64,000 bases of DNA from an uncultured Clostridium sp. (GTDB lineage Bacteria > Bacillota > Clostridia > Oscillospirales > Oscillospiraceae), in NCBI GenBank assembly GCA_904420465.1, contig CAJFVL010000001.1, forward strand, positions 1 to 64,000, written 5' to 3'. The notes beneath the pieces are model-generated. The model worked only from the letters and a program-made list of their open reading frames with translations, ran no database searches and was not told the origin of the DNA. Both the position numbers and the translations under genes were made by a program. Within the stretch, counting starts at the first letter, position 1. Every line of letters starts with the position of its first letter. Shown piece after piece: positions 1-64,000 of the stretch.

Positions 1-1
1 G

Positions 2-490
2 GAGGCCAGCGGCACCGGCAACATGAAGTTCATGATGAACGGCGCCCTGACCATCGGCACCCTGGACGGCGCCAATGTGGAGATGCACCAGCAGCTGGGG
101 GATGAGAACATCTTCCTCTTCGGCCTGACCGCCGACCAGGTGGCCGAGCGCAGGCGTCAGGGCTACCGCTCTCTGGACTATTACCAGCAGAATCAGGCCA
201 TCAAGCGGGTCATCGACCAGATCTCCGCCGGCTTCCGGGACAAGGTGACCTACACCGACCTGACCAACCGTCTCCTCTTCGGGGCGGGGGGCAGCCCGGC
301 CGACGAGTATATGCTGCTGGCCGATTTTGACAGCTACTGCGCCGCCCACCGCCGTTCCCTGGAGGTCTACGCCAACCGGCTGCGCTGGAACCAGATGTCC
401 CTCATCAACATCGCCCGCTCCGGCATCTTTGCCGCCGACCGCTCCATCCGGGACTACGCCCGGGACATCTGGCACGTCCCCACCCGTTAA
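2..490 (+). CDS. glgP: Glycogen/maltodextrin phosphorylase, C-terminal part (5' truncated by window edge)
   Basis: Translation EASGTGNMKFMMNGALTIGTLDGANVEM... matches the PLP-region signature of glycogen phosphorylase; frame open to the window start. Confidence 0.95.
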   Translation, partial: EASGTGNMKFMMNGALTIGTLDGANVEMHQQLGDENIFLFGLTADQVAERRRQGYRSLDYYQQNQAIKRVIDQISAGFRDKVTYTDLTNRLLFGAGGSPADEYMLLADFDSYCAAHRRSLEVYANRLRWNQMSLINIARSGIFAADRSIRDYARDIWHVPTR

Positions 491-503
491 ATCAAAACAA
501 CAC

Positions 504-541
504 AATGCCGCTCCAGGCCATTGGCCTGGAGCGGCATTTTT
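504..541 (+). terminator. Intrinsic terminator after glgP
   Basis: Inverted repeat ccgctccaggcca/ttggcctggagcgg followed by a T run. Confidence 0.85.
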
Positions 542-552
542 GTAAACATCTC

Positions 553-1917
553 TCAGCGCAAGATGCGGCGGACGATACTCCATTTTCCCTCAGTGTAGGG
601 ATGATAGCGCATGGACAGGTCAGGCCAGCTCCCCTTCTTCACCACACTGCGGTAGTGGGTGAAGGTATCAAAGCTCGCCTTTCCGTGGTAGCTCCCCATT
701 CCCGAGCTCCCCACTCCGCCGAAGGGCAGGTGAGAGGTAGCCAGGTGCATAATGGTGTCGTTAATGCAGCCCCCGCCGAAGGAGCACCGGTCCAGCACCA
801 TCCCCTCCGCCCCTTTGTCCCGGGTAAACAGGTAGAGGGCCAGGGGCCGGGGGCGCTCCCGGACAAAGGCTGCCGCCTCCTCCAGCTCCTCAAAGGTCAG
901 CACGGGCAAAATGGGTCCGAAGATCTCCTCCTGCATAACGGGAGCCTCGGGGGACACCTGGTCCAGCAGAGTGGGCTGCAGGAAGCGGCGCTCCTCCTCT
1001 CCCCCGCCCCCCAGCCGGATATTCTGCCCCTCCAGCAGGGACAGCAGACGGCGGTAGTGCTTCTCGTTGACAATACAGGGCATCTGGCTGTAGTCGCCCC
1101 CGGGGAAAAACTCCTCCAGCGCTTCCTGATATGCTTTGACAAATTCCTCCTTGCGGGCACTGTGGATCAGCAGGTAGTCGGGGGCCACGCAGGTCTGGCC
1201 CGCATTGAGCACCTTTCCGAAGGCAATGCGCCGGGCGGCCAATCGGAGGTCTGCGCTCTTGTCCACAATCACAGGACTTTTGCCCCCCAGCTCCAGCGTC
1301 ACCGGGGTCAGGCGTCGGGCCGCCGCCGACATCACTTCCTTTCCCACCGCCACACTGCCGGTGAAGAAAATATAGTCAAATTGTTCCTCCAGCAGGGCCT
1401 GGTTTTCCGCCCTGCCCCCCTCCACCACGGTAATATACTCCTCCGGGAAAATATCCCCCACCAGCCGGGCAATGGCCGCGCTGGTGGCAGGCGCATAGGC
1501 CGACGGCTTGATCACCGCGCAGCAGCCCGCCGAAATGGCCCCCACCAGGGGAGACAGGCAAAGCTGAACGGGGTAGTTCCAAGGGGACATGATCAGCGCC
1601 CTGCCATACGGTTCCGGACAGATGAAGCTTCTGGCCGGGAAAAGCGCCGGCGGCGTTCTGACCCGTCTGGGCTTCATCCAGCCGGCCAGATGCCTCCTGT
1701 GGAACCGGATCTCCTCCAGCACCAGCCCCGTCTCGCAAAAATAGCTCTCCATGGGCTGCTTGTTCAGATCCTCTCTCAGCGCCCGGGCAAGCTCCGCCTC
1801 CCGGTCCGCCAGCGCCCTCCCCAGCCTTTCCAGCGCCGCCAGCCTGGCCGGGAGCGGCCTGGTGGCCCCGCTGTCAAAATAGGCCTTCTGCCGGGCCGTC
1901 AGTTCTGAGCCTTTCAC
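553..1917 (-). CDS. NAD(P)-dependent aldehyde dehydrogenase
   Basis: Motifs VTLELGGKSPVIVDKSADL, NAGQTCVAPDY, and N-terminal RLAALERLGRALADREAELARALREDLNK typical of the ALDH superfamily. Confidence 0.93.
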   Translation of the reverse strand: MKGSELTARQKAYFDSGATRPLPARLAALERLGRALADREAELARALREDLNKQPMESYFCETGLVLEEIRFHRRHLAGWMKPRRVRTPPALFPARSFICPEPYGRALIMSPWNYPVQLCLSPLVGAISAGCCAVIKPSAYAPATSAAIARLVGDIFPEEYITVVEGGRAENQALLEEQFDYIFFTGSVAVGKEVMSAAARRLTPVTLELGGKSPVIVDKSADLRLAARRIAFGKVLNAGQTCVAPDYLLIHSARKEEFVKAYQEALEEFFPGGDYSQMPCIVNEKHYRRLLSLLEGQNIRLGGGGEEERRFLQPTLLDQVSPEAPVMQEEIFGPILPVLTFEELEEAAAFVRERPRPLALYLFTRDKGAEGMVLDRCSFGGGCINDTIMHLATSHLPFGGVGSSGMGSYHGKASFDTFTHYRSVVKKGSWPDLSMRYHPYTEGKWSIVRRILR

Positions 1918-2111
1918 ACGCCTCTCCCCTCCGCAGGCCGCCGGGCGGCCCGCCTGGTTTTATTGAACATAGTATAGTCCATTCTGCCCCCGACTACAAG
2001 CCGGCCCGTTTAACTTTTCGTTTTCCGCCTGATGCCGTCCTCCCTCCGGCATGAGGAGGGAGGACGCCTCATAGAAATAAGACAAATCTTCATTTGAAAC
2101 GGAGTGGGATT

Positions 2112-2656
2112 ATGAAAAGCAGAAGAAAACGGCTCTGGCTCCTTCTGACCCGAAAGAAGTGGTGGACCGCCCTGGCCTGCCTGCTGGCCGCGGCGGCTAT
2201 GTTCTATGCGGTAAACTTTCCGGCGGTTGTGGGCGTCTCCGCCTCCGCGAGGCAGCTTCCCATCTACTGCGTCCAGCGGGACCAGAAGCTGGTGTCCATC
2301 AGCTTCGACGCCGCCTGGGGCAACGAGGACACCCAGCAGCTCATCGACATTTTGTCCCGGTACGGCGTCACCGCCACCTTCTTTGTGGTGGGGGACTGGG
2401 TGGACAAATACCCCGAATCGGTCAAGGCCCTCCACGACGCGGGCCACGAGGTGATGAACCATTCCAACACCCACGCCCACTACCCCCAGCTGTCCGCCCA
2501 GGAGATCACGGCCGACCTGGAGGCCTGCAACGACAAGATTGAGGCGGTCACCGGCGTGCGCCCCACTCTGGTCCGCCTGCCTTATGGGGACTATGACGAC
2601 AAATCCATCAACGCGGTGCGTTCCATCGGCATGGAACCCATCCAGTGGGATGTGGA
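2112..2656 (+). pseudogene. Sporulation-type polysaccharide deacetylase (PdaB-like), 5' fragment interrupted by the mobile element
   Basis: SISFDAAWGNEDTQQLIDILSRYGVTATFFVVGDWVDKYPESVKALHDAGHEVMNHSNTHAHYPQ (NodB domain) up to IQWDVD; the ORF then runs into unrelated sequence to 2804. Confidence 0.92.
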
Positions 2657-2677
2657 TGCGCCGAACACCGCTTCAAG
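2642..2677 (+). other. Deduced attL: host half CCAGT-N8-GA plus element half GA-N14-CTTCAAG
   Basis: ccagtgggatgtgGAtgcgccgaacaccgcttcaag; partner half-site is found at the right junction. Confidence 0.82.
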
Positions 2678-2857
2678 CCTCCGCAGCAGAAAGCTTTCCG
2701 CCATTCTCCGCGGCAGCCGGTCGGGCGGTCCAGGTCTCCTGGTTTTCGCGCCGCATCCAGACTTTAATATTTTTTGTCATTTATATAATTTTCTTAATAA
2801 ATGAAAGCTAAATTTCATAATTATTTCAAAAATATTCTGGACTTCCAAAAAATAGGT

Positions 2858-2887
2858 TGCATTGCCCCAGGTAAATGCAGTACAATA
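2858..2887 (+). promoter_or_regulatory. Putative promoter for the TAXI/TRAP operon (TTGCAT-N18-TACAAT)
   Basis: -35/-10-like hexamers upstream of the lipoprotein gene. Confidence 0.45.
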
Positions 2888-2952
2888 ACAATGTCCAGTA
2901 GCTACACCCAGCGCAGCCATACCTAATATGGAAAGATATGGAGGAATTTGAA

Positions 2953-4014
2953 ATGAAGAAAACACTTGCATTGGTTCTCGCTACTGCCATGACCCTGTCC
3001 CTGGCTCTGTCCGGCTGCAGCACCAGCACCACCGGAGGCTCCGCATCTTCCGGCGGAGGCTCGTCCTCCTCGGGCGGCGGCAGCTCTGTCTCCTCCAGCG
3101 GCAGTGAGTCCGGCCTGACTCCCAAGGACGGCGGCACCCGCCTGACTTTCACCACCGGCGGCGAGACTGGCACCTATTACGCCTTCGGCAACGTCATCGG
3201 CAACAAGGTGGGCGACCTGACCAGCACCTCCATCACCACTGTGGCCTCCGGCGGCTCCGCCGCCAACATCCAGTCCATGGACCGTGGGGACGCCCAATTG
3301 GGCTTCGTCCAGTCCGACGTCATGGTGTATGCCTATAACGGCGAGCGCACCTTTGCCGAAAACGGCGCGGTGACCGGCTTCTCCACCGTAGCCAACCTGT
3401 ACATGGAGCAGGTCCAGATCGTCACCCTGGACCCCGAGATTAAAACCGTGGCCGACCTGGAGGGCAAGCGGGTCTCGGTAGGCGCCGCCGGCTCCGGCGT
3501 CTACTTCAATGCGGTGGATGTGCTGGGCATCTATGGCCTGGACATTGAGGCCGACATCACCCCCACCTATCAGGACTTCTCCAACTCCGCCGAGGCTCTG
3601 AAGGACGGCCAGATTGACGCCGCCTTCATCGTGGCCGGCGCTCCCACCACCGCCATTACCGACCTGGCTGCGGGCCGTGACGTCTATCTGGTCAGTCTGG
3701 ACCAGGAGCACATTGACGCCCTGATCGAGTCCTCCCCCTACTACAGCGCCAACACCATCTCTCAGGATGTGTACGGCACTGCGGAGGACTGCACCACCGT
3801 GGCCGTGGGCGCCGTGGTCATCGCCCGGGACGATGTGTCCGAGGCCGATGTGTACAACTTCCTGTACGGCACCTTCGAGGATATCCCCAACCTGTCCCAC
3901 GGCAAAGCCGCTGAGCTGGACCTGGACTTTGCCGCCTCTGTCACTTCCATCGGCTATCACCCCGGCGCCGTGGCCTACTTCGCGGATAAGGGCATTACCG
4001 TCCCCGCCAAGTAA
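2953..4014 (+). CDS. TAXI family TRAP transporter solute-binding lipoprotein
   Basis: Lipobox LALSGCS; LTFTTGGETGTYYAFGNVIGNKV ... GSGVYFNAVDVL typical of TAXI receptors; SD ggagg before ATG 2953. Confidence 0.92.
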   Translation: MKKTLALVLATAMTLSLALSGCSTSTTGGSASSGGGSSSSGGGSSVSSSGSESGLTPKDGGTRLTFTTGGETGTYYAFGNVIGNKVGDLTSTSITTVASGGSAANIQSMDRGDAQLGFVQSDVMVYAYNGERTFAENGAVTGFSTVANLYMEQVQIVTLDPEIKTVADLEGKRVSVGAAGSGVYFNAVDVLGIYGLDIEADITPTYQDFSNSAEALKDGQIDAAFIVAGAPTTAITDLAAGRDVYLVSLDQEHIDALIESSPYYSANTISQDVYGTAEDCTTVAVGAVVIARDDVSEADVYNFLYGTFEDIPNLSHGKAAELDLDFAASVTSIGYHPGAVAYFADKGITVPAK

Positions 4015-4189
4015 GCTTCCGCTCCCGGGCAGGGCGTGCGGCGCAGATGTCTGACCGGGCGGCCTTGGAGGACTTTCCCCCTGGGCCGCCCGGTTTTATC
4101 AATCCCGGGGAGCACCGCTTCCTCGCTCCCGGGACTGCGCGGCCGCTGGTCCGCGAGCCAAACAGGAGAAACGGGAGAAAGGAGATCTT

Positions 4190-6211
4190 ATGGAACCCAA
4201 CGACAAGGAGAGAACCGCAGCGTCTGACACAACTCAGCATATTGACGTCGACGTCGGCACCATGGCCGACGTGGAAGCGGTCATGAAAAAATATGACCGT
4301 GAATCCAACACCCGCATCTGGGAGGGGAAGCCCGGCCTGGTTGTGCGTATTCTCGGCATTGCATTTTCCTGTTACTGCATTTTCTCTACACTGAAAGGCT
4401 GGCCCACCCTGGCTGAGCAGAAGCTGAACATCTTTCTGGGGCTGATCCTCATCATGGGCTATCTGCACTATCCCATTCGGAAGGGCCATGTCAAGGTCAA
4501 TTCCCTGCCCTGGTACGACATTGTCATTATGCTGGTGGGCGCCTTCCCCTTTTTCTATTTTGCATATAACGCCAACGACATCATCTCCAAGGCAATTGCC
4601 ACCACCGATGACATCCGGATGGTAATTCTGGCCATTGTCGGCATCCTGGCCATGATGGAGCTGTGCCGCCGCTGCGTGGGACTCCCCATTCTATGTGTGC
4701 TGGGGGTGCTGCTGATCTATACCTTCAGCAATGTCCGCTTCGGCAAGGCCATTTACGACCTGTTTTACTCCACCTCCGGCATCATGGGCACCCCCGTCAA
4801 CGTCTGCCAGAAGTTCATCGTGGTGTTCATCATCTTCGGCGCATTCCTGGAGCGGACTGGCATCTCCACCTTCTTCATCAATCTGGCCAACTGCCTGTGC
4901 GGCTCGGCAGCCGGCGGCCCGGCCAAGGTGGCCGTCATCGCCAGCGCGCTGGAGGGCATGGCCTCCGGCTCCTCGGTGGCCAACACCGTGGGTTCCGGCT
5001 CGGTGACCATCCCCCTGATGAAGCGGACCGGCTACAAGCCCGAATTTGCCGGCGCCGTGGAGGCGGCCGCCTCCACCGGGGGCCAGATCATGCCCCCCAT
5101 CATGGGCGCCGCCGCTTTCCTGATGGCCGAGTATATGGGAATTCCCTATATCACCGTGGCCGTCAAGGCCATCCTGCCCGCTGTGCTGTACTTCACCGGC
5201 ATCTATATCGCCGTCCATCTGGAGGCCAAGAAGCTGGGCCTGCGGGGGATTCCCCGCAGTGAACTGCCCCGTTTTACCAAGCTGCTGCCCAAAATCTACC
5301 TGCTGATGCCCCTGGTGGTGCTGGTGGTGCTGGTCTCCGGACAATTCCGCACCATGCAGTGGGCCGCCTCCGTGGCCATCCTGTGTGCCGTGGCTGCCGG
5401 CCTGCTGAACAATGTTGTGAACAAGGCAACCGGCATCAGCGAGCCCAGCGAGCAATTCACCGTCGCCAAATTCTTTGACGCCCTGGAGGCGGGCGGCAAG
5501 AGCTCGGTCACCGTGGCTGTGGCGTGTTCTGTGGCCGGCCTGATTGCCGGCTGCATCACCACCACCGGACTGGCCTCCACCCTGATCACTGCCATCGTCA
5601 AAATTTCCGGCGGGCAGGCCATTGTCGCCCTGTTCCTCACCATGGTGTGCTGCATCGTTCTGGGCATGGGCGTACCCACCACCGCCAACTTCTGCATCAT
5701 GGCATCCACCTGCGCCCCCATTCTGATCGACAACCGCATCGGCATCGAGCCGATTGCCGCCTATTTCTTTGTGTTCTACTTCGGCATCGTGGCCGACATC
5801 ACCCCGCCCGTGGCTCTGGCCGCCTATGCCGGCTCCGCCATTGCCAAGTCCTCGCCCATGAAGACGGCTCTCAACGCCACCCGATTGGCCATCGCCGCCT
5901 TCATTGTGCCGTATATCTTCGCTTTCAGTCCCACTATGCTGTTTGTGTTTCCGGAAGGCACCTCCGCCCTCTTTGAGGTCCTTCAGGTTATTCAAATCTG
6001 TATCAGCTCCTTCCTGGGGATTTTCGGCGTTGCCACCGCACTGAACGGCTTTTTGTACCGGCCCATCAATCCTCTGTTCCGCGTCATTCTGGCTGTCGGC
6101 GGCGTCGGCATGATGGTCCCCGGAACCATCACCGACATCGTAGGCCTGATTTTAGTGGGCGGCGTCTATTTCCTGCAGCGCGCAGGAGCCAAAAAGGCAG
6201 CTCAGGCTTGA
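4190..6211 (+). CDS. TRAP transporter fused permease (4TM+12TM)
   Basis: 673 aa polytopic protein; GGQIMPPIMGAAAFLMAEYMGIPY and GMGVPTTANFCIMASTCAPIL motifs; SD gaaaggag. Confidence 0.93.
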   Translation: MEPNDKERTAASDTTQHIDVDVGTMADVEAVMKKYDRESNTRIWEGKPGLVVRILGIAFSCYCIFSTLKGWPTLAEQKLNIFLGLILIMGYLHYPIRKGHVKVNSLPWYDIVIMLVGAFPFFYFAYNANDIISKAIATTDDIRMVILAIVGILAMMELCRRCVGLPILCVLGVLLIYTFSNVRFGKAIYDLFYSTSGIMGTPVNVCQKFIVVFIIFGAFLERTGISTFFINLANCLCGSAAGGPAKVAVIASALEGMASGSSVANTVGSGSVTIPLMKRTGYKPEFAGAVEAAASTGGQIMPPIMGAAAFLMAEYMGIPYITVAVKAILPAVLYFTGIYIAVHLEAKKLGLRGIPRSELPRFTKLLPKIYLLMPLVVLVVLVSGQFRTMQWAASVAILCAVAAGLLNNVVNKATGISEPSEQFTVAKFFDALEAGGKSSVTVAVACSVAGLIAGCITTTGLASTLITAIVKISGGQAIVALFLTMVCCIVLGMGVPTTANFCIMASTCAPILIDNRIGIEPIAAYFFVFYFGIVADITPPVALAAYAGSAIAKSSPMKTALNATRLAIAAFIVPYIFAFSPTMLFVFPEGTSALFEVLQVIQICISSFLGIFGVATALNGFLYRPINPLFRVILAVGGVGMMVPGTITDIVGLILVGGVYFLQRAGAKKAAQA

Positions 6212-6224
6212 ACCAATCTCATTC

Positions 6225-6262
6225 AAAAACAGACGGGATTTTTATGATCCCGTCTGTTTTTT
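6225..6262 (+). terminator. Terminator after the TRAP permease
   Basis: aaaaacagacgggat-N7-atcccgtctgttttt. Confidence 0.9.
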
Positions 6263-6339
6263 CGCGCCGTCCCGCAAGCCAAGCCTGCCCCGACTCTATG
6301 GGTCAAATCAGCAGGGCCTTTTCAGGACAAAAGGACCTG

Positions 6340-7800
6340 CTATACATTCCAGCAAATACTTACCGTCTCTCCTTTCAGACGGATGGATCGGATCAGGTTA
6401 CGGGCCACCAGTTTTTTCCCCTCAAAATCCAGTCCCCGAAAATCAATATGCCCAACCAGTGCAGCGTTCAGATTTCTCTCCCGCTCCGCCAGCAGTTCTC
6501 TCCTCTCCCGGTCCAGCCGGCTGATTTCTTCTTCCAGATACCGGGCGGTAAGCACGCCGCCCGCGGCAACAGCTTGAACCAGCCGTTCAATTCTCTCGTC
6601 AATCCGGGACAGCCTCTCTTCCCACTCCTGCCCGCCCTCATCCGGGAGGCGTTCCGGCGGACACTGGTCCAGCAGCTTGACAATCTCCTGTTCCACCGCC
6701 TGCTCCAGTTCCCTGAGGTCAAGGGAGTGCCTTGCATTACAGACGCCCAGATTGGACCGTCCGCTGCACAGCAGATAATATTTTTGGTCAAGCAGATTGA
6801 TTTTGATGGCATAGCCGCAGTCTCCGCACTTCAGCAGTCCGGACAGCCAGCTGTGCCTGCCCGCCGCGGACCGGCTGATCTGCCGGTTCCGCTCCAGCTT
6901 CCGCTGGCAAGCCAGCCAAAGTCCGCCGGGAACAATTCCCAGATGGTTGGCCAGTGCCAGGTGCTGATCGGCTGATACTGTGTACTTTCCCCGGCTCCGG
7001 TCCCGCTTTCCCACCACGTTGCAGGCAAAGGCGCCCTGAAATTCCCCCGGGGCCTGGGGGCACCGCACTCCCTTGGAGGCAAAATACCAGTACACATCTT
7101 CATCCGCCATAACATACAGTGGGTTATGCAGGATGCGCGACACCGCCGCACTGTCCCAATTTTTGCGTCTGACGCCCGGGATGTCCCGGTCCGTCAGCCA
7201 GCGGGCCACAGTGCCCAGGGACTGCTCCGGCTGTATGTAGCGCTGAAATATTTGGAGGACATCTTCCGCCCGGTCGGTGGGAACCAGAGCAGATACCCGG
7301 CGGCCCTCCGGATCTGTCACCTTTCCCAGCCGGAACCCGAACGGAGCCGGGCCGCCGGGCCACGCCCCCAGCTGAAAGCGATGATAATAGTTGTCCCGGA
7401 CGCGTTCCGCCGTGGTCTCCCGCTCCAGCTGAGCGAACACCATGATAATGCTCAGCATGGCCCGTCCCATGGGGGACGATGTGTCGAATTTTTCTGTGAC
7501 AGACTCAAACTGGACCCCCCGGACCTCCAGCTGTTTCCAAACCTGACTGAAATCGGAGAGGGACCGGCTGAACCGATCCAGCCGATAGACAAAAATTTTT
7601 TGAATTCTCCCTTCCATGACATCCTGCATCATCCGCTGAAACGCCGGGCGCTGGATATTTTTCCCGGAAAAGCCCCTGTCCTGATAGATTTGACGTTCGT
7701 TTCCGGCGGCCGCGGCGCACAATTCAACCTGGCTTTCAATTGACAGGCTGTCCTTTTTGTCCAAGGACTGACGGGCGTAAATTGCATTCATCGCCTCCAA
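6340..7800 (-). CDS. Large serine recombinase (resolvase + recombinase + zinc ribbon domains)
   Basis: N-terminus AIYARQSLDKKDSLSIESQVELC, RDRGFSGKNIQRPAFQRMM, IFVYRLDRFSRSLSDF; CGDCGYAI...C...C zinc ribbon; coiled coil. Confidence 0.95.
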   Translation of the reverse strand: MEAMNAIYARQSLDKKDSLSIESQVELCAAAAGNERQIYQDRGFSGKNIQRPAFQRMMQDVMEGRIQKIFVYRLDRFSRSLSDFSQVWKQLEVRGVQFESVTEKFDTSSPMGRAMLSIIMVFAQLERETTAERVRDNYYHRFQLGAWPGGPAPFGFRLGKVTDPEGRRVSALVPTDRAEDVLQIFQRYIQPEQSLGTVARWLTDRDIPGVRRKNWDSAAVSRILHNPLYVMADEDVYWYFASKGVRCPQAPGEFQGAFACNVVGKRDRSRGKYTVSADQHLALANHLGIVPGGLWLACQRKLERNRQISRSAAGRHSWLSGLLKCGDCGYAIKINLLDQKYYLLCSGRSNLGVCNARHSLDLRELEQAVEQEIVKLLDQCPPERLPDEGGQEWEERLSRIDERIERLVQAVAAGGVLTARYLEEEISRLDRERRELLAERERNLNAALVGHIDFRGLDFEGKKLVARNLIRSIRLKGETVSICWNV

Positions 7801-7806
7801 AGACCC

Positions 7807-7941
7807 TCAGGAACCACATTGGGCAAGCGTGCACTCCCCCTGGCGGCGCCGGAGCTCCGCAAGACTCCGGCGGTGAATCTCCCGGATGCGCGCCAAGCGC
7901 TCCGAATCACATTGTGTCTGAAACACATGCTCAATTTTCAT
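7807..7941 (-). CDS. 44-aa basic small protein upstream of the recombinase (candidate accessory or directionality factor)
   Basis: ATG..TGA: MKIEHVFQTQCDSERLARIREIHRRSLAELRRRQGECTLAQCGS; gaggagg upstream; stop 6 nt before the recombinase start; below the length cutoff of the supplied ORF track. Confidence 0.5.
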   Translation of the reverse strand: MKIEHVFQTQCDSERLARIREIHRRSLAELRRRQGECTLAQCGS

Positions 7942-8154
7942 AACGGACTGAGCCTCCTCTGCCTGTACTCCCTGGCTATCCTATGCAGAGGCCTGTACAG
8001 GCTATGACAGGCAGCAGCTCGAAAATTGCCTGGCCGTTTATCACCTTCCTCTTCATTAATCCGGCACGCGGCCATGCGGCTCCGATACATCGAGCCGGCG
8101 CGGCAGCCTCCGTCATTGAGCATCCCAGAGCTGCCGGCCTCTCCATTTCCGCCC

Positions 8155-8190
8155 CTTGAAGGTGTTTCCCATGGCGACAGCCTGGACTGG
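8155..8190 (+). other. Deduced attR: element half CTTGAAG-N14-GA plus host half GA-N8-ACTGG
   Basis: cttgaaggtgtttcccatggcGAcagcctggactgg; the 7-bp element arms and 5-bp host arms are perfect inverted repeats at equal distance from GA. Confidence 0.82.
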
Positions 8191-8409
8191 AAAGAAATCC
8201 CTGCGGACGAGATTGTCTCCCGGGTCACAGGCAAGGTCCAGCCCGGCTCCATTGTCCTGTTCCATAACGCCGCGCTTCACACGCCCGAGGCACTCCCCAC
8301 CATTTTGGAAACCCTGATTCAGAACGGCTATACCTTCGTCCCCATCTCCCAGCTCATTCTCTCCAGTCCATACACCATTGACCACACCGGCCGGCAATGT
8401 CCGGCATAA
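8178..8409 (+). pseudogene. Polysaccharide deacetylase, 3' fragment (SLDWKEIPADEIVSRVTGKVQPGSIVLFHNAALHTPEALPTILETLIQNGYTFVPISQLI)
   Basis: Exact continuation of the NodB domain begun at 2112-2656, in frame after joining at the GA dinucleotide. Confidence 0.92.
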
Positions 8410-8606
8410 CACGCTTTTGACAAGCTGCAGCCCGCAGCCAAACTCCCCAGAGCCTCTGCGGGGAATCCGCGGTGAGAAGCTTCCGCTCCGCAGCCTCCCA
8501 TTGACAAATTACCATTTGCTCTCCCGGCTGGCCGCGTCTTACGGCACATTAGATCCGACCAATACCGACTTAACCATTCTCCTATTGTTTGAATGACGAA
8601 ACTCTC

Positions 8607-8635
8607 TTGACAGCCCGGCCAGTAGATTGTATATT
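8607..8635 (+). promoter_or_regulatory. Putative promoter TTGACA-N17-TATATT for the LarA/UxaA operon
   Basis: Consensus-like hexamers with 17-nt spacer. Confidence 0.7.
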
Positions 8636-8769
8636 TTTTATATCCGGCTCCGGCCATACTGCTCCTGCTGATCCGAATCAGAGTTGGCCAGAGCGGTGCA
8701 GCTGTCTGTCTCCAGGGGGCTGAATCCATTCTTCCGCAACACATAAGCGGACAAAAAGAGGGAATTGTC

Positions 8770-10035
8770 ATGTCAGAAATTACAAAAATGCTCGCTGGCC
8801 ACTCTATCCCAAAGGTGGCCAAAGTCCGCCAGACCTTCAACAATGACGTGCTGGAGGATGTTGAGGGGACTCTTCTGCGGGGTCTGGAGGAATCCTGCGC
8901 CCCCATCAAGCCCGGCGCCCGCATCGCCATCACCTGCGGCAGCCGGGGTATCGACCAGTATGTCCTTCTGATCAAGACAGTGGTTGCCTTTGTCAAGTCC
9001 AAGGGCGGACAGCCTATTCTGATCCCCTCCATGGGCAGCCACGGCGGCGCCACCGCCGAGGGTCAGACCGAGGTGCTCCGCCGCTACGGCATCACAGAGG
9101 AATCTGTGGGCGCCCCTGTGGTCTCCTCCATGGAGGTCAAGGAGATCGGCCGCACCCCGAAGGGCCTGCCCGTCTACATCGACAAGAATGCCTGTGAGGC
9201 CGACGGCATTATCCTGGTCAACCGCGTCAAGCCCCACACCTCTTTCCGCGGCCGGCATGAGAGCGGCCTGCTGAAGATGCTGGCCATCGGCCTGGCCAAG
9301 CAGAAGGGCGCCGAAATGACCCACTTCCTCCGCTTTGAGAACATGGCGGAAAATATCATCGCCGTGGGCTCTATCGGAGTTGAGAAGCTGAATATTCTGT
9401 GCGGCGTGTGCACGGTGGAAAACGGCTACGGCCATGTGGCCGAGCTTCATGTGCTCCGCAGAGAGGAAATTCTGACCAAGGAGCCCGAGTACCTCCAGTC
9501 CGCCTGGAAGCGGATGCCCCGGATTGCGTTGGATACCATCGACCTGCTGGTGGTCAACGAGATCGGCAAGGAGATCAGCGGCACCGGCATGGACACCAAT
9601 ATTATCGGCCGCTTCCACACCCAGGCCGCCTCCGGCGGTCCCGAGACCATAAAGCTGGGCGTTCTCAATGTCACCGAGAAATCCGAGGGCAACGCCAACG
9701 GCATGGGTCTGGCCGATTTTATGCCCAAGCACATGTATGACGATGTGGACTTTGAGGCCGTGTATGTCAACACCCTCACCTCCACCGAGCCCAACAGCTC
9801 TCGGATGCCCATGGTGCTGGCCAACGACCGAGAGGTTTTCCAGGCCGGCGTCAAGCTCTGCGGCCAGATTAACGAGGATGACGTCCGCCTGGTCATCATC
9901 CGCAGCACCAAGTATCTGGACGAGGTCTATATGTCTGAGGCCGCGGTCAAGGCCGCGGTGATGCCTGTGGAAGTGGTAAGCGACTATCAGGAGGTTCCCT
10001 TCGACGAAAACGGCAACCTGACCCTGTTCCGCTGA
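8770..10035 (+). CDS. LarA-like (DUF2088, nickel-dependent hydroxyacid racemase-type) protein
   Basis: GSHGGATAEGQ, VNRVKPHTSFRGRHESGLLKMLAIGLAKQKGAEMTH resemble the His/Lys Ni-pincer regions of LarA. Confidence 0.8.
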   Translation: MSEITKMLAGHSIPKVAKVRQTFNNDVLEDVEGTLLRGLEESCAPIKPGARIAITCGSRGIDQYVLLIKTVVAFVKSKGGQPILIPSMGSHGGATAEGQTEVLRRYGITEESVGAPVVSSMEVKEIGRTPKGLPVYIDKNACEADGIILVNRVKPHTSFRGRHESGLLKMLAIGLAKQKGAEMTHFLRFENMAENIIAVGSIGVEKLNILCGVCTVENGYGHVAELHVLRREEILTKEPEYLQSAWKRMPRIALDTIDLLVVNEIGKEISGTGMDTNIIGRFHTQAASGGPETIKLGVLNVTEKSEGNANGMGLADFMPKHMYDDVDFEAVYVNTLTSTEPNSSRMPMVLANDREVFQAGVKLCGQINEDDVRLVIIRSTKYLDEVYMSEAAVKAAVMPVEVVSDYQEVPFDENGNLTLFR

Positions 10036-10137
10036 TCCCATATTCAACCCCAGTCTGTCTTTGACTCCATGGCCCCGGGACCTCTTCTCGGGGCCATCTG
10101 TTTCCTGAAACCAATTTACCGAAAGGAGCGCGGTCTC

Positions 10138-10416
10138 ATGCAGCGCAGATGTCTTATGGTCAACCCCAAGGACACAGTGGTCATGGTCCTGGAGGACTCC
10201 AAGCGCGGGGACACTGTCCAAACTCCAAAGGGAGAAATCACCCTGCTGGAGGACGTGGAGTTCGCCCACAAGGTCAGCATCGTCCCTCTGAAGCAGGGGG
10301 AGCCGGTTATAAAGTACGGCGAGGAGATTGGCTACATGCTGGCCGACGCGCCGGCCGGCACCTGGATTCACAACCACAACATGGGCTGCGACCGCGGCCG
10401 GAAAAAGGAGGCGTAA
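10138..10416 (+). CDS. UxaA-family small subunit (SAF domain)
   Basis: LMVNPKDTVVMVLEDSKRGDTV...IPLKQGEPVIKYGEEIGYMLADAPAGTWIHNHNM; SD gaaaggag. Confidence 0.87.
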   Translation: MQRRCLMVNPKDTVVMVLEDSKRGDTVQTPKGEITLLEDVEFAHKVSIVPLKQGEPVIKYGEEIGYMLADAPAGTWIHNHNMGCDRGRKKEA

Positions 10417-10420
10417 TCCG

Positions 10421-11656
10421 ATGAGCCATACATTCATGGGCTATCCCCGTCCGGACGGCCGGGTCGGGGTGCGCAACCATCTGGCCATTATTCCCTCGGT
10501 TTTTTGTGCCAACAACGTGGTTGAAAAGGTGGCCGCCCAGGTCCCCGGTGCCATTCCCATGCCCCATGCCGTGGGCTGCGCCCAGGTGGGAATGGATCTG
10601 GAGCTTACCGCCCGCACCCTGACTGCAATGGCCTGCCACCCCAACGTGGGGGCCGCTGTTGTCATCAGCCTGGGCTGTGAGCGCTTTGATCCCCAGGAGA
10701 TGGTGGAAGCCGCCAGGGCCATCGGCAAGCCGCTGGCTCTGTTCGTCATCCAGCAGGAGGGCGGCACCACCAACACCATTGCCCGCGCGGCGGCCAAGGC
10801 CAAGGAATTCAAGGCCCAGCTCGACCGGATGGAGCGGGTTGCCTGTCCCCTGTCCTCCCTGTTCCTGGGCACCAAGTGCGGCGGTACCGACGCCACCAGC
10901 GGTCTGGCGGCCAATCCCGCCGTGGGCAATCTGGCGGACAGGCTGGTGGCCGAGGGCGGCAGCGCCATTCTCTCCGAGCTGAACGAGCTGCTGGGCACCG
11001 AAAAATTCCTGGCCCGCCGGGCAGTCAGCCCGGAGGTGGCCCGCAAGATCTATGATGCCGTCTATGGAATCGAAGATGTGCTGCGCAGCGGCATTGACCC
11101 TGATCTCCCCGCCAAGCGCAACCACCTGATCTCCCGGGGAAACTTTGACGGCGGAGTCAGCAGCATTGTGGAAAAGGCCCTGGGCGGCGTTCACAAGTCG
11201 GGCACCTCTCCCATTGTAGATGTCATCGAATACTCCGCTGCTCCCCCTGCCGGGGAGCACGGCCTCTTTCTGATGAACTACGAGAGTCATGACGGTGAGG
11301 TGGTCACCGGCATGATCGGATGCGGCGTCCAGTTGGTTGCCTTTACCACCGGACGGGGCAATCCCACCGGCTTTCCCATCGCTCCGGTGCTGAAAATCAC
11401 CGGAAACGCCAAGACCTATGCCAGCATGGCGGAAAATTTCGATTTTGATGCCAGCCCCATTATCTCTCAGGGCGTCAGCGTGGAGGAGATGGGGGAGGAG
11501 CTGTTCCAGCTGGCCATCCGGGTGGCCAGCGGCGAGCTGACCTCCGCCGAACGCATCGGCGGCCGGGAGCTGTTCTGTGTGGGCCGCCGCCACGGCTATC
11601 AGAAAAAGAGCCGGGAGGAACTGTGGGCCGGACACGAATGTGATTTCCCCTACTGA
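10421..11656 (+). CDS. UxaA-family large subunit (altronate dehydratase / sulfolactate sulfo-lyase superfamily)
   Basis: GYPRPDGRVGVRNHLAIIPSVFCANNV, HAVGCAQ, LGTKCGGTDATSGLAANPAVG, GRGNPTGFPIAPVLKITGNA. Confidence 0.9.
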   Translation: MSHTFMGYPRPDGRVGVRNHLAIIPSVFCANNVVEKVAAQVPGAIPMPHAVGCAQVGMDLELTARTLTAMACHPNVGAAVVISLGCERFDPQEMVEAARAIGKPLALFVIQQEGGTTNTIARAAAKAKEFKAQLDRMERVACPLSSLFLGTKCGGTDATSGLAANPAVGNLADRLVAEGGSAILSELNELLGTEKFLARRAVSPEVARKIYDAVYGIEDVLRSGIDPDLPAKRNHLISRGNFDGGVSSIVEKALGGVHKSGTSPIVDVIEYSAAPPAGEHGLFLMNYESHDGEVVTGMIGCGVQLVAFTTGRGNPTGFPIAPVLKITGNAKTYASMAENFDFDASPIISQGVSVEEMGEELFQLAIRVASGELTSAERIGGRELFCVGRRHGYQKKSREELWAGHECDFPY

Positions 11657-11681
11657 CTCAGAGCGCCTGCTTTCCATCTAT

Positions 11682-11712
11682 CCGGCCGCCTTACAGGCGG
11701 CCGGATTTTTAC
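11682..11712 (+). terminator. Intrinsic terminator
   Basis: ccggccgcc-ttaca-ggcggccgg-attttt. Confidence 0.85.
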
Positions 11713-11754
11713 TTTGAATCGGGGACAAGCGCGGCGCCATTTTCTCTTGACAAT

Positions 11755-11787
11755 GTGACAACCTGTATGTTATATTAGGGTTGTCAC
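11755..11787 (+). promoter_or_regulatory. Operator GTGACAACC-N15-GGTTGTCAC overlapping TTGACA/TATATT promoter of the regulator
   Basis: Perfect 9-bp inverted repeat; the same motif and spacing recur at 12523-12555. Confidence 0.8.
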
Positions 11788-11825
11788 AAAGATTTACTTG
11801 CCATACTTTTAAGAGAGGCGTTTTT

Positions 11826-12503
11826 ATGAACCACTCCCCCAACCCTCCCGTTTACTCTCAGGTCGCCTTTGACATCGCATCCAAAATTGTCTCCGGAGAA
11901 ATCAAGGTGGGGGAACGCTTTACCGGCCGCTCCCTGATGGGCTCCCAGTACGGCGTCTCCTCCGAGACCATTCGCCGGGCCATGCGTCATCTCAGCGACA
12001 TGGGAATCATCTCCATCCAGAACAACGTGGGCTCCACTGTGCTCTCCCAAAAGCGGGCCATGGAATATGTGGAGCAGTACCAGGAGGACAAGGACCTGCG
12101 GGCCTTGAAGGCGGACTTGAGGGAGATGATAGCCCAGCGGGATGCCCTTAATGAAAAAATCAACGACACGGTTCAGCGCATCATCGACCTGGGCGAGCGG
12201 TTCTGGCGCAGCGACCGGCTGCGCACCTACGAGTGGGAGGTCTCTCCCGCCTGTCCGGCCGCCGAACACAGCATCGGGGACCTCCAGTTCCGTCAAAAGA
12301 CCGGAGCCACCATCGTTGCCGTGCGAAAGGGCGAAAACATCCTCCTCTCCCCTGATCCTCAGACCGTTCTCCACAGCGGCGATATCCTGGTGGTGGCCTG
12401 CGAGCTGGACCAGATTGAAGCCGTCTCTGACCTGCTGACCAAGCCCTCTCATGAAAATAGCACAAATTTTTCTCCATCTGTTTTTCCCTCGACAGCAAAT
12501 TGA
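11826..12503 (+). CDS. busR: GntR-type HTH + RCK_C (TrkA-C) regulator, BusR-like
   Basis: GntR HTH (GERFTGRSLMGSQYGVSSETIRRAMRHLSDMGIIS) plus C-terminal ATIVAVRKGENILLSPDPQTVLHSGDILVVAC; adjacent to betaine ABC transporter. Confidence 0.82.
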   Translation: MNHSPNPPVYSQVAFDIASKIVSGEIKVGERFTGRSLMGSQYGVSSETIRRAMRHLSDMGIISIQNNVGSTVLSQKRAMEYVEQYQEDKDLRALKADLREMIAQRDALNEKINDTVQRIIDLGERFWRSDRLRTYEWEVSPACPAAEHSIGDLQFRQKTGATIVAVRKGENILLSPDPQTVLHSGDILVVACELDQIEAVSDLLTKPSHENSTNFSPSVFPSTAN

Positions 12504-12522
12504 TCCAATTTTTGCTTGACGG

Positions 12523-12555
12523 GTGACAACCCATGTGATATAGTAAGGTTGTCAT
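12523..12555 (+). promoter_or_regulatory. Operator GTGACAACC-N15-GGTTGTCA(T) overlapping TTGACG-N17-TATAGT promoter of the opu operon
   Basis: Same arms and spacer as at 11755-11787. Confidence 0.8.
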
Positions 12556-12600
12556 CTAGTTTTCAAATTACCCCCTTGGGGATTCAGAAAGGAGCATATT

Positions 12601-13605
12601 ATGAAAAAGTATTTGTCCGCACTCCTGGCCCTGGCCATGCTGCTGTCCCTTGCCGCCTGCGGCGGAGGCGGCTCCTCCTCCGGAGATTCCGGCAGCTCCG
12701 GCGGCTCCCCGGCGCCCCAGGAAAAGACCTCCATCACCTTTGCCGACGTGGGCTGGGACTCCATCAAGCTGAACAACGCCCTGGCCGGCCTGGTGGCTGA
12801 GGAGGTCTTTGGATACACCTGGGAGGAGACCCCCGGCTCCACCCCCATCTCCCACGAGGCGCTGATGGCCGGCGACGTGGACGTCCACATGGAGGAATGG
12901 ACGGACAACATCGCCGCCTACGCCGCCGATCTGGAGGCCGGCCGCTTTGTGGAATTGGGCGTCAACTTCAATGACAACTACCAGGGCTTTTACATCCCCC
13001 GGTATGTGGCCGACCAGTACCCGGATCTAAAGACGGTGAAGGATCTGGCCAACTATGCCGAGCTGTTCCCCGACCCGGAGGACTCCTCCAAGGGCATCAT
13101 CTACGGCGGCATCACCGGCTGGGAGATCACCGAGATCATGGAGAAAAAGGTGACGGCCTACGGCCTGGATGAGTACTACAATTACTTTGTCTCGGGCAGC
13201 GACGCGGTGCTCAGCGCCTCGATGACCGCCGCCTGGGACCGGCAGGAGCCCATTGTGGCCTACTACTGGGAGCCCACCTGGCTGCTTGGTATGTACGACT
13301 TCGTCCTGCTGGAGGACGACCCCTATGACCCGGAGACGTACCAGGACGGCATCGGTGCCTGTCCCGCCGTCACCGTCACCGTGGCGGTGAGCAACGACTT
13401 TGCCGCCTCCAACCCGGAGTTCTGCGAATTCCTGTCCAACTTCTCCATGCCCTCCGCCATCATCAGCGAGGCGCTGGCCTATATGCAGGAAAACAACGCC
13501 GACTATGCCGCCGCCGCCCGCTGGCTGCTCACCGAGTCCCACCCCGAGCTGATTGACGAGTGGCTCACCGCGGAACAGGCCGAGACGCTGCGCGCCGCCC
13601 TGTAA
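12601..13605 (+). CDS. Glycine betaine/proline ABC transporter substrate-binding lipoprotein
   Basis: Lipobox SLAACGGG; OpuAC-like fold motifs (ITFADVGWDSIKLNNALAGLVAEEVFGYTWEETPGST). Confidence 0.9.
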   Translation: MKKYLSALLALAMLLSLAACGGGGSSSGDSGSSGGSPAPQEKTSITFADVGWDSIKLNNALAGLVAEEVFGYTWEETPGSTPISHEALMAGDVDVHMEEWTDNIAAYAADLEAGRFVELGVNFNDNYQGFYIPRYVADQYPDLKTVKDLANYAELFPDPEDSSKGIIYGGITGWEITEIMEKKVTAYGLDEYYNYFVSGSDAVLSASMTAAWDRQEPIVAYYWEPTWLLGMYDFVLLEDDPYDPETYQDGIGACPAVTVTVAVSNDFAASNPEFCEFLSNFSMPSAIISEALAYMQENNADYAAAARWLLTESHPELIDEWLTAEQAETLRAAL

Positions 13606-13649
13606 CCCCCCTCTCCCCGCAAAACCAGACATGAACCGAGGTGCAGACC

Positions 13650-14558
13650 ATGGAATGGCTGTTTGAATTTCCTGATATTTTGTCGCCCAACCTCACCGCC
13701 ATTGACAACGCGGTGCGCGCCTTCGCCGTCTGGGCCGACCCGGTGCTCTCCGCCATCAGCGGTGGGATCAGGGGCATGGTCAACGGCATCAACTTCCTGC
13801 TCAGCCATATCCCGTGGTTCCTGCTGGTTCTGCTGGTGGTGCTGGTGAGCTGGAAGGCCCGCAAGCGGCTGCGCACCGCCATCCTCTACGGGGTGCTGTT
13901 CTCGCTGGTCGGGGCGGTGGGCTACTGGGAGATGATGCTGGTGACCCTGTCCATCGTCATCGCCAGCGTCATCATCGCCCTGGTGCTGGGCCTGCCCATC
14001 GGCGTGCTGTTGTCCAGCTCAGACCGGGCCAACCAGATCGTGCGTCCCGTGCTGGACACCATGCAGACCATGCCCGTCTTCGTCTATCTGATCCCCGCCC
14101 TGCTCCTCTTCGGCACGGGCAACGCCCCGGCCGTCATGGCCACGGTCATCTATGCCGTGGTCCCCTCCATCCGGCTGACCAGCCTGGGCATTCGGCAGGT
14201 GGACAAGGAGGTGGTGGAGGCCGCCATCGCCTTCGGCTCCACCCGGAGTCAGGCCCTGTTCAAGGTCCAGATCCCCCAGGCCCTCCCCACCATCATGACG
14301 GGCGTCAACCAGACCCTGATGATGGCCATGTCCATGGTGGTCACCTGCTCCATGATCGGGGCCCGGGGCCTGGGCATGGAGGTGCTCAACGCCGTCAACC
14401 GCATCGAGATCGGCCGGGGGCTGTTCGCCGGCTCCTGCGTGGTCATCATCGCCATCATTCTGGACCGGATGACCCAGGGCTGGTTCTCCAAGGACGACCA
14501 GCGGCAGAAGAAGGCGGACGTCGCCCACGACATGACCGTGGGCCGCATCCATAAGTGA
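13650..14558 (+). CDS. Glycine betaine ABC transporter permease
   Basis: ProW-like: VLDTMQTMPVFVYLIPALLLFGTGNAPAVMATVIYAVVPSIRLTSLGIRQV. Confidence 0.93.
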   Translation: MEWLFEFPDILSPNLTAIDNAVRAFAVWADPVLSAISGGIRGMVNGINFLLSHIPWFLLVLLVVLVSWKARKRLRTAILYGVLFSLVGAVGYWEMMLVTLSIVIASVIIALVLGLPIGVLLSSSDRANQIVRPVLDTMQTMPVFVYLIPALLLFGTGNAPAVMATVIYAVVPSIRLTSLGIRQVDKEVVEAAIAFGSTRSQALFKVQIPQALPTIMTGVNQTLMMAMSMVVTCSMIGARGLGMEVLNAVNRIEIGRGLFAGSCVVIIAIILDRMTQGWFSKDDQRQKKADVAHDMTVGRIHK

Positions 14559-14575
14559 GCGAGGAGGAGACTGCT

Positions 14576-15760
14576 ATGGATCAGCAAAACGACATCATCA
14601 TCCGTGTGGAGCACGTCTCCAAGCTCTATGGAATCAACAAGAGCGAGGCCACCAAAATGATGGCCGCCGGCTCCAACAAGGACGAGGTCTATAAAAAGAC
14701 GGGCTGCACCGTCGCCCTGTGGGACGTGAATCTGACCATCCCCCGGGGAAAGATCTTCGTCATCATCGGCCTGTCCGGGTCGGGCAAGTCCACCCTGGTG
14801 CGCTGCTTCAACCGCCTCAACCGCCCCACCATGGGCAAGGTGTTCTTCGACGGCCGGGACCTGTCCGAGCTGGACAAGAAGGAGCTGCTGGAGTTCCGCC
14901 GCAGCAAAATCTCCATGGTGTTCCAGTCCTTCGGCCTGATGAGCCACCGGGACGTGATGGGCAATGTGGCCTACGGCCTGGAGGTCCGGGGCATGGCCAA
15001 GGCCGAGCGGGAACAGAAGGCCATGCAGGTCATCTCCATGGTGGGGCTGGAGGGCTGGGAGCACCAGAGCTGCGAGCAGCTGTCCGGCGGCATGCGCCAG
15101 CGGGTGGGCATTGCCCGGGCTCTGGCCAACGACCCAGAGGTGCTGCTGATGGATGAGCCCTTCTCCGCCCTGGACCCCCTGGTGCGTCAGGACATGCAGT
15201 TCGAGCTGCTCCAGATCCAGCGCAAGCTGCAAAAGACAGTTATTTTCATCACCCACGACATGGACGAGGCCTTCAAGCTGGGAGATACGGTGGCCATCAT
15301 GCGGGACGGCAAGGTGGTCCAGGTGGACACCCCCGAGGGGATGAGCGCCCACCCCGCCGATGACTATGTCCGCAATTTCACCGGCAGCGCCGACAAGTCC
15401 AAGGTGTTCTCGGTGCGCAACATCATGATCACCCCCACCAGCATCGCCCGCATCACCGACGGCCCGGAGCACGCCATCCACGAGATGCGGAAGAATGCCC
15501 TGTCCACCGTCTATGTCGTGGATGACCGGCTGCGTCTGGCCGGCATCCTCACCATTCGGGAGGCGGTCCGCGCCCTTCAGGAAGGACTGACCATCCAGCA
15601 GGTGATGGAAAAGGATGTCCCCACCACCACCCCCGACGTCATGGTGTCGGACATCATGCCCATCGCCGCCGAGACGGTCTACCCCATCGCCGTGGTGGAC
15701 AGCGACGGCCAGCTGCAGGGCATCGTCACCAAGGCCAGCGTGCTCTCCTCCCTGGTCTGA
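14576..15760 (+). CDS. Glycine betaine ABC transporter ATP-binding protein with CBS domains
   Basis: Walker A GLSGSGKST, LSGGMRQRVGIARAL, Walker B LLMDEPFSALD, C-terminal CBS pair. Confidence 0.95.
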   Translation: MDQQNDIIIRVEHVSKLYGINKSEATKMMAAGSNKDEVYKKTGCTVALWDVNLTIPRGKIFVIIGLSGSGKSTLVRCFNRLNRPTMGKVFFDGRDLSELDKKELLEFRRSKISMVFQSFGLMSHRDVMGNVAYGLEVRGMAKAEREQKAMQVISMVGLEGWEHQSCEQLSGGMRQRVGIARALANDPEVLLMDEPFSALDPLVRQDMQFELLQIQRKLQKTVIFITHDMDEAFKLGDTVAIMRDGKVVQVDTPEGMSAHPADDYVRNFTGSADKSKVFSVRNIMITPTSIARITDGPEHAIHEMRKNALSTVYVVDDRLRLAGILTIREAVRALQEGLTIQQVMEKDVPTTTPDVMVSDIMPIAAETVYPIAVVDSDGQLQGIVTKASVLSSLV

Positions 15761-15792
15761 TCCGCTCCAAACAGTAGAAATTAAATCATTTA

Positions 15793-15830
15793 TTACCCGG
15801 AGTCTATCTGGCTCCGGGTAATTTTTTTAT
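15793..15830 (+). terminator. Terminator after the opu operon
   Basis: ttacccggag-N8-ctccgggtaa-ttttttt. Confidence 0.88.
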
Positions 15831-15905
15831 TTTTCTCTCTTGGTGCACGCCGCCGGGCACCTTTTTCCCTTTCCCCGAATAAGATGCAGGGAGGGATCTG
15901 TCAAT

Positions 15906-16226
15906 ATGTGGAGCATCTTTGTTGACTACTGGGTCCAGTGGGTCTGCGGCGGGGCGGCGGCTCTTTTGTGCGGAGCCGCACGCCTTCTGCACCTGCGCCT
16001 GAAGCGGGCCGACAGCCGGCAGCAGGCTGCTGAGCGGGGTATTCAGGCGCTGCTCCGGGACCGCATCCTCCAGGCCTACTACCACTACGCCGAGCGGGGG
16101 TGGATCACCCTCCACGGGCTGGAGAACGTGGAGGCCCTCTACCGGGAGTACCGGGCCCTGGGCGGAAACGGTGCGGTGGTCAAGCTGGTGGAGGACCTGC
16201 GGTCCCTGGACGTCCGGGACAAATAG
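15906..16226 (+). CDS. Small membrane-anchored protein, phage holin-like (LLH-like layout)
   Basis: N-terminal TM segment + coiled region; first gene of a holin/amidase cassette. Confidence 0.5.
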   Translation: MWSIFVDYWVQWVCGGAAALLCGAARLLHLRLKRADSRQQAAERGIQALLRDRILQAYYHYAERGWITLHGLENVEALYREYRALGGNGAVVKLVEDLRSLDVRDK

Positions 16227-16243
16227 AGGAAGGAGGTGATTGG

Positions 16244-16510
16244 ATGGAATTTGGCATTGCGACGGTGGCCGCCATCACCGTCATCTGTTATCTCATCGGT
16301 CTGGTGATCAAAGCCCTGCCCTGGGACGGCAGCCGGTATATCCCCATCCTATGCGGAATATCCGGAGGCGTGCTGGGGGTGATCGCGCTGTACCTGTCTC
16401 TGCCCGACTTTCCCGCCTCCGACCCGCTGACCGCGGCGGCGGTGGGCATCGCATCGGGGCTGGCCGCCACCGGAGCTGATCAGATTTTCAAGCAGATGTC
16501 CAACAAATGA
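16244..16510 (+). CDS. Phage holin-like protein
   Basis: MEFGIATVAAITVICYLIGLVIKALPWDGSRYIPILCGISGGVLGVIALYLSLPDFPASDPLTAAAVGIASGLAATGADQIFKQ; 2-3 TMs upstream of an amidase. Confidence 0.75.
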   Translation: MEFGIATVAAITVICYLIGLVIKALPWDGSRYIPILCGISGGVLGVIALYLSLPDFPASDPLTAAAVGIASGLAATGADQIFKQMSNK

Positions 16511-16527
16511 GAGAAAGGAGCCATTTC

Positions 16528-16884
16528 ATGAACACCAAGGTGATTTACGACATTTTTCTGACCTCCGCAAAGAACCATTGCACCGACCTGGCCGTCCAGG
16601 CCCTGCCCATGCTGCTCCACGACGCCCGCACCGGCGAGCGGAAGTACACCGACGAGCAGACCGACCTGGAGCAGCTGCACCGGGACTACGAGTCCATCGC
16701 CGCTCAGGACAACCAGCTGTGCCAGTTCATCGGCCGGCACTACAAGGCCCTGGTGGACGCCTACCAGCTGGGGGACCGGGCGGCCTTCGACGCCGTGGCC
16801 GCCCAGTGCGAGGCGGCGGACCGGGAGGCGGAGGAACATGCACAGTCCCAATCCGGCAAGGAGGTTGAAGCAGACGCCACATGA
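16528..16884 (+). CDS. Hypothetical protein in the lysis cassette
   Basis: ORF with SD gaaaggag, overlaps the amidase start by 4 nt. Confidence 0.65.
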   Translation: MNTKVIYDIFLTSAKNHCTDLAVQALPMLLHDARTGERKYTDEQTDLEQLHRDYESIAAQDNQLCQFIGRHYKALVDAYQLGDRAAFDAVAAQCEAADREAEEHAQSQSGKEVEADAT

Positions 16885-17663
16885 ATCTCCACAAACAGCT
16901 TTTTACCGAGAGCGACTGCTACCGGGCGGGCCGGACCATCGTGCCCAGGGGGGTAATGGTCCACTCCACCGGGGCAAACAATCCCAACCTGCGTCGCTAT
17001 GTGGCTCCCAACGACGGCCTGCTGGGGGAGCCCTCCCTGCGCCACTGGAACCAAAGCGGAATTTCCGCCTGCGTCCACGCCTTCATCGGCCGGCTGGTCG
17101 ACGGCACGGTGGCCTCCTACCAGGTGCTGCCCTGGACCTGCCGGGGCTGGCACGCCGGCGGAGCGGCCAACAACACCCACATTTCCTTTGAGATCTGCGA
17201 GGACAATCTGGAGGACGCCGGTTATTTTCAGGCGGCGTACCGGGAGGCGGTGGAGCTGACCGCCTATCTCTGCAGGGAATACGGCCTGGACCCCCTGGCC
17301 GACGGGGTGGTCATCTGCCACAGCGAGGGGCACCAGCGGGGCGTGGCCTCCAACCACGCCGACGTGATGCACTGGTTCCCCAAATTCGGCAGGACCATGG
17401 ATGACTTTCGGGCCGATGTGGCCCGGGAATGGAAGGGAGAGGACACCGTGACCCAAGAGCAGTTCAACACCATGATGGAGACCTATCTCCGTCAGCTGGC
17501 CGAACAGGGGCCCAACAGCTGGTCCCAGGCCGCCCGGACCTGGGCCGAGTCCCGGGGCATCATCAGCGGAGACGGGAGCGGAAATCTGGCTTACCAGAAA
17601 TTCTGCTCCCGGGAGGAGCTGGTCCAGGTTCTGTACACCCTGGACCGGACAAAAGCAGATTGA
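16881..17663 (+). CDS. N-acetylmuramoyl-L-alanine amidase (Amidase_2), endolysin-like
   Basis: GVMVHSTGANNP, HAFIGRLVDGTVASYQVLPWTCRGWHAGG, ISFEICED, ICHSEGHQRGVASNHADV. Confidence 0.9.
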   Translation: MNLHKQLFTESDCYRAGRTIVPRGVMVHSTGANNPNLRRYVAPNDGLLGEPSLRHWNQSGISACVHAFIGRLVDGTVASYQVLPWTCRGWHAGGAANNTHISFEICEDNLEDAGYFQAAYREAVELTAYLCREYGLDPLADGVVICHSEGHQRGVASNHADVMHWFPKFGRTMDDFRADVAREWKGEDTVTQEQFNTMMETYLRQLAEQGPNSWSQAARTWAESRGIISGDGSGNLAYQKFCSREELVQVLYTLDRTKAD

Positions 17664-17666
17664 GCA

Positions 17667-17702
17667 GAGGCCTCCCCTTTTCCAAGGGGAGGCCTCTTGT
17701 CT
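17667..17702 (+). terminator. Terminator between convergent amidase and RND operon
   Basis: gaggcctcccctt-N4-aaggggaggcctc. Confidence 0.85.
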
Positions 17703-17708
17703 GTTTTC

Positions 17709-20700
17709 TCATGTGTTGGCCGGGGTCTGGTCCGCCCCCTCCTGGACGGGTGCCTTCTTTTTCCGGCTGAAGATGTGACTCAGGTTGTCAATGACCGAGT
17801 AATACACCGGGGTAAACAGCAGGGTGATGATGGTGGAGATGCCCATGCCGCTGATCATGGTGATACCCATATCGGACATCATCTCGTTGGAGTCCCCCGT
17901 TCCCAGGGCCATGGGCACCATGGCCAGAATGGTGGTCAGCACGGTGATGAGCACGGGCCGGACACGGAGGGGACAGGCGTGGAGAATGGCCTCCTCCCGG
18001 CTCTCCCCCCGCTCCCGGCGGGTGTTGATGTAGTCCACCAGAATGATGGAGGCGTTGACCACTGTGCCGGCCAGCATGATGATGGACACCAGCGAGATCA
18101 TGGACAGGTCCCGCCCCGTGATGGGCAGGGCCACCAGGGCCCCGGAGAAGGCTACCGGCAGAATCAGCATAACGATAACCGGCATGATGAAGGACTCAAA
18201 CTGGGCGGCCAGCACAAAGTAGACCAGGCCCAGGGCCACCAGCAGGGCCAGCAGCAGGTCGGTAAAGCTCTCCATCATCTGGGAGTAGCTGCCGGTAATC
18301 TCGGCGGTGTATCCGTCCGGCATCGAATACTGATTCAGCAGCTGCTGAATCTGAGCGGTGATTTCAGTGCTGCTCCCGCTCACCGTATCGCCGGTAATGG
18401 TAACCTGACGGGACTGGTTATAGCGGGTGATGCTCTGAGGCGCCTGCACAATGGACACATCGGCCACCGCGGACAGGGGCACCGTCCCCCCGTATGGGGT
18501 GGACAGAGCCATGGAGCGCAGCGCATCCCGGCTTTCAGCCGCCCGGCCGTCTCCCTGGACCACCACATCCAGCTCCTTGTTGTCGATGGTGACCGTGGTG
18601 GCCGTGGTGCCTGTGAGCTCAGAGCGCACCGCGGCGCCCACGGTGGCGGCGGTCAGGCCGTACTGGGCGGCGGCCTCCCGGTTCATGGTGATCTGCACCT
18701 GGTCCACCTGCTCAGACACAGAGGTGGTCACATTGACGGCGTCAGGCAGCTGCTCAATCTGTCCGGCCAGGTCCCCGGCAATCATAGACAGGGTATTGTA
18801 GTCCTCTCCGGTGATTTCCACGCTGATGTTGCTGCCCCCCATCATGGCCGTCATGTCAGAGGCGTTCACTGTGATTTCACAGCCTGCAATGTCCTGCAGC
18901 TGGCCCCGCAGGTCGTTGGCTACTTCCTCCGAACTGCGCTCCCGCTGACTTTTATCCACCAGATTCAGACTCATGGTGGTGGACTCCGCGCTGGCTATGT
19001 AGTACATGCTTTCCAGCTCGGGGACCTCCCGCTGCACAATAGCGGTCACCTGGTCGGCGATGGCCGCTGTCTCCTCAACCTCAGAGCCGATGGGGGTGCT
19101 GATGCTCACGGCCACAGTCCCCTGATCCATGGCGGGAATCAGCACCATGTCGGTGGACATGCAGGCCGCGCAGAAAACCACAACCATGGCCACTGAAATG
19201 GCCATTCCGGTTTTCAGATGGCGGACAAAATACCGCAGCACGGCCAGATAGGCGGCGCTCAGCTTCTCCTTCCACCGGGCCAGCCTCTGCCGCAGGGCGC
19301 TGGGCTTCCGCCGGGCGGCCTTCTCCGCCTGACGGCGCAGCTTTTCGTCATCCAGCAGCAGGTAGCACAGCAGAGGCACCAGGGTCAGGGCGATGGCCAG
19401 AGAGCCCAGCAGCAGGAAGGCGATGGTCAGGCAGAAGTCCTTGAACATCATTCCCGCCAGTCCGCCGGACAGGCCAAGGGGCAGGAATACCGCCACGGTG
19501 GTAAAGGTGGAGGCGGTTACCGAGGTCAAAACCTCCTTGGTTCCCTCCACGCAGGACTCCATCCGGCTGTGCCCCTCAGCGGCATAGCGGTAGATGTTCT
19601 CCAGCACCACCACCGAGTTGTCCACAATCATGCCCACGCCCATGGCGATGCCGCCCAGGCTCATCATGTTCAGGGTCAGATCAAACACATTCATCAGGGC
19701 GAATACAGCCAGGATACACACCGGCATGGAGATGGAGATCGTCATGGTGGCCCCAAACCGGAACAGGAACAGGAACACCACCGCCGCTGCCAGCACCACG
19801 CCCAGAATGATGTTTTGCACGGCATTGTCCACCGACAGGTTGATATACTCGGAGGCCAGGTAGGCCACCATATAGTCAATATTGGAGTTCTCCGCCTTCA
19901 GCTCCTCCAGCCGGGCCTCCACAGCGTTGGAGGCGGACACCTCGTTGGCCCCGGACTGCCGGGATACCTGGAGGATAACGCAGGGGGTGTCCCCCACCTT
20001 GGCCACCGCGTCCGGATCACTGGTCTCCAGATACACATCGGCCACCTCATTGAGCCGGACAGTGCCCCCGGCGGGCAGGGGCAGCAGCATGTTGGCCACC
20101 TCGTCCACCGTCTGGAACTTGGCATCGGTGGTGACGGTCAGGGTCTTGGTGCCGTTCTGCATGTCGCCGCCTGGGTACAGCAGGTTTTCGGCAGCCAAAA
20201 TCTGAGAAATATAGGAGTTGGACAGGCCGAAGCCCGAGGCCCGGGTCGGGTCCACGGCCACGGTGACCTGCTGCTCCACGCCGCCGCTGATGGTCACCTG
20301 GGCCACGCCGTTGATGCGCTCCAGGGCGGGGGCCACCGTGTCCTCCGCCAGGGCCTGGAGGGAGGCCAGGTCATCTCCCATCAGGGCCACAATGGCGGTG
20401 GGCATCAGGTCGCTGATGTTGATGTTGACGATGACAGGGTCAATGGCCCCGTCCGGCAGGCTCACCTGGTCAAACTGCTCCCGCAGCTTGGTGGCCGCGA
20501 TGTCCAGATCAGTGCCCTCCACATAGGTCACCTGGATCTGGCTGACGCCGTCGGAGGAGGTGGAGGATACCTCGTCCACACCGGACACCGACATGATGGC
20601 CGACTCCAGGGGACGGGTAACCAGCTCCTCCATATCGCTGGGGCTGGCCCCGCTGTAGTAGCAAAGCACCACGGCGGCGGGATACTCCATGTTGGGCAGC

Positions 20701-20807
20701 AGGGACATCTGCAGCTGGGAGCTGAACACCGCCCCAAACACCGAGATCAGAATGACCGCCATCAGAGTGGTAACCCTGTGCCTGATACAGAATTTTGCAA
20801 TATTCAT
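17709..20807 (-). CDS. Efflux RND transporter permease (AcrB/MMPL-type)
   Basis: 1032 aa; MNIAKFCIRHRVTTLMAVILISVFGAVFSSQLQMSLLPNMEYPAAVV; duplicated RND topology. Confidence 0.95.
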   Translation of the reverse strand: MNIAKFCIRHRVTTLMAVILISVFGAVFSSQLQMSLLPNMEYPAAVVLCYYSGASPSDMEELVTRPLESAIMSVSGVDEVSSTSSDGVSQIQVTYVEGTDLDIAATKLREQFDQVSLPDGAIDPVIVNINISDLMPTAIVALMGDDLASLQALAEDTVAPALERINGVAQVTISGGVEQQVTVAVDPTRASGFGLSNSYISQILAAENLLYPGGDMQNGTKTLTVTTDAKFQTVDEVANMLLPLPAGGTVRLNEVADVYLETSDPDAVAKVGDTPCVILQVSRQSGANEVSASNAVEARLEELKAENSNIDYMVAYLASEYINLSVDNAVQNIILGVVLAAAVVFLFLFRFGATMTISISMPVCILAVFALMNVFDLTLNMMSLGGIAMGVGMIVDNSVVVLENIYRYAAEGHSRMESCVEGTKEVLTSVTASTFTTVAVFLPLGLSGGLAGMMFKDFCLTIAFLLLGSLAIALTLVPLLCYLLLDDEKLRRQAEKAARRKPSALRQRLARWKEKLSAAYLAVLRYFVRHLKTGMAISVAMVVVFCAACMSTDMVLIPAMDQGTVAVSISTPIGSEVEETAAIADQVTAIVQREVPELESMYYIASAESTTMSLNLVDKSQRERSSEEVANDLRGQLQDIAGCEITVNASDMTAMMGGSNISVEITGEDYNTLSMIAGDLAGQIEQLPDAVNVTTSVSEQVDQVQITMNREAAAQYGLTAATVGAAVRSELTGTTATTVTIDNKELDVVVQGDGRAAESRDALRSMALSTPYGGTVPLSAVADVSIVQAPQSITRYNQSRQVTITGDTVSGSSTEITAQIQQLLNQYSMPDGYTAEITGSYSQMMESFTDLLLALLVALGLVYFVLAAQFESFIMPVIVMLILPVAFSGALVALPITGRDLSMISLVSIIMLAGTVVNASIILVDYINTRRERGESREEAILHACPLRVRPVLITVLTTILAMVPMALGTGDSNEMMSDMGITMISGMGISTIITLLFTPVYYSVIDNLSHIFSRKKKAPVQEGADQTPANT

Positions 20808-20813
20808 GGGGCG

Positions 20814-22001
20814 TTATTCCTCCCCGGAGACCACCCGAACCTGGTCCCCATCCGCCAGATAGGCCTGGCCCACCGTGACCAGCTGCTGCCCGGCCGTCAG
20901 GCCGGAGGTGATCTCGGTGACGCCGTTTCCGGTCAGCCCGGTCGTCACCTCCACAGAGCGGGCGGTACCGCCATTCTCCACCACAAAGACGTGCTGGGTG
21001 TCGCCGCTGGTCAGCAGGGCCTCGGTGGGCACCACAATGGTATCCACCGACGTCTCGGTATGGAAGGTGACGTCGGCAAACATGCCTGAGAGCAGTCCGG
21101 TCACATCCTCCGGGACGGACAGGGTCACCTGGTACAGCTTGGTCTGTGCATTGGCCGCCTGCTCCACCGCGCGGATGGTGCCGGTGAAGGTCAGGTCCAG
21201 GGCGCTGACTGCCACATCCGCGGTGTCGCCGATGTTCAGCTTGGGGACCAGGGCCTCGGAGACCGACACCACCACCTTCATCTGGTCGGCTCCGTCGATC
21301 ACAGCCACCGGCATGGAAGCGGAGACATATCCGTTTTCCACGGCGGACAGGGAGACCAGAGTGCCCGAGATGGGGGCGATCACATTGCCCTGGCCGTCCA
21401 CATTCTCCAGCACGGCGCTGAGCTGCTCCATATTGGAGAGGTAGCTCTGCATCCCCGCCTCCAGCTGGGACAGGGTGGACTCCCGGGTAGCCCGGGCCGT
21501 CATCAGCGTCAATTCAGCCGAGTCAATCTCCGCCTGGGAGGCGGCGCCGATCTCAAACAGGGCCTGCAGATCGCTGAGGTTCTTCTCATACAGGGCGATC
21601 TGACGGTCAAAGATAGCCGCCTGATCCTGATAGCTCTGAACAGCCGAGTTGTAGCTGATGCTGGCCGCCTCATAGGAGGACAGGGTGCTGGCCAGGTCCA
21701 GGGTGCACAGAACCTGCCCGGCCCTCACCTGATCCCCCGCGTCCACATAGACGGCAGTGCATTTGGCTGTGGTGGCCACGAACACGCTGGCCTCGTCGTC
21801 GGCTGCCACCGAGCCGGAGACCGTATTCTCCGCCGAAATGGTCTCCGAGGTGACGGTTTGCACCTGCACCGCCACACCGGCGGGCTGTGCGTTTGACTGG
21901 TCCTGGCTGCCGGCCGGGTCCTCCTGCCGGCTTCCGCATCCCGCCAGCGTCAGCAGGGCAGCCGCCAGCGCAAGGGACAAAATCTTTTTGTGATACTGCA
22001 T
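20814..22001 (-). CDS. RND efflux periplasmic adaptor (HlyD/MFP family)
   Basis: Lipobox LTLAGCGS; biotinyl-lipoyl-like halves and GNGVTEITSGLTAGQQLVTVGQAYLADGDQVRV. Confidence 0.92.
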   Translation of the reverse strand: MQYHKKILSLALAAALLTLAGCGSRQEDPAGSQDQSNAQPAGVAVQVQTVTSETISAENTVSGSVAADDEASVFVATTAKCTAVYVDAGDQVRAGQVLCTLDLASTLSSYEAASISYNSAVQSYQDQAAIFDRQIALYEKNLSDLQALFEIGAASQAEIDSAELTLMTARATRESTLSQLEAGMQSYLSNMEQLSAVLENVDGQGNVIAPISGTLVSLSAVENGYVSASMPVAVIDGADQMKVVVSVSEALVPKLNIGDTADVAVSALDLTFTGTIRAVEQAANAQTKLYQVTLSVPEDVTGLLSGMFADVTFHTETSVDTIVVPTEALLTSGDTQHVFVVENGGTARSVEVTTGLTGNGVTEITSGLTAGQQLVTVGQAYLADGDQVRVVSGEE

Positions 22002-22020
22002 GGATGGTTCCTCCTGATCC

Positions 22021-23304
22021 TCAGCTCGCGCTTACATTCAAAATGCCATATTCCACCGCCCAGCGGTAGGTGTTGTAGGAAGAAAACAGGTTAATGGCGG
22101 CAGTATCCACCGCTTCCTGGGCCGCCGCCACGTCATCCTGCGCGGTCAGCAGGGCATTTTGGGAGATGGAGCCCTGCTCATACTTCATCTGGTCCACCGC
22201 GTAATTGCTCTCCTCCACGGCCAGCGCGGTCCTGGCTGCGTCCAGCACCTGTTTATAGTCCTTTACCTGGTTGTACAGGGTGCGGAAATTGGTCTCAAAG
22301 TTCTGCACGGTGGCGTTATATGTATACTGGGCGGCCTGCCACTGGTGAAGCGCCATCTGATACTCATAGCTGTTCTGGTTGCGGGGCGCATCGTTGAAGG
22401 TCTCCTTTGCGTCATCCAGTGTCAGCTTGGCGTCATACAGGCTGTAGCTGGCCTCCTTGGCGGCAGCCAGATCCTCCTCCAGGTTCATGGCCTCCAGCTG
22501 CTCATCCGTCACCTGAGGAAGAGCGGTCAGCGTCAGCTCGCTGGCCAGATCGGCGCCGATCATCTGCTTGAGCTGGATCTCAAAGTTCTCCCTGCTTGTG
22601 TTCAGCGACTGCTGGCTGCTGATCAGCGCGGTACGGCCCGCCCTGGCCTGCTCCAGCGCGAGGGCGGACACCTGCCCCAGCTGATAGCGCAGCTCCACCT
22701 CCTGGATGCTGCGGTCCGTGGAGGCCAGGGTGCGGTCCAGCGCCCGCTCGTTGATTCCCACGCTGGCCAGGACAATGTACAGGGCCTCTCCCGTCACCAC
22801 CAGCTGATTCTGGGTATTCTCCAGCTGCCAGACCAGGTCGGCGTTGTCCTGCTGCAGGTCGCCGTCCTTGATGGCGTCAAAGGAGTCCCGCAGGGCGTCG
22901 TACTGGGCGTCCAGGGAGGAGGCCATGATACTCCCCATCCCGCCCATCATGGGATTGGTAATCATTCCCCACTGGATGCCGGCAATCTGGTTCAGGGCCT
23001 CCCGGTAATCCTCCGCCATGTCCTCATAGTCGATGGACTCAATGGACAGAATATTCTCCTCCAGCGCCAGCAGACTCAGGTTGTTCTCCCGCATCCGGCG
23101 CTCCAGATTCTCAAAGCTCACCGTCCCCGCCGGGTCTGGTATGTACTCCTCCTCAGGGGTCTGCTCCGTTCCGCCATCCCCCTGGCTCTGCGTCTCCTCC
23201 TCATCCGTCTGTCCCTGCAGCTCGGCTGCGAAAACCGTGGCCGCGCACAGCGTCAGGGCCAGGGCTGCGGCCAGCAGCCGCCTCCCGATTTTCTTGTTCA
23301 GCAT
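22021..23304 (-). CDS. TolC-like outer-membrane-efflux-family coiled-coil protein
   Basis: Signal peptide; duplicated helical repeats (EVELRYQLGQVSALALEQARAGRTALISSQQSLNTSRENFEIQLKQMIG; DQMKYEQGSISQNALLTAQDDVAAAQEAVDTAAINLFSSYNTYRWAVEYG). Confidence 0.82.
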   Translation of the reverse strand: MLNKKIGRRLLAAALALTLCAATVFAAELQGQTDEEETQSQGDGGTEQTPEEEYIPDPAGTVSFENLERRMRENNLSLLALEENILSIESIDYEDMAEDYREALNQIAGIQWGMITNPMMGGMGSIMASSLDAQYDALRDSFDAIKDGDLQQDNADLVWQLENTQNQLVVTGEALYIVLASVGINERALDRTLASTDRSIQEVELRYQLGQVSALALEQARAGRTALISSQQSLNTSRENFEIQLKQMIGADLASELTLTALPQVTDEQLEAMNLEEDLAAAKEASYSLYDAKLTLDDAKETFNDAPRNQNSYEYQMALHQWQAAQYTYNATVQNFETNFRTLYNQVKDYKQVLDAARTALAVEESNYAVDQMKYEQGSISQNALLTAQDDVAAAQEAVDTAAINLFSSYNTYRWAVEYGILNVSAS

Positions 23305-23924
23305 GGAATTCCTCCTTTTTCTTCCATTGTGCTCCCGTATTTAATGATCTGGATTCGGCCCTGAAGCAGGCGCCGCTGCTCCTCCCGCTCCTCCGGCCGG
23401 TCCAGCGTCTCCATAATGGCAACTGCCAGCGCCGTCACCACCAGGAAAAAGACATTGTTCACATACTCCTCTCCCTGCTCCCTCAGCTGCGCGGACTGAA
23501 TCCTGCTCCGCGCCACTTCGTTCAAAAAGCACCGTCTGTCGTCCATCAGCCACTGCAGATCCATGCTTTTATTCAGCTTCATCACCTGAATACAGCGCCG
23601 AAGAGTTGGGTCCGTGCTGCCGCTGCGGTTGATAAACCGGTCAAACGCCGCCACCGGAAGTGAAAACAGATCGCCGCCGATCTGCTCCAAAATCTCCTGC
23701 AGCACTCCCTGAAAATACTTCCTCATATCCCCCAGCAGATATCGGAACAGCTCCTCCTTGTCCGCAAAATACTGGTAAAAACTTCCTCGTGGTATACGAG
23801 CCTCCTGAATAATCCTGTTGATCGAGGCGCTGGCAAAATTCACACTTGTAAATTCTTCCCAGGCGGCCTCGGTCAGCCTCTGGCGCTTCTCCTCCGGCAG
23901 CCGGAAAAATGTGCTGGTCGGCAT
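23298..23924 (-). CDS. TetR/AcrR family regulator of the RND operon
   Basis: RLTEAAWEEFTSVNFASASINRIIQEARIPRGSFYQYFADKEELF. Confidence 0.92.
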   Translation of the reverse strand: MPTSTFFRLPEEKRQRLTEAAWEEFTSVNFASASINRIIQEARIPRGSFYQYFADKEELFRYLLGDMRKYFQGVLQEILEQIGGDLFSLPVAAFDRFINRSGSTDPTLRRCIQVMKLNKSMDLQWLMDDRRCFLNEVARSRIQSAQLREQGEEYVNNVFFLVVTALAVAIMETLDRPEEREEQRRLLQGRIQIIKYGSTMEEKGGIPC

Positions 23925-23949
23925 GGTACTCTCCCCCAATTATGACACC

Positions 23950-23964
23950 TTGTCATCATGACAA
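23950..23964. promoter_or_regulatory. 15-bp palindrome TTGTCATCATGACAA, likely TetR operator
   Basis: Perfect dyad immediately upstream of the tetR gene; overlapped by a second imperfect dyad TGACAccTTGTCA. Confidence 0.65.
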
Positions 23965-24301
23965 CCTGTCGCAAATTATACACGGGCATTCCAACCCTGT
24001 CAACCACTTTTTCAGTTCCTTTACAGTTTCAAAACCCGCCCCCATGCTTTGCCGGGATGCTGTCTCCGGGGAGGAGAAGCATCCTCTGCCCCGCCCTTTT
24101 CCGCGCGGGTGCGCCTTTTCGGCTTTCCTATTTTTTTGTGTTCTTTTCCTCTTTCACGGGCGGTTCCCGGCCAGTCCGCACACAAAAAGTTGAGTTTAAA
24201 TTGATTTTTCCGTTGCACAATATCCCAGGAGAGATTATAATAGAATCAAAGGGGGACCTCCCCGTGTTTTCCCAAACATTACGGAGAGGAGGAACTGCTG
24301 T

Positions 24302-25135
24302 ATGAGCACGCATCACTACATCATTCCCGATGTGGATACCGCTGCGCCTGCTCTCCCGCAGTCCAAATTGCTTTACATCACCACGTCCCGGCACAGCAGC
24401 GATTGGAGCCATACTCTTCATACCAACATCTGCTCCGAGCTTTTTTTCATCACCGGCGGCTGCGGCTGCTTTCAGGTCCAGGAAAGCAGCTTTCCCGTCT
24501 CTGCCCACGATCTTGTGGTGATCAACCCCGGTGTTCCCCATGCAGAGAGCAGCCAGTCTGCCAGCCCCATGGAGTACACAGTTCTGGGTGTGGAGGGTCT
24601 GGACATTTTTTCCGACACGGGCAGCTATGTGCTGCTCCATCTCCGCCCTGACTGGGAAGAGCTGATGAGCTGCCTGCAGCTCATCCTTCGGGCGGCCAAG
24701 GCCGCCCGGCCCAACCTTGGCGCCGTGTGCCAGCGCCTGCTGGAGATCATCCTGCTTCGCCTGCTGCAGGTGGAAGCCTTCTCCCTCTCCCCCGAACAAT
24801 CCAGCCGCAGAAGCATCTCGGAATGTGAAGTGGTCCGCCGGTATATTGACCACCATTTCAAAGAAAATCTTACCTTGGACCAGCTGGCCGCTGTCGCCCA
24901 CATCAACAAATTTTACCTGGTCCACACATTCCGAAAGGAATTCAACACCACGCCTATCAGTTATCTTATCGTTCGCCGGATTCAGGAGAGCCGTTTTCTG
25001 CTTGCTGAAACCGATCACCCCCTCTCGCAGATCGCCCAGCTCCTCGGGTTTTCCTCCCTCAGCTACTTCTCCCAGAGCTTTCGCCGGCTGGAGGGGATCA
25101 GCCCGAAAGAGTACCGAAAGCGCCACCGGCGCTGA
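24302..25135 (+). CDS. AraC family transcriptional regulator
   Basis: Cupin-like N-terminus and AraC HTH (LTLDQLAAVAHINKFYLVHTFRKEFNTTPISYLIVRRIQESRFLL). Confidence 0.94.
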   Translation: MSTHHYIIPDVDTAAPALPQSKLLYITTSRHSSDWSHTLHTNICSELFFITGGCGCFQVQESSFPVSAHDLVVINPGVPHAESSQSASPMEYTVLGVEGLDIFSDTGSYVLLHLRPDWEELMSCLQLILRAAKAARPNLGAVCQRLLEIILLRLLQVEAFSLSPEQSSRRSISECEVVRRYIDHHFKENLTLDQLAAVAHINKFYLVHTFRKEFNTTPISYLIVRRIQESRFLLAETDHPLSQIAQLLGFSSLSYFSQSFRRLEGISPKEYRKRHRR

Positions 25136-25395
25136 AGCCTTCCCCCGACGCTCCCTGTGGAAGCGGGAGACCTGCGGCGGGAAGCGGCCGCCCCGCTCCG
25201 GTTCAAGGCACGCTCTTTGTTCCGGAGCATTTTCACGCCCTTCCGCATGCTCTCCGGCCGGCAGGCCAAGCCGGACTGAGCGATCAAAGGCACATATTTT
25301 ATTCCTTCCTCCGGTCAAAATAGGGCTGCAAGGCCGATCTATTTTCTCCGTCAAGTTTATCTCTATTGTTTTCTCACGGGAAAGGAGTCCATTTT

Positions 25396-26415
25396 ATGTC
25401 CATTTTAGTCAGCGGCGGCGCCGGTTATATCGGCAGCCACACCTGTGTGGAGCTTATCCATGCGGGCTATGATCTGGTTGTGGCTGATGACCTGGTCAAC
25501 GCCAGCCCCGAGTCTCTGCGCCGGGTGGAACAGATCACCGGCAAACCCGTCCCCTTCGTCCAGACCGAGCTGTGCGACCCCATTCAGGTGGAGGAGCTGT
25601 TTCACCGGTATCCCGACATCCACGCGGTCATTCACCTGGCCGGTCTGAAGGCGGTGGGAGAGAGCGTGTCCAAGCCTCTGGAGTATTACACCAATAACCT
25701 GATGAGCACCCTGGTCCTCCTCAACGTCATGCGGCGCCATGGAGTAAAGCGCCTCGTCTTTTCCTCCTCCGCCACGGTCTACGGCGTCCCCTCCAGCGTC
25801 CCCATCCGGGAGGATGCTCCCACCGGCGGCACCACCAACCCATACGGCACCAGCAAGGTCTTTCTGGAGCGTATTCTCACCGACTGCTGCGCCGCCGACC
25901 CCGCCCTGAACGTGGCCCTGCTGCGCTACTTCAACCCCATCGGCGCCCATGAGTCCGGCCTGATCGGGGAGGACCCCAACGGCATCCCCAACAATCTGGT
26001 GCCCTATATCGCCCAGGTGGCGGTGGGCAAGCTGGAAAAGCTCCACATCTTCGGCGGCGATTACCCCACCAGGGACGGCACCGGCGTGCGGGATTATATC
26101 CATGTGGTGGATCTGGCCCGGGGCCATGTGGCCGCCCTGAAAAAGCTGGAGGAGAACTGCGGCCTGTTTGTGTGCAACCTGGGCACCGGAGTGGGCTGCT
26201 CCGTGCTGGACGTGCTCCACGCCTACGAAAAGGCCTGCGGCAGAACACTGCCCTATGTCATTGATCCCCGCCGCCCCGGCGATGTGGCCGAGTGCTACGG
26301 AGACCCCACAAAGGCCTGGGAGGAGATGGGCTGGAAGGCCCAGTACGGTATTGAAGAGATGTGCGCATCCTCCTGGAAGTGGCAGTCCATGAACCCCAAC
26401 GGCTACCGGAGCTGA
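25396..26415 (+). CDS. galE: UDP-glucose 4-epimerase
   Basis: ILVSGGAGYIGSHTCVEL, FSSSATVYG, NPYGTSK. Confidence 0.97.
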   Translation: MSILVSGGAGYIGSHTCVELIHAGYDLVVADDLVNASPESLRRVEQITGKPVPFVQTELCDPIQVEELFHRYPDIHAVIHLAGLKAVGESVSKPLEYYTNNLMSTLVLLNVMRRHGVKRLVFSSSATVYGVPSSVPIREDAPTGGTTNPYGTSKVFLERILTDCCAADPALNVALLRYFNPIGAHESGLIGEDPNGIPNNLVPYIAQVAVGKLEKLHIFGGDYPTRDGTGVRDYIHVVDLARGHVAALKKLEENCGLFVCNLGTGVGCSVLDVLHAYEKACGRTLPYVIDPRRPGDVAECYGDPTKAWEEMGWKAQYGIEEMCASSWKWQSMNPNGYRS

Positions 26416-26464
26416 CCCGGCGCAAGAAATATGCCCCGCCCTCTGGCGGGAGAAGGAGAACAGC

Positions 26465-27391
26465 ATGAACAAACCAGTCCTTGTGGTCATGGCCGCCGGC
26501 ATGGGCAGCCGCTACGGCGGCCTGAAGCAGGTGGACCCGGTGGGGAACCACGGCCAGCTGATCATTGACTATTCCATCTATGACGCCCGCCGCGCCGGCT
26601 TCGAGACGGTGGTGTTCGTCATCAAGCACGAGATTGAGGACACCTTCAAGGCCGCCATCGGCGACCGACTGTCCAGGGTGATTGACGCAAAGTACGCCTT
26701 TCAGGAGCTGTCCGACCTGCCGGAGGGCTATGCGGTTCCGGAGGGCCGGGTCAAGCCCTGGGGCACCGCCCACGCTATCCTGGCCGCCCGCCGGGTGGTG
26801 GACGGCCCCTTCGCCGTGGTCAACGCCGACGACTGCTACGGCCCCGAGGGTTTTCGGGAGATCTACCGGTATCTGGAGTCCCACCCCGACCGCCCCGGCT
26901 GCTATGAGTACGCCATGGTGGGCTACCAGCTGGGCAACACCGTCACCGAGCACGGCCATGTGGCCCGGGGCATCTGCCAGGAGAACCGGGAGGGCTACCT
27001 TTTCCGGGTCACTGAGCACACTCACATCGAGAAGGATGGAGCGGATGCCCGCTTCACCGAGGACGGCGGGGCCACCTGGACCCACCTGCCCGGTTCCACC
27101 ATTGTGTCCATGAACCTGTGGGGCTTCACTCGCAGCTTCCTGGACGAGGTCCAGGCCCGCTTCCCCGCCTTTTTGGACCGGGCGTTGGCACAGGACCCAC
27201 TGAAGGCAGAGTACTACCTTCCCGGGGTGGTCACCCAGCTTCTGGAGGAGGGCAGGGCCCGTGTCAAGGTGCTGCGCAGCTCTGACAAGTGGTACGGCGT
27301 GACCTACAAGGAGGACAAGCCCCAGGTGGTCCGGGCCATCGCGGAAAAGACTGCCGCCGGGCTCTACCCCGACCGGCTGTGGCCAGTCTGA
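26465..27391 (+). CDS. Sugar-phosphate nucleotidyltransferase family protein
   Basis: VLVVMAAGMGSRYGGLKQVDPVG ... GTAHAILAARRVVDGPFAVVNADDCYG. Confidence 0.9.
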   Translation: MNKPVLVVMAAGMGSRYGGLKQVDPVGNHGQLIIDYSIYDARRAGFETVVFVIKHEIEDTFKAAIGDRLSRVIDAKYAFQELSDLPEGYAVPEGRVKPWGTAHAILAARRVVDGPFAVVNADDCYGPEGFREIYRYLESHPDRPGCYEYAMVGYQLGNTVTEHGHVARGICQENREGYLFRVTEHTHIEKDGADARFTEDGGATWTHLPGSTIVSMNLWGFTRSFLDEVQARFPAFLDRALAQDPLKAEYYLPGVVTQLLEEGRARVKVLRSSDKWYGVTYKEDKPQVVRAIAEKTAAGLYPDRLWPV

Positions 27392-27410
27392 GGCCGCTCT
27401 CCACATTTTC

Positions 27411-27471
27411 TCTCAAATACAAATCACCTGGCCTGTTTATCTGAAACAGGCCAGGTGATTTGTATTTGAGA
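27411..27471. repeat. 61-nt hairpin with a perfect 28-bp stem and 5-nt loop between convergent genes
   Basis: tctcaaatacaaatcacctggcctgttt-atctg-aaacaggccaggtgatttgtatttgaga. Confidence 0.95.
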
Positions 27472-27514
27472 GATAGGATAGATCCAACTCGTCTGTTCAG
27501 GGTCTCTCCCGACT

Positions 27515-28852
27515 TTACAGCGGGAACATACCAGTGGCCACAGCACCGATACAGAATGCCACAAACATACCCAGACCCCAGCGAATCACAATCTTTTGTA
27601 CACTGATCATGTCCTGGCCGGTGAGGTTAAGCGCTACATAGAAGGAGCCCACCAGCGGACTGCACATGTGAATGGCTTGCCCCATGATAGAAGCAATGGC
27701 AATATTCACACTGCTGAACCCGTACGCATATCCGGCTTCCGCCAAAATTGGCAATACACCGTAGTAGAAGGAGTCCACCGACAAGAACCAGTCGCCGGGC
27801 AACGAGATAAGGGCCAACAGTGCAGGGAAGTGGTTACCCAAAGCCTGAGGGATTAGTTCAGACAAGTGGTGGGCTATGGCGTCAGAAATTCCAGTGCCGC
27901 TCATGATACCTACCAGCACTGCGGCAGCGGCCATCATAGCTAAGGTAGTGACGTATTCATAGCCTTTGGTCTTGACTAGTTTCATCTGCAGAGCGGAGTC
28001 ACTCCAATTAACCACCAGGGCAACACCGCAGCCAATGGCAAAGGTGACATTGGCGCTGAGCAGACCGCTGACCAGCAGTACCATCAGAACCAGGGTGAGG
28101 ATCAGGTTGAAGGCCCACAGCTTGGGGCGGCGCTGAGACAGCTCCTCCTCGCTGAGTTGACGGCGAAACTCGTAGCTGCCTTGGCTTTGAGAGACATCTA
28201 CGACACCCAGGCGCTTGCGCTCCCGCAACCCAAAGTAGGCACTGATTAACAGCACGTAGACTGCACCACAAATCATACTGGGCAGCAGAGAGCGGAACAT
28301 CACGTCTGAGGTCAGGCCGGTGGTGACCATTGCCCGGACAGTGGGGCCGCCCCAAGGCATCATGTCCATAATGGAGGCCGATAGGATCATGAGGCAGCAC
28401 AGATACAGCTTGTTGATCTTCAGCAGATCATAGATGGGGACCAGAGCTGTGGCACAGATGATATAGGTGGTGCTTCCATCCCCATCCAGAGCCACCAGCA
28501 TGGCCATAATTGCCGTGCCCACCAAAACCCGAAGCGGGTCACCATGGACCACCTTGACCACCTTATCTACGATAGGGTCAAACAGTCCAGCAGCAAACAT
28601 GAGTCCGAAATATGTAATTGCAAACAGCACTGTAGTAAAGGTTCCTACAATATTCGCGATGCCGTCTCCAATATAACCTCCCAGCGCAAAGGGGCTCTCT
28701 CCATTGTGAATACAGGCGATGATTCCGAACACCAGAGGGATGAGGATCAGTGCAGAAAATGCGCTCATTTTCTTTGTGATGATCGTAATCATGAGGACAA
28801 GGATCATCAGATAGCCTATCAAAGCCAAAGCTGACATACAGGCCCTCCTCAC
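27515..28852 (-). CDS. CitMHS-family (citrate/carboxylate) transporter
   Basis: Polytopic protein; DGDGSTTYIICATALVPIYDLL and MPWGGPTVRAM motifs of the CitMHS family. Confidence 0.87.
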   Translation of the reverse strand: MRRACMSALALIGYLMILVLMITIITKKMSAFSALILIPLVFGIIACIHNGESPFALGGYIGDGIANIVGTFTTVLFAITYFGLMFAAGLFDPIVDKVVKVVHGDPLRVLVGTAIMAMLVALDGDGSTTYIICATALVPIYDLLKINKLYLCCLMILSASIMDMMPWGGPTVRAMVTTGLTSDVMFRSLLPSMICGAVYVLLISAYFGLRERKRLGVVDVSQSQGSYEFRRQLSEEELSQRRPKLWAFNLILTLVLMVLLVSGLLSANVTFAIGCGVALVVNWSDSALQMKLVKTKGYEYVTTLAMMAAAAVLVGIMSGTGISDAIAHHLSELIPQALGNHFPALLALISLPGDWFLSVDSFYYGVLPILAEAGYAYGFSSVNIAIASIMGQAIHMCSPLVGSFYVALNLTGQDMISVQKIVIRWGLGMFVAFCIGAVATGMFPL

Positions 28853-28888
28853 TTATATTTATTTATTTCTGTTACACGATGGGCAACC

Positions 28889-29593
28889 TTAGTCGCCGAA
28901 CACATCATCGATAATCTCCACGCCTTTTTTCTCCAATGTTTCTACGACCCACTGTCTTTTTGTGTTTCCGGCCCGGGCAGCTTCTACTTTTCCGGCATCT
29001 GCTGCCGCAAAGGGAATGGCGGCCTCCAAGATCTTGGACGCGTCCTCCCGCGGGATGATAATCACTCCGTCAGAGTCGCCTAGCACGATATCCCCAGCTC
29101 TCACCGCAATGTTGCCTACTGAGATGGGGACATTGATCTCGCCAGGTCCTTCTTTATACGGACCACCTGGAGTTGAGCCGGTGGCATAAAGGAACATGTG
29201 CTCCATCTGAGACAGTTCGTCCACATCACGGATAGGGCCGTCAAGTACGATGCCTCGAATTTTTCTGGTCCGCTCTGCATAAAGAGCCATAATAAGTCCC
29301 ATCAAGGATTGTGAGCGGTCTCCCTCATTGGATACGATGACTACATCATTCTCCCCAGCCAGGTCTAAGGCTCGGTGAAGTAGCAAATTATCTCCTGGGC
29401 GGGCTTTTACTGTAAGGGCAGCGCCCACCATAACGGAATCTTTCGGGCGGTTAATCAAATGGATCTCGCTGCTCAAGGCGCAGGAACGCCCCATTGTGTC
29501 TGCCACATTGGCCGCCGGCAATTTTCGAAACTGTTCCATCACCTCTGGATCAGGAAGCTTCCTCTGCAGGAAAATGCGGTTACCTACACTCAT
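28889..29593 (-). CDS. RraA family protein (HMG/CHA aldolase / oxaloacetate decarboxylase-like)
   Basis: AANVADTMGR, GDRSQSLMGLIMA, RKIRGIVLDGPIRDVDEL, GDIVLGDSDGVIIIPRE. Confidence 0.92.
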   Translation of the reverse strand: MSVGNRIFLQRKLPDPEVMEQFRKLPAANVADTMGRSCALSSEIHLINRPKDSVMVGAALTVKARPGDNLLLHRALDLAGENDVVIVSNEGDRSQSLMGLIMALYAERTRKIRGIVLDGPIRDVDELSQMEHMFLYATGSTPGGPYKEGPGEINVPISVGNIAVRAGDIVLGDSDGVIIIPREDASKILEAAIPFAAADAGKVEAARAGNTKRQWVVETLEKKGVEIIDDVFGD

Positions 29594-29626
29594 AGCAATA
29601 CTCCTTTCTAACTGGAGCGGCCGGGG

Positions 29627-30643
29627 CTATTCCCGAACCAGCTTAATCAAATTATTTTGATTTGGACTCCATTTGTTTGTGGACAGATACAAATTGCCCT
29701 GACTGTCTCCCGTGATGCCATGGATCCGGAAAAACTGACCTGCACCTGCCGTTTGTCCAACCATTTCCAGGCTCTCCAGATCAATCAGCGTAATTCCGCC
29801 ATCCAGTTCCCCCACATATAGATAGTCGCTGTCAGCCCAAATCCCACCTGCTCTGGACATTCCGCCCTGAGTAACGGCCATCAGCTCCCCAGCTCGGGTG
29901 AACATCTGGACCCGGCAGTTTTCTCGGTCCGCTACCCATACCCGCTCAAAGCGGTCGATCAGCACTGCGTGGACGATGCGGAAGGAGCCTGCCCCCTCCC
30001 CCGGGCTCCCCCAGGAATCCAGATAATTGCCCTGGGCATCAAACCGGTGGACTGCACAATTCCCGTATCCGTCCGCAGCATAGTACATTCCGTCTCCCGC
30101 CATAATCATGCTGCAGGGACGGCAAAACGGAGTCCCCCGCTTCTGGATGCTGTCCAGGCGCGCCATCGCCTTAGGATCATTGCACCAAGGATGCTGGCTG
30201 GGGTGCTTCCCCTCTTTTTCCATAATGGTATAGTAATCAAACTGATATCCACTGTCGCCCGGGACCCCCATTGTCCCAAATGTGCGTATCAGTTCTCCCT
30301 GAGGGGTGACCTCTCGGATAATATGGGCGCTTTTGTCCGCATCTGCCACTAAAAGCGTTCCTTTTGGGGTATATACCACGCTGTGGGCCTTCACAAAAAG
30401 CCCCTGTCCAATGCTCTTGATCCACCGTCCCTCCTGATCCAGTACGATGACCGGGGCTTCGCTGCGATCCGTTGCCGCATAAAGCAGCCCATCCGCGCCC
30501 CAGCAACTGTTCATGACATGCACACCCTCTAGCTCAGTTGGCCATTTTGCCCAATCTTGACATACACGGAATGTAAACGGCCCCAAGGAAAATGGATCTG
30601 TCAGCGTCTGCACACGAGACCCCAAACAGAATATCTCCTTCAT
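29627..30643 (-). CDS. NHL-repeat / six-bladed beta-propeller protein
   Basis: Repeated blades such as GDGMYYAADGYGNCAVHRFDAQGNYLDSWGSPGEG and RFERVWVADRENCRVQMFTRAGELM. Confidence 0.87.
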   Translation of the reverse strand: MKEIFCLGSRVQTLTDPFSLGPFTFRVCQDWAKWPTELEGVHVMNSCWGADGLLYAATDRSEAPVIVLDQEGRWIKSIGQGLFVKAHSVVYTPKGTLLVADADKSAHIIREVTPQGELIRTFGTMGVPGDSGYQFDYYTIMEKEGKHPSQHPWCNDPKAMARLDSIQKRGTPFCRPCSMIMAGDGMYYAADGYGNCAVHRFDAQGNYLDSWGSPGEGAGSFRIVHAVLIDRFERVWVADRENCRVQMFTRAGELMAVTQGGMSRAGGIWADSDYLYVGELDGGITLIDLESLEMVGQTAGAGQFFRIHGITGDSQGNLYLSTNKWSPNQNNLIKLVRE

Positions 30644-30876
30644 CTCGGTTGCTCCTTTCTTGTCAGACAGCACACTTCTTCCTGGCCAGGAATTGTTTTC
30701 ACTGCTACCTCACACAAACCATGCGTCATTTTATTCAATTTTTCCCGTCTGACGATGTAATTTTATAATAAAATAAATAAAAAATAAATCACGACATTTA
30801 TTCATAAAACCAAAAGATTTTTCTTGTCCTTTTCACTTCCCTCCTGTATAATGAACATCAAGGAAGGGATACAGCG

Positions 30877-31827
30877 ATGAACTTCACCAACCTACACTAC
30901 TTTGTCACCGTAGCGGAAGAGTTGAATATCTCCAGAGCCGCACAAAAATTGTTCACCTCACCTCAAGCACTCAGTGAACAAATCCGCCGCATGGAAAGCA
31001 TCTATGATATCAAATTTTTTCAGCGAACGCCCAGATTGCAGCTCACTTACGCAGGTGAGCGATTTCTTCGCTTTGCCCGCCATGTACTGGAACAGGAAAA
31101 AGAGCTTGCAATCGAGTTGGATGAAATCAGCTCCCATAAGCGCGGGAAACTATCCGTCGGCTTTACTGTATTTCTTCAGCGCGCCATCGTCCCTAATCTC
31201 CTTCCCCGCTTTCACCGAGAGAACCCTTATGTAGAGCTGGATATCCAGACGGGCCAGTCCAAGCCTTTAGTCCACAAGCTTCTAGAAGGGCATTTGGATC
31301 TATCAATATGCAATTTCAGCGGGGACCTGCCACCCGGCATTAAAGTGGATCAGACCTTTCACAACCGTTTCTGCATTGCCATTCCAAAATGTTTTCTGCT
31401 CAAACGTGGCATGCCCACTGACGCAGAAAGGCTGACACATGCTGATTTGTACACTCTGCTTCAGGAGGAGCCCCTGCTGACCAACATCTCCGGCACACAG
31501 AGCCGGCACTTGACCGACCTTTACTTGGACAGTCTTGGCCTCAGCGCCGCCCCTCTGATTCAGCTCAATGAGATGAACAGCCTGCTCCATCTCTGTGCCG
31601 AGGGGATGGGTATTACCTTTACATTTGAGGTAACAGGGACGATCTCCCTTGCCGTGAAAGACTTGCAGTCACAGGTGGTGCTGGTCCCGCTGCGAGATTA
31701 CGATGACCGCAGTAAGGTATATGTGCTTCATAACGCAGACCGTTACCTAACTTGGACGGCCAGGAGATTTTTGGATCTGCTGTCCACATGTGACTTGAGC
31801 CTCTCCCCTGTTTCACCGTCAACATAA
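30877..31827 (+). CDS. LysR family transcriptional regulator
   Basis: MNFTNLHYFVTVAEELNISRAAQKLFTSPQALSEQIRRMES. Confidence 0.95.
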   Translation: MNFTNLHYFVTVAEELNISRAAQKLFTSPQALSEQIRRMESIYDIKFFQRTPRLQLTYAGERFLRFARHVLEQEKELAIELDEISSHKRGKLSVGFTVFLQRAIVPNLLPRFHRENPYVELDIQTGQSKPLVHKLLEGHLDLSICNFSGDLPPGIKVDQTFHNRFCIAIPKCFLLKRGMPTDAERLTHADLYTLLQEEPLLTNISGTQSRHLTDLYLDSLGLSAAPLIQLNEMNSLLHLCAEGMGITFTFEVTGTISLAVKDLQSQVVLVPLRDYDDRSKVYVLHNADRYLTWTARRFLDLLSTCDLSLSPVSPST

Positions 31828-31849
31828 AAACGTCATATATAAACAAAAA

Positions 31850-31885
31850 TCACCTGCAGAGTACCCTCACTCTGCAGGTGGCTTT
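31850..31885. terminator. Terminator after the LysR gene
   Basis: cacctgcagagt-N6-actctgcaggtg. Confidence 0.8.
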
Positions 31886-31903
31886 ATAATTGAAATTGTC
31901 TCT

Positions 31904-32344
31904 TCACCGCTCCTGGAAGGCGAAGCACCGCTGGCCGAAGTAATTGAGGCAGGTGAACAGCCCGTTGCCGCAGATCAGGGTGATCTGTCCCTGCCACCGG
32001 ACCAGCCACTCCCAGCCCAGCCTGGGGATGGCCCACTGGGCCAGGGGCTGGGCCGCCCCATAAGCCAGCAGGTAGCACACCGCAATGTTCAGGGCGAACC
32101 GGGCGGCGTCCCGGCCCACGTTTCCCTTGCTGTGAAAGCTGTACTTCCGGTTGAAGTAGAAGCTGGAGACGCTGGCAATGACAAAGGCCAGGGCGCTGGA
32201 GGCCCAGTAGCCCAGCCCGGCCCAGGAGTACAGCGACAGCTGGATGGCCAGGCTGAGCACCGTGTTGCCCAGTCCGATAAGGAGGAACCACCGCAGGCTG
32301 GGCTCCAGCAGCAGCCGCCCCAGCTTTTGAAACAGGCCGCTCAC
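31904..32344 (-). CDS. GtrA family protein
   Basis: LRWFLLIGLGNTVLSLAIQLSLYSWAGLGYWASSALAFVIASVSSFYFNRKYSF; GTG start overlaps upstream stop. Confidence 0.87.
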   Translation of the reverse strand: MSGLFQKLGRLLLEPSLRWFLLIGLGNTVLSLAIQLSLYSWAGLGYWASSALAFVIASVSSFYFNRKYSFHSKGNVGRDAARFALNIAVCYLLAYGAAQPLAQWAIPRLGWEWLVRWQGQITLICGNGLFTCLNYFGQRCFAFQER

Positions 32345-33273
32345 TCCCTGTCCTCCAGCGTCCGGAACAGGTTGAGCCACAGTTCAAAGTTCTGCCGCTC
32401 CTTCTTGATGACCGTGTCCAGAATCAGCCCGCAGCAGAAGGTGAGCAGCCCGCCCACCGCCAGAAAGCCGGCCACAATCAGGGTGGGGAAGCGCTCCACC
32501 AGTCCGGTGTCCAGATACTCAAAGAATACCGGGACAAACAGCACGGCGGCGGCCACAATCAGCACCAGGGACACCACGCTGAAAAAGGCCATGGGCTTGT
32601 AGTCCTTGACCAGCCGGAAAATGGTCACCAGCACCCGGGCCCCGTCAGAGTAGGTGTTCAGCTTGGACTGGCTGCCCGCCGGCCGGTCCCGGTAGTCCAC
32701 CGGCACGTTGACCAGCCGCAGGTTCTTGTCCAGGGCGTGAATGGACATCTCGGTCTCAATCTCAAAGCCCTTGGACAGCACGGGGAAGCTCTTGACAAAC
32801 AGGCGGCTGAAGGCCCGGTAGCCTGTCATGATATCCACGATGTTCCCCCGGAAAAACCGGTTGACCAGTCCCCGTACCAGCACGTTGCCCGCGTTGTGGA
32901 AGGGCCGCTTGTTCTGGGTGAAGTAGGTGGAGGACAGCCGGTCCCCCACCACCATGTCCGCCCCCTCCAGCAGCACCGCGTCGGCCATCTCCCGGGCGCT
33001 CCCGGCGGGGTAGGTGTCATCCCCGTCCACGATAACATAGCACTGTGCCTCAATGTCCCGGAACATGGTGCGGATGACGTTCCCCTTCCCCTGCCGCCGC
33101 TCCCGGCGGACCACCGCCCCCGCGGCCCGGGCGATGTCCCCGGTGCCGTCGGTGGAGTTGTTGTCGTAGACATACACCACTGCCTCGGGCAGGGCGGCGC
33201 GGAAATCCCGCACCACCTTCTCGATGGTGGCCGCCTCGTTGTAGCAGGGGATCAGCACGGCGATCTTATCCAT
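32341..33273 (-). CDS. Glycosyltransferase family 2
   Basis: IAVLIPCYNEAATIEKVVRDFR, YVYDNNSTDGT, YVIVDGDDTYP, C-terminal TMs. Confidence 0.94.
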   Translation of the reverse strand: MDKIAVLIPCYNEAATIEKVVRDFRAALPEAVVYVYDNNSTDGTGDIARAAGAVVRRERRQGKGNVIRTMFRDIEAQCYVIVDGDDTYPAGSAREMADAVLLEGADMVVGDRLSSTYFTQNKRPFHNAGNVLVRGLVNRFFRGNIVDIMTGYRAFSRLFVKSFPVLSKGFEIETEMSIHALDKNLRLVNVPVDYRDRPAGSQSKLNTYSDGARVLVTIFRLVKDYKPMAFFSVVSLVLIVAAAVLFVPVFFEYLDTGLVERFPTLIVAGFLAVGGLLTFCCGLILDTVIKKERQNFELWLNLFRTLEDRE

Positions 33274-35164
33274 GGGACTCCTCCTCGCCAGTTTGTCGTT
33301 CTCTCAGCGCCCACCAGGTGAAGGCCAGCAGCAGGGGGGTAACCGCCATCAGAGGCAGGGCGTAGCGCACCAGCCCGTTCACCGGGGACACGCAGCACAC
33401 CGCCAGGGTAATCCACAGGGGAACCGCCGCAGCCAGCGCCCGCAGCCGCCTTTTCCGCAGCAGGGCGGCGGTACACAAAATCAGGGCCCAGGAATGGGTG
33501 CCGGGGGCGTTGAGCAGCAGCAGACCCGGGATCTCGCTCCACAGCCGGCCGAAGTAGTCCGCCGCCGACGCGGCCTCCGGAAAGGCAAAGCCCACCTCGA
33601 TGCCGTACCTGGGGTCCTGTGTCATAAAGTAGTTGCCCCCAAAGACCCCGTAGCGGTAGCCGGGCAGGAAGTAGCCGAACATGCTGTTCAGGGTGGCCTG
33701 GAGGTAGGCGTCCGGGTGCTTCAGGCCGCAGTCGAACCACAACTCCCAGTAATCCTTCATGGTCTCCGGTGTGCCGTGATAGGTATTCTTCACCGTGTCG
33801 GCCACCCGGGGGTCGTACCAGTCCCGCACCGTCTCATAGTCCAGCACGCTGTCGATGACGGCGATCTCCTCCGCCGTCAGCTCCTCTCCGTACATGGCCA
33901 CATACCGGGCGGTCTGCTGGAAGGGCAGGCTGTACATCTCCCGGCTGGAGCCGGGGGCCACTCCCAGGGCGGGCAGAAGCAGCTGGTTAAAGCACCAGCA
34001 GACCGCCAGAATGCCCACACCCGCCCCGGCCGCTGCCAGTCTGAACCTTTTCCCTCTCAAAGCGGCCGCCAGACACAGCAGGCCGGGCGCCACCGCATAG
34101 AGGCCGTTGTTGCGTAGCAGAGCACAGGCCAGCCCCAGAAGAACCAAACCCGCCCACAGTCCAGGTCCGCATCGCCCCTTCCGCTGAAGGACACACACCA
34201 CACACAGACAGAAGCCGGCAAACACCCCATAGAACAGGGTGTCCTTCACCACCATCTGGGCGTAGGCCCCCCAGGAGGGCACCAGGGCATAGTACAGCAG
34301 AGCCAGCCAGAAGGGCAGTTTTTGCCCGGTCATCACCCGCACCTGGACGCAGATGGCCCCAAAGACAGCAGCGCATACCGCACTCTGAAACAGCACATAG
34401 AGAAAAATGCCCACATCCAGGCTCCACGCCTTTCCCAGCCCCACAATCCAGCCCATCAGCAGGGTGGAGAACCAGGGGTGGTGGTTGGTGGCCTCGGTCT
34501 GGCCAAAGAACTGCCCCAGCTGCCACTGGGCGTCATAGGTCAAACTGCCGGGATAGCACAGCGCCAGATAGGGCAGCCAGCACACTGCCAGCACAGCTAA
34601 TGCGACCCAAAAGAGCTGGCGCCGCTCCCGCCGCCGCAGGGGTCGGGGTCTCCTCTCTTCCGCCCGCCGGTCCAGGCGATGGAACAGGGCGGCGGTCAGC
34701 AGATAAAAAAAGACGCCGTATCCCAGCAGCATGAGCAGGGCCACGATCCGGCACAGGGGGGTGGCCAGCAGTGGGTCCCAGCTGTCGGTCAGCTCATAAC
34801 TCTGCCCCACCAGCAGAAACAGGGAAAACAGGACGGCCGCCACAGCCGCACCGGGCAGGAAAGTTCCTTCGCGCTTGAGCAGTCTGTGGTAGAGCAGAAC
34901 CAGGGCGGGGACCAGGACCAAAAAGACCGCCTGCTCCCCGTCCACAGCCCCCATCAGGTCATTCAGGACAGCCGCCGCCCCCGTAAGAGCGCGCTCCTCC
35001 TCCGTCGGCCGGAAGGGCAGGGCGGACAGGTCCACCGACAGGGCAAAGGAGGTCAGCAGGGCCCCAGCCCCACAGAGCAAACAGCGGCGCAGTCCGGGCA
35101 CATCCCGGCCGCTCTCTGCCCCCCGTCCGCCGCCCTCAGCCTGCTCCATATCTCCCTCCGCCAT
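33266..35164 (-). CDS. Large polytopic membrane protein (DUF6020-like)
   Basis: YLALCYPGSLTYDAQWQLGQFFGQTEATNHHPWFSTLLMGWIVGLGKAW; many TMs; overlaps the GT2 gene. Confidence 0.75.
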   Translation of the reverse strand: MAEGDMEQAEGGGRGAESGRDVPGLRRCLLCGAGALLTSFALSVDLSALPFRPTEEERALTGAAAVLNDLMGAVDGEQAVFLVLVPALVLLYHRLLKREGTFLPGAAVAAVLFSLFLLVGQSYELTDSWDPLLATPLCRIVALLMLLGYGVFFYLLTAALFHRLDRRAEERRPRPLRRRERRQLFWVALAVLAVCWLPYLALCYPGSLTYDAQWQLGQFFGQTEATNHHPWFSTLLMGWIVGLGKAWSLDVGIFLYVLFQSAVCAAVFGAICVQVRVMTGQKLPFWLALLYYALVPSWGAYAQMVVKDTLFYGVFAGFCLCVVCVLQRKGRCGPGLWAGLVLLGLACALLRNNGLYAVAPGLLCLAAALRGKRFRLAAAGAGVGILAVCWCFNQLLLPALGVAPGSSREMYSLPFQQTARYVAMYGEELTAEEIAVIDSVLDYETVRDWYDPRVADTVKNTYHGTPETMKDYWELWFDCGLKHPDAYLQATLNSMFGYFLPGYRYGVFGGNYFMTQDPRYGIEVGFAFPEAASAADYFGRLWSEIPGLLLLNAPGTHSWALILCTAALLRKRRLRALAAAVPLWITLAVCCVSPVNGLVRYALPLMAVTPLLLAFTWWALRERQTGEEESHG

Positions 35165-35179
35165 GGTCTCCCTCCTCTC

Positions 35180-37015
35180 TCAGCGCTCCTCCAGGTCATC
35201 CCAGCCGTCCCACTGGTCACAGGGGACAAAGGTCAACGCAACATCCCAGGGGACCTCCCGGTAGATCAGGTAGGAGAGGTCCCCCTTCCACTGCTGCTCA
35301 TTGCGGGCAAAGCCGGGAAATGGTACCAGCGGCAGCGTCACCTGCTCCGCCCCCGCCGCCGCCTGATCCCGGCCGTACTCCAGCCGCTGGCGGAACACCG
35401 CATTATTGCAGTAATAGATGACGATCAGGGCACAGGCCGCGCCAAAGGCCAGCACCCGAATCCAGCTCATGGGCCGCAGCCCCTCCTCCCGGAGCCCATC
35501 GTACAGGGACAGGGCCGCCAGGGCCAGCACCACATAGCTGGGGAAAAAATACCGGCTTCCGCTGACTCCGATGACCAGCAGAGGGGCGCTGATCAGGCAC
35601 AGGGCCCCCGCCAGGGCGGCCGTCCTCCATTTGGCAGGTCCCTTCCACAAAAGCAGCATCACCAGCCACAGTACAGCCAGAACTGCTCCAATTCCCGCCA
35701 GCAGGGGATTGGCCGGAGGCAGCTCTACTGTCTCCCCCGGATCAGCCAGATCCAGCACCCATGCCCACAGACAGATTCCGTGGAGGGGCAGGGCGGCTGC
35801 GCCGCAGAAGATCCAGGCCCGGCCTCCCTGCCTCTTCAAATGCCGCAGCAGCAGCCCGGTAATCAAAAGAGCAGCCAATGCGGGCCGAACCATGACCCCC
35901 ACCAGAGTCTGAGACAGGCTCTCCCCCACCAGAGACAGCCCCAGTTCCCGCAGGCCGTCAGAGTTGACCGCGCTGTAGCCCGGCGCCAGGAACATGACAG
36001 CCGTACCCAGGGCGCTCCCCAGCAGCAGGGCCCCGACCTCTCCCCGCCGCTGGCCGGAAGCCCAGGCAGCGGCGACGGCAATCAGGGCGCTGAGAAACAG
36101 GAAAATCGTCACTGTTTCCATAAACAGACAGGCCGCCAGACTTAACACCGCCAGCAGAGCCCGGCGTTTCCCCGGTCTCCAGCCCCCATCCCCCCGAAGC
36201 AGGGGTGGAAGCAGAAGCATCAGGGCCACAGGGGTCAGATAGTTGACGTACGCCGCCCCCCAGCTGTACACTTCCTGCCAGATTCCCCGGTAAGAAAGGA
36301 TCAGCAGCGCGAGCAGAAGGAACAGACCTTCCTTCCGGCGCTTTGGGCACACGGAGCAGGCCCCTCCCCAGGCCAGCAGCAGAACTCCCCCCGCAAAATA
36401 GGCCGGTCTCAGAAAAAACAGGGGCGTCTCACTGCATTTTGCCAGCAGCACCCCCAGCAGATTGCCCAGGTAGCGCCCGTTTTGAGGCACTCCCACAATC
36501 AGCGCCTTGCTGGTGTCCGGGCGGGTAAGCAAAAGGTCTTTCCAGCTGTCGTACTGCCAATAGACAAAATAGCAGTCATCCGACTCCAGAAAAAACAGGC
36601 TGGCCAGCACGGCAACCGCCAGCACCAGCCCCACATTCAGGGGAGAGCGGTACCAGGGCCGCTCCCGCTCCGGCCCCACCGCCTTTCTTCCCTCCACAGG
36701 CCGCCGCCTCCCCTCTTGTCCGCCTTCACGCGGGCGCGGCGTCCACAGACGTGCCGTTTCCGTGTTTAAGCTACATTCTACCATATTTCCCGCCTGAAAT
36801 ACAATCCGGAATCCATAAAACTTCCTTCTGTTCTCCCCTCTTTCCAGTGCATCCGGCGGGTTTTCTGCCCAGACTGGTTTCTCCCCCCTGGCCGGCCCGC
36901 TGCGTCTCCTACTCTTGTCCATCAAATAATGTAAAAAACTCTTGACATTTTCAGCCGCTTCGTTTACACTCATAATGTCAGAAGTTTTTGACATATACGG
37001 GTGCGGCCGCCCCAC
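35180..37015 (-). CDS. Large polytopic membrane protein (DUF6056-like); true start uncertain (ATG near 36786 possible)
   Basis: DDCYFVYWQYDSWKDLLLTRPDTSKALIVGVPQNGRYLGNLLGVLLAKCSETPLFFLRP. Confidence 0.7.
   Translation of the reverse strand: MGRPHPYMSKTSDIMSVNEAAENVKSFLHYLMDKSRRRSGPARGEKPVWAENPPDALERGENRRKFYGFRIVFQAGNMVECSLNTETARLWTPRPREGGQEGRRRPVEGRKAVGPERERPWYRSPLNVGLVLAVAVLASLFFLESDDCYFVYWQYDSWKDLLLTRPDTSKALIVGVPQNGRYLGNLLGVLLAKCSETPLFFLRPAYFAGGVLLLAWGGACSVCPKRRKEGLFLLLALLILSYRGIWQEVYSWGAAYVNYLTPVALMLLLPPLLRGDGGWRPGKRRALLAVLSLAACLFMETVTIFLFLSALIAVAAAWASGQRRGEVGALLLGSALGTAVMFLAPGYSAVNSDGLRELGLSLVGESLSQTLVGVMVRPALAALLITGLLLRHLKRQGGRAWIFCGAAALPLHGICLWAWVLDLADPGETVELPPANPLLAGIGAVLAVLWLVMLLLWKGPAKWRTAALAGALCLISAPLLVIGVSGSRYFFPSYVVLALAALSLYDGLREEGLRPMSWIRVLAFGAACALIVIYYCNNAVFRQRLEYGRDQAAAGAEQVTLPLVPFPGFARNEQQWKGDLSYLIYREVPWDVALTFVPCDQWDGWDDLEER
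36942..36993 (+). promoter_or_regulatory. Promoter TTGACA-N17-TACACT followed by inverted repeat TGTCA-N8-TGACA
   Basis: Upstream of the membrane protein/XRE gene pair. Confidence 0.6.
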
Positions 37016-37033
37016 TCTGAAAGGAGACTTTTT

Positions 37034-37333
37034 ATGCTTTCTTCCGATTTGATCTTTGTAATCGCATTCCTCCTTTTTCTTGCCGTCCTGCTCATTCTGG
37101 ACATCGCCATGCTGGTTTCCCTGGTCCGCCCGGGGGATGAGCGGCGGATGATGATTGTCTGGAAATCCAGCACCTGGACACTCATCGGCACCGTGGGCAG
37201 CCTAGTCATCAACACAGTGGAGTGCATTGTCCGCAGCCAGCAGCTGTGTGTCAACCCATTCGTCACCCTGTCAGTGGCAGCTATGTTCTACTTCGGCTTT
37301 CTGGTATACTACCGAAAGAAGTATAGTGGATAA
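37034..37333 (+). CDS. Small membrane protein (3 TM)
   Basis: MLSSDLIFVIAFLLFLAVLLILDIAMLVSL...; SD gaaaggag; followed closely by an XRE regulator. Confidence 0.8.
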   Translation: MLSSDLIFVIAFLLFLAVLLILDIAMLVSLVRPGDERRMMIVWKSSTWTLIGTVGSLVINTVECIVRSQQLCVNPFVTLSVAAMFYFGFLVYYRKKYSG

Positions 37334-37334
37334 G

Positions 37335-37544
37335 ATGAGAAACATCATTTGGGAAAAAAGAAAGGCCCTGGGGCTGTCCCAGGAGCAGCTGGCCAGAGCC
37401 TGCGGCGTCTCCCGTCAGACCATCAACGCCATCGAAAACAACAAGTATGATCCCACTCTGGCTCTGGCCTTTCAGCTCTCCCGGGCCCTGGGCGTCCCGG
37501 TGGACGGACTCTTTCTGCCGGAAGAAGGGCCGTCAGGGGACTGA
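37335..37544 (+). CDS. XRE-family HTH regulator (YgzD/YozG-like)
   Basis: MRNIIWEKRKALGLSQEQLARACGVSRQTINAIENNKYDPTLALAFQLSRALGVPVDGLF. Confidence 0.93.
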   Translation: MRNIIWEKRKALGLSQEQLARACGVSRQTINAIENNKYDPTLALAFQLSRALGVPVDGLFLPEEGPSGD

Positions 37545-37583
37545 TCCCCCGGCTTCTCTCTGGTTTTCTGCACACCGGGAAGG

Positions 37584-37925
37584 TCAGGGCCCCATGCTGC
37601 GCAGATAGGCCTCCGCCCCATAGCGCAGGCAGCGCTGCAGCCGGGCCTCCCCCCGCTTGATGGTGCGGGAGACGGTGGAGCGGTTCACGCCCAGCCGCTC
37701 TCCGATCTCCCGCATGGTCAGCCCCTCGGAGTAATACAGGATCAGCGCCCGCTGCTGCTTGGGGGTCAGGTCCTCCCGCAGGCAGCGCACCAGGTTGCGC
37801 TTCAGCCGGCTGACCTCCTGGCTGTTGTCCGCCGCCATCTGACGGGTGTACACCAGCATGTCCGCAGCGTACTCCTTTCCCCTTCTATATCGTGTACCTG
37901 GCATTCCGTCGATACCCCCTGTCAT
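37584..37925 (-). CDS. Sigma-70 region-4-like HTH protein
   Basis: LTPKQQRALILYYSEGLTMREIGERLGVNRSTVSRTIKRGEARLQRCL. Confidence 0.8.
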   Translation of the reverse strand: MTGGIDGMPGTRYRRGKEYAADMLVYTRQMAADNSQEVSRLKRNLVRCLREDLTPKQQRALILYYSEGLTMREIGERLGVNRSTVSRTIKRGEARLQRCLRYGAEAYLRSMGP

Positions 37926-38184
37926 AGTAGCGCTCTGTCAGCACGGCCAGCTCCCGGGCCTCCCGCAGCATAACAGCCAGCAGGCGGACCCTGTCCTCCA
38001 GCCGTCCCCGCTCGTCCGGGTCCTCTTCCTCCCGTATCCTGCACTCCAGCTGGCAGATGCGTCCCTCCAGCGCCCTGGCATGGGCCCGGTATTCCATTGA
38101 AAGCTCCTTCAAGGTCAAGTTTCTCTCCTCCTTTTCCTGCCTGAGCCTGTCCGCTTCCAAAATTTTAAAAAATCTTCTTGACAA
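37885..38184 (-). CDS. Small coiled-coil protein upstream of the sigma-like gene
   Basis: MEYRAHARALEGRICQLECRIREEEDPDERGRLEDRVRLLAVMLREARELAVLTERYYDRGYRRNARYTI. Confidence 0.65.
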   Translation of the reverse strand: MSRRFFKILEADRLRQEKEERNLTLKELSMEYRAHARALEGRICQLECRIREEEDPDERGRLEDRVRLLAVMLREARELAVLTERYYDRGYRRNARYTI

Positions 38185-38234
38185 CTTCCCCTTCCTTTGG
38201 TATACTACCCCATGCTGTTGGACAGCCTTCTTAC

Positions 38235-38310
38235 GCTGGTGTAGCTCAGCCGGTAGAGCAGCTGATTTGTAATCAGCAGGTCGGGGGTTCGAATCCGTCC
38301 ACCAGCTCCA
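38235..38310 (+). tRNA. tRNA-Thr (anticodon TGT)
   Basis: gctggtgtagctcagccggtagagcagctgatttgtaatcagcaggtcgggggttcgaatccgtccaccagctcca; cloverleaf with encoded CCA. Confidence 0.96.
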
Positions 38311-38319
38311 ACTGAATAC

Positions 38320-38403
38320 GGAGGAGTTCCCGAGTGGCCAAAGGGGGCAGACTGTAAATCTGTTGCGTTAGCTTCGGTGGTTCGAATCCACCCTCCTCCA
38401 CCA
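38320..38403 (+). tRNA. tRNA-Tyr (anticodon GTA)
   Basis: ggaggagttcccgagtggcc...cagactgtaaatctg...ggttcgaatccaccctcctccacca; long variable arm. Confidence 0.96.
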
Positions 38404-38442
38404 CGTCGGAGCAAAGTCCGCTTTGCTCCGACGTCTTTTTAT
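38403..38442 (+). terminator. Terminator after tRNA genes
   Basis: gtcggagcaaag-tccg-ctttgctccgac-gtcttttt. Confidence 0.88.
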
Positions 38443-39067
38443 GCCTGCGTCAAAAAAGACGTCATCCGTCCGCTCCCTTTCTCCTCCTTTCCAACTGCCG
38501 TCCGCTCTTCTGGACTGACAGTCAGTGCGCCGCCCGCAGGGCGGTTTTTTTCATTTTCCTCCATTTGGGCTATAGCTTAATGTCAAAAGGTCCGCCCGCC
38601 CCTCTGCACATGACGCCGCAGGCGAACATTCGCCTGCGGCGGGGACCTTCCCTCTGTTCGCTGTCTCACTTCCAGCACTTCCAGTTTTCTCCATCCCTCC
38701 TTCGGTAATAGAACATTTGTTCTATTCTTGTGACAGCATACTCCTTTTTCGTTGTTCTGTCAACCTGTCCGTCCCGCTCTTTTTTCTCCCACAGTCCAGG
38801 AAAAGGGACTTACTCCCCCCCACGCCCGGCCGCTTTCAAGGTAAAAGTGCCCCGCCGCTGCCTTGGCGGGACTGCAAAAACCGGATTGCCCGCACGCCGC
38901 CGGGCCGCTATAATGGAAGAGCTCGGCCTGAACATTTGCCGCCCTATTTGGAGCGCAGCAGTCCGGCGCCCATTCTGACTGAGCCGATTTCTCCGGGAAC
39001 AAAGACACGCGCCCCTCCGCGCGGCGGGCGCTCCCGGTCCCAGAGGCAGCCGCGTCTCAGACAAAAA

Positions 39068-39102
39068 CCGCGGGGAGCTGTCATACTGACAGCTCCCCGC
39101 GG
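39068..39102. terminator. Perfect 16-bp stem hairpin at the 3' side of the P-loop gene
   Basis: ccgcggggagctgtca-tac-tgacagctccccgcgg. Confidence 0.7.
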
Positions 39103-39135
39103 ATCTTTTCCATCGGGTGATTGCAAGCAGCCTGC

Positions 39136-39555
39136 TCAGAAATACTTCTTGACGCCCTCAGGGGCCAGGGAGGCGTCGTCGCTGATGGTAATGGTAAATT
39201 TGATGTTGTGCTGCTCGCCGAACTTGTTCAGCCAGTCCAGGAACTTCTCGGTCTCGTTGTCGCACTCGCCGCCGGCGATCTTGGTCAGGCTGTCAATAAA
39301 GATATGGGTAATATCATAATTTCCGGCGTACAGGCCGCTGATAAAGCCCTTCAGGGCGGTGTAATTGGCGATATCATACTGGCTGGACTCAATCAGGCGG
39401 ATCTGATAATGCAGGTCGAAGGTCAGCTTGTTGCCCTTCTCGATGCACACCACGTTGCCATGCTCGGTCTGGACGGCGCTGTTGATCATTTCGATCATCT
39501 GCTTGGTCTTGCCGGAGCCCTTCTTGCCCATGATGACTCGGATCATGTGTATCAC
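39136..39555 (-). CDS. Small P-loop (Walker A) protein of unknown function
   Basis: MIRVIMGKKGSGKTKQMIEMIN...; DITHIFIDSL Walker-B-like. Confidence 0.82.
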   Translation of the reverse strand: MIHMIRVIMGKKGSGKTKQMIEMINSAVQTEHGNVVCIEKGNKLTFDLHYQIRLIESSQYDIANYTALKGFISGLYAGNYDITHIFIDSLTKIAGGECDNETEKFLDWLNKFGEQHNIKFTITISDDASLAPEGVKKYF

Positions 39556-39803
39556 TCCTTAACGTTTTGACGCAGGGAAGCGGTTCCCTCTGCTTGTATA
39601 CACTTTACCATATCGGGGGGGCTTTTTCAACCGGGATTATTGTGAATTTTTTGTGTCACGGCGGAGGCTTTGCCTCCCCCTGCTCGCGGTCGGGTCGCTT
39701 TCACTGCGGCTCGGGCCGGCCTCCGGGCCGACCTGCGGCCCTGCGCCCGCCCTCGCTTCGCTCCAAGCTCCCCTGCTCGCGGCCTCCGCGCTTCTGTTTT
39801 GTT

Positions 39804-41129
39804 TTACAGTCTTTTCTCCAGCTCCGCCTTCTGGGCCTCGTAGCCTGGTTTGCCCAGGAGCGCATACATGTTGTTCTTATACGCCTCCACGCCGGGCTGG
39901 TTAAAGGGATTGACCTCCAGCAGGTAGCCAGACAGGCCGCAGACATATTCAAAGAAGTAGATCAGATAACCCACACTCTCTTCACCCACCGCGGGCAGCT
40001 CCAGCAGCACATTGGGCACGCCTCCGTCCACATGGGCCAGAATCACGCCCCGCATGGCCTGCTCCGCCACAAAGGAGAGCGGCTTGCCTGACAGGAAATT
40101 GAGCCCATCCACGTTTTCCGGATCATTGGGAATGGTGAACACTCCCTTGGGGGCAAACTTCACCACCGTCTCGAACATCAGCCGCTCGCCCTCCTGGATA
40201 TACTGGCCCATGGAGTGCAGGTCGGCGGTGTATTCCACGCTGGCGGGGAAGAGGCCCTTGCCCTCCTTGCCCTCGCTCTCGCCGTAGAGCTGCTTCCACC
40301 ACTCGGCAAAGAACCGGAAGGGAGGCTCGTAGCAGGCCAGCAGCTCCGCCTTTTTCCCGCTCTCATACAGGGCGTGGCGGGCGGCCGCATACTGCCAGGC
40401 TGGGTTGTCCAGTCCAGGAGCGGACAGCTCCTCCATGGCCCGCGCGGCCCCGCCCATCAGCTTTTCAATGTCAATCCCGGCCACAGCGATGGGCAGCAGG
40501 CCCACGGCGGTGAGGACAGAGTAGCGGCCGCCCACCTCGTCGGGCACTACAAACTCCTCATAGCCCTCCCGGTCGGCCAGCCCCTTCAGGGCGCCCCGCG
40601 CCTTGTCGGTGGTGGCATAAATCCGCTCCCGGGCCCCCTCTTTGCCATACTTTTCCTCCAGCATCTGTTTGAAGATGCGGAAGGCCACGGCGGGCTCGGT
40701 GGTGGTCCCAGACTTGGAGATCACATTCACCGAGAAATCCCGGTCCCCAATCAAGGAGATGGTCTCCAGCAGGGCGTCAGTGGACAGGCCGTTGCCGGCG
40801 AAGAAAATATCGGGGGTGTTCTTCTGCTTCAGGTTGTAATTGGGAGAGGCCAGCAGCTCAATAACGGCCCGGGCCCCCAGATAGGAGCCGCCGATGCCGA
40901 TGACCACCAGCACCTGGGACTGCCGCTGAATTTTTTGGGCCGCAGACTGAATCCGGGCAAACTCCTCTTTGTCGTAATCCCGGGGCAGGGTTACCCAGCC
41001 GGTGAAATCGCCTCCCGGGCCGCTGTGATCGGCCAGCATGGCCGCCGCCTTCTTCAGCCGCTCCTCCCGGACGGAGGCAAAGTTCTCAGGTATAAACCCG
41101 GACAGCTTGGACAAATCAAGCTTCAACAT
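39804..41129 (-). CDS. pgi: Glucose-6-phosphate isomerase
   Basis: [58 protein letters not shown]. Confidence 0.97.
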
Positions 41130-41347
41130 CCAATATTCCTCCTTGAAGAGAAAATTTTTCCTCTTACAGTATACCATAGATTTCCCCGGTTTTCACCTGA
41201 AATTTTACCCGGCTGTCCCATCTTTTTTTCTTCATTTCCGACCAAATTCCACAGGCCGCTCCGCACAGGGCCGATTCCGCAAAACCCGCCTCCGCTTTCC
41301 CCGGCATAGCGGAGGGCGTGGGAGCAGCGCTCCTCCGGCTTGGGTTT

Positions 41348-41446
41348 CACACACAGAAAAAGCCCCAGGCTTTCACCTGGGGCTTTTTCTGTGTGTGTTG
41401 TAAAGGAGAGGGAGAAATGGGAGATATCTTCTTGAACTCTGGGTAC
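41348..41446 (-). ncRNA. Candidate small RNA A (anti-SD C/U-rich segment + 22-bp terminator hairpin)
   Basis: Minus-strand promoter-like repeats at 41506-41468 and -10 TATCAT 41458-41453; CUCCCAUUUCUCCCUCUCCUUUACAACAC; perfect stem 41348-41369/41376-41397. Confidence 0.55.
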
Positions 41447-41467
41447 GAGTGTATGATAAAATAAAAA

Positions 41468-41506
41468 TGAGACAAAATCGTGACGCGGCCGTGAATTTTT
41501 TGTAAA
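41468..41506 (-). promoter_or_regulatory. 11-bp-periodic direct repeats TTTACA-N5-TTCACG-N5-GTCACG-N5-GTCTCA (OmpR/PhoB-type box), 9 nt before -10
   Basis: Directly read on the minus strand; identical layout 200 bp away. Confidence 0.65.
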
Positions 41507-41554
41507 CTTCCAAACCCGTGGGAGGGCAATCCGACCCCATCTGCCGACGCCGCG

Positions 41555-41646
41555 ACAGCAGACAGCCCCGGCCGAAGCCGGGGCTGTCTGCTGTGTGTTG
41601 TAAAGAAAGAGAGAGAAATGAGAGATGGATTACAGATCTTGGCCAC
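41555..41646 (-). ncRNA. Candidate small RNA B (paralogue of A; 18-bp hairpin with UUCG loop)
   Basis: -10 TATGCT 41658-41653; CUCUCAUUUCUCUCUCUUUCUUUACAACAC; stem 41555-41572/41577-41594; no U tract, so the 3' end is uncertain. Confidence 0.5.
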
Positions 41647-41667
41647 GCTGTCAGCATACAATGTAAT

Positions 41668-41706
41668 TGCGTCAAGATCGTGACGTCCCCGTGAACTTTT
41701 TGTAAA
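41668..41706 (-). promoter_or_regulatory. 11-bp-periodic direct repeats TTTACA-N5-TTCACG-N5-GTCACG-N5-GACGCA, 9 nt before -10
   Basis: Minus strand; exactly 200 bp from the equivalent array of sRNA A. Confidence 0.65.
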
Positions 41707-41762
41707 GGATTCCGCTCCGCCGCAGGCTGCAAAAAAGGCGGCGGCCATCCGACCGTTCTCTC

Positions 41763-41791
41763 TTGACGCTGCGGCCCCCGCGTGGGATAAT
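41763..41791 (+). promoter_or_regulatory. Putative promoter TTGACG-N17-GATAAT for the CDF gene
   Basis: Hexamers upstream of 41851. Confidence 0.55.
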
Positions 41792-41850
41792 AAAGTGTTG
41801 CAGCTGCCGGGTCTCCAGACCCAGATCTGTTTCACTGTCCTATCTGGAAG

Positions 41851-43041
41851 GTGTTTTCTTTGATCCAAACTATCATTCGGGCCTGCCTCCGGGGCAGAAA
41901 TCCCCAGTCCCCCGAGACCCGCCGTCTGTGCGGCACCGTGGCGGGTGCCGCCGGAATTGCCCTCAACGCCCTGCTGGCCCTGGTCAAGTTTTCCGCCGGC
42001 ATTCTCTCCTCCTCCGTCGCCATGGTGGCCGACGCGGCAAACAACCTGTCCGACGCGGCCACCTCCGTGGTCACCCTGGTAGGCTTCCGGCTGGCCGGGC
42101 AGGCCGCTGACGCCGAGCACCCCTTTGGCCATGGCCGCATTGAGTATGTTTCCGGACTGATTGTCTCTCTGGCCATCCTGCTCATGGGGGTGGAGGTGGG
42201 CCGTTCCGCCCTGGATTCCCTGCTCCACCCCGCCCCGGTTCAGGCCTCCCTCCCATCCCTGCTTATTCTGGCCGCGGCCATTCTGGTCAAGCTGTGGATG
42301 TTTTGCTTCAACCGCGCCCTGGGCCGGGCCATCGGTTCGGCCGCCATGGAGGCTACCGCCGCCGACTCCCTGTCCGATATGGCCTCTACCGCGGTGGTTC
42401 TTCTCTCCACGCTTCTGGGCCAGGTAACGGATCTGCCCATCGACGGGCTGGCCGGTCTGGCTGTTGCCGTTCTGATTTTAAAAACCGGCTTGGACTCCGC
42501 CCGCAGCACGCTGGACCCCCTGCTGGGCCGCCCCATGGACCCGGAGCTGGCTGATGACATCGACAAGCTGGTGCTCGGCCATGATAAAATTCTGGGTATC
42601 CACGACCTTGTCTATCACGACTACGGCCCCGGCCGCGCCATGATGTCCTTTCATGCCGAGGTGCCCGCCGACGGCGATCTGCTGGAGCTCCATGACCTGA
42701 TCGACCACATCGAGCGCGAGCTGAAGGCCAAGCACCACATCGAAGCCGTCATTCACATGGACCCGGTGGTCCGGGATGAGCGCACCGACGGCCTGCGCAG
42801 CCAGGTATCCAACCTGGCCCAGGCCCTGGACCCCGCCCTGACCATCCACGACTTTCGGATCACGCCCGGTCCCTGCCACACCAACCTGATTTTTGATGTG
42901 GTGGTGCCTTATGGCTTCCGTCTCACCGACAGCCAGGTCCGCTCCGAGCTGGAAAAAGGGATCAAGCAGATCTCTCCCCGCTATTTCCCTGTCATTCAGG
43001 TGGACCACTCCTATGTAGACAGCCGGCCTTCCAGCCGCTAA
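41851..43041 (+). CDS. Cation diffusion facilitator family transporter
   Basis: SSSVAMVADAANNLSDAATSVVTLVGFRLAGQAADAEHPFGHGRIEYVSGL; HxxxD motifs. Confidence 0.95.
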   Translation: MFSLIQTIIRACLRGRNPQSPETRRLCGTVAGAAGIALNALLALVKFSAGILSSSVAMVADAANNLSDAATSVVTLVGFRLAGQAADAEHPFGHGRIEYVSGLIVSLAILLMGVEVGRSALDSLLHPAPVQASLPSLLILAAAILVKLWMFCFNRALGRAIGSAAMEATAADSLSDMASTAVVLLSTLLGQVTDLPIDGLAGLAVAVLILKTGLDSARSTLDPLLGRPMDPELADDIDKLVLGHDKILGIHDLVYHDYGPGRAMMSFHAEVPADGDLLELHDLIDHIERELKAKHHIEAVIHMDPVVRDERTDGLRSQVSNLAQALDPALTIHDFRITPGPCHTNLIFDVVVPYGFRLTDSQVRSELEKGIKQISPRYFPVIQVDHSYVDSRPSSR

Positions 43042-43083
43042 TTCACAATTTATTCACCCAAGATGCCGCTTTGGCGCTATAAT
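43042..43083 (+). promoter_or_regulatory. Direct repeat TTCACA-N5-TTCACC, 19 nt before TATAAT, upstream of the response regulator gene
   Basis: Same repeat type and similar -10 spacing as the sRNA promoters. Confidence 0.55.
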
Positions 43084-43163
43084 AATGGTAATAGCGGCAC
43101 AATTTGACAGGCCCGCCTTCTTTGTGTCGGACTGCTTTGCTGAATTTAAGCTAATAAGCTGAA

Positions 43164-43871
43164 ATGGGGGTTGCCTTTATGCCCAAAAAGGTTTTGATTG
43201 TAGAGGATGACGGCAATATTGCCGAGCTGCTCCATCTCTATCTGGAGAAGGAGGGCTTTGAAACCCAGGTGGCCAAGGACGGAGGCCGCGGCGTGGAGCT
43301 GTTTCGCTCCTTCCAGCCCGACCTTGTGCTGCTGGACATCATGCTTCCGGTGATGGACGGCTGGTCCGTCCTGAAAAAAATTCGTGAAACGGACAAAACG
43401 CCCGTCATCATGCTCACCGCCAAGGGAGAGACGGAGGACAAGGTCACCGGTCTGGAGAGCGGCGCCGATGACTACATCGTCAAGCCCTTTGAGATGAAGG
43501 AGGTGCTGGCCCGCATCCACGCCGTCCTTCGGCGGGCGGGCGGCGAGGAGGAGCCCCAGGAGAAAAAGCTGACCTTTGACAAGCTGGTCATCAACCTGGA
43601 CTCCTATGAGCTGCTGGTGGACGGCCAGCGGGTGGACACCCCTCCAAAGGAGCTGGAGCTGCTGTACCACCTGGCCTCCTCCCCCAACCGGGTATTCACC
43701 CGCAACCAGCTGCTGGACGAGGTATGGGGCTTTGATTACTTCGGCGACAGCCGAACAGTGGATGTGCACATCAAGCGCCTTCGAGAAAAGCTGGAGGGCG
43801 TCAGTGACCAATGGCGTCTGAAAACAGTGTGGGGTGTGGGCTACAAATTTGAAGTAAGCTCCGCCGGCTGA
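43164..43871 (+). CDS. OmpR/PhoB-family response regulator
   Basis: KKVLIVEDDGNIAELLHLYLEKEG, LVLLDIMLPVMDGW, winged-helix DSRTVDVHIKRLREKLE. Confidence 0.97.
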   Translation: MGVAFMPKKVLIVEDDGNIAELLHLYLEKEGFETQVAKDGGRGVELFRSFQPDLVLLDIMLPVMDGWSVLKKIRETDKTPVIMLTAKGETEDKVTGLESGADDYIVKPFEMKEVLARIHAVLRRAGGEEEPQEKKLTFDKLVINLDSYELLVDGQRVDTPPKELELLYHLASSPNRVFTRNQLLDEVWGFDYFGDSRTVDVHIKRLREKLEGVSDQWRLKTVWGVGYKFEVSSAG

Positions 43872-43992
43872 CTGACCGCCTCCCACAGGCGGCAGCGCAC
43901 TGCTTTCGGCGCCCTGAATGAAAAAGAAAAAAGGGGCTGTGACGGCGCAGCCTCCCCAGGGCCGACGGCATGCCGCCCTTTTTTGACTGGAG

Positions 43993-45435
43993 GTGATCCT
44001 GTTGAAGTCGCTTTACAAGCGCCAGCTGCTGATGATGGTGGGCGTGATGATTTTGTCCTTCACTCTGCTTTCCGCGTCGTTTATGCTGCTGTTCTACCGG
44101 TATATTATCTCAGAAAAGCGAGATTCCATGGCGCGCAACGCGGGCTATATCGCCAATTTCACCTCCTCCTATTCTCAATTTCTGGATATCCGGAGTGACG
44201 ACTACAAAAGCTATGTGGCCTCCATTGCCCTGATCTCCGACGCTTTTGTCATCGTGGCCACTACCGATGGAGACATTGTCTATGCCACCGACGGCACCTA
44301 CTTTTACTCCTATGGGGATACCAAAGTCCCCCAGACGGTGATCGACCAGGTGCTGAACTCCGGCTCCTACACCGGCCTGACCAATCTGGACGGCATCTAT
44401 CCCGAGCGGCGCTACCTGGCCAGTCTGCCAGTCACCAACACGCTGGCCGGAATTCCGGTGATCAGCGGACTGGTGCTGGTGGCCGCCGACGCCTCCAGTC
44501 TGTCCGAGATGTGGACCGCCACCGCCACCATCTTCTTCTTTACCGCCGTGGTGGTGCTGCTGATCGCGGTCATTGCCAGCTCCCTCACCTCCGCCTATCA
44601 GGCCCGCCCGCTGAATGAGATGGCCGAGGCGGCCCGGCGCTTCGGCCGGGGTGAGTTTGACGTGCGGGTCACCGGCTATGAAAACCGCTGCGACGAGATC
44701 AGCACACTGGCCGAGGCCTTCAACTCCATGGCCAACTCGCTGGCCAAAGTGGAGAGCCAGCGCTCTGAATTCATCGCCAATGTCTCCCATGAGCTTAAAA
44801 CGCCCATGACCACCATCTCCGGCTTTGCCGAAGGAATTCTGGACGGCACCATTCCTCCGGAGCGGGAGCGGGAGTTTCTCCAGGTTATCGTCTCTGAGAC
44901 CCGCCGTCTCTCCCGCCTGGTGCGCCGCATGCTGGACCTGAGCAGGCTGGACGCCCTGTCGGAACATGCCGTCACCGCCCAGGAGCAGTTTGATCTGACC
45001 GACGTGGTCTCTCAGGTGCTCATCAGCCTGGAGTCCAAAATCACTCAGCGCGGCCTGGATGTGGACGTTCAGATGCCCGAGGACAAGCTGATGGTATGGG
45101 GTGATCCGGACGCCATCACCCAGGTATGCTACAACCTGCTGGATAACGCGGCCAAGTTTGCCGCCCCCGGCAGCACCATCACGGTGCAGATCACCAAAAA
45201 GGACGGCAAGGCCTTTACCTCCATCCGAAACCTGGGCTCCACCATCCCGCCTGACGAGCTTCCTCTCCTCTTTGACCGCTTCCACAAGGCGGATTACTCC
45301 CGCTCCATGGACCGGGACGGGGTTGGCCTGGGGCTGTATATCGTCAAAACCATTCTGGGCAATCTAAAGGAAAACATCACCGTCACCAGCGAGGACGGTG
45401 TCACCCAGTTCACCTTCACCCTTACGCTGGCCTGA
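43993..45435 (+). CDS. Sensor histidine kinase (2 TM, HAMP, HisKA, HATPase)
   Basis: SEFIANVSHELKTPMTTISGFAEGILDGTIP, NLLDNAAKFA, GVGLGLYIVK. Confidence 0.96.
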   Translation: MILLKSLYKRQLLMMVGVMILSFTLLSASFMLLFYRYIISEKRDSMARNAGYIANFTSSYSQFLDIRSDDYKSYVASIALISDAFVIVATTDGDIVYATDGTYFYSYGDTKVPQTVIDQVLNSGSYTGLTNLDGIYPERRYLASLPVTNTLAGIPVISGLVLVAADASSLSEMWTATATIFFFTAVVVLLIAVIASSLTSAYQARPLNEMAEAARRFGRGEFDVRVTGYENRCDEISTLAEAFNSMANSLAKVESQRSEFIANVSHELKTPMTTISGFAEGILDGTIPPEREREFLQVIVSETRRLSRLVRRMLDLSRLDALSEHAVTAQEQFDLTDVVSQVLISLESKITQRGLDVDVQMPEDKLMVWGDPDAITQVCYNLLDNAAKFAAPGSTITVQITKKDGKAFTSIRNLGSTIPPDELPLLFDRFHKADYSRSMDRDGVGLGLYIVKTILGNLKENITVTSEDGVTQFTFTLTLA

Positions 45436-45601
45436 ACGCGGCCGTCTTTCCCGTGATGTTTTCTTTTGGGCCCCATCTCAGATGGGGCGGCGCTCCGGGA
45501 GCCGCGCTCCGCCGCACCTTTCCCTTTCCCCTGGCACAGCGCTCCCATAAGCTCTCCCCTGGCCTCCAGGGCATGATATTGCTTTGATCGGAGGGATCTC
45601 A

Positions 45602-46834
45602 TTGGACAACCGGAACGATGATTTGTGGCAGGGCGGTCCCTGGGAGCAGCCCTCTCCCGTCTGTCCCCTCCCTCCCACCTTCTCCATCCCTCCGGTCCGG
45701 CCCGTGCTGCGCCCCAGGCGCCGCCGCCGGCGATGGCCCTGGTTTGCCGGACTGCTGTCCCTGGTCTTGGTCTTGTGTGCTGCCGCCGTCATTCTGGGCG
45801 GGCAGACCATAACCCGCATCTTCTCCTACCAACCGCCCTCTCAGGACGGCGGCGGCTATCAGACTCAGGAGTACAGCACTGATCCGCCGTCCATTCCCCG
45901 GGCCGAGACAGGCACCGGAGTCACCCTCACCCTCCACCCGGACACGGGGGAGACCCTGACCTATACGGAAATCTACGACAAGTGCCTCCCCTCCATGGTG
46001 TCCATCGAGGCAATTTCTTCCTCAACCTACAGCACCGGCACCGGCATCGTCGTGACGTCGGACGGCTATATTGTCACCAACGCCCATGTGGTGGCGGGAG
46101 CCAGTCAGGTGCGCGTGATCCTGTGGGACAACGAGGTTCTGGACGCCAGTCTGGTCGGCTTTGACGCGGAGGAGGATCTCGCTGTCCTGAAGATCGAGGC
46201 CGCGGGGCTGACCCCCGCTGAATTCGGCGACTCCTCCTCTCTGCGCATCGGGGACCCGGTGGCCGCCCTGGGCGACCCTCTGGGCTACCGCTCCACCATC
46301 ACTGACGGCATCATCTCCGCCCTGGACCGCGAGGTGGAGGTGGACGGGGTGACCATGGTGCTCATTCAAACCAGCGCGGCCATCAACTTCGGCAACTCGG
46401 GGGGCGCCCTTATCAACCAATACGGCCAGGTTGTGGGGGTCACCACCATTAAAATCGTCACTGACGACGGCTCCGCCGAGGCCCTTGGCTTTGCCATCCC
46501 CTCCACCCGGGTCAAATATGTGGTCGATACCCTGATTGCCGGCGGAGAGATCCGCTCCGGCGTCTTTGGCTTTACCGTCAACACCCGCCCGGTGGAGGGA
46601 GGCGGTCTGGAAATCATTGAGGTGGACCCCGCCAGCGATGCCTATGCCAAAGGGATTCAGGCTGGCGACGTCATTCTCTCCGCCAATGGCCGGGAGGTCT
46701 CCGGCACCCAGGATCTGAGCCGGATCAAGCTCTCCCTGGGACCGGGAGACGGGGTGGAGCTCACCCTTCGCCGCTCCGACGGGACCCTCTACACGGTGGA
46801 GGTGCTTCTGGTGGATACGGAGCTGATCGGCTAG
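45602..46834 (+). CDS. HtrA/DegP-like membrane-anchored serine protease with PDZ domain
   Basis: STGTGIVVTSDGYIVTNAHVV, AEEDLAVLKIEA, IQTSAAINFGNSGGALIN, C-terminal PDZ; TTG start after ggaggg. Confidence 0.95.
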   Translation: MDNRNDDLWQGGPWEQPSPVCPLPPTFSIPPVRPVLRPRRRRRRWPWFAGLLSLVLVLCAAAVILGGQTITRIFSYQPPSQDGGGYQTQEYSTDPPSIPRAETGTGVTLTLHPDTGETLTYTEIYDKCLPSMVSIEAISSSTYSTGTGIVVTSDGYIVTNAHVVAGASQVRVILWDNEVLDASLVGFDAEEDLAVLKIEAAGLTPAEFGDSSSLRIGDPVAALGDPLGYRSTITDGIISALDREVEVDGVTMVLIQTSAAINFGNSGGALINQYGQVVGVTTIKIVTDDGSAEALGFAIPSTRVKYVVDTLIAGGEIRSGVFGFTVNTRPVEGGGLEIIEVDPASDAYAKGIQAGDVILSANGREVSGTQDLSRIKLSLGPGDGVELTLRRSDGTLYTVEVLLVDTELIG

Positions 46835-46881
46835 CGCGGCTCCGCCGGAAAAGCGTCACCGTCCCGCCTTGAATCGAACCA

Positions 46882-46926
46882 GAAGGGGCGCGCCTTCCCT
46901 ATTTCAGGACAGGAGGCGCGCCCCTT
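46882..46926 (+). terminator. Terminator after htrA
   Basis: aaggggcgcgcc ... ggcgcgcccctttt. Confidence 0.75.
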
Positions 46927-46950
46927 TTCACGTTTCTTTAAGAAATGCTA

Positions 46951-46979
46951 TTGCATTTACAGGGCAAATCGGTTAAAAT
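46951..46979 (+). promoter_or_regulatory. Putative promoter TTGCAT-N17-TAAAAT
   Basis: Upstream of the long leader of the SLH gene. Confidence 0.5.
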
Positions 46980-46985
46980 TGGAAC

Positions 46986-47222
46986 GGAAACATAAACAGC
47001 AGCAGAGCACAGCGGGCGGCAGCCTGTCATGCTCCGATGATGAGTGAACACATCACTCAATACCACGGTCGAACAGACTGCACCGCAGCTCCCATTATCA
47101 CGATGGAGCGCTTCACGTTTCACCACAATCCATCGAAACCGGGATTGGTGTTTCTCTTTTTGATTGAACCTCAGTCGGGCGGTGTTGAGTTATATGCTCA
47201 GCACCGCTTTTATGTTTTTAAC
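46986..47222 (+). ncRNA. Candidate structured leader / small RNA ending in terminator gcggtgttgag-N7-ctcagcaccgc-tttt
   Basis: Promoter-like element and terminator bracket ~230 nt non-coding sequence before the SLH gene. Confidence 0.4.
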
Positions 47223-47294
47223 GGTACCCTGTGACGGGGGAGCGCCCTGTCTTGGGGATGACCGTCGAAGAATAAACGATGGAGGAACTACACG

Positions 47295-48476
47295 ATGAAA
47301 CAAAAGCTCATATCTGTTGCGGCGGCACTGTCCCTTTGCCTTACTCTGGCGCTTCCGTCCTTTGCTGCTGACATGACACTGGAGGAGGCCCTTCTTCCAA
47401 TCTCTCTGTCCTCGGCGGACAGCAGCGGAACGGATTATTCCCCCTCTTCCCGGGATCAGGAGCTTTGGTTGGGAAATTTTGACATGGCCGCGGGTGTCCT
47501 CACGTTGGAAATGCTCTCCTCCTGTCTGCCGGCCCCCGATGATTTGTTGTTTACCGTGACGAATCAGGGCGGGGCACAGGACTGCTTCCTGGTTGTCCGT
47601 GCAATCCCCCACACGTCCATGTCCGCGGCTGCCGCAGAGGAGCAGTACGGCTGGGATGAGCGGAGCGATGACCTGTCTGCTGTAAACGGCGGCACTGTTT
47701 ATGTCGGCAGTGTTTACGGCGGCGGCGATTACCTGTGCGCCGACAATGTATGGAGCTCTGCTGTCAGCGGGGGAGCCGATGAGGCGATTCGCATTGAAGA
47801 AGGACAGAGCGTCTCCTTCCGCTTGCCCGGCGAGCTGAAGGAGGGGGATATCTGCCGGCTGTATGTGGATGTCTATTACCCGGAGGCGGGAACCAGCTTC
47901 TGGGGTCGTTATGATATTCTGATCGACAACAGCATCGTCCCGGAAAAGGAAACTCCCTCTGCCCCCGTGTTCACTGATGTTCCCGCGGATGCCTGGTACG
48001 CCGCCCCGGTGGCCTGGGCGGTAGAGCAGGGCATCACCGCCGGCACCACCCCCACCACCTTTGGTCCCGATGACACCTGCACCACCGCCCAGATTCTCAC
48101 CTTCCTGTGGCGGGCCTGCGGCTCTCCCGCCCCCGCGGCCTCCGCCCCCTTTGACGATGTGGCCGCCGATTCCTGGTACGCCGCTCCCGCCGCCTGGGCC
48201 TACGAGGAGGGTCTGGTGTCCGGCGGCACCTTCAACGGGGAGTCCCCCTGCACCCGCGCCTCCACAGTGACCTACCTGTGGAAGCTGGCGGGCAGCCCCG
48301 AGTCCGGCGAGGCCGCCTTTGATGACGTAGCCGCCGACGCGTCCTATGCCCAGGCCGTGTCCTGGGCCGTGCAGGAGGGCATTACTGCCGGCACCGGCGA
48401 CTCCACCTTCGGTCCCGACGATACCTGCACCCGGAGTCAGATCATGACCTTCCTGTACCGCAATTTCTCGGAGTAA
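47295..48476 (+). CDS. S-layer homology (SLH) domain secreted protein
   Basis: Signal peptide; three SLH repeats (FTDVPADAWYAAPVAWAVEQGITAGTTPTTFGPDDTCTTAQILTFLWRA...). Confidence 0.94.
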   Translation: MKQKLISVAAALSLCLTLALPSFAADMTLEEALLPISLSSADSSGTDYSPSSRDQELWLGNFDMAAGVLTLEMLSSCLPAPDDLLFTVTNQGGAQDCFLVVRAIPHTSMSAAAAEEQYGWDERSDDLSAVNGGTVYVGSVYGGGDYLCADNVWSSAVSGGADEAIRIEEGQSVSFRLPGELKEGDICRLYVDVYYPEAGTSFWGRYDILIDNSIVPEKETPSAPVFTDVPADAWYAAPVAWAVEQGITAGTTPTTFGPDDTCTTAQILTFLWRACGSPAPAASAPFDDVAADSWYAAPAAWAYEEGLVSGGTFNGESPCTRASTVTYLWKLAGSPESGEAAFDDVAADASYAQAVSWAVQEGITAGTGDSTFGPDDTCTRSQIMTFLYRNFSE

Positions 48477-48574
48477 GCGCTTCAGCCGCCCGGCCCTACA
48501 GCCGGGCGGTCATTTTTTATTTGCCTCACGGCCCCGCCCATGCTATACTGGTTTTCAGAAAAGGAGGTTGTTCC

Positions 48575-49057
48575 ATGCTCAACACCACCCTGTGCTATAT
48601 CCGCCGGGGCGGGGATTACCTGATGCTCCACCGCATCAAAAAGGCCCACGACCTCAACCGCGACAAATGGATCGGCATAGGCGGAAAGTTCGAGGACAAG
48701 GAGAGCCCGGAGGACTGTCTGCTGCGGGAGGCCCGCGAGGAAACAGGACTCACGCTCACGGACTACCGCTACCGCGGGCTGGTTACCTTTGTCTCCGACC
48801 GCTGGCCAACCGAATACATGCACCTGTTCACCGCCGACGGCTGGACAGGGGAGCTGAAGGAATGTGACGAAGGGGTGCTGGAGTGGGTCCCCCGGGACCG
48901 GCTACTGGAGCTGCCCCACTGGGAAGGGGACGCCATCTTTCTGTCCCTTATTGCCCGCGAGGACCAGCCTTTCTTCTCCCTGAAGCTGCGCTACACGGGG
49001 GACACCCTGGAAGAGGCCGTCCTGAACGGCCTTCCTTTGGAACGGCCCATGCCGTAA
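48575..49057 (+). CDS. NUDIX hydrolase (8-oxo-dGTP diphosphatase-like)
   Basis: GGKFEDKESPEDCLLREAREETG Nudix box; SD aaaggagg. Confidence 0.94.
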   Translation: MLNTTLCYIRRGGDYLMLHRIKKAHDLNRDKWIGIGGKFEDKESPEDCLLREAREETGLTLTDYRYRGLVTFVSDRWPTEYMHLFTADGWTGELKECDEGVLEWVPRDRLLELPHWEGDAIFLSLIAREDQPFFSLKLRYTGDTLEEAVLNGLPLERPMP

Positions 49058-49122
49058 CCCGCGCCGTCCACAGCACAGTTTACCGCCGCAATTTTATTTT
49101 TTGACAAGGAGGCACCCCTATT

Positions 49123-49365
49123 ATGAAACCCCAGTACGCCAACACCTTCGGTATCCGCAAGGTCTCTGACAAGGAAGGAGAGGTCCTTGAGGTCACCCTG
49201 GACATCGCCTACAAGTACATGGAGACCGCCATGACCGTCACCTCCGGCGGGCTGGAGAATGTCTCCGCCCCCAATGCCGAGCAGGTGGCATCCATTGTCA
49301 TGAACCGCCACAGCGCCATTTCCCTGCGCAACCTGCTTATCCAAACCCTGGGCACCGAGGCATAA
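49123..49365 (+). CDS. Conserved-looking small protein of unknown function
   Basis: 80 aa ORF with SD aaggagg; MKPQYANTFGIRKVSDKEGEVLEVTLDIAYKYMET. Confidence 0.7.
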   Translation: MKPQYANTFGIRKVSDKEGEVLEVTLDIAYKYMETAMTVTSGGLENVSAPNAEQVASIVMNRHSAISLRNLLIQTLGTEA

Positions 49366-49387
49366 CGGAGCCTCTCGATTCCGTCGA

Positions 49388-49424
49388 GGTCCTGCCGTCC
49401 CGAGAGAGGCGGCAGGACCCTTTC
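49388..49424 (+). terminator. Intrinsic terminator
   Basis: ggtcctgccg ... cggcaggacc ctttcgtttt. Confidence 0.75.
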
Positions 49425-49557
49425 GTTTTCCTCCGCTTATCCGTCCTTTTTCTCCTCTCCCCGCCCTTTCCAACCGGGCAAAAATATGATACACTTTTCT
49501 CATCTCACCAAACCGGGCGCGCCGGCATCTTCGGCGCGCCGGAAAGGCAGGTGCCCC

Positions 49558-52500
49558 ATGTACCACAAGCTGCTGCGGCAGATCAACGGCGATATCGCCG
49601 ACGCCCTCGCGCTTCGCAGGCGCCCCTCCTTCCCAGGCCGAAGGGCCGTGCTCTCTCTGCTGCGGGATTCCCGCTGGCAGGACAGCCTGGCCGCCCTGCT
49701 CCCCATCCGGGAGCGTCTGCGCTGCGGCCAGGTGCTGGAGGCCTGCGCCCCTCTTCTGGAGCAGATCTCTCCCCAGGCCCCGGAGGGCGGCTGGCTGCCC
49801 TTCTGCTACCAGTACATCTGCCGGATCATGTATCCGGAGGGGGGCTTTGCTCCCGAAGCCGGCTCCTATGCCGACGGCGCGGAGCTCTATCTCACCATTC
49901 TGCAGATTCTGCTGGACCAGGAGCGCTCATCCCTCCCATTTGACCCACTGATGGATTTTCAGTTTCTGGCCGAGGAGGAGGCCGCTCCCTTTGACCTGGC
50001 CGGGGAATACCGCCGCTTTCTGGCCGCCTGGCGGCGGGAGTATGTCTACGAGCTGATGCGCCTGGGGCTGGAGGTCACCCCGTTCCGCACCCTGGGCCAC
50101 ATCGCCGGCGTCCACCATATCGCCATGGTCGCCGCCCGGGGACTTCGGGAGGCGGGGCTTGACGTGGATCTGGCTCTGATTTCCGGCGCCGCCGCCGCCC
50201 ACGACCTGGGCAAGTTCGGCTGCCGCCCCGGGGAGCGGGTCCCCTATCTCCACTACTACTACACCGACCAGTGGCTGCTGGCCCGCAGGATGGAGGGCAT
50301 CAGCCACATCGCCTCCAACCACTCGGTTTGGGATCTGGAGCTGGAGTCCCTGTCGGTGGAGTCTCTTCTGCTGATCTACGCCGACTTCCGCTCCAAGCAG
50401 GACCGGGATGATCAGGGGCGGGAAATTACCGTCCTTTATCCCCTGGATGCCTCTTTCCAGGTCATTCTGTCCAAGCTGGACAATGTGGACCAGAAAAAGC
50501 GCCGCCGGTATGAGTTTGTCTACGGCAAGCTCCACGACTTCGAGGATTACATGCGCCGCATGGGCGTGGACGTGGAGCTGACCGGCCGGCCTCAGACGGC
50601 CCTTCCGCGGAAGGACCCCGCCCTCATGAACCCCCAGGAGACTCTGGAGAGCATCATCCATCTTTCGGTGGACCACAACCTGCGCATGATGCACATGCTC
50701 TCCAACGAGCGGAAATTCGGCAACATCATCGAGGCCGCCCGCTCCGCCAAGAGCTGGCAGCAGCTGAGGGCCTATCTGAACATCTTCCAGGAGTATTTCA
50801 CCTACCTGTCCGTGCGCCAAAAGACCCAGGCGCTCTCGTTTCTCTACGAGCTGCTGGTCCACCGGGAGGGCGACATCCGCCGCCAGGCGGCCTACCTCAT
50901 CGGCCAGATTATCGCCCGCTTCCATCTGGTCTACCGCAAGGAGATCCCCGCCGACGCCCAGAACGACCCGGCGGAGGAGGTCCCCTTTACCCTGTGGTCC
51001 CAGTATCTGGATATGATTATTTTCCCCGACCACAAGACCACCCAGCAGCAGCGCAGCCATATCGGCTACACCCTGAAGCTGGTGGTGGGGTCCATGCTCT
51101 CCCACGCCCGGCCCGGAGATATTCCCCGCTTTCTGGGGGCCCTGCTGCGCTACTATGATGATCCGGCCGCCCTCCCGCCGGATACCGCCTTTACCCTTCT
51201 GGATGCGATCCGGTACCTGCCGTCCCAATATTACGGCGCGGACACACTGGACAAGCTCATTCATTTCGCAGCCTATTTTGCCTCCTCCGGGGAGCTGCGC
51301 CATGTCACGGCCGCCCTGGAATTTCTGCGGGAGGCCCAGCGCTCGCTTCCCAGAAGCCACCCCCAGATGGCCCGCATCGTCCAGATTGCCCGCACGGTTC
51401 CCTCCGCCCAGCTGACCACCGCCTTTCTCCAGTATAAAATTCTCCAGCGGGCCGGTCTGGACGTATCCGATCTGGAGCAGGCCCTGTACCAGACCGACAT
51501 CACCAGCGAGGTCTTTCTGGATAACCTGAAGATTGCCACTCCCTGGATCGTCAAGGTGGCCGGGGTGGAGCTGCTGCGTGACCAGGTGGAGCACGGTCTT
51601 AAAACCCACATTCTCCATATCGCCACCCACTTCTCCAATCTGGTCAAGGTGTCTGAGCGGGTGGTGGTGCGGCATACCGCCGGCTCCGCCCTGGTCCGAA
51701 TTCTGTCCCTGCTGCGCCGGGACCAGCGCAACGAGGTGGTGGTGGAGCTGGGAAAAGGGCTGGAGATGGGGCAGTATGAGATCTCCAAATACATCCCGGA
51801 GTATCTGGGCGAGGCCGCCCTCTACCTCCACCCCAGCGAGCTGGACGAACAGGTGCTCTGGCTCAAGGGGCTGCTTGGCTCCTCCAACGACTCGGCGGTC
51901 TCGGGCGCCCTGAACACCATCGCCGTGCTGCTGCAGCACTACCCCGCCTACCGGGAGCGGTTTTCCCAGTCCAGCGAGGACTACGAGGCCCGCCGGCAGG
52001 AGCTGCTGGGCCTGCTTCTCCAGGGTCTTGCCCACTACCGCCCCGCCGTGCGGCAGGAGGCCCTGCTGGCCACCGGCAATCTTCTCTTTGAATCTCCCAT
52101 CCTCCCCATGGAGGAGAAGGCCCATCTCTTTTCTCTCAGCTACCGCAAGCTTCTCTTCCTGATCCAGGAGGCCCCTGTCCAGGACAACACCATGACCTTC
52201 TTCTACCGGGCGGCCGCCCTGGCGGACATCAACCGCTTCATCTCCCTGTGGCGCCTGGACAATGGGCCCTTTACCTTTGAGGCCCCCGGCCGGATTGCCT
52301 TTTTCCCGGGCACCTTCGACCCCTTTACCCTGTCCCACAAGGGCATCGTTCACGCGATCCGGGACCTGGGCTTCGAGGTCTATCTGGCGGTGGATGAGTT
52401 CTCCTGGTCCAAAAAGGCCCAGCCCCACCTGATCCGCAGGCAGATTGTCAACCTGTCGGTGGCGGGGGACTTCCATGTCCACCTCTTCCCCGATGATATT

Positions 52501-54363
52501 CCGGTGAACATCGCCAATCCCTCTGACCTGGAGCGGCTGGTCTCCCTGTTTCCAAACCAGGAGGTCTATATTGTGGCGGGAAGCGACGTGGTGGCCCATG
52601 CCTCCGCCTACCAGGCGCCCCCCGCTCCCTACTCCATCCACGCCATGAACCACATCATTTTCCGCCGCGCGGGGGAGTCAGCCCCTGTGCGGGGAAAGGA
52701 CCTCTCCATCACCGGCAATGTCATCCAGCTTCAGCTGCCTCCCCACCTGGAGGACATCAGCTCCTCCCGGATTCGGGAAAATGTGGATTTGAACCGGGAC
52801 ATCTCCAACTTCATTGACCCGGTTATCCAGGACTTCATCTACCAGAACGGCCTGTATCTTCGGGACAGCCAGGACAAGCCCCTGCTGTACGCCGGGGATC
52901 TGGAGTTCTCCTGGGAGGATCATCCCGATCCTGATCTGCTGGCAGCCATTACAGCGGGGCAGAATGACCGAGATCTGGTCCGTTCCGCCATCGCCCGGCA
53001 GGGGGACCGGGTGCTGCTCCTGCGCCGCACCGGCGCACAGGAGCAGCTGCTGGGCTATGTAAGCTACCGCTTTTTATCCGATTCCCTGCTGTTCGACGCC
53101 CTGGGCGACAGCCAGCTGGCCAACCGCATCCGCCTGCGGGCGGCGGGCAGCGTGCTTCTCATCACCTCTCTCGCTGCGGAGGAGGGCGTCCAAAACCGGG
53201 ATTACTGCCAGCTGCTGCTCAGTGAGCTGCTCTCCCAGGCCTTGGTTCAGGACTGTGTTTACGCCGTCTTTCGCCCCCACGGCGGGCGTCTCTCTCCCCA
53301 ATTGGATACATTGCTCTCCTGCTCCGGCTTTGTCTCGCCGGAGGGAGAGTCCCCCATCCGGGAGACCGACATGCACGCCCCCATCGTGTTCATTCAAAAT
53401 CTGGAGACCGCCATTCAGGACCCCCTGTCTCACAACCGGCAGGTGCTCGCCGCCATCCGCCGCAGCCATGAGCGGATGCAGCTGGCCATAGCCGGCCTCT
53501 ATCCCGGGTCACTGGTGCTCACACTGTCCTCCAATATCATCCACCACCGCCTGCTGGAAAAAATCACCGCCTATAACGGGGTTCCCTCCGTCCCCACCGA
53601 GCCGCGAACCTTGGGGGAGTGCATGTGTGTTCCCTTCGGCAAGATGCTCCGCGGCCGGATTGTCCCCAACACGGTCACCAAGACCATCCACACTGACAAG
53701 GTATACTCCCCCGACCTGAAAGAGAGCACCATTGAGGCCTTCCCCAACTACGCCCCCATTCCCAGCCAGATCCGCACCATCAAGTCGTTCAACCGTCCGG
53801 TCATTCTGGTGGATGACCTGATGCACCCCGGCTTCCGGGTCCACACCCTGGACCCCATTCTGCGGCAGGAAGGGGTGGACATCCGGATGGTGCTGGTGGG
53901 GGTGCTGTCCGGATATGGGAAGGACCTGATGCGCTCCTGGGACCGTCCGGTGGACAGCGTCTACTTTCTGCCCCGGCTGCGCCAGTGGTTTATTGAGTCC
54001 ACCCTGTACCCCTTTGTGGGAGGCAACACCGTCCGCCGGCCCAGTCCCCCTGTCCCCGGCCTGCTGCCCGGCGTCAATCACATTTTGCCTTACGCCGCCC
54101 CCTCCTACCAGGCCGAGTGCGGCCGGGAGACGGTATTCCAGCTCTCCCGCACCTGCCTGGAGTGCGCTCTGGACGTGATCCGCACCCTGGAACGGGAGTA
54201 CCGGGTGCTCTATGGCCGCAACCTGACCCTCAGCCGCCTGCCGGAGGCGGTTATCCTGCCCCTCTGCCCGGACAAGGGCACCTGCCTGCACTATGATCCC
54301 AACCTGTCCGCCTCCGTCTATCTGGAGAACGACCTGGAGCAGCTGCTTCGCCAAAACGGGTGA
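49558..54363 (+). CDS. Giant multidomain protein: HD hydrolase + helical repeats + NadD-like nucleotidyltransferase + GNAT-like + PRTase-like
   Basis: HIAGVHHIAMVAARGL...AAAHDLGKFG; FFPGTFDPFTLSHKGIVHAIRDLGFEVYLAVDEFSWSKKAQPH; NRPVILVDDLMHPGFRV. Confidence 0.85.
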   Translation: MYHKLLRQINGDIADALALRRRPSFPGRRAVLSLLRDSRWQDSLAALLPIRERLRCGQVLEACAPLLEQISPQAPEGGWLPFCYQYICRIMYPEGGFAPEAGSYADGAELYLTILQILLDQERSSLPFDPLMDFQFLAEEEAAPFDLAGEYRRFLAAWRREYVYELMRLGLEVTPFRTLGHIAGVHHIAMVAARGLREAGLDVDLALISGAAAAHDLGKFGCRPGERVPYLHYYYTDQWLLARRMEGISHIASNHSVWDLELESLSVESLLLIYADFRSKQDRDDQGREITVLYPLDASFQVILSKLDNVDQKKRRRYEFVYGKLHDFEDYMRRMGVDVELTGRPQTALPRKDPALMNPQETLESIIHLSVDHNLRMMHMLSNERKFGNIIEAARSAKSWQQLRAYLNIFQEYFTYLSVRQKTQALSFLYELLVHREGDIRRQAAYLIGQIIARFHLVYRKEIPADAQNDPAEEVPFTLWSQYLDMIIFPDHKTTQQQRSHIGYTLKLVVGSMLSHARPGDIPRFLGALLRYYDDPAALPPDTAFTLLDAIRYLPSQYYGADTLDKLIHFAAYFASSGELRHVTAALEFLREAQRSLPRSHPQMARIVQIARTVPSAQLTTAFLQYKILQRAGLDVSDLEQALYQTDITSEVFLDNLKIATPWIVKVAGVELLRDQVEHGLKTHILHIATHFSNLVKVSERVVVRHTAGSALVRILSLLRRDQRNEVVVELGKGLEMGQYEISKYIPEYLGEAALYLHPSELDEQVLWLKGLLGSSNDSAVSGALNTIAVLLQHYPAYRERFSQSSEDYEARRQELLGLLLQGLAHYRPAVRQEALLATGNLLFESPILPMEEKAHLFSLSYRKLLFLIQEAPVQDNTMTFFYRAAALADINRFISLWRLDNGPFTFEAPGRIAFFPGTFDPFTLSHKGIVHAIRDLGFEVYLAVDEFSWSKKAQPHLIRRQIVNLSVAGDFHVHLFPDDIPVNIANPSDLERLVSLFPNQEVYIVAGSDVVAHASAYQAPPAPYSIHAMNHIIFRRAGESAPVRGKDLSITGNVIQLQLPPHLEDISSSRIRENVDLNRDISNFIDPVIQDFIYQNGLYLRDSQDKPLLYAGDLEFSWEDHPDPDLLAAITAGQNDRDLVRSAIARQGDRVLLLRRTGAQEQLLGYVSYRFLSDSLLFDALGDSQLANRIRLRAAGSVLLITSLAAEEGVQNRDYCQLLLSELLSQALVQDCVYAVFRPHGGRLSPQLDTLLSCSGFVSPEGESPIRETDMHAPIVFIQNLETAIQDPLSHNRQVLAAIRRSHERMQLAIAGLYPGSLVLTLSSNIIHHRLLEKITAYNGVPSVPTEPRTLGECMCVPFGKMLRGRIVPNTVTKTIHTDKVYSPDLKESTIEAFPNYAPIPSQIRTIKSFNRPVILVDDLMHPGFRVHTLDPILRQEGVDIRMVLVGVLSGYGKDLMRSWDRPVDSVYFLPRLRQWFIESTLYPFVGGNTVRRPSPPVPGLLPGVNHILPYAAPSYQAECGRETVFQLSRTCLECALDVIRTLEREYRVLYGRNLTLSRLPEAVILPLCPDKGTCLHYDPNLSASVYLENDLEQLLRQNG

Positions 54364-54452
54364 CGCTGTTATCCGTTTTGACTGCGGACGCGCTCCGCCC
54401 GCGCGTCTGTGGAGCACTCTTTCATCCTGATATCTGAAGAACAGGTGGTACT

Positions 54453-55691
54453 ATGTATTATTATCACGATCAAGGTCACAATCTGGTTTCCCTCACCCCT
54501 GTCGCGGGTCTCGGCCCTGAGGCGGCTCCCCCTGCCGAAGGCCCCCTGTTTGCCCTGGTGCCCGGCGACCCGGTGCTGGGCCGGGGCTCCTTCAAGGTGA
54601 CCCACCCCGGCCAGCTGGCCGCTCCCCACGGCCTGGAGGTGCTGGACGCCTCCCGTCTGCCCTCTCCAGAACTTGACTCCACCCTCCACGCCGCTATCGC
54701 AGAGGGCCGCCTCACCGCCGTCAACACCGGCCGGGAGGGCTGGAAGCAGGTGCTCTCCCTGACGCCCAACAGGGGCAAAAAGCGGGTGAACATCCTGGCC
54801 ATCGGGGATGTGGGCTCCACTCTCCTTACCGGCCTCAAGCTGCTGGGCGGGGACGTGATCTCCTCCATCGGCATCTGCGATGTCAGCGAGAAGATCACCG
54901 CCCGTTGGGAATTTGAGATGGGGCAGATCAGCCTGCCCTGGGATTACGGCGCCTTTCCCGAGGTGGCGACAGTGCCGGTGGAGCAGCTCTTCGACTGTGA
55001 TGTATTCGTCTTTGTGGCCTCCCGGGGCATCCCCCCTGTGGGTTCCCAGGTAAAGGACGTGCGCATGGCCCAGTTTGAAACCAATGCCGCCATTGTAAAG
55101 CAGTACGCCAAAACGGCCCGGGCGGCCCATTTCCAGGGGCTGTGGTGCGCCGTCTCCGACCCGGTGGACCCCCTGGCCAAGACCGCCTATCTGGAGAGCA
55201 ACCGGGACGAAAACGGCGCGTGGGACGGCAAGGGGCTTCGGCCTGAACAGGTCCAGGGCTTCGGCCTGGGCGTGATGAACGCCCGGGCGGCCTATTACGC
55301 CAAACGGGACCCGCGGCTGGCCTCTTTCCTCACCGAGGGGCGCTCCTTCGGCCCCCACGGCACCGGCCTGTGGATCGCCAATTCCATCGCCCGCTATGAC
55401 GAGGCCCTGTCCCGGGAGCTGACCGAGCTGACCGTCACCGCCAACCTGAAGATGCGGGAGCTGGGCTTCAAGCCCTATGTAGCTCCCGCCCTGTCCTCCG
55501 GAGCCCTGTCCATCCTCCTCGCCCTGCGGGGGGAGTGGCACTGCGGCTCGGTGTTCCTGGACGGCGTCTATATGGGGGTCAAAAACCGCTTTACCCCCGC
55601 CGGGGTGGAGACGGAGCTGCTCCCCCACATTCCCGACCCGCTGTTCGCCCACATCCGGGAGGCGGCAGAGCATCTGAAGGAAATTTTATGA
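54453..55691 (+). CDS. Lactate/malate-dehydrogenase-like NAD-binding protein with unusual N-terminal extension
   Basis: KKRVNILAIGDVGSTLLTGLKLLGGDVISSIGICDVS...; CDVFVFVASRGIPP; NAAIVKQYAKTAR. Confidence 0.75.
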   Translation: MYYYHDQGHNLVSLTPVAGLGPEAAPPAEGPLFALVPGDPVLGRGSFKVTHPGQLAAPHGLEVLDASRLPSPELDSTLHAAIAEGRLTAVNTGREGWKQVLSLTPNRGKKRVNILAIGDVGSTLLTGLKLLGGDVISSIGICDVSEKITARWEFEMGQISLPWDYGAFPEVATVPVEQLFDCDVFVFVASRGIPPVGSQVKDVRMAQFETNAAIVKQYAKTARAAHFQGLWCAVSDPVDPLAKTAYLESNRDENGAWDGKGLRPEQVQGFGLGVMNARAAYYAKRDPRLASFLTEGRSFGPHGTGLWIANSIARYDEALSRELTELTVTANLKMRELGFKPYVAPALSSGALSILLALRGEWHCGSVFLDGVYMGVKNRFTPAGVETELLPHIPDPLFAHIREAAEHLKEIL

Positions 55692-55757
55692 TAAACCAGA
55701 ATGGTTCTAACCAAATAACAGCTGGCCGCGGATACCACGGCCAGCTGTCGTCTCTGC

Positions 55758-56165
55758 TCAGATTTCCTCAATCCGTTTGACCACCCGCATGGTGGCTGAC
55801 TCGGGCTCCAGCAGCGCATAGCAGGAGGCCGACCTGAAATAGTCCCCTGACTCCTTGGGCAGATTCCGCTGCCGGGTCACCCGGTACCCAAAGGGCCGCA
55901 GAATGGTCTTTACCATGCAGCCCACTGTCTGCCGCACCGGATTCTCCGTCACCTGAAAATCCGGATCGTCAATTTGGAGCATACACGCCTCTGCCTGCCG
56001 GGCACAGGGGGTCAGCGCCGGCTGTCCCCGCTCCGCGGCGTCCAGCATAGCCAGCAGATTCTCATCCTGGGACAGCAGATCAAATACGATCTGCGCCGCC
56101 TTGTTGTCCCGATATTTGCCGCAAGTAGGGTTCTCTTTCAGAAAATCTTGAAACGTCGCTTTCAT
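55758..56165 (-). CDS. Conserved hypothetical protein
   Basis: 136 aa ORF with SD ggagagg; MKATFQDFLKENPTCGKYRDNKAAQIVFDLLSQ. Confidence 0.7.
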   Translation of the reverse strand: MKATFQDFLKENPTCGKYRDNKAAQIVFDLLSQDENLLAMLDAAERGQPALTPCARQAEACMLQIDDPDFQVTENPVRQTVGCMVKTILRPFGYRVTRQRNLPKESGDYFRSASCYALLEPESATMRVVKRIEEI

Positions 56166-56333
56166 TTCACCCTCTCCTTTCAAATATCCAAAAATAAATA
56201 TGCTTTATGCGCACATATATTAGCATATATAAATTTATATGTCAATGTCCTTTCCACACTAACTCAGAAAAATTTCCAGCCCCATGTATAACCACCTCCG
56301 GGCCTGTCCACAATAGGCTTCGGAGGTGGTTTT

Positions 56334-57107
56334 TTGAAAAACCAAGGCATTTTCAGGAAACTGGGCGACTTCGTGCTGGGAAAGGGCTTCTACATAGTCC
56401 TTTTCCTGTGTGTCGCCACCATTGGAATTTCGGGCTATTATCTCATTTCCACCATGACCCACCAGCCGGAGGACAGCCAGCAGGCGGGGGGAGGGGCCTC
56501 AGTGATCCTCCCTGACTCTGAGGCCAACGGCCCCGATCCATCCGGCACTCTGCTCCCCGAGGAGCTGGACCAGACCGATCCCCCCATTCAGGACACAGCC
56601 GTCCCCACGGAGACGGACCAGCCGGACGACCCCGAGCCGGTCCGCCAGACCGAGGAGGAGACGCAGGCGGCCGCTCCTCCCTCCCCGGAGGAGGCATCCT
56701 ACACCTGGCCGGTTCTGGGCGAGATTCTGCGGGACTTCAGTGTGGACGTTTTGTCCCCCGACCCCACGCTGGAGGACTGGCGCACCCATGCCGGGCTTGA
56801 CATCGCCGCCGAGCAGGGCACTCAGGTGCTGGCCATGTCCGCCGGCACCGTGTCCCAGGTCTACACCGACGGACTGATGGGGACCACGGTGGTCCTGGAC
56901 CACGGCAACGGCCTGGTCACCACCTATTGCAGCCTGTCCGAATCCACCAACGTGGAGGCGGGCCAGGCAGTGGAGACCGGAGAAGTGATCGGCGCGGTGG
57001 GAAACACCGCCATCGCGGAGAGCGGCATGGCCTCCCATCTCCACCTGGAGGCCGCTCTGGACGGCCAGCCGGTCAGTCCCCTGGACTATCTGCCGGATCA
57101 GGAATAA
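56334..57107 (+). CDS. Membrane-anchored M23 peptidase (SpoIIQ-like)
   Basis: N-terminal TM; DWRTHAGLDIAAEQGTQVLAMSAGTVSQVYTDGLMGTTVVLDHGNGLVTTYCSL ... HLHLE. Confidence 0.88.
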   Translation: MKNQGIFRKLGDFVLGKGFYIVLFLCVATIGISGYYLISTMTHQPEDSQQAGGGASVILPDSEANGPDPSGTLLPEELDQTDPPIQDTAVPTETDQPDDPEPVRQTEEETQAAAPPSPEEASYTWPVLGEILRDFSVDVLSPDPTLEDWRTHAGLDIAAEQGTQVLAMSAGTVSQVYTDGLMGTTVVLDHGNGLVTTYCSLSESTNVEAGQAVETGEVIGAVGNTAIAESGMASHLHLEAALDGQPVSPLDYLPDQE

Positions 57108-57122
57108 ACGCAGCGACAAAGC

Positions 57123-57153
57123 TGAGTCCCGCCCCTCCGGGGCGGGACTCAGG
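57123..57153. terminator. Terminator between convergent genes
   Basis: gagtcccgcccc-tccg-gggcgggactc. Confidence 0.85.
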
Positions 57154-57156
57154 CTG

Positions 57157-57900
57157 TCAGTTCTGCGGTATGCCGCGGCCCCATCCGCCTGCGTGGCGGC
57201 CGTGCCCTCTGCCTGCTCCAGCCCCGGCTCCCTGAGAGCCCGACAGCTCCTCCAGCCGGTCCCGGATCTCCCGCATGGACATGTCCCGGACCTCCTGGGG
57301 CGTCACCGAGGGGTCCAGTGCCTGGAGTGCCAGAAAGGCCTGGTACTTCCCCCAGGAGAGCCCCAGCTCCCCGGCCTCCTCCATCTCTTCCTGATTGGCA
57401 TAGTAGCAGTAGGCGCCCTTCCTCTCTGCCGTGCAGGCCTCCACTCCGGCGAGCAGACGGGTGGTCTGCTCTCCCTCCGGTCCTACCACGCCGATGGCCA
57501 TCACCCCGCCGCCGGACAGCAGCCCATCCACCTGCTCGTTCTGAAGAATCTGCTCCAGCGCCTGGTCATAGTCCAAATACCGGACCTCCAATGTTTGAGC
57601 CAGCTGCGTCCCATCCTCGTTTTTCCCCTCCACCGAAACCACCTGGTCAAATCGGTTGATGCCCAACTGGAGGGAGGGGTTGATGTCGATGGTGAGCTCC
57701 GCGGTGGGGGTAAAATAAAACCAGCGTCCTCCCGCCAGAATCAGCAGCAGGCAGGCCGCGGCAGGAAGAAGAACCCGCAGCCTGCCCCGCCTTCTCCCGG
57801 CAATCCTCCCGGCCAAAAACCTCTTGGTGTATTCCTTCAGCTCCCTTTCCGCCCGGACCTGGTCAAAGGCCTGTTTCAGATGCTCATCCATCCCCATCAC
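57157..57900 (-). CDS. RsgI-like anti-sigma factor
   Basis: Cytosolic N-terminus, single TM, TAELTIDINPSLQLGINRFDQVVSVEGKNEDG (RsgI-type periplasmic domain). Confidence 0.85.
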   Translation of the reverse strand: MMGMDEHLKQAFDQVRAERELKEYTKRFLAGRIAGRRRGRLRVLLPAAACLLLILAGGRWFYFTPTAELTIDINPSLQLGINRFDQVVSVEGKNEDGTQLAQTLEVRYLDYDQALEQILQNEQVDGLLSGGGVMAIGVVGPEGEQTTRLLAGVEACTAERKGAYCYYANQEEMEEAGELGLSWGKYQAFLALQALDPSVTPQEVRDMSMREIRDRLEELSGSQGAGAGAGRGHGRHAGGWGRGIPQN

Positions 57901-58366
57901 CTCCCAACCTCTCCCGAAGCATGGCCCTGGACCGGTTCAGAAGCGTGTAGACTGTATTCACATTTTTTCCAAGGAGCTTACCGATCTGGGGAGCGGAATA
58001 TCCCTCATAGTAGTGAAGATAAATCACCTGCCGGTACTTCTGCGGCAGGGACAGCACCGCCTCCAGGACATACCCCAGATCGGGAGGAACCTCCGCCGGA
58101 AGCTCCAGAACCTCGTCCAGGGAGGTAACCCGTCGTCGGAACACGCTTCTGAGCAGGTCCCGGCAGGCGTTGATGGTAACCCGGATAAACCAGGCCCGCT
58201 CATGCTCCTCACTTTCAAACGAGACGGAGCTTAGGACATACTTCAGAAACACCGTCTGGAAAATATCCTCGGTGTCGGCATGATTTTTCAGATGGATCAT
58301 ACAAAGCCGCCGGACCAGGTCAGCATACCGGTCAACAGCTCTGTTGGCCTCCTCCTCGCTCCGCAT
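57884..58366 (-). CDS. ECF-type RNA polymerase sigma factor
   Basis: DTEDIFQTVFLKYV ... LPQKYRQVIYLHYYEGYSAPQIGKLLGKNVNTVYTLLNRSRAMLRERL. Confidence 0.94.
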   Translation of the reverse strand: MRSEEEANRAVDRYADLVRRLCMIHLKNHADTEDIFQTVFLKYVLSSVSFESEEHERAWFIRVTINACRDLLRSVFRRRVTSLDEVLELPAEVPPDLGYVLEAVLSLPQKYRQVIYLHYYEGYSAPQIGKLLGKNVNTVYTLLNRSRAMLRERLGGDGDG

Positions 58367-58381
58367 CGTTTTCTCTGTCCG

Positions 58382-58687
58382 TCACCTGCTCCATCTGCCG
58401 CCATGGTGTCCGGCTCCGTGCCCATGCCCATAGGGATGCCCTGCGCAGTCCCCGTAGTAGTCGCACACGCCGTCTCCATTCTCATCCACATACCACACGC
58501 TCTGATGGCAGCCCCAGGCCGCGCCGTCCTCTCTGCAGAAATGCCCGCTTCCGCAGAGGTCACACACTCCGTCGCCGTCATCGTCCGCCCTCTGGCAGCC
58601 GTGTCCCGCTCCATCCCAAAAGGCTCCCGCCGCTCCAATGGACAGCACCATCACTGCCGCCGCTACTCCAACCAGCACTTTTTTCAT
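58382..58687 (-). CDS. Secreted Cys/His-rich protein with Asp-rich (EF-hand-like) motifs
   Basis: Signal peptide; DDDGDGVCDLCG, DENGDGVCDYYGDCAGH, His-rich tail; SD gaggagg. Confidence 0.82.
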   Translation of the reverse strand: MKKVLVGVAAAVMVLSIGAAGAFWDGAGHGCQRADDDGDGVCDLCGSGHFCREDGAAWGCHQSVWYVDENGDGVCDYYGDCAGHPYGHGHGAGHHGGRWSR

Positions 58688-58769
58688 ATAATATCCTCCT
58701 CACGTTTCCATTCGCCGCTGATGGCTTCACCTGATATACGATCCTGCCGGCCGGATCCATTCACCGCTT

Positions 58770-59861
58770 TCAGAAATTTTTATAGATTTCATCCGCCGGC
58801 CGGGCTGTCAGGAGAACCCTCCGGATATTTTGGGCAAAGCCGTCCAGCCGCTCCCGGATGCCTGGAAGGGCCAGCGCCTCTCCGGGGTTGTTGGCCGTCT
58901 CCATCAGGGCAAACCGCCCGGGCAGATAAAAAGACTTGTTCATATTCACCGCCGAAATCAGCTGCCGGGCCACAATGTCTCCCCCGGAGTACCCCGACAC
59001 CACCAGGGCAAACAGGGCCTTGTCATAGAACCGGGTCTGCCGGAACAGGGCGGTGAGCCGGTTGACGCAGGCGGTGAGATTGGCCGACAGGGCGTCGTTG
59101 TAATTGGGACACAGCATCACCAGCCCGGCGCACCGGCGCACCGCCGGATAGACCTCCTCCTGCATCAGACCGCCGTAAAAGCAGCCCCCCCGCTCTCCGA
59201 AGTGGAGGCACATGGTATAGGGGCAGCCAGAGCAGTCGTACAGGGTCCCGTTGCGCAGGCCGATCTCAGTGCAGACAAAGTCCCCCCCCAGCCGCCGCCG
59301 CACCTCCCCCCACAGGGCCATGGTGTTGGAGGTGTGGTGGCTGGAGGCGTGGAGGACCAGCAGCTCGGGGGTGCTCCGCCTCAAATCCCGGCCCTCCTCC
59401 AGCCGCCCTGCCAGCTCTCGGGCCGCCGCCCGGTAGGCCCCCATCCAATCAGTGCCCAGGTTGGCCGCCTGAACGCGGAAATTGGCCAGTTCTCCCGCCC
59501 CCTCCACCAGCGGCCGGCCCACAAAGGCGCACCCGGCCAGATTGGCCGCCAGGGCCAGCTCGGCGGCCGCCGACTTGGTGTAGAGGGGGGACGCCCCGTC
59601 CACCACCAGCCCGGCGGTGCAGCCCTCCAGCAGGTCCGGCTCCCGCCGCAGCCGGGCCAGGATACGCACCCCTTCCAGATTGACGCCCGCCGTCCCCAGG
59701 GGAAGGGCAAAGAGCAGCCGCCCGCCCCGCAGACCGTCCAGCTCCTCCGCCCGGCGGTGCAGCTTTCCCTCCCGTCCCTCCAGGGCGTGGTCCAGCACCT
59801 GCCAAAGCCGCCTGTCCGCCCCCGGCTCGTCCGGGGGCGGACAGATCACATGCAGTCCCAT
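58770..59861 (-). CDS. Flavodoxin-like NAD(P)H-dependent oxidoreductase with additional N-terminal domain
   Basis: ELLVLHASSHHTSNTMALWGEVRRRLGGDFVCTEIGLRNGTLYDCSGCPYTMC ... YPAVRRCAGLVMLCPNYNDALSANLTACVNRLTALFR. Confidence 0.78.
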   Translation of the reverse strand: MGLHVICPPPDEPGADRRLWQVLDHALEGREGKLHRRAEELDGLRGGRLLFALPLGTAGVNLEGVRILARLRREPDLLEGCTAGLVVDGASPLYTKSAAAELALAANLAGCAFVGRPLVEGAGELANFRVQAANLGTDWMGAYRAAARELAGRLEEGRDLRRSTPELLVLHASSHHTSNTMALWGEVRRRLGGDFVCTEIGLRNGTLYDCSGCPYTMCLHFGERGGCFYGGLMQEEVYPAVRRCAGLVMLCPNYNDALSANLTACVNRLTALFRQTRFYDKALFALVVSGYSGGDIVARQLISAVNMNKSFYLPGRFALMETANNPGEALALPGIRERLDGFAQNIRRVLLTARPADEIYKNF

Positions 59862-59912
59862 TTCTCTCGCCTCCCGCGGCCGGCCCACAGGCCGGCCGCC
59901 TTTTTCCTCATG

Positions 59913-61163
59913 CTACCGCCCCAGCCAGCGGGCGTAGTCCTGGACCGTCCCCACCCGCCCCACGCCGGACAGAGAGGCCTCCTCCATTTGGAACAGAGTC
60001 CCGGCCAGCTCCCGCAGCTGCTCCCGGGTGACGGCGTCGTACAGCGCCAGGATCTCATCCTCCTCCCGCACCCGTCCGTACAGCAGGGCACCGGCCCCCA
60101 GCTGGCTCATGCGGGACTGGACCGACTCGGCTCCCATCAGCAGATTGGCCCTGGCCTGCTCCCGCACCCGGTCCAGCTCCTCCTGGGTGGGGCCCTCGTC
60201 GGCCAGACGGCACACCACCTCCCGGATGGTGTCCAGGGCCGCCCCCTCCTGCTCCCGGCTGACGGCGGTGTAGATACCCAGCAGGCCGGTGTCCTCGTGG
60301 TCGGCCACATAGGAGTACACCGAGTAGCACAGGCCCCGCTTCTCCCGCACCTCCTGGAACAGGCGGGAGGAGCACCCGCCCCCCAGCAGGGCGTTGAACA
60401 GCATCAGCCGGGCCCTCCGGTCGTCCAGATAGGAGAAGGCGGGAAAGGCCAGAATCAGGTGGTTCTGCTCGGTGGCCTTCCGCCGGGCGGTGACGGCAGG
60501 CTGATAGGCCGCCGGCCTGCTCCGGGGGACAGGCCCCGGCTCCAGCCCGACCAAACAGTCCCGCAGCCTGTCCGCCTGGGCCTGGGTGAAGCTGCCCGCC
60601 AGGGCGGCCACCATGGCGCCGGGGCGGTAGTGCTCCCGCTGCCATTGGGCCAGGGACTCCCCCGTCATGGCTGCCAGGGTGGACGCCCGGCCCAGGATGG
60701 GCCGGGCCAGTGGGGTGCCCTTGTACACCGCCGCGGCCAGCCGCTCGGACACCAGATCCTCGGGGGTGTCCTCGTACATGCCGATTTCCTCCAGGATAAC
60801 CCCCCGCTCCAGCTCCACATCCTCCTGATCGAAGCGGGAGCGGAACACCATGTCCTCCAGAATGTCCAGGCCCAGGTCCAGGTGGCGGTCCAGGGTGCGT
60901 CCATAGAAGCAGGTGTGCTCCTTGGTGGTATAGGCATTGAACTGTCCGCCGATGGCGTCCATATCCCGGGCCAGCCGGGCGGCGGAGCGCTGTTCGGTCC
61001 CCTTGAACAGCATGTGCTCGATAAAGTGGGCTGCGCCGTTGTCCGCCGGATTCTCGTGGCGGGAGCCCGCCCCCACAAAAAAGCCGAACGCCGCCGACCG
61101 GGCTCCCGGCACCTCCTGGGTCAGAATCCGGGCCCCGTTGGGCAGAGTAAGCTGCTGGTACAT
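59913..61163 (-). CDS. M16 family zinc metallopeptidase
   Basis: GSRHENPADNGAAHFIEHMLFKGTEQR (HxxEH) and downstream Glu. Confidence 0.95.
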   Translation of the reverse strand: MYQQLTLPNGARILTQEVPGARSAAFGFFVGAGSRHENPADNGAAHFIEHMLFKGTEQRSAARLARDMDAIGGQFNAYTTKEHTCFYGRTLDRHLDLGLDILEDMVFRSRFDQEDVELERGVILEEIGMYEDTPEDLVSERLAAAVYKGTPLARPILGRASTLAAMTGESLAQWQREHYRPGAMVAALAGSFTQAQADRLRDCLVGLEPGPVPRSRPAAYQPAVTARRKATEQNHLILAFPAFSYLDDRRARLMLFNALLGGGCSSRLFQEVREKRGLCYSVYSYVADHEDTGLLGIYTAVSREQEGAALDTIREVVCRLADEGPTQEELDRVREQARANLLMGAESVQSRMSQLGAGALLYGRVREEDEILALYDAVTREQLRELAGTLFQMEEASLSGVGRVGTVQDYARWLGR

Positions 61164-61310
61164 AGTGCCTCCTCATGTCTCTCTGATTTGGATAAGCCCA
61201 GTATAGCACAAACGGCCCAGGCCGTCCACCGGCCCCGCCAGAGGAATAAAAAACCGCCCATCTGGGCAGACTGCTCCCAGACTAATTTTACCGGAAAGGC
61301 GGTTATTCTC

Positions 61311-61739
61311 ATGCAGGTCAAGGATCTCATGAACCCCAGCGTGGTCACCATCGAACCCGCCTCCTCGGCGGCCCTGGCCGCCCGGCTCATCAGCCGGCAC
61401 AATGTGGGCGCCCTCCCCGTATGCGCCGGAGACGGCCGCCTCCGGGGGATGGTCACCGACCGGGACATTGTCCTGCGGTGCATCGCGGCGGAGGAGGATC
61501 CCGCCCAGACCCCGGTACGGGACATCATGACCCGGGAGTGCGCCACCGTGTCCCCGGGGGACGACTGCCGGGAGGCCACCCGCCTCATGGCCGCCCAGCA
61601 GGTGCGGCGTCTCCCGGTGGTGGAAAACGGGAAGATAGTGGGCATGATCTCCCTGTCCGACCTGGCCCGCAGCCACCGCTTCGACATGGAGGCCGCCCAG
61701 GCCCTGTGCGAGATCTCGGAAAACATCATCGTCGGGTAA
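61311..61739 (+). CDS. CBS-domain pair protein
   Basis: MQVKDLMNPSVVTIEPASSAALAARLISRHNVGALPV ... VRDIMTRECATVSPGDDCREATRLMAAQQVRRLPVVENGKIVGMISLSDLA. Confidence 0.95.
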   Translation: MQVKDLMNPSVVTIEPASSAALAARLISRHNVGALPVCAGDGRLRGMVTDRDIVLRCIAAEEDPAQTPVRDIMTRECATVSPGDDCREATRLMAAQQVRRLPVVENGKIVGMISLSDLARSHRFDMEAAQALCEISENIIVG

Positions 61740-61742
61740 GGC

Positions 61743-61783
61743 AAGGGGGCGGCCCCGGAACCGTGTTCCGGGGCCGCCCCCTT
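61743..61783. terminator. Perfect 19-bp stem hairpin between convergent genes
   Basis: aagggggcggccccggaac-cgt-gttccggggccgcccccTT. Confidence 0.85.
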
Positions 61784-61787
61784 GTCC

Positions 61788-62264
61788 TCAGCCTTTTTCG
61801 CTGTCCTTCTCCTCCGGTTTCTCCTGCTCCTGTCCGGCGCAGAAGTCCCGGTTGCGGATCTCATCCTTCAGCGAGCAATAGCAGAACACCGTCACTATGG
61901 CCAGAAACAACTGCCCGCACAGCAGGAAGGCGGCGTCATTGAAGGTACCCACCACCAGGCTCATCGGCCAGGGCAGAAGCCAGAATATCATGACGTAAAA
62001 GAGGGGGATTATCCCCAGCACCGGCCAGAAGGACACGCCCCGATAGCCGGGCCGCTTCCCTGTCTCCGGGCCGTAAAGCAGCTGTTCCTCCTCCGCCTCC
62101 AGCGCCCGGGCGATCTGCCCCAGGGCGTCCAGCCCGGGGCGGGACAGACCGCGCTCCCAGGCGGAAACCGTCTGCCGGGTGACGTGGAGCGCCTGGGCCA
62201 GCTGCTCCTGGGACATTCCCCTTTTTCTGCGCAGTGTTCGGATATTGGCCGCGATGTCGTTCAT
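61788..62264 (-). CDS. XRE-family HTH regulator with C-terminal TMs
   Basis: MNDIAANIRTLRRKRGMSQEQLAQALHVTRQTVSAWERGLSRP; two hydrophobic segments. Confidence 0.94.
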   Translation of the reverse strand: MNDIAANIRTLRRKRGMSQEQLAQALHVTRQTVSAWERGLSRPGLDALGQIARALEAEEEQLLYGPETGKRPGYRGVSFWPVLGIIPLFYVMIFWLLPWPMSLVVGTFNDAAFLLCGQLFLAIVTVFCYCSLKDEIRNRDFCAGQEQEKPEEKDSEKG

Positions 62265-62350
62265 AAGGCCCCCTCCCTTTCTGCCTCCATCCTACCAGTT
62301 TCCCGCCCGTTCCGCAAGCAAATCATATTTGCCCCGGCCAAAAGGGAAAA

Positions 62351-62382
62351 AGCGTGCCCCTTCCTCTGCAGAAGGGGCACGC
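62351..62382. terminator. Terminator of the rluD-like gene
   Basis: gcgtgccccttc-N7-gaaggggcacgc. Confidence 0.75.
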
Positions 62383-62394
62383 GCTCTGTCCGCA

Positions 62395-63303
62395 TCACTT
62401 GTCGATCTGCCGCAGCACCGCCTGGAACCAGCCGGGCAGGGGGCACTCCAGCTCCACCGGCTGTCCGGTGGAGGGGTGGAGAAACCGCAGCCTTCTGGCG
62501 TGGAGGCACTGTCCGGCCAGCCCTGGCCATGGTTTTTTGTTCCCGTACACCGTATCCCCCAGGAGGGGATGGCCGATGGAGGCCATGTGGACCCGAATCT
62601 GGTGAGTCCGGCCCGTCTCCAGCCGGCACTCCAGATGGGTATAGCCGGGGTATCGGCCCAGCACCGACCAGTGGGTCACCGCTGAACGGCCGTTTTTCCG
62701 GTCCACCGCCATCTTCTTCCGGTCCGCCGGGTGGCGGCCGATGGGGGCGTCCACGGTGCCGGAGTCCTCCCGGAAGCCCCCCACCGCCACCGCCTCGTAT
62801 ACCCGGGCCAGGGTGTGGTCCTGAAGCTGGGCGGCCAGGGCCAGATGGGTTTTGTCGTTCTTGGCGGCGATGATCAGCCCCGAGGTGTCCCGGTCGATGC
62901 GGTGGACGATACCGGGGCGCAGCTCCCCGTTGATGCCGGACAGGCTGTCCCCGCAGTGGTACAGCAGGGCGTTGACCAAGGTTCCGTCGGGGTGGCCGGG
63001 GGCGGGGTGGACCACCATCCCCACCGGCTTGTTCACCACGATGACGTCCCCGTCCTCATATACCACATCCAAGGGGATATTTTGGGGGCGCACCTCCACC
63101 GGCTCCGGGTCAGGCAAAACCACCTCCAGGCTGTCGCCGGGGGCGGTCCTGTCACTTTTCCTGGCCGGCCGGCCGGTCAGGGTCACGTTCCCCTCCTCCA
63201 GCAGCCGCTGGGCCGCCGAGCGGGTCAGATCGGGGACCGTCCGGGCCAGGAAGGCGTCCAGCCGCTCCCCCGCCCGGTCAGCGGTCAGGCTCAGCCGTAT
63301 CAC
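62395..63303 (-). CDS. RluA/RluD family pseudouridine synthase
   Basis: S4-like N-terminus; NGELRPGIVHRIDRDTSGLIIAAKND; LECRLETGRTHQIRVHMASIGHPLLGD. Confidence 0.95.
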   Translation of the reverse strand: MIRLSLTADRAGERLDAFLARTVPDLTRSAAQRLLEEGNVTLTGRPARKSDRTAPGDSLEVVLPDPEPVEVRPQNIPLDVVYEDGDVIVVNKPVGMVVHPAPGHPDGTLVNALLYHCGDSLSGINGELRPGIVHRIDRDTSGLIIAAKNDKTHLALAAQLQDHTLARVYEAVAVGGFREDSGTVDAPIGRHPADRKKMAVDRKNGRSAVTHWSVLGRYPGYTHLECRLETGRTHQIRVHMASIGHPLLGDTVYGNKKPWPGLAGQCLHARRLRFLHPSTGQPVELECPLPGWFQAVLRQIDK

Positions 63304-63769
63304 AGTCCTTCTCCTCTTTGGGCTCCAGCTTCCCCGCCAGCAGCAGATAATACAGCGCGGCCCCGATGCCCCCCGCCACCACACAGATATCCGCCACATT
63401 GAATACGGCAAAGTGCATAAACAGCAGGTTGAACATGTCCACCACAAAGCCCCGCAGCACCCGGTCGATCAGGTTGCCCACCGCCCCGGCCAGCAGCAGG
63501 GTCAGGGTGAGCTTGCCCAGGGGGTGGTGAAAGAAATTTTTCCACAGGGCCGCGGCCAGCAGCACCGAGGCCGCCAGGGAAACCAGGGCCAGCAGCCAGG
63601 TGTGCTCCTCAAACAGGGCGAAGGCCGCTCCCGTGTTCTGCACATAGGTCAGCTCCACCAGATAGGGGATGAAGGGCACATGGCCCCCCAAGGGGATGTT
63701 CTGCAGCACCAGATATTTAACCAGCTGGTCCAGGGCCACCAGGACCGCCGCGAGAATGGCATAGGGCAT
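63278..63769 (-). CDS. lspA: Lipoprotein signal peptidase (signal peptidase II)
   Basis: VQNTGAAFALF, GAVGNLIDRVLRGFVVDMF, FNVADICVVAG. Confidence 0.96.
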   Translation of the reverse strand: MPYAILAAVLVALDQLVKYLVLQNIPLGGHVPFIPYLVELTYVQNTGAAFALFEEHTWLLALVSLAASVLLAAALWKNFFHHPLGKLTLTLLLAGAVGNLIDRVLRGFVVDMFNLLFMHFAVFNVADICVVAGGIGAALYYLLLAGKLEPKEEKDCDTAEPDR

Positions 63770-63878
63770 CAGGTTTCTCCTCCGCTGTGGATGATGGGTC
63801 CGCTCTCAGGCAGGCCTGTGTCTATTTTAGCACATCCGCCCCGCCTAAAAAAGGGCGGTTTGGAAAATTTTTCTCCGC

Positions 63879-64000
63879 TTACAGCCGGTTTTTCTTCAGC
63901 AGGCGAATATCCTCCCCAAAAAAGTGGAGCACATGGTACTCCCCCTCCAGACGGGAGGCGATCTGGGGGGAATAGCGCCGGGCGGCCTCCTCCATGGACA
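63879..64000 (-). CDS. C-terminal end of a CDS truncated by the window edge, product unknown
   Basis: Open minus-strand frame ...SMEEAARRYSPQIASRLEGEYHVLHFFGEDIRLLKKNRL*. Confidence 0.5.
   Translation of the reverse strand, partial: SMEEAARRYSPQIASRLEGEYHVLHFFGEDIRLLKKNRL

Follow-up and report, generated by a model that had tools for sequence, protein, structure and literature searches.

The element and its place in pdaB

Within the window, the whole stretch of 64,000 nt that was analyzed, a pdaB-like gene for a sporulation deacetylase is interrupted by a mobile island of 5,521 bp that reaches from a GA at 2655 to a GA at 8176 (Table 1). The host is a gut-type spore former, and pdaB is a spore-cortex gene. 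The frame of the 5' half continues past the GA to a false stop at 2804, and its match to TIGR02764 (spore_ybaN_pdaB; E 3.4e-38) falls under the model cut-off, as is expected of half a gene. The 3' half has no start codon of its own. When the two halves are joined computationally at the GA, the full frame is restored and an ORF of 258 aa results. This rejoined ORF, the match of both halves to TIGR02764 PdaB and the presence of empty pdaB sites in genomes of the same genus identify an interrupted sporulation gene. As the two GA cores have the same orientation, excision would be expected to restore pdaB in frame.

The island holds a recombinase, a small ORF, a TAXI-type protein and a permease. 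A prophage was considered and rejected, since no phage structural genes were found within the window element. The cargo of relatives differs and ranges from 3.3 to about 37 kb.

Table 1. Features of the interrupted pdaB locus, in window coordinates
Feature	Position	Strand	Basis
pdaB-like gene, 5' half (residues 1-181 + GA of codon 182)	2112..2656	+	PF01522 1.5e-36, TIGR02764
Left attB half-site (attL, gene side) TCCAGTGGGATGTG	2641..2654	+	sequence and family comparison
GA core of attL	2655..2656	+	GA at 35/35 left junctions
attP half-site (attL, element side) TGCGCCGAACACCGCTTCAAG	2657..2677	+	symmetric with 8155-8175
TAXI-type TRAP solute-binding lipoprotein (cargo)	2953..4014	+	TIGR02122 8.6e-74, above cut-off
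TRAP transporter fused permease (cargo)	4190..6211	+	TIGR02123 5.7e-177, above cut-off
Large serine recombinase (LSR)	6340..7791	-	PF00239, PF07508, PF13408, each above cut-off
44-aa ORF immediately ahead of the recombinase, candidate recombination directionality factor	7807..7941	-	conserved placement and pattern
Predicted mother-cell promoter GTCATAGC-N15-CATAGGAT	7978..8008	-	motif enrichment upstream of recombinase operons
attP half-site (attR, element side) CTTGAAGGTGTTTCCCATGGC	8155..8175	+	sequence and family comparison
GA core of attR	8176..8177	+	GA at 36/36 right junctions
Right attB half-site (attR, gene side) CAGCCTGGACTGGA	8178..8191	+	sequence and family comparison
pdaB 3' half (residues 182-258 + stop)	8176..8409	+	TIGR02764 profile positions 129-191, E 1.1e-15

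Attachment sites and the GA core

An earlier, sequence-only reading of this DNA had placed symmetric half-sites around a 2-bp GA core. The strings that it named, CCAGTGGGATGTGGA (at 2642), GATGCGCCGAACACCGCTTCAAG (2655), CTTGAAGGTGTTTCCCATGGCGA (8155) and GACAGCCTGGACTGG (8176), are all present, each with a single occurrence in the window. The attP arm of 7 bp, 14 nt from the GA, is exactly as it was given. The inverted repeat of attB around the GA was likewise recovered, but its arm is 6 bp long (TCCAGT/ACTGGA, positions 9-14) rather than the 5 bp proposed. By chance, a symmetric run of at least 6 around a random 2-bp center occurs at 0.7% of positions in the window and one of at least 7 at 0.2%, so that the window locus by itself is only suggestive.

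Comparison across the family bears out the boundaries and the core. All 71 junctions read GA, and neither another boundary nor another core dinucleotide turned up in 37 further insertions. Among 33 genomes, the shared overlap reaches one base further on the left of the GA in 18 and on its right in 5; in 12 of the 33 it stops at the GA on both sides, which leaves GA as the sole overlap common to all. On the gene side the GA is always present, Asp182 being conserved, and codon usage (Q-W and D-W-K codons) accounts for part of the attB symmetry. What supports the core is therefore the sequence on the element sides and the point on which the attP symmetry is centered.

The partly codon-derived attB, together with a symmetry that at a single locus is just modestly unlikely, would suit an origin in chance or coding bias with the true crossover elsewhere. 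We regard this as extremely improbable, given that the symmetry of 33 reconstructed attP sites (half-site consensus nccntncnaaaCagnTtcAAg) peaks at GA alone, with a mean of 15.0 of 22 matches there and 7.5 at the next unrelated center, and that in each half the attB motif at positions 9-17 aligns best with attP when shifted by exactly +5 (positions 1-9 of the left attB half fit best at shift 0). In serine integrases, attP and attB share a short core only, attP is the longer site, and the zinc-domain motif is displaced outward by 5 bp relative to attB (PMC3783163). The sites compared here show the same arrangement, with GA as the common core, a symmetry that extends to position 21 in attP and to 14 in attB, and the +5 shift. 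The anatomy of the element, its insertion site and its core are established at the level of sequence.

Distribution of the clade and the state of the pdaB halves

Relatives were recovered through a whole-genome search by family, mostly in draft MAGs; sequence-seeded scans of genome_contigs and viral_contigs gave no close relatives, and the LSRs in phage and plasmid records are distant (<40% identity). A recombinase of this clade is found in 39 sampled genomes, in 38 of which pdaB is split at codon 182. These carriers belong to at least 22 genera and 4 families, with both orientations of the recombinase represented, and the clade recombinases are 44-87% identical, as computed for within-genus pairs. 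The exception is G319, where the recombinase sits on a 2.6-kb contig and pdaB is whole at codon 182. A second site in pdaB is cut by a different recombinase.

TnpX of Tn4451 and TndX of Tn5397 are serine recombinases with a GA core and many insertion targets. The likeness in the core, along with a weak PDB match of the window recombinase to the N-terminal domain of TnpX (E 1e-4), is what a transposon of this type would leave had its low-specificity GA targeting brought it into pdaB by chance. We judge this very improbable, and a promiscuous GA transposon was rejected as a candidate, since the insertions of this clade all lie at a single codon of pdaB (38/38 mapped loci). The attB halves are also conserved over at least 14 bp, and Pfam gives no match in the recombinase to DUF4368, a domain reported as the hallmark of most of the LSR clade with multiple targets (PMC10083194).

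The 35 left halves of pdaB are all free of stop codons. All 36 right halves are open and lack a start codon; 35 of them reach their stop (77-102 aa), and one is open up to the end of the examined stretch. Within a genus, dN/dS of the 3' halves is 0.01-0.32, and it is 0.02 for G089 and G215, whose recombinases resemble each other more than those of any other pair (86.5%). The purifying selection seen in these values may be partly older than the insertion. An ordinary site-specific integrative island would disrupt pdaB permanently, with occasional excision unrelated to sporulation. LSR islands are frequent in conserved genes, and loss of pdaB is perhaps tolerated, a match at E 1e-20 being missing in 42 of 401 family genomes. 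Permanent disruption nevertheless strikes us as unlikely in view of the intact state of both halves in all 38 carriers, the low dN/dS, the sporulation-type promoter predicted ahead of the recombinase operon and the sporulation gene spoIVA, which is split too in two genomes with an LSR adjoining the junction.

The recombinase operon and its predicted promoter

The assignment to the large serine integrases agrees with the joint presence of PF00239, PF07508 and PF13408 and with a catalytic motif that is kept. This Y-x-R-x-S motif occurs in 41/41 LSRs compared, and the zinc cysteines in 40/41. The most likely start is the ATG at 7791 behind GGAGG; the longest ORF begins with TTG at 7800. In nearly all relatives a small ORF occupies the equivalent upstream position; it encodes 34-53 aa that follow the pattern MxIxH.HP...R...L......C, and a clear copy is absent from two carriers (G151 and G247). 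The small protein has no relative in Pfam, its PDB profile search was empty, and it shows no kinship to known directionality factors; TnpW was ruled out as its identity on the Pfam and PDB results. Large serine integrases act directionally, and their excision reaction depends on a directionality factor (RDF). We infer from placement and pattern that the small protein may serve as this factor.

The sequence ATA-N16/17-CATA precedes 12/30 recombinase operons as against 8/410 control ORFs (p 8e-11); shuffling gives an expectation of 0.3, and other spacings give 0-5/30. CATA at -18 to -60 is found in 26/30 operons and 65/410 control ORFs (p 9e-16). The strict -35/-10 pair is limited to 12/30, though the -10-like CATA is present in 26/30. 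In the window, the CATAGGAT box of the predicted promoter occupies 7978-7985. By eye, CATA-type sequences lie upstream of many pdaB genes too. Among 34 family carriers, spoIVA is present in 33 and a sigma-E gene scores above cut-off in 29, the window genome being included in both counts. The sequence holds a recombinase, a conserved small ORF and a sigma-E/K-like promoter motif; control by sporulation and a directionality role of the small protein are putative. The sequence-only reading had mentioned neither the meaning of the target gene nor the sporulation-type promoter and the small companion gene.

Relation to known intervening elements

The gin element in gerE of Bacillus cereus ATCC10987 is 28.6 kb long, carries three LSRs, has a 9-bp overlap and occurs in few strains, and its rearrangement is proven (PMC5595907). 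The window element resembles it in being non-phage, in targeting a sporulation gene, in its serine recombinase and in reconstitution in frame; it differs in its 5.5 kb, one LSR, 2-bp overlap, target pdaB and spread over 22 genera, and its rearrangement is predicted. In the skin element of Clostridioides difficile, the LSR CD1231 and the small sigma-E-controlled factor CD1234 are proven (PMC5025042). The likeness lies in an LSR and a small factor without database relatives, with a sigma-E type promoter for the factor, predicted in the window element. However, skin is prophage-like and targets sigK, CD1231 is not confined to sporulation, and the 72-aa CD1234 has a gene apart from it (PMC5025042), whereas the 44-aa ORF and the LSR of the window element seemingly form one operon.

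SPbeta in spsM is excised at sporulation by SprA and SprB, an LSR and a small directionality factor (PMC4191935). A large serine recombinase is shared with the window element, where sporulation-time excision and a small directionality factor are predicted; unlike it, SPbeta is an active prophage with a different target gene, and the recombinases are distantly alike (PDB match to YokA, E 8e-13). Finally, yin in yabG of C. botulinum is prophage-like, has a 14-bp repeat and comes from a single strain (PMC10747680); its LSR has the same three Pfam domains and it too lies within a sporulation gene. The intervening elements that we found in the literature (in sigK, spsM, spoVFB, gerE and yabG) have been described from one lineage or a few each and are mostly prophage-like. 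The clade studied here contrasts with them: it occupies one pdaB codon in 22 genera or more, and its non-phage cargo is interchangeable. Searches of a collection of open-access papers gave none in which pdaB is the target of an intervening element.

A proposed cycle of excision and inheritance

We consider it likely that the window element is a skin/gin-like, non-phage element that intervenes in a sporulation gene and leaves the mother-cell chromosome as the cell sporulates. On this reading, pdaB is probably split in growing cells and rejoined at spore formation. A site-specific large serine integrase would place a small metabolic island at the GA of Asp182, and insertion would be without cost in growth because pdaB would be dispensable at that stage. 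During sporulation, a mother-cell sigma factor of the sigma-E or sigma-K type would transcribe the 44-aa factor and the recombinase, which together would join attL to attR at the GA and release the island as a circle. With pdaB back in frame, PdaB would be produced in a mother cell that is itself doomed, and the integrated copy would stay in the forespore and be inherited. We infer both that excision takes place and that it is confined to the mother cell. Such a cycle would offer a general route to harmlessness: the island would sit in a gene that only a cell close to death requires, and would exit on cue.

There is perhaps an even chance that pdaB serves as a standing docking port in this order of gut Clostridia, where two unrelated serine-integrase families at two sites, sometimes both in one genome, would bring in interchangeable and mostly metabolic islands. 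Excision driven by sigma-E/K and assisted by tiny directionality factors of a new family would then rebuild pdaB once per sporulation, and the split spoIVA and sigK-like genes of these same genomes would point to such a use of entire sets of sporulation genes. Annotation of such MAGs will miscall these sporulation genes as broken. The dozens of natural attP/attB pairs with a single GA core, together with a candidate directionality factor, lend themselves to use in integrase tools.

The split gene and its element

Rejoining the flanks of the element at GA restores an unbroken 258-aa polysaccharide deacetylase frame. The 5' part of the split gene aligns to positions 2-146 of TIGR02764 (sporulation protein PdaB) and the 3' part to positions 129-191, and either half alone scores under the curated cut-off, as is expected for half a gene. 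The split codon is Asp182, in the context ...IQWDV-D-SLDWK..., and the element measures 5,521 bp from the left GA to the right one, which occupies 8176-8177.

Features of the pdaB element and its surroundings in the window
Feature	Position	Strand	Remark
Left GA core	2655-2656		
TAXI-type TRAP binding protein	between the GAs	+	
TRAP fused permease	between the GAs	+	
Large serine recombinase	between the GAs	-	
44-aa ORF	directly upstream of recombinase	-	
Predicted promoter	8008-7978	-	GTCATAGC-N15-CATAGGAT; ATA/CATA motif
Nickel-pincer cofactor-dependent isomerase, group 22	8770-10035		NF052515, E 6e-151; immediately outside the element

Attachment sites

The strings named in the sequence-only reading each occur once in the window, at the positions it had given. 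Its attP arm, CTTGAAG/CTTCAAG, is indeed 7 bp long and lies 14 nt from GA. The proposed attB repeat is likewise symmetric around GA, except that its arm is 6 bp (TCCAGT/ACTGGA, positions 9-14) and not 5 bp. Since 7-bp and 6-bp symmetric runs surround random 2-bp centres at 0.2% and 0.7% of window positions, symmetry at a single locus is suggestive and not decisive.

Related insertions, at which a different core could have appeared, carry GA at 35/35 left and 36/36 right junctions; the gene side always supplies GA, Asp182 being conserved, so support for the core is drawn from the element sides and the symmetry centre of attP. Among 33 genomes, the overlap gains one base to the right of GA in 5 and to its left in 18, and stops at GA on both sides in 12; GA is therefore the sole overlap that all of them share. 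The claimed symmetry of attP about GA recurs in 33 reconstructed sites (mean 15.0 of 22 positions, against 7.5 for the best unrelated centre), in blocks spanning positions 5-12 and 16-21, and that of attB falls at positions 9-14. In both halves the attB motif at 9-17 fits attP best after an outward shift of exactly 5 bp, and the inner motif of the left attB half (1-9) fits with no shift. In serine integrases the zinc-domain motif is reported to lie 5 bp closer to the core in attB than in attP (PMC3783163), a rule with which this offset agrees.

Distribution among relatives

Recombinases of this clade (E <= 1e-133) were found in 35 of 401 sampled genomes of the same family, and an order-level sample added four carriers in three other families. 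The window's own genome has a single recombinase of the clade. When pdaB was searched for in all 39 carriers (genomes are numbered G, contigs C and loci L), 38 proved to have it interrupted at codon 182. The sole exception is G319, where the recombinase lies on a 2.6-kb contig (L021, G319:C58) and pdaB is uninterrupted at that codon. Genomes of the same genus that lack the element have an unbroken site, with 76-80% identity over 120 bp to the rejoined window site. In G047:C6 (L110, L111) the two halves share a strand, with the 3' half 42 kb upstream of the 5' one, reflecting either a rearranged chromosome or a misassembly.

Host genera are scattered over the recombinase tree, which points to repeated acquisition. 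Both orientations of the recombinase relative to pdaB occur, and cargo varies, from 3.3 kb (G289) through 10 kb with molybdopterin oxidoreductase, ferredoxin and DctM/DctP TRAP genes (G159) and 14.9 kb with a xanthine/uracil permease, molybdenum hydroxylase and response regulator (G089) to about 37 kb (G215).

Apparent maintenance of the split gene

A dead, promoterless 3' pdaB fragment should decay. No stop codons were found in the 35 left halves checked, and every one of the 36 right halves is open; of these, 35 reach a stop at 77-102 aa, like intact genes, and the remaining one ends with the fetched stretch. Within genera, dN/dS of right halves is 0.01-0.32, and in G089 and G215, which have the most similar recombinases (86.5% identity), dN is 0.008 vs a dS of 0.32. 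Over all pairs, median pN/pS is higher for split halves (0.37) than for intact genes (0.24), a comparison that is not clean, the split set covering more distant hosts. Part of the constraint may be older than the insertion. As for the sporulation background, spoIVA is present in 33 of 34 family carriers and a sigma-E gene scores above cut-off in 29 of 34, the window's own genome being among them in both cases.

Control region and proposed mechanism

Ahead of the recombinase at almost all loci lies a 34-53-aa ORF with the pattern MxIxHTHP...R...L......C, for which Pfam and PDB searches returned no relative; G151 and G247 are without a clear one. The spacing ATA-N16/17-CATA is that of sigma-E promoters. 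Ahead of the small ORF it is present in 12 of 30 operons, in every case 46-70 nt from the start, vs 0.3 expected by shuffling and 8/410 control ORFs (p 8e-11), and a CATA -10 at -18 to -60 is present in 26/30 vs 65/410 (p 9e-16), both p values being somewhat optimistic as the motif was picked after inspecting these same sequences. A CATA box, judged by eye, also precedes many pdaB genes, which would fit shared mother-cell control.

In CD1231/CD1234 (PMC5025042), SprA/SprB (PMC4191935) and gin (PMC5595907), excision of an element by a serine recombinase acting with a small factor restores an interrupted sporulation gene. The parts found here match that plan, and from this match we infer that the recombinase would integrate the element unaided during growth. 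In sporulation, sigma-E (or sigma-K) would switch on the small protein and the recombinase in the mother cell, where the two would together excise the element.

In G148:C30 (L063), a CRISPR-like repeat array (GTCGCACCCCGCCAGGGGTGCGAGGATTGAAAT) immediately precedes the small ORF and its recombinase. In a second recombinase clade that is common in this family (L072, L074, L075 and related matches; about 39% identity and about 510 aa), a small ORF likewise stands directly ahead of the recombinase (e.g. MTFQGKKITLENLSPVF...).

Other split sporulation genes

Known targets of such rearrangements were listed in 2023 as sigK, spsM, spoVFB and gerE, with yabG added (PMC10747680). No report of a pdaB rearrangement was found in searches of open-access papers, and the main text of a systematic catalogue of large serine recombinases (PMC10083194) does not mention a deacetylase target. 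We call new the target gene, the recombinase clade, the candidate factor, the non-phage cargo and the recurrence in 22 genera.

A second pdaB insertion site, near codon 67 (FDAAWG), is used by a different large serine recombinase family (537 aa in G207), with an attP that appears as CATCACCC-TG-GGGTGATG. Its loci include L143 (G207), L132 (G215), L138 (G151), L126/L128 (G183) and L129/L131 (G201), and both sites are filled in G183, G201, G215, G247 and G151. In G089 (L148/L149) and G247 (L150/L151) the spoIVA gene is interrupted at about residue 400, and a serine recombinase abuts its 3' part; in G338 (L152/L153) it lies in two pieces 252 kb apart, broken at about residue 150. Two contigs of the genome from which the window comes carry fragments that match the spore sigma-factor profile and adjoin serine recombinases, L146 (G000:C73) and L147 (G000:C26); they probably represent a skin-like split of sigK.

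Follow-up and report, generated by a model that had tools for sequence, protein, structure and literature searches.

Tandem genes of a predicted anti-Shine-Dalgarno small RNA family beside an RR-HK-HtrA locus in Oscillospiraceae

The window analyzed here, the whole 64,000-nucleotide stretch of a contig from an uncultured Clostridium sp., carries two similar units on its minus strand, unit A at 41348-41506 and unit B at 41555-41706. A 51-nt direct repeat (78% identical) and a 14-nt repeat, both spaced exactly 200 bp, confirm the offset given in the original prediction. Each unit opens with three half-sites, TTTACA-N5-TTCACG-N5-GTCACG (minus strand, 41479-41506 in A and 41679-41706 in B). A pattern search allowing up to three mismatches matched this earlier-described arrangement in the window only at units A and B (0.03 matches are expected by chance per window), with no further sites in the whole assembly. 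The fourth half-sites (GTCTCA, 41468-41473 in A; GACGCA, 41668-41673 in B; both minus), the 9-nt spacers and the -10 hexamers (TATCAT, 41453-41458; TATGCT, 41653-41658; both minus) were likewise found as described. With half-sites at 11-bp spacing and no -35 hexamer, these are promoters of activator type.

Placing the start of small RNA A about 7 nt past the -10 hexamer, we predict from the covariance model and the fold a transcript of ~99 nt (41348-41446, minus). Small RNA B (41555-41646, minus) is predicted from the covariance model at ~92 nt. The model matches are 41353-41450 (E 3.8e-25) and 41556-41650 (E 1.2e-21), respectively. Both RNAs end in perfect inverted repeats of the lengths first reported. 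Terminal hairpin A (41348-41397, minus) pairs 41348-41369 with 41376-41397 over 22 bp and has a U-rich 3' arm; terminal hairpin B (41555-41594, minus) pairs 41555-41572 with 41577-41594 over 18 bp, with a C(UUCG)G loop and no clean U-tract. The CU-rich conserved segment begins about 27 nt past the -10 hexamer and not some 40 nt downstream, as had been stated. In unit A this segment, AUCUCCCAUUUCUCCCUCUCCUUUACAACACA (41394-41425, minus), complements a canonical Shine-Dalgarno (SD) sequence plus start codon, AAAGGAGAGGGAGAAATG. The unit B segment, AUCUCUCAUUUCUCUCUCUUUCUUUACAACACA (41594-41626, minus), has the complement AAAGAAAGAGAGAGAAATG, without GGAG. The proposed complementarity to SD plus start codon therefore stands in full for unit A only. 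Copy B has lost its complement to GGAG, and probably acts more weakly or on different targets. The predicted unpaired fraction of the segment is 0.58 in A and 0.85 in B.

Beside the small RNAs, in divergent orientation, lies a gene for a cation diffusion facilitator (CDF; 41851-43041, plus). It is followed on the same strand by a promoter, TTCACA-N5-TTCACC-N19-TATAAT (43042-43083), and by genes for an OmpR/PhoB-family response regulator (RR; 43164-43871; Pfam Response_reg and Trans_reg_C), which is the presumed activator of the small RNAs, a sensor histidine kinase (HK; 43993-45435; HAMP, HisKA, HATPase_c) and an HtrA/DegP-type serine protease with a PDZ domain (45584-46834). This likely regulator, the loss of GGAG in B and the genus-wide range with two paralogue classes described below were not part of the original prediction.

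When 60 related genomes were searched at the DNA level, 36 gave matches, almost all of the same genus; 49 distinct copies were collected, which have the promoter, CU core and hairpin in common. The half-sites of unit A are kept in the 49 copies and in other genera, which supports the OmpR/PhoB-type activator promoter originally suggested. The promoter consensus of the 49 copies is TTtACAAAAAgTTCAc-N6-GTCAcGAttTtGCC, then TAtgAT; the RNA core is AUCUCCCAUUUCUCCCUCUCCUUU(U)ACAACACA in class 1 and AUGUAUCUCCUUUCUCUCUCCUUUACAACACA in class 2. Tandem copies are common among the relatives. The covariance search that had been recommended, carried out with a model termed R1, gave RNA matches in 56 of 64 genomes from the genus, mostly two per genome. 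Several small-genome species of the genus gave no R1 match, some of them with the RR-type box kept. Genomes G028, G074 and G075 (same genus, ~1.8-1.9 Mb) retain the RR-type promoter box and have no R1 match at E 1e-9; there, the RNAs may have been lost or have strongly diverged. In one relative, a degenerate third copy (L002:1410-1560) has an eroded CU core and an intact hairpin.

The exact core pattern occurs in 62 stretches of a collection holding one genome per species (84,980 species). The named records are all Oscillospiraceae or else labeled only Firmicutes, Bacillota or Clostridiales, and the genera include Pseudoflavonifractor, Flavonifractor, Lawsonibacter, Flintibacter and Colidextribacter. 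R1 also reaches other genera of the family, where the copies are more diverged; upstream of many of these copies the promoter box, which is outside the model, stands at the expected place. A promoter-plus-RNA model, R2, whose alignment takes in most of these diverged copies, matches them at E 1e-17 to 1e-21. Of 394 genomes from the order, R2 matches 18 at E 1e-6; almost all of these belong to the family, and part of them went into building the model. Weak R1 matches outside the family were mostly generic terminators, and most were removed by R2; single weak matches left in three other families are plausible-looking and not secure. Three weak R2 matches, L242 (family f26), L244 (same family, genus g33) and L245 (family f12), combine box-like repeats, a CU-rich stretch and a terminator and may be distant members. 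The Rfam search gave no family match, only below-threshold noise. We regard the small RNA family as genuinely new and of a known functional kind.

In the other genera the CU segment is CUCCCUCCUAA or CUCUCUCUCCUAA, complementing AGGAGG or AGGAG; thus, this complementarity outlasts sequence change. The CU-rich segments are predicted to be mostly unpaired, with a mean of 0.76 over the copies; many of those in class 1 come close to 0.95. In class 2 the stretch is predicted to be less accessible, mostly 0.35-0.6 unpaired. A search of 61 genomes for near-perfect complements to the RNA revealed no conserved mRNA target; most exact matches were the RNA genes themselves. The best target match in the assembly, AAAGGAGAGGGTGAAATG (56163-56180, minus), precedes a gene that none of 60 other genomes of the genus contains. 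The start region of a 138-aa ORF (55758-56174 of the window, minus) is complementary to RNA A at 17 of 18 positions. This ORF has no Pfam or NCBIfam match and no homologue in the 60 other genomes of the genus, and was dropped as a conserved target because it is a singleton gene. Recurring imperfect matches include sites upstream of genes that, from reading their translations, we take to be etfA-, rnfG- and TRAP-type binding protein-like. The rnfG-like site was rejected as a conserved target: it appears to lie within the coding end of the preceding gene, and its conservation therefore proves nothing.

The lack of a conserved target in the complement search of the 61 genomes would also suit RNAs that are real and RR-controlled, but whose CU-rich stretch serves mainly as a sponge for a protein or RNA instead of blocking SD sites. 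Such a function could account for a stretch that exceeds, in length and in conservation (UUUACAACACACA included), what anti-SD pairing requires. However, the part that survives change in other genera is the exact AGGAG/AGGAGG complement, and SD regions are the known or proposed binding sites of LhrC and the csRNAs, which are alike in design. A sponge is therefore unlikely, although it keeps a small and real chance of being correct.

The identity of the regulator is suggested by the promoters. Among 29 distinct RR upstream regions of relatives, 28 carry the box TTYACA-N5-TTCAY with a -10 hexamer, as against none of 76 control upstreams (HK, HtrA, CDF). Within the genus, the RR is 87-94% identical, and most of 14 RR orthologues from other genera keep the box. 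The array-CDF-RR-HK-HtrA block is found in many relatives. This co-conservation strongly suggests that the RR drives the small RNA promoters. PHO boxes are similar to the TTTACA/TTCAC repeats with their 11-bp period, and in relative G016 the RR gene lies far from the array; another regulator of the OmpR family, such as a phosphate regulator of PhoB/PhoP type, could drive the RNAs, with the adjoining two-component system (TCS) a mere neighbor. We consider this improbable, since the same half-sites precede the RR gene itself, its box sits at the matching distance from the -10 hexamer, and the synteny links array and regulator.

A genus-wide box search returned mostly one to two matches per genome, with controls near zero. 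Outside the RR promoter the box recurs, as TTTACATTTTATTCAY..TTTTGTGGTAT..TAggAT, upstream of a gene for an AI-2E-family permease; about ten genomes show it, including this assembly (G000:C17:8241-8283; L072). The permease is likely to be a second member of the regulon. Other genes were preceded by the box in single cases; one of them encodes a protein that weakly matches rhomboid. No box precedes the HtrA gene itself, and its membership in the regulon therefore rests on operon structure. The RR falls below every equivalog cutoff shown in NCBIfam; among solved structures, those of mycobacterial RegX3 and MtrA are closest to it.

The strand assignment follows from the hairpin and the promoter. 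RNAalifold found compensatory changes in 15 of the 16 pairs of the terminal hairpin. Over all copies, its pairs comprise 58 G-U versus 4 A-C, which would be reversed on the opposite strand, indicating that the minus strand is transcribed. Whole-molecule folding energy does not favor the sRNA strand, and the argument therefore rests on pair types and promoter. Changes in T3/T4 length in the minus-strand core break every reading frame. On the plus strand, both units show an SD-like run of purines, then ATG and a short ORF, as if short leader peptides with strong SDs, MGDIFLNSGYECMIK and MRDGLQILATLSAYNVIASRS, were encoded downstream of the hairpin. These ORFs, however, span 4 to 29 aa and share no common peptide, CATTTCTC, the complement of the start, is missing in 14 of 49 copies, and both the G-U asymmetry and the activator/-10 promoter indicate the minus strand. 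Plus-strand peptides, rejected for lack of ORF conservation, thus seem very improbable. The duplication with diverged spacers might also be taken for a functionless decayed repeat or mobile-element remnant, but two copies are conserved genus-wide with covariation, which refutes this idea almost completely. The sequence evidence shows A and B to be genes for one family of small RNAs (~90-100 nt), encoded on the minus strand and sharing the covarying hairpin and a strongly conserved CU-rich stretch, and the original call of tandem minus-strand small RNA genes is upheld by relatives, covariation, strand asymmetry and conserved promoter.

We propose that these small RNAs block Shine-Dalgarno sites and are induced by a TCS of the CiaRH/LisRK type that responds to envelope stress, and assign this reading a probability of roughly 0.8. 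The phosphorylated RR would bind the small RNA half-sites, as the conserved boxes strongly suggest, and also appears to bind at its own RR-HK-HtrA operon, so that RNA synthesis would follow when the kinase detects stress at the envelope or in secretion. The CU-rich stretch would pair with the purine-rich SD regions of several mRNAs, and in class 1 also with the AUG, stopping ribosome binding. The cell would then make less of some proteins, probably those of the envelope or for export, while HtrA would clear damaged ones. Repression of translation in trans, together with the targets and the stress signal, is what we infer from this arrangement.

A broader proposal, which we hold tentatively and at somewhat under even odds, is that a regulon of anti-SD small RNAs under an RR-HK-HtrA system for envelope stress spans the Oscillospiraceae, possibly the order, and arose independently of the csRNAs and LhrC. 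If so, HtrA-linked TCSs of Bacillota convergently recruit multicopy RNAs that block ribosome sites. We found no small RNA regulon described for these bacteria, a large gut group, in the open-access literature. The locus would provide a third example of one regulatory logic, bearing on whether such logic evolves convergently. It also offers a ready RNA family for which a candidate regulator, a box and a mechanism can be named, and cultured Pseudoflavonifractor or Flintibacter species are suitable for testing them.

RsaE/RoxS is a C-rich anti-SD small RNA of Bacillota; unlike it, the present RNAs reach only 22.8 bits with its Rfam model, against a gathering score of 79. The likeness to LhrC is closer. 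LhrC, under LisRK, binds SD regions through CU-rich stretches (PMC4132741, PMC5880928), and corresponding pairing is predicted here. Like LhrC1-5 of Listeria monocytogenes, the RNAs are multicopy, here usually two per genome. LhrC1-5 are induced by an envelope-stress TCS; here box and synteny agree with such induction, which is predicted. In contrast, the Rfam search, with matches up to E 5, includes no LhrC. LhrC has three redundant CU-rich sites (loop A, a single-stranded stretch and the terminator loop), whereas there is one here and the terminator loops are not CU-rich. The RNAs also occur in another class of Bacillota, with the array often near TCS genes.

The csRNAs of Streptococcus, under CiaRH, carry an unpaired anti-SD/AUG stretch (PMC3091779). 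They too are several similar RNAs per genome, with direct-repeat promoters of an OmpR-family regulator, and the CiaRH regulon includes htrA, as HtrA here belongs to the RR-HK-HtrA block. The unpaired segment complementing SD plus AUG is matched in unit A and class 1, and in part in unit B, and the terminal hairpin is likewise shared. The half-sites TTTACA/TTCACG/GTCACG at 11 bp differ from TTTAAG; the CiaR consensus is NTTAAG-N5-TTTAAG, ten nt before the -10 (PMC3091779). The csRNAs have a stem-loop on either side of the unpaired segment; here the terminal hairpin is present in all copies and a 5' stem in about half (at least 5 bp in 24 of 49 copies; shuffles average 13.8, maximum 21). No sequence homology to the csRNAs is evident. 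The family thus resembles LhrC and the csRNAs in design and not in sequence, and by the tests made it is a member of neither.
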